Positions 1-8,233 of a stretch of 8,233 nucleotides of DNA are shown in pieces; within the stretch, counting starts at the first letter, position 1; every line of letters starts with the position of its first letter. The notes beneath the pieces were generated by a model that searched no databases, was not told where the DNA came from, and was given only the letters and a program-made list of their open reading frames with translations. The translations under genes were made by a program, and so were the position numbers. Origin of the DNA: Chloroflexota bacterium (lineage in GTDB: Bacteria; Chloroflexota; Dehalococcoidia; GIF9; UBA5620); assembly GCA_026389735.1 (NCBI GenBank), contig JAPLHH010000123.1:1-8233 (forward strand), in the 5' to 3' direction.

Positions 1-69
1 ATCTCAAAGGTAATGGCAGTAAACAAACCTGCGGAGGACTCATACACTATAGGTGTGGAAGGTATGTAA
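1..69 (+). CDS. Possible C-terminal tail of a gene entering from the left edge
   Basis: Frame 1 is open from the first base to a TAA at 67-69, giving 22 residues that end in ...DSYTIGVEGM. The composition is protein-like, and a beta-strand ending such as SYTIGVEG occurs in extracellular beta-sandwich domains. A frame of this length is easily open by chance, however, and there is nothing upstream to test it. If real, the gene is convergent with the minus-strand gene that ends at 220. No family can be assigned. Confidence 0.25.
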   Translation: MSKVMAVNKPAEDSYTIGVEGM

Positions 70-219
70 AGATGGGGAGGAACAGCGAATCAATACAACT
101 TAACGAAAAGCCAGATTGTTGCTTTGTTAATCCACGCCCACGGAATGCCACAACTCTGGAGTCAACACCCTATGGTCTATTAGGACATTGCAGGAACAAC
201 AATCCGCACCAATTTGTTC
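70..219. other. Short intergenic stretch between convergent genes
   Basis: I see no supported gene here. A plus-strand ATG at 72 opens 58 codons, but it has no ribosome binding site and runs into the 3' end of the opposite-strand gene. No clear hairpin-plus-T-run terminator is visible. The 9-mer ATTGCAGGA at 187-195 recurs inverted at 1265-1273 beyond the far end of the neighbouring gene. Confidence 0.4.
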
Positions 220-1170
220 TCATTTACCTTGAACCTGCTTTTCGCTAGTCATCTGCATAAGATCGTTCATTGCTGCACTAACTACCTGCCAGCAGATATT
301 ACAGGTATCTTCATCTGGATGCTCGTTTAGCATGCGCTGATACCACGGATGAACTAAGTTTCTAGATTCTCGGAGAGCATGACTATACCTCTTCACATCT
401 CCTTGGAGCCAACCGCATTCGTGAGCCACATCAATAAGTGAGCTAAGCCCCCAGTCTCCGAATTGTTTAGGCTTTCCTGTTTTGGGGTCCTTCGGAGATG
501 AAGGGGAACGGTTGGCAACTTCAGGATATTTAGAAACAATCGAAAGTAATGTCGCCTCTAGAATACTGCCCATCATAACCACTGACGATAAGTATGCCCC
601 GTGTTGTGCACACAATTGAGCTTCATTCCATCTTGAGTGCAATATAATATCTAACGATTGGTCATTGGCTAATTTGGTAAAATCTGGAGGTGAAAGTAAA
701 GTAGGTTTTGTCTTTGGGACAGAAGGCTGCAATCCGGCACTGCATTGCTCCAAGCTTGGCGTTACACCTTGTAATATTACCCTGAAACCTTCGGGTAATA
801 GAATTCTATTTAAATGCTCGATTACTTCGTTGGTTGTCTCTTGCTGTCCTTGATATTCAATTGGATTTGCAAGCCGGAGCAGAACTCGCTCAATCTTTCC
901 GGGTACAAATTTCCCCGTAGCGTCATTATTACAGGCTTGGAGTATTTCGAGTGTAAACCACTTACGCGTGCTAGATTGAGATTGTTCTTTGATACCAACT
1001 CTCTGAAAAAAGCGATGTATCTCTGAGGCAGTTCTATATGGACCTGGAGCACTATAATCCGGGCCTCCTCCACAAATAAGCTCTGCGATCGCCTCAAGGG
1101 TTTGATCGTCAAGTTGCTTCATCTCTTCATTATACGCCAAACAGCCTTCTCTTTGCTTCAGTGATAACAT
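220..1170 (-). CDS. AbiJ-NTD3-like / HEPN-domain protein, putative abortive-infection factor
   Basis: This is a 316-residue protein with two visible parts. Residues about 17-140 resemble the N-terminal domain (AbiJ-NTD3 type) found on abortive-infection-like proteins: an ICGGG...GPYRTASEIHRFF segment (32-55), then ERVLLRLANPIEY (94-106) and a LNRILLPEGF segment (120-129). A Pro/Lys-rich linker (about 145-165) leads to a helical C-terminal domain (about 170-305). That domain contains R267-ESRNLV-H274, fitting the RX4-6H ribonuclease motif of HEPN domains. The family is associated with phage-defence RNases; the actual function here is inferred. The gene stands alone on its strand, and its AT-richer intergenic flanks differ from the rest of the window. 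The first ATG (1170) has only a weak GAAAG site. The ATG at 1122 (residue 17, MKQLDD) has GAAGAG just before it and matches where the recognisable domain begins, so the true start is unsettled. Stop is TGA. Confidence 0.72.
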   Translation of the reverse strand: MLSLKQREGCLAYNEEMKQLDDQTLEAIAELICGGGPDYSAPGPYRTASEIHRFFQRVGIKEQSQSSTRKWFTLEILQACNNDATGKFVPGKIERVLLRLANPIEYQGQQETTNEVIEHLNRILLPEGFRVILQGVTPSLEQCSAGLQPSVPKTKPTLLSPPDFTKLANDQSLDIILHSRWNEAQLCAQHGAYLSSVVMMGSILEATLLSIVSKYPEVANRSPSSPKDPKTGKPKQFGDWGLSSLIDVAHECGWLQGDVKRYSHALRESRNLVHPWYQRMLNEHPDEDTCNICWQVVSAAMNDLMQMTSEKQVQGK

Positions 1171-1454
1171 CTTTCAGTTTCTTCTAACAGCTTAAGTGCC
1201 CCCATCTATTCACATTCTTCGATCTCAGTTGAACACAAGACGTTACAATTTTCGACCTCTGAGGTCCTGCAATAATAGGACGTTACGTCGAAGCCACTGA
1301 GAAGTTAGCTATAACGTTCGATTACACTTTTATCGCAGTGCCTCCCTCTAAATAGCTAATATTTAGCGACATAATCTCTGTCCGTACCGTACTACAGTAA
1401 AGATTGACTCATTCCCTTATTTTTAGTAGGTCACAAAACATCGGATTGTGTAGT
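1171..1454. other. Intergenic region between the HEPN-type gene and the nitroreductase
   Basis: No gene is supported in these 284 bases. It must hold the promoter for the HEPN-type gene, but I could not pick a convincing -10/-35 pair. A small inverted repeat, GTCCT...AGGAC (about 1264-1281, 8-nt loop), lies here. The string GACGTTAC occurs twice (near 1240 and 1280). Neither is strong enough to call an operator. Confidence 0.4.
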
Positions 1455-2321
1455 CTATCTCCTGTATATCCCAAGCACTTCGTAGCCATCGGGAATGGCA
1501 TGTGCTTTCGCCACCTGTGCCGGGTCGAATCCAATCACCTGCCAGCTTCCGCTCCAGCCCATCTCTTTGGCCCCCAGGAAGAAATGCGCCATGGCGATTC
1601 CCACGTCAAGGCGATAGTAGTGCTTGCCATCACGGATGCTGCTGTATCTTGCTTTAGCATCAGCAACAGCTATTACGTCTTTTTGGCTAACCAAAAAGCG
1701 CCACGGCTGGGTATTAGCCCAGGATGGCGACAAGCGGGCACATTCCAGAGCTTCAAGAAGTTCCTTATCTTCGGTCTCAAGCGGCGAGCCCCAGTCAGGG
1801 CCAAAGGCTATTTGCTCGAGTGGCTTCCTCCGCCCGAAGTTCATCGCCCCCAACTCGAACAGGTCATGCGTTGCCCGACCGTAAAACGAGGTGTCCGGGT
1901 AGCCGAGCGGGGTTAAGGCAATAACGCGCTCACCCTTATCCAGACCCAGAAAGGCGCCGATTCGTTCCTCGGCGAACATGCCACCGACCCAGCAGGTGCC
2001 CAGGCCATGCTGAGTAGCAAAAAGTATCATCTGCTCCATGCGGAAGCCCATGTTCAGCATAAACAACGGCTTCTCCTCAGACGTAGCGATGATGAAATGC
2101 GGCGACGAGCCAAAAAGAAATCGTGCGCCAGTTAAATAGGTCATCCGTGCCGCCACCAGCTTGCCCTCTTCGATTAGATGGAAGCGGACTCTAATACTAT
2201 CATCCAGAGCCACCGAGTTCTCGCCGGATTCGATTACAGATTGCAAGACTTCGTCTGGGACAGGTCTTGACTCATAGTGACGGATGCTGATTCGCCTGCG
2301 TATAGTCGAACGAATATTCAT
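1455..2321 (-). CDS. Nitroreductase-family flavoprotein (TM1586-like tandem fold)
   Basis: This is a 288-residue protein of the nitroreductase superfamily: FMN-dependent, normally using NAD(P)H, cytoplasmic. Two nitroreductase-like half motifs are visible. The N-terminal RRISIRHYESRPVPDEVLQSVIESG (residues 9-33) is the usual first FMN-contact region. The second, ECARLSPSWANTQPWRF (193-209), is the classic sequence that opens single-domain family members. A central GLGTCWVGGMF (106-116) and LTPLGYP (137-143) are also typical. The order, with a PSWANTQPWRF motif in the second half, matches the pseudo-dimeric TM1586-like subgroup in which one chain contains both halves of the fold. Substrate cannot be predicted. 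The ATG at 2321 is preceded by AAGG with suitable spacing. It is 380 bp downstream of the preceding gene on the same strand, with a repeat cluster between, so it is probably a separate transcription unit. Confidence 0.88.
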   Translation of the reverse strand: MNIRSTIRRRISIRHYESRPVPDEVLQSVIESGENSVALDDSIRVRFHLIEEGKLVAARMTYLTGARFLFGSSPHFIIATSEEKPLFMLNMGFRMEQMILFATQHGLGTCWVGGMFAEERIGAFLGLDKGERVIALTPLGYPDTSFYGRATHDLFELGAMNFGRRKPLEQIAFGPDWGSPLETEDKELLEALECARLSPSWANTQPWRFLVSQKDVIAVADAKARYSSIRDGKHYYRLDVGIAMAHFFLGAKEMGWSGSWQVIGFDPAQVAKAHAIPDGYEVLGIYRR

Positions 2322-2355
2322 AGGTTTACCTTACGGGACAGCAACCATTTCTCCA

Positions 2356-2464
2356 ATGTCATTGCGAGGCGTAGCCGAAGCAAACTCGGAGCGGGATTCC
2401 TCGCTTATCGCTCGGAACAAGCTCCGCAATCTCAGAGATTGCCACGCTTCGCTCGCAATGACAT
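2356..2464. repeat. 109-bp MITE-like palindromic element, copy 1
   Basis: The element is bounded by a perfect 13-bp inverted repeat, ATGTCATTGCGAG (2356-2368) and CTCGCAATGACAT (2452-2464). Internal sequence near each end is also partly self-complementary (CAATCTC...GAGATTGC, 2426-2442). It has no coding capacity. The same ends occur in the element at 5315-5455. No target-site duplication beyond the repeat ends is evident. Confidence 0.85.
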
Positions 2465-2473
2465 AACAACAAA

Positions 2474-2528
2474 TGCAGTCGCGACCCTTTAGGGTTGCAG
2501 TGGGCGAGGCTAAAGCCTCGCAACTACA
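2474..2528. repeat. 55-bp double-hairpin repeat, copy 1
   Basis: Two adjacent hairpins form this unit: GCGACCCTTTAGGGTTGC (2481-2498, 8-bp stem with one G-T pair) and GCGAGGCTAAAGCCTCGC (2504-2521, perfect 8-bp stem). The unit is framed by TGCAG and CTACA. A second copy of the same length, order and orientation lies at 7105-7159. Confidence 0.8.
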
Positions 2529-2529
2529 G

Positions 2530-2676
2530 GAGATTCTTCGCGGAGTTTACCCTGAGTGAGATTCTTCGGTCGCGTAGTTTACACTGAGCTAATGGGAGAT
2601 TCTTCGCTACGCTCAGAATGACAGAAAGAGCGAAGTGCTCCTTCAGAATGACATTAATGAAGGGCTCAGAATGACA
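2530..2676. repeat. GAGATTCTTCG / TCAGAATGACA repeat array
   Basis: GAGATTCTTCG occurs three times (2530-2540, 2558-2568, 2596-2606), followed by TCAGAATGACA three times (2613-2623, 2643-2653, 2666-2676). The third GAGATTCTTCG plus the first TCAGAATGACA form a complete unit with CGCTACGC between. The other copies look like partial or decayed units. It has no coding capacity. This looks like a third palindromic repeat family that has inserted or duplicated several times at one site. Confidence 0.75.
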
Positions 2677-2701
2677 GAAAACAACGTTATTAAACACCTG
2701 C

Positions 2702-3919
2702 CTAGCTAAATAAGTCCATCCTTTGCGATTTCCCATCCTTGTCGATATGTTCGATGCTGATAGGGAAGCCCCTGCCGCCAGCAGTTTTTACCTTGGTCTT
2801 GGCGAGTTCAAGCATATCCAGCGGATTAACACAGGCCTCGGGCGGTAAGACCCCCTTCTCCTTGATCTTTCCTGTAGCCGTAAGTATGGCACCTATTGCT
2901 GCCGGGATACCTGTGCCCTCACCCATCCCCTGTCCTCTCGAAGACATCGAGAAAATGTAAGCGTTCTTCTGCCCGTTCTTGTATCCCTTGACCACGATCT
3001 TGAGACAACCCATGGGCTGGTTAATCCCGGCCTCTTTCATCAGCCTCTGCCTCTGCGAAAGTATAAAGGCGACGGCAAACTCCAGAGGAACAACCTTATG
3101 ACCCTGGACGTCGATGGGTTTCTCATCGGTGATGCCCAGCCTGACCATCCCCTTTATCAGTTCGGCGTAAGCCGGCGGCAGCACCAGCCCGAGGTTGGTT
3201 ACCCTCTTCAAGCCCTTCAGGTACTTCGGCAGGGTTATGGTCTCGGGATGCGGATAGCCATAGACACTGTAAATGCCCACATCTTGAAACTCGGCCTCCT
3301 CCTCCAATGCCCTGCCACTGTCTTCAAAGAGCTTAACCGTCGTGAACTTGCCATTGAGAAACACCGGTATGTCTACCTTCATCGAATGGATCCGGTGCTT
3401 CACCACTGCCGGCCCCTCCACCTTTTCACCACCATGGGCATGGTATATATCTACCGCCTCAACCTGGTCGAGCAAAGAATCAGCGCAGAACCTGACCAGA
3501 ACATTTGCCACACCCGGGGAGCTCCCCATCCCAATAAGCGCTGAAATGCCAGCCTTCTTCGCCTTATCATCCATGGCCAGAAGCTTCTCGGTGGCATCGA
3601 AATCATCGCAGACATCAACGTAGTTTATTCTGGCTTCTATCACCGATTTCAATATGATGGGGCCGTATTTGTAGAAAGGCCCGACACAGTTCAGGACAAC
3701 CGATGAGCCGCTGATTGCCTTTCTTATGCTCTGGGGATTCTCAGCATCAAGTTCAACAGCAGATAACTTGCTTCCCTTAATCGCCCGGGCCAGTTTTTTT
3801 GCTGCCACGATATTCATATCGGCGACCGTTACTTCAGAGAACACGCCACTTGAAGCCAGCGTCTCCGTTGCTATGCTGCCAACAGCACCGCACCCACCTA
3901 AAACTGTGACTTTAGACAT
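2702..3919 (-). CDS. Saccharopine dehydrogenase-like NAD(P)-dependent oxidoreductase
   Basis: This 405-residue cytoplasmic protein has the layout of the saccharopine dehydrogenase/reductase-like family. It begins with a Rossmann fold: GGCGAVG (residues 8-14) is the dinucleotide loop, and Asp34 at the end of the second strand (VTVAD) hints at NAD over NADP. Further family-like segments are VLNCVGPFYKYG (75-86), INYVDVCDD (98-106) and IGMGSSPGVANVL (129-141). The remainder is the alpha/beta substrate domain, with GQGMGEGTGIPAA near the C-terminus. The family also includes homospermidine/carboxyspermidine-type and other imine- or hydroxy-acid-oxidising enzymes, so a lysine-pathway role should not be assumed. 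It lies 14 bp after the RuBisCO-like gene, with AAGGAG (3927-3932 on the minus strand) in the gap. The two are therefore almost certainly co-translated, and this enzyme probably acts in the same pathway. The actual substrate is unknown. Confidence 0.85.
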   Translation of the reverse strand: MSKVTVLGGCGAVGSIATETLASSGVFSEVTVADMNIVAAKKLARAIKGSKLSAVELDAENPQSIRKAISGSSVVLNCVGPFYKYGPIILKSVIEARINYVDVCDDFDATEKLLAMDDKAKKAGISALIGMGSSPGVANVLVRFCADSLLDQVEAVDIYHAHGGEKVEGPAVVKHRIHSMKVDIPVFLNGKFTTVKLFEDSGRALEEEAEFQDVGIYSVYGYPHPETITLPKYLKGLKRVTNLGLVLPPAYAELIKGMVRLGITDEKPIDVQGHKVVPLEFAVAFILSQRQRLMKEAGINQPMGCLKIVVKGYKNGQKNAYIFSMSSRGQGMGEGTGIPAAIGAILTATGKIKEKGVLPPEACVNPLDMLELAKTKVKTAGGRGFPISIEHIDKDGKSQRMDLFS

Positions 3920-3926
3920 TTTCCTT

Positions 3927-3932
3927 CTCCTT
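3927..3932 (-). promoter_or_regulatory. Shine-Dalgarno of the oxidoreductase, inside the 14-bp intergenic gap
   Basis: AAGGAG on the minus strand sits between the RuBisCO-like TAG stop (3936-3934) and the ATG at 3919. The tight packing supports an operon and fixes the oxidoreductase start. Confidence 0.75.
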
Positions 3933-3933
3933 C

Positions 3934-5244
3934 CTAGAATCTAATCCCTTTGCTGAACGGGTCCGCCCATTCCTTAAGCGCAATAGCCAACTCCTGATGG
4001 TCTTTAGCATACTCTGACAACGGAATGCCCTGCATAGTGGCATCGATCGCTTGCCGGAATGCCTTCCCGCCGGCGATTGGCCCCTGAGGATGTGCATGAA
4101 TCCCGCCGCCAGAACCGATTACTATATCATGACCTAAATCCGCCATCACCTGTGGCACCATCGACGGCGTGATGCCGCCAGAGGCCATGGGGAATGTCGG
4201 CTTCAGGTTGTACAACGGGAATGACAGGTTTCTGGCAACATTTTTGAACTTATAATCTATCACCGGCGCCTTTCCGTATGGTGCAGGAATGACAACGACG
4301 TCAGCGCCGGCTAGGCGGGGCAGCTTGCCCAGGACAAGATGAGAGCTCATGCCATGATACGGCGACATATAGAAAGCGCCGGCAACATCCATGTGGGCAA
4401 GGATAGGAACGTTTATTTTCGGATCATCGGCCAGCGCCTGCATCACCGGAAAACCGACGGCGAGGTAGTTTATCATCAGCGCATTGCATCCCAATTCCAC
4501 GGCGCGCTTGGCATTTTCAAAGACCTTGGGTATTTTATCAGTTACGTTCACAGTGTACAGAGTACGTTCGCCTGTCTCCTCATAGACCTGTTTCTCAATC
4601 TTCATATAGCGTTTGACACGTCCCAGCGCCGAATTGAACGAAGCATCGGCTATCAACTCATCATCCTTAACAATGTCACAGCCGCCGAGCGCCGCCTTTC
4701 TGAACAACTCAGCGCCGACCTCCAAGGTATAGCCCGTGCACGGCTTTACCATGTTGTTAAGGAGAGGTCGTTTCTGAACTCCCAGGACTTTCCTCACGCC
4801 CTCAATGCCGAATTTCGGTCCCTTAAAGCCAGCAGCATACTTCTTAGGAAAACGGATGTCCACCAGCTTTATGTCGCCACCCATAGAAATGTTGCCGACC
4901 ACCGTAGTCAGCAGCATGGGTATCTGCTCCCCTATGTTGACCTCCGGATAAGCTACCTGCACAAACCACTTCCTGTCCTGCAGATTGGGTGGCACGGTGG
5001 ACTCATAGTCGGGCATTTCATAAACGCCGAGCACTTTGGCGATGTGTTTGCAGCGGACTTCAGGGGTCTCACCGGGCACCGGCAACCAGGTGCCCGTGCT
5101 CTGCTCCACAGCCAGCATAGGCGCTATTATGGGGATGGGGAGCGCTGCCGGGTAGGAGACCAGATATGTGCCGATAACATATTCATCGTAATCTACTCCA
5201 TCCGGCAGAGCGATGGGAAGACCTAAAATCTCTTCTCTATCCAT
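3934..5244 (-). CDS. RuBisCO-like protein (form IV), putative sugar-phosphate enolase/decarboxylase
   Basis: This 436-residue protein has the RuBisCO large-chain architecture: N-terminal domain about 20-145, then the TIM barrel. Aligned by eye to spinach RbcL, it keeps E47-STGT52-W53 (E60, T65, W66), N118 (N123), K167 (K175), K193-D-D195-E196 (carbamylated K201, D203, E204), K325 of loop 6 (K334), S355-G-G (S379-G381) and G379-G380 (G403-G404). It differs at C169 for K177, D286 for H294, V287 for R295 and V318 for H327. Metal-dependent enolisation chemistry is thus retained, while the second phosphate site and the H294 base are lost. This argues against carboxylation of RuBP and for a form IV role; known family members include the MtnW enolase, a methylthio-xylulose-phosphate isomerase and 3-oxo-isoapionate-phosphate decarboxylase. 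Neighbouring kinase and oxidoreductase suggest a phosphorylated sugar-acid substrate. Generic annotation as a true RuBisCO would be misleading. Confidence 0.92.
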   Translation of the reverse strand: MDREEILGLPIALPDGVDYDEYVIGTYLVSYPAALPIPIIAPMLAVEQSTGTWLPVPGETPEVRCKHIAKVLGVYEMPDYESTVPPNLQDRKWFVQVAYPEVNIGEQIPMLLTTVVGNISMGGDIKLVDIRFPKKYAAGFKGPKFGIEGVRKVLGVQKRPLLNNMVKPCTGYTLEVGAELFRKAALGGCDIVKDDELIADASFNSALGRVKRYMKIEKQVYEETGERTLYTVNVTDKIPKVFENAKRAVELGCNALMINYLAVGFPVMQALADDPKINVPILAHMDVAGAFYMSPYHGMSSHLVLGKLPRLAGADVVVIPAPYGKAPVIDYKFKNVARNLSFPLYNLKPTFPMASGGITPSMVPQVMADLGHDIVIGSGGGIHAHPQGPIAGGKAFRQAIDATMQGIPLSEYAKDHQELAIALKEWADPFSKGIRF

Positions 5245-5249
5245 TTAGA

Positions 5250-5258
5250 CACCTCCTT
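5250..5258 (-). promoter_or_regulatory. Consensus Shine-Dalgarno of the RuBisCO-like gene
   Basis: AAGGAGGTG on the minus strand is fully complementary to the usual anti-Shine-Dalgarno and lies 5 nt from the ATG at 5244. It is the strongest such site on the minus strand here, which suggests high expression and fixes the start. Confidence 0.8.
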
Positions 5259-5314
5259 GATAATCAGATTGTTCAGCAATTCCTTCGTTCGTCATTTCGG
5301 GGAGACACTTCTTC

Positions 5315-5455
5315 GTCATCGCGAGGAGCGTAGCGACGAAGCAATCCGCGCTTTTCCGTCATTGCGAGGCGTCCCGAGTGAAACGAGGGAACAGCCGTGG
5401 CAATCTCAGCGGGGTGGAGAATACATTGAGATTGCTTCGCTTCGCTCGCAATGAC
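5315..5455. repeat. 141-bp nested MITE-like palindromic element, copy 2
   Basis: The outer ends are GTCATCGCGAG (5315-5325) and CTCGCAATGAC (5445-5455), an 11-bp inverted repeat with one mismatch. A second left end, GTCATTGCGAG (5358-5368), is a perfect partner of the same right end, so a nested or tandem left end is present. Further complementary pairs are CGAAGCAATC (5337-5346) with GATTGCTTCG (5430-5439), and CAATCTCA (5401-5408) with TGAGATTG (5427-5434). The element fills most of the spacer between the kinase and RuBisCO-like genes and would be transcribed if they share an mRNA. It belongs to the same family as 2356-2464. Confidence 0.85.
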
Positions 5456-5464
5456 AGGCAGGAG

Positions 5465-7015
5465 TTAATAAGCACCTCCTTCACATTTATCGAATCTCTC
5501 CTTGTTCAGCTTTCTATAGAAATTCCGTAGATTGCTGTAAACTTCTTTATATGAATGGAATAGCGAGTCGTAAATCTCCGAATTCTCCGACTGCGGCTCA
5601 AACGCCCTATCTACTTTGACCACCTTTCTCAGCGACTCAAAATCCGGATATATACCAAGGCCGACTGCTGCCACCAGCGCGGCTCCGACAGCACCTGCCT
5701 CTTGAGGGTCGCTAACTGTCTCAATCTTCCTATGAGTTACGTCAGCCAGAATCTGCATCCATGGTTTACCCTTGGCGCCCCCGCCTATGACCTTGAGATG
5801 AGGCAGAGGAAACTTGAATTCTTTTTCCACGATTTCCACTATCCACCTGATATTATACGCCACGCCTTCATAAACAGCCCGCAGCAAGTCCTCACGGCTA
5901 TGCTCGGCACTCAGATTGAGAAAACTGGCGCGAACATAGCAATCGTCTATAGGAGCTCTTTCACCATAAATCCACGGGGTAAAGAGTAAATAATTGGAGC
6001 CCGGTGGAATCTTGGCAACCTCGTCATCCATAAACGCATAGACATTGGGGATATTCGGGTCCTTTTTCTCGGCCTTGTAGAACTCATCAGCAATCCACTG
6101 TATGCAGCCTCCAGCGGCTTCCGTTTCAGCAAACAGAAATGCCTTATTCGGGTCGGCAGAATGAATCGTGGCGGCTCCGCATTTGCCCTGCGGGGTGCGT
6201 TTGGTGACCACGCCCACCCAACCAGACGTTCCGAGATAGACATGGCCTTCGCCTTCACCGACGGCGCCAGAACCCACCGCAGCACAGGGGGCATCTCCAG
6301 CACCAGCAATTACCGGCGTGCCCGGTAAAAGTCCATATTCCCTGGCAGCCTCTCGCGTTAGCTCTCCGACCTTGTCTATCGACCGAACCAGAGGCGGAAA
6401 CTTCTCAGTATCAAGCCCAACATACCTGAAAATGCTGCTAAGCCACGTTTTCTTTTTCAGGTCGATTCCAAATACAGAGGCGCCGGTCCACTCCATGACC
6501 ATGTTGCCCGTGCTACGATAAAAAAGATAACCGGCAACATCAAGAAAACAGCACATCTTATTATAAATCTCGGGCTCTTCCCCTTTCAGCCAGAGCAGCT
6601 TGGGCATGCCATCCTTGCCACATAAGGTAGTGCCGGCAATAAGAGAGAAAACACGGGGGCCCAAGAACTTTCTCATCAGGCGCTCCGCCTGTCCTCCAGC
6701 CCGGTTATCAAGCCAGATTATAGCACGCCTCAGCGGCCCTGCCTTTGAGTCCATGGGAATGATGCCGAGCATCTGCGTGCTGTAAGTAATGCATAACACA
6801 TCTTTGGGTGATATGCCTGTCTGTTCGAGGAGGAGCTTCGTCGTCCGCGTCACCGCGTTCCACCAATCTACAGGCTCCTGCTCCGCCCAGCCCGGCTTAG
6901 GATAGTAGGTCTTGTAGGGCTCAAAGCACTTGCCGTGGACGGCTCCATCGGTATCCACCAAAACCGCCTTATTGCCGCTGGTGCCCACGTCATGGGCGAT
7001 TATGTATTTTGCCAT
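5465..7015 (-). CDS. FGGY-family carbohydrate kinase, xylulokinase-like
   Basis: This 516-residue ATP-dependent sugar kinase has both actin-like domains of the FGGY family. Visible are the N-terminal phosphate loop DVGTSGNKAV (residues 9-18), GWAEQEPVDWW (42-52), W101-LDNRAG, the catalytic-base segment AGAGDAPCAAVGSG with Asp241, GTSGW (262-266), GERAPID (351-357) and the adenosine motif GGGAKGKPWMQILADV (411-426). Overall pattern is closest to xylulokinases. The GQMHG signature that E. coli XylB uses near its substrate is TQMLG here (80-84), so xylulose itself is doubtful. Residues after about 480 form a Lys/Arg/Tyr-rich helical tail. It is the first gene of the minus-strand cassette and probably supplies a phosphorylated ketose or sugar acid to the enzymes downstream. 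The ATG at 7015 is preceded by GGGGGTGG. A xylB label would be over-specific. Confidence 0.92.
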   Translation of the reverse strand: MAKYIIAHDVGTSGNKAVLVDTDGAVHGKCFEPYKTYYPKPGWAEQEPVDWWNAVTRTTKLLLEQTGISPKDVLCITYSTQMLGIIPMDSKAGPLRRAIIWLDNRAGGQAERLMRKFLGPRVFSLIAGTTLCGKDGMPKLLWLKGEEPEIYNKMCCFLDVAGYLFYRSTGNMVMEWTGASVFGIDLKKKTWLSSIFRYVGLDTEKFPPLVRSIDKVGELTREAAREYGLLPGTPVIAGAGDAPCAAVGSGAVGEGEGHVYLGTSGWVGVVTKRTPQGKCGAATIHSADPNKAFLFAETEAAGGCIQWIADEFYKAEKKDPNIPNVYAFMDDEVAKIPPGSNYLLFTPWIYGERAPIDDCYVRASFLNLSAEHSREDLLRAVYEGVAYNIRWIVEIVEKEFKFPLPHLKVIGGGAKGKPWMQILADVTHRKIETVSDPQEAGAVGAALVAAVGLGIYPDFESLRKVVKVDRAFEPQSENSEIYDSLFHSYKEVYSNLRNFYRKLNKERFDKCEGGAY

Positions 7016-7033
7016 TATCCACCCCCGGCGCTT

Positions 7034-7039
7034 ATTATA
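7034..7039 (-). promoter_or_regulatory. Extended -10 promoter for the kinase cassette
   Basis: On the minus strand the sequence TGGTATAAT is a perfect extended -10 (TGn plus TATAAT at 7039-7034). The -35 region at the standard distance is poor (TTCGCC), which is acceptable for extended -10 promoters. Transcription would start near 7026, leaving a leader of only about 11 nt before the kinase ATG at 7015, just enough for its G-rich ribosome binding site. Confidence 0.5.
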
Positions 7040-7060
7040 CCACCTTTAGGATTGGGGGCG

Positions 7061-7130
7061 AACATGCAGCAGCGACCCTTTAGAGTCGCCAATCATCACC
7101 AACATGTAGCCTCGACCCTTTAGGGTTGAG
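7061..7130. repeat. Two degenerate tandem units with CGACCCTTTAG hairpins
   Basis: AACATGCAGC (7061) and AACATGTAGC (7101) start two units 40 bp apart, each leading into a CGACCCTTTAG hairpin: 7072-7089 with one mismatched pair, and 7111-7130 with a 9-bp stem. The second unit runs into the 55-bp repeat at 7105-7159. This looks like a partial duplication of the front half of that repeat. Confidence 0.6.
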
Positions 7131-7159
7131 TTCTGCGAGGCTTTAGCCTCGCCACTACA
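7105..7159. repeat. 55-bp double-hairpin repeat, copy 2
   Basis: This has the same length and order as 2474-2528. The first hairpin is CTCGACCCTTTAGGGTTGAG (7111-7130) and the second is GCGAGGCTTTAGCCTCGC (7135-7152, perfect stem). It is framed by TGTAG and CTACA, which are themselves inverted. The stems carry paired changes relative to copy 1. Confidence 0.8.
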
Positions 7160-7182
7160 CGTTTTGAACCAAGCCAAATTCA

Positions 7183-7211
7183 TATAGACAAAACCGGGCG
7201 TTTTGTCTATA
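7183..7211 (+). promoter_or_regulatory. Perfect 12-bp inverted repeat, probable ArsR-family operator
   Basis: TATAGACAAAAC (7183-7194) and GTTTTGTCTATA (7200-7211) are perfectly complementary around a 5-bp centre CGGGC. The repeat overlaps the -35 and most of the -10 of the promoter facing the ArsR-family gene 45 bp downstream. This is the expected position for autoregulation. It could form an RNA hairpin only if transcribed from elsewhere, and no T-run follows, so a DNA operator is the better reading. Confidence 0.7.
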
Positions 7212-7213
7212 AT
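7185..7213 (+). promoter_or_regulatory. Sigma-70-type promoter for the ArsR-DsrE2-TusA operon
   Basis: The -35 is TAGACA (7185-7190, five of six to consensus) and the -10 is TATAAT (7208-7213, perfect), separated by exactly 17 bp. Transcription would start near 7220, giving a 5' leader of about 36 nt with AAGGAG before the TTG start at 7256. Confidence 0.75.
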
Positions 7214-7244
7214 AATAGAGTATATGAGCATATAGTAATATGGT

Positions 7245-7250
7245 AAGGAG
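7245..7250 (+). promoter_or_regulatory. Shine-Dalgarno that decides the TTG start of the ArsR-family gene
   Basis: AAGGAG lies 5 nt before TTG at 7256. The same frame has a TAA at 7244-7246, so no start further upstream is possible, and no in-frame ATG occurs before the DNA-binding region. TTG is therefore the only reasonable start. Confidence 0.75.
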
Positions 7251-7255
7251 CTAAA

Positions 7256-7588
7256 TTGGAGGAACTAGATAGAGCGGCCATCTACCGCCTTCACGCCCAG
7301 TTTTGTAAGACGCTTTCTGATGCCAACCGCCTCTTGATCATTGCTGAGTTGGCAAAAGGTGAAGTATCGGTCAACGAGCTAGCACAGCGGTTGCAACTGC
7401 GGCAGGCTAATGTGTCGAAGCACTTGGGCCTGATGAGGGAGCGAGGCCTGGTGGTGGCCCGCCGTGAGGGGGCAACCATTTACTACGCTCTCTCTGACCC
7501 TAGAATTATCGAGGCAATCAAGCTGCTGAAGGAGGTGCAAGCAGACCAGATTGAAAAACAGTACAGTCTTGCCCAGGGGAGTCCTTAG
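7256..7588 (+). CDS. ArsR/SmtB-family winged-helix transcriptional repressor
   Basis: This 110-residue DNA-binding protein is of normal length for the family. The core reads KTLSDANRLLIIAELAKGEVSVNELAQRL (residues 18-46), then the recognition region QANVSKHLGLMRERGLV (50-66) and the wing ARREGATIYYAL (68-79). Most members bind as dimers to an inverted repeat at their own promoter and release it on binding a metal or on thiol modification. Here a perfect inverted repeat sits in the promoter just upstream. The ELxCxxC metal site of arsenic/cadmium sensors is absent. The only cysteine is Cys17, so the two-cysteine persulfide switch of BigR/SqrR-type sensors is also missing. Its inducer is therefore unknown. 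DsrE2 and TusA genes follow on the same strand, so it likely controls sulfur trafficking. Translation starts with TTG. Confidence 0.9.
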   Translation: MEELDRAAIYRLHAQFCKTLSDANRLLIIAELAKGEVSVNELAQRLQLRQANVSKHLGLMRERGLVVARREGATIYYALSDPRIIEAIKLLKEVQADQIEKQYSLAQGSP

Positions 7589-7670
7589 CTCCCACCCATG
7601 GCACAGCAGGCATTCGCAGCCTATAGCATGCCACGTTTAACATACAAAAATCCTTACGAAGGAGGAGGAA

Positions 7671-8147
7671 ATGGAAAAAAATGATGGAGTAACCATGATT
7701 ATAATTAGTGGCGACATGGACAAAGTCTTTGCTGCCTTCAGTATCGCCATTGGAGCCGCCGCAGCCGGCAAGGAAACCAACATGTTTTTCACCTTCTGGG
7801 GTATAAAAGCTATCCAGAAGGGAAACCTGACGGGCCAGGGCTTCTTTGGACGCATGATGGGGCTTTTGAACCGAGGTGGCATCAATCGCATCGGCCCTTC
7901 CCGCTTCAACTTCGGCGGCATCGGCCGGTGGATGTTCAAACAAATGATGAAGGCACATAACATAACACCGCTGGAGGAACTTCGGCAAACCGCCATTGAC
8001 TTAGGGGTTAAACTCCTGCCCTGTGAGACGACCATGCAAATCATGGAGATAAAGCGGGAGGACCTGATTGACGAAGTTGAGGATTCGTGTGGAGTGGCCA
8101 CCATGTTGGAGAAAGCTTTCCACTCCAAAGTAACATTATTCGTATAG
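7671..8147 (+). CDS. DsrE2-family sulfur-carrier/transferase-like protein
   Basis: This 158-residue protein is of the DsrE/DsrF-like superfamily, DsrE2 subgroup. Features are an N-terminal strand TMIIISGDMDKVFAAFSIAIGAAAAGKETNMFFTFWGIKAI (8-48), a basic Gly/Met-rich middle (about 55-95), then LPCETTMQIMEIKREDLIDEVEDSCGVATML (116-146). Cys118 lies at the position of the persulfide-carrying cysteine in DsrE-like folds, and Cys140 is a second candidate. Members are linked to TusA, rhodanese and Hdr/Dsr-type sulfur oxidation or relay systems. The hydrophobic N-terminal stretch is the fold's core strand and helix rather than a clear membrane anchor. A strong AAGGAGGAGG precedes the ATG. It is 82 bp after the ArsR-family gene and 17 bp before the TusA gene, consistent with one operon. 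Exact partner and substrate are unknown. Confidence 0.88.
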   Translation: MEKNDGVTMIIISGDMDKVFAAFSIAIGAAAAGKETNMFFTFWGIKAIQKGNLTGQGFFGRMMGLLNRGGINRIGPSRFNFGGIGRWMFKQMMKAHNITPLEELRQTAIDLGVKLLPCETTMQIMEIKREDLIDEVEDSCGVATMLEKAFHSKVTLFV

Positions 8148-8164
8148 TGCTTGAGGAGATAATA

Positions 8165-8233
8165 ATGCCAGGACAAACAAATGCAGACATCAAACTAAAT
8201 CTTGAGGGTCTACTTTGCCCTATCCCGATAGTT
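8165..8233 (+). CDS. TusA-family sulfur carrier, N-terminal fragment cut by the window end
   Basis: Twenty-three codons are present before the window ends, from an ATG preceded by GAGGAGA. The sequence ends DIKLNLEGLLCPIPIV, containing the CPxP signature of TusA/SirA/YedF proteins. Cys18 is the residue that carries the persulfide. The family is a small (about 75-80 residue) cytoplasmic sulfur carrier. It starts 17 bp after the DsrE2 gene. TusA and DsrE-like proteins commonly exchange persulfide sulfur, so this is the likely partner. Whether further domains follow cannot be seen. Confidence 0.88.
   Translation, partial: MPGQTNADIKLNLEGLLCPIPIV

Follow-up and report, generated by a model that had tools for sequence, protein, structure and literature searches.

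An FGGY-family kinase (KIN) and a RuBisCO-like protein (RLP) were found to be encoded, with an interchangeable third gene, in a conserved and modular operon, which in the window (the whole stretch of 8,233 nucleotides analysed here) is completed by a saccharopine-dehydrogenase-like oxidoreductase (SDH). The cassette probably breaks down an amino-alcohol, and this substrate is perhaps fat-like and related to sphingosine; we assign a probability of roughly 0.4 to the reading in which the three genes form an operon for the catabolism of a compound headed by a 2-amino-1,3-diol, most likely a sphingoid-base-like lipid. On the minus strand of the window the gene order is KIN (5465..7015, 516 amino acids; Pfam FGGY_N/FGGY_C), RLP (3934..5244, 436 amino acids; Pfam RuBisCO_large 161.7 bits, RuBisCO_large_N 34.1) and SDH (2702..3919, 405 amino acids; Pfam Sacchrp_dh_NADP 67.1, Sacchrp_dh_C 45.7). 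These coordinates bear out the layout of the original prediction, which had three co-directional genes with 14 bp between the second and the third. The 220 bp gap between KIN and RLP (5245..5464, no strand assigned) contains a palindromic intergenic repeat, and an Rfam scan of the window gave no match; in seven relatives (loci L002, L009–L012, L015 and L046) KIN and RLP are directly adjacent or share 4 bp.

The neighbourhoods of RLP homologs were compared in the window and 56 related loci. In 45 of the 54 loci with at least 400 bp of upstream sequence, KIN preceded RLP in the same orientation; these loci are from Chloroflexota, Actinomycetota, 'Deltaproteobacteria' and Clostridia, and the RLP subfamily itself ranges over these groups and Asgard archaea. 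The RLP of locus L001 is 96% identical to that of the window, one carrier in culture is Anaerovorax odorimutans SL.3.17, and there are many further homologs in metagenomes. The third gene was SDH in 22 of the 57 loci and a PLP-dependent aminotransferase (AT) in 15, with both at no locus and neither at 20. The trio thus recurs, as does the predicted combination of phosphorylation, an oxidoreductase and an RLP as a gene set, but the third gene varies, being SDH, AT or neither. For 37 of the 57 loci (L001–L057) the whole genome was searched as well; SDH (24 genomes, >490 bits) or AT (15 genomes) was present in 35 of these 37, and both were present in 4. In two Asgard loci, which were left out of the adjacency count, RLP and KIN are separated by 8.5 kb (L044) and 9.7 kb (L045); genes for AMP-ligase, AOR, Fe-ADH, SCP2 and a further class III aminotransferase lie between them.

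Co-occurrence was assessed in 245 genomes sampled from the class of genome G002. RLP (E <= 1e-120) was present in 13 genomes, SDH (E <= 1e-120) in nine, all of them RLP genomes, and KIN (E <= 1e-140) in 17, which covered 12 of the 13 RLP genomes; in the thirteenth, G532, a KIN fragment adjoins RLP (locus L126). Hypergeometric probabilities of this association with RLP, calculated with kinship among the genomes ignored, were ~1e-13 for SDH and ~1e-15 for KIN. An open-access-weighted literature search retrieved nothing linking RLP with FGGY and saccharopine dehydrogenase, with sphingosine or with apionate, and no mention of an operon, kinase or gene cluster was found in PMC5234717.

Alignment of 55 RLP subfamily sequences with 22 form-III-like sequences showed that 15 of 18 numbered RuBisCO active-site columns are kept, including E60, K175, K201, D203, E204, H294 and K334. 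The sequence from L055 (Bauldia) was excluded from these counts because E60, H327, K334 and other positions differ there. Unlike in form III RuBisCO, K177, R295 and H327 were replaced in all 55 sequences, R295 by Met (51) or Val (4) and H327 by Val (51) or Ile (4), so that both ligands of the C5-phosphate (P2) of RuBP are lost. Among NCBIfam models, the best matches of the window RLP were those for MtnW, a form IV RLP acting as 2,3-diketo-5-methylthiopentyl-1-phosphate enolase, with scores below the cut-off for both PRK09549 (390 bits, cut-off 409) and TIGR03332 (353.2 bits, cut-off 513.6). It also scored below the cut-offs for form III RuBisCO (TIGR03326, 260.1 bits vs 497.45), which the form-III-like sequences of L061 and L064 exceeded (565.6 and 542.3 bits), and for OiaX (NF042437, 192 bits vs 700). 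Judged by these scores, RLP belongs to a subfamily without a name, for which the RLP models scored (MtnW, RuBisCO, OiaX) do not account, in line with the expectation that the cassette is unlike known RuBisCO-like pathways. RLP resembles MtnW in its fold and in the logic of a substrate with a single phosphate and a non-polar tail, but it keeps E60, N123 and K334 where the two solved MtnW sequences (2zvi, 2oek) have Gly, Lys and Ser, Asn being present at the N123 column in all 55 sequences. In MtnW the Lys at this column is the general base. The partners also differ: here they are an FGGY kinase plus either SDH or AT. The AF2 model of RLP had a pLDDT of 79.

Amine chemistry is likely in the cassette. 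The AF2 model of SDH (pLDDT 87.3) was most similar in Foldseek searches to carboxyspermidine dehydrogenases (TM 0.80) and next to the L-lysine dehydrogenase of Pyrococcus (TM 0.71). SDH thus shares its fold with carboxy(nor)spermidine dehydrogenase and L-lysine 6-dehydrogenase but is only ~20% identical to them and scored 60.5 bits against the carboxynorspermidine synthase model NF043000 (cut-off 800). Since these nearest solved folds act on amines, amine chemistry is common ground between SDH and AT, and the replacement of SDH by a PLP aminotransferase at the locus points to amine removal; SDH is accordingly predicted to be an NAD-dependent oxidative deaminase. The nearest matches of AT were GSAM and D-phenylglycine aminotransferase, and it matched the aminopentol aminotransferase 6hbs at 82 bits as well. 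FumI, an enzyme of this kind, is reported to be a class III transaminase that strips the C2-amino group from a sphingoid analogue, hydrolysed fumonisin (PMC2933618), and in this respect it resembles the predicted AT step, although the match, to the AT of L053, was of only 82 bits. The cassette differs further by its RLP; we know of none in the FumI route.

KIN is predicted to phosphorylate a primary hydroxyl. In a phylogenetic tree, the window KIN fell on one side of a branch with values of 99/96, along with the other kinases linked to RLP, SDH, aldolase, AT or S1P lyase and one kinase neighbouring GlpD. A publication describes an FGGY kinase of glycerol type next to a GlpD homolog. A kinase of the KIN clade adjoined an S1P-lyase gene in 13 of 44 lyase loci, from three phyla: in the nine best of a first set of 20, which were taken from 43 lyase places listed, in 1 of 11 and 3 of 11 in two further sets, and in 0 of 2 in a fourth. 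Two of the lyases scored 635 and 641 bits against solved S1P lyases. The KIN-lyase gene pairs suggest a bacterial sphingoid-base kinase of FGGY fold. Several observations count against our main reading. In the other 31 lyase loci there was no KIN within ~1.5 kb, the contig seemingly ending there in two, and lyase homologs without KIN linkage also matched S1P lyase best. The window KIN is 27–34% identical to the lyase-linked kinases, which are no closer than two other FGGY kinases (36%), and the bridge between them is L040, with a KIN 54% identical to the lyase-linked kinase of L119 and an RLP 56% identical to that of the window. The window locus contains no S1P lyase gene; among the 13 RLP genomes sampled from the class of G002, two had a lyase-like match, namely G498 and, as a fragment, G002, and so did the RLP genome G033. 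A second type of sister cassette was evident in 291 Clostridia-class genomes, where six of ten AT places adjoin a class II aldolase and three adjoin RLP. The best models for this aldolase were ribulose-5-phosphate epimerase and ribulose-1- and fuculose-phosphate aldolases, and three of the AT-KIN-aldolase cassettes also contain an aldehyde dehydrogenase.

In the pathway that we propose, KIN would phosphorylate O1 of a sphingoid base or another 2-amino-1,3-diol, and SDH, or the GSAM-like AT in relatives, would remove the amine at C2, yielding a 1-phospho-2-keto-3-hydroxy compound. RLP would hold the phosphate of this compound in the RuBisCO P1 site, with the tail occupying the place of RuBP's C4-C5-phosphate, enolise it at C3 via the Mg/carbamate-lysine centre and then process the C2-C3 bond. 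In the sister cassettes the C2-C3 step may be catalysed by the class II aldolase, after deamination, or by S1P lyase, for which deamination would be unnecessary. The proposal shares with the sphingosine kinase and S1P lyase pathway a C1 phosphorylation followed by C2-C3 cleavage, and sister kinases encoded beside the lyase, but it substitutes deamination and RLP for the lyase. Sphingosine kinase has a eukaryotic lipid-kinase fold, whereas KIN is an FGGY protein. That RLP is a carboxylase distinct from RuBisCO, placing CO2 onto C2 of a 1-phospho-2-keto-3-hydroxy lipid fragment and hydrolysing the C2-C3 bond to 3-phosphoglycerate and a carboxylic (fatty) acid, is possible but seems doubtful. The MtnX-like phosphatase added in four of six Clostridial RLP loci counts against our main reading, since it would be superfluous on the way to 3-phosphoglycerate. 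To our knowledge, few RuBisCO-like proteins are of known reaction. Action of RLP on a deaminated amino-alcohol phosphate would extend the RuBisCO fold to amine or lipid catabolism, and carboxylation would make it a natural CO2-adding RuBisCO relative with a substrate other than RuBP; CO2 would then be fixed through RuBisCO chemistry on a non-sugar substrate when amino-lipids are degraded in anoxic sediments.

The same enzyme logic could apply to a small water-soluble amino-polyol or amino-sugar alcohol instead of a lipid, an alternative that we consider rather unlikely. The FGGY family comprises kinases of sugars and polyols. Two results speak for this alternative and against our main reading. 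Neutral ceramidase was above cut-off in only 2 of 37 RLP genomes, as against 5 of 9 KIN-lyase genomes, and was rejected as a marker. Genes for acyl-CoA dehydrogenase, acyl-CoA ligase, AOR, Fe-ADH and SCP2 were not significantly enriched near RLP cassettes, and fat-oxidation gene enrichment was rejected; one of eight gene classes, thiolase-like by our reading, gave p=0.047 uncorrected, with queries drawn from the case loci themselves and against 39 control stretches of the same genomes, one of 329 bases, picked non-randomly by contig number or round coordinates. A member of the MFS family adjoins the cassette in L004, L009, L053 and L056, those of L004 and L053 matching MFS models, including one for a D-galactonate transporter, all far below cut-off, and by eye a GPH-type transporter adjoins AT-RLP in L113; the transporters of L004, L053 and L113 hint at a soluble substrate. 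Against such a substrate stand the S1P-lyase genes beside sister kinases and the replacement of both C5-phosphate ligands by Met or Val and by Val or Ile, a non-polar change.

The original prediction of a sugar or sugar acid that is phosphorylated, oxidised at an alcohol by SDH and enolised or decarboxylated by RLP, as in the isoapionate route, now appears improbable. In the 3-oxo-isoapionate-4-phosphate route a kinase feeds the RLP in a catabolic operon, and OiaX is a decarboxylating RLP by its NCBIfam name; the best equivalog match of KIN, XylB (TIGR01312, 332.3 bits, cut-off 380.25), also fits a sugar. However, the kinase here is of the FGGY family and RLP falls far short of the OiaX model, while SDH is replaced at 15 loci by an enzyme incapable of alcohol oxidation, and a sugar acid would leave the S1P-lyase partners of same-clade kinases unexplained.

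Least probable of all is a variant of methionine or 5'-deoxynucleoside salvage, with RLP acting either as an enolase of MtnW type or as a 1,3-isomerase of a 5-substituted ribulose-1-phosphate, which would have no need for an FGGY kinase or amine removal at this point and was set aside as the main reading on the MtnW cut-offs and the missing Lys, despite MtnW models being the top matches. It was retained as a rival because of neighbouring genes in Clostridial loci, the only ones with such neighbours among ~20 loci read by eye: besides the MtnX-like phosphatase, of which the L052 copy scored 89 bits (cut-off 292), a PNP-superfamily gene and an IF-2B/MtnA-family gene lie upstream in L051, while L052 has an amidohydrolase and, as judged by eye, is preceded by nucleoside-type ABC transporter genes and followed by a uridine-phosphorylase-like gene.

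The KIN gene (FGGY-family kinase; window 7015-5465), the RLP gene (RuBisCO-like protein; 5244-3934) and the SDH-like gene (saccharopine-dehydrogenase-like oxidoreductase; 3919-2702) were located by ORF calling and Pfam on the minus strand, at the coordinates that the original prediction had assigned to them, with gaps of 220 bp between KIN and RLP and 14 bp between RLP and SDH. Pfam and NCBIfam confirmed the three folds, and none of the three proteins reached the cut-off of any NCBIfam equivalog model scored: KIN gave 332 bits against XylB (cut-off 380), RLP 390 and 353 bits against the MtnW models (cut-offs 409 and 513.6), 260 against RuBisCO III (497) and 192 against OiaX (700), and SDH 60.5 bits against carboxynorspermidine synthase (800). 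The closest named proteins and contigs were from Chloroflexota/Dehalococcoidia MAGs.

The RLP operon is real and conserved, and is without an assigned function. A scan of genome contigs with RLP gave 231 places, of which 79 loci were kept; L001-L057 are 43–96% identical to the window RLP, while L058-L079 are form-III-like (34–39% identity), and both form-III-like loci scanned (L061 and L064) passed the RuBisCO III cut-off. L055 was left out of subfamily counts because its active site differs. The cassette recurs in the neighbourhoods of homologues: among the window and 56 loci, KIN was found upstream of RLP, on the same strand and within 2.6 kb, in 45 of the 54 with at least 400 bp of upstream sequence. 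Those without KIN directly upstream were L016; L020, L030 and L057, which each have less than 1 kb upstream; L053, where the kinase stands behind a transporter and AT, a GSAM-like class III aminotransferase; and the Asgard loci L042-L045. In L044 and L045 a kinase does lie downstream of RLP, at distances of 8.5 and 9.7 kb. The RLP clusters of L044 (9959-21275) and L045 also hold genes for an AMP-ligase, aldehyde ferredoxin oxidoreductase, SCP2, an iron alcohol dehydrogenase and another class III aminotransferase. The third gene at 57 loci was SDH in 22, AT in 15, both in none and neither in 20, among them several truncated by a contig end. In the whole genomes behind 37 of the 57 loci, SDH (>490 bits) or AT was present in all but two, 35 in total, the exceptions being G022 and G037, the genome of L055. 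Across 245 genomes of one class, RLP occurred in 13, SDH in nine, all of them RLP genomes, and the kinase in 17, including 12 of the 13 (co-occurrence P ~1e-13 and ~1e-15, kinship ignored). On the G002 chromosome the SDH gene is split, with residues 1-333 beside RLP (L002 11325-12491) and the C-terminal piece 440 kb away (L098 7201-8430), adjoining a lyase-like fragment and a nitroreductase-like gene, through either rearrangement or misassembly.

With residues numbered as in spinach RuBisCO, anchored on motifs, the RuBisCO residue was kept at 15 of 18 active-site columns in nearly all 55 rows of the RLP subfamily (three of the 15 with one gap, two with one deviating row). The K177 column held C (51 rows) or N (4), R295 was replaced by M (51) or V (4) and H327 by V (51) or I (4); the canonical residue stood at all 18 columns in 22/22 form-III-like rows. 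In RuBisCO the second RuBP phosphate is bound by R295 and H327, and with both replaced the expected RLP substrate would carry one phosphate and a non-polar tail. Two MtnW rows have G, K and S where the RLP subfamily has E60, N123 and K334, so that the carboxylation apparatus is kept more fully in RLP than in MtnW; this is suggestive, not proof, of carboxylation by RLP.

The SDH family is tight: eleven rows are 60–95% identical to the window SDH, and Asp34, where the second strand ends, is invariant. An Asp in this position of a Rossmann fold usually favours NAD, and the residue thus favours predicted NAD use by SDH, as in catabolism. The nearest folds to the SDH AF2 model (pLDDT 87.3) were carboxyspermidine dehydrogenases (TM 0.80), followed by L-lysine dehydrogenase (TM 0.71), all amine enzymes. 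The closest matches of AT were GSAM and D-phenylglycine aminotransferase, and it also gave 82 bits against the aminopentol aminotransferase 6hbs; an enzyme of this type is reported to take the C2-amino group off hydrolysed fumonisin, a sphingoid analogue (PMC2933618). Both SDH and AT occurred in four genomes (G011, G018, G027 and G028), where SDH is of a second type, near 50% identical to cassette SDHs; at six loci (L080-L085), in these genomes and likewise in G030 and G031, this type adjoins a second kinase. The amine link, absent from the original prediction of sugar or sugar-acid catabolism, has good support from gene content.

Among Clostridia (class of G036), AT (E <= 1e-150) was present in 8/291 genomes at 10 places, with a KIN-family kinase nearby in all but L113. 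Its neighbour was a class II aldolase at six places and RLP at three; at one place (L104/L111) the contig ends just past AT. RLP therefore occupies the place of a class II aldolase-family enzyme in the AT-KIN module, an enzyme that, if an aldolase, would split a 1-phospho-2-ketone. The best models for four whole aldolases and one fragment were L-ribulose-5-phosphate epimerase, fuculose-phosphate aldolase and ribulose-1-phosphate aldolase, all five sequences falling below the cut-off of every model matched. In three cassettes the kinase is accompanied by an aldehyde dehydrogenase gene, which comes directly after it in L111 and L112 but is one gene away in L110, and an iron alcohol dehydrogenase adjoins the aldolase in L114. 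At L051-L053 and L057, four of the six Clostridial RLP loci, an MtnX-like phosphatase gene directly follows RLP, none being seen in L113 and L117; the one copy scanned was below the MtnX cut-offs.

Sister kinases were linked to sphingosine-1-phosphate (S1P) lyase. In G454, a kinase without RLP is followed 12 bp on by a gene matching the Symbiobacterium S1P lyase at 635 bits. Searching with this lyase gave 43 places in 34/245 genomes of the class of G002; of the 20 examined, a KIN-clade kinase lay directly upstream of the nine best, and no such kinase was present within ~1.5 kb of the remaining eleven. The kinase lay beside the lyase at 1/11 loci for the phylum of G027 (two apparently cut off by the contig end), 3/11 in that of G024 (one downstream) and 0/2 in that of G036, or 13/44 lyase loci overall. 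These pairs (L119 581-3613; L127-L135, L147, L197, L201, L202; three phyla) are a candidate bacterial sphingoid-base kinase gene pair. The L131 lyase scored 641 bits against an S1P lyase of solved structure, whose activity on S1P is reported in the review PMC6148460. L137, a homologue without a linked kinase, likewise best matches S1P lyases, so that lyase identity has to be treated apart from kinase linkage. The nine KIN-lyase genomes and the 13 RLP genomes of the class showed no overlap, numbers too few for an exclusion test; an unlinked lyase-like match was present in two of the latter (G498 and, as a fragment, G002), and RLP genome G033 has a lyase without an adjoining kinase. In a midpoint-rooted tree of 46 kinases, a 99/96 branch set the 41 cassette kinases (those linked to RLP, SDH, an aldolase, a lyase or AT) and a GlpD-neighbour kinase (L096) apart from the rest. 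A 100/100 branch joined lyase-linked and SDH-linked kinases with one that is AT-linked and two that are RLP-linked (L040, L041); the window KIN lies outside it, with only 27–34% identity to lyase-linked kinases.

In the best reading of the mechanism and ALTERNATIVES, KIN would form an amino-alcohol 1-phosphate, SDH or AT would convert it to the 2-ketone, and RLP would enolise and then process this ketone by isomerisation, splitting or carboxylation. The aldolase and lyase sister cassettes favour C2-C3 cleavage; the Clostridial phosphatase favours an unsplit phosphorylated RLP product there. For Pseudomonas sphingosine, a different route has been proposed that uses a predicted flavin oxidoreductase together with a threonine-aldolase-like enzyme (PMC3900636). 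Another paper proposes that an actinobacterial form IV protein is an epimerase, on the grounds of its neighbourhood, where a gene with an epimerase domain and a DeoR-type domain occur (PMC7325909); no such genes were seen at the present RLP loci. Sections of a methionine-salvage paralogue review make no mention of FGGY or saccharopine (PMC6302742).

Ceramidase and lipid-gene tests count against a lipid reading. Ceramidase exceeded its cut-off in 2/37 RLP genomes versus 5/9 KIN-lyase genomes, all partial matches. With queries picked from loci of the same study, which leaned the test towards a positive, the counts in 817 kb around RLP cassettes and 544 kb of control stretches were 13 and 5 for acyl-CoA dehydrogenase, 7 and 3 for acyl-CoA ligase, 5 and 3 for AOR, 4 and 0 for Fe-ADH, 3 and 0 for SCP2, 3 and 2 for the CaiB type, 0 and 0 for ALDH, and 9 and 1 for a thiolase-like family named by eye (p=0.047, uncorrected).

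Palindromic intergenic repeats occupy the cassette flanks and the KIN-RLP gap (window 2435-2623, 5428-5456 and 7064-7159): a 29-bp repeat at 2435 and 2595, beside the cassette, and at 5428, in the gap, and a 56-bp repeat flanking the cassette at 2473-2528 and 7104-7159 (80%). Divergent plus-strand genes for an ArsR/SmtB-type regulator and then a DsrE2-type sulfur-carrier protein (7256-8147; Pfam/NCBIfam) have no evident tie to the cassette. On the minus strand, a 316-aa ORF (1170-220) had no Pfam or NCBIfam match, and a TM1586-type nitroreductase gene (2321-1455; Pfam) lies downstream of the cassette, its family also following the cassette in L001 and, by eye, in L123.
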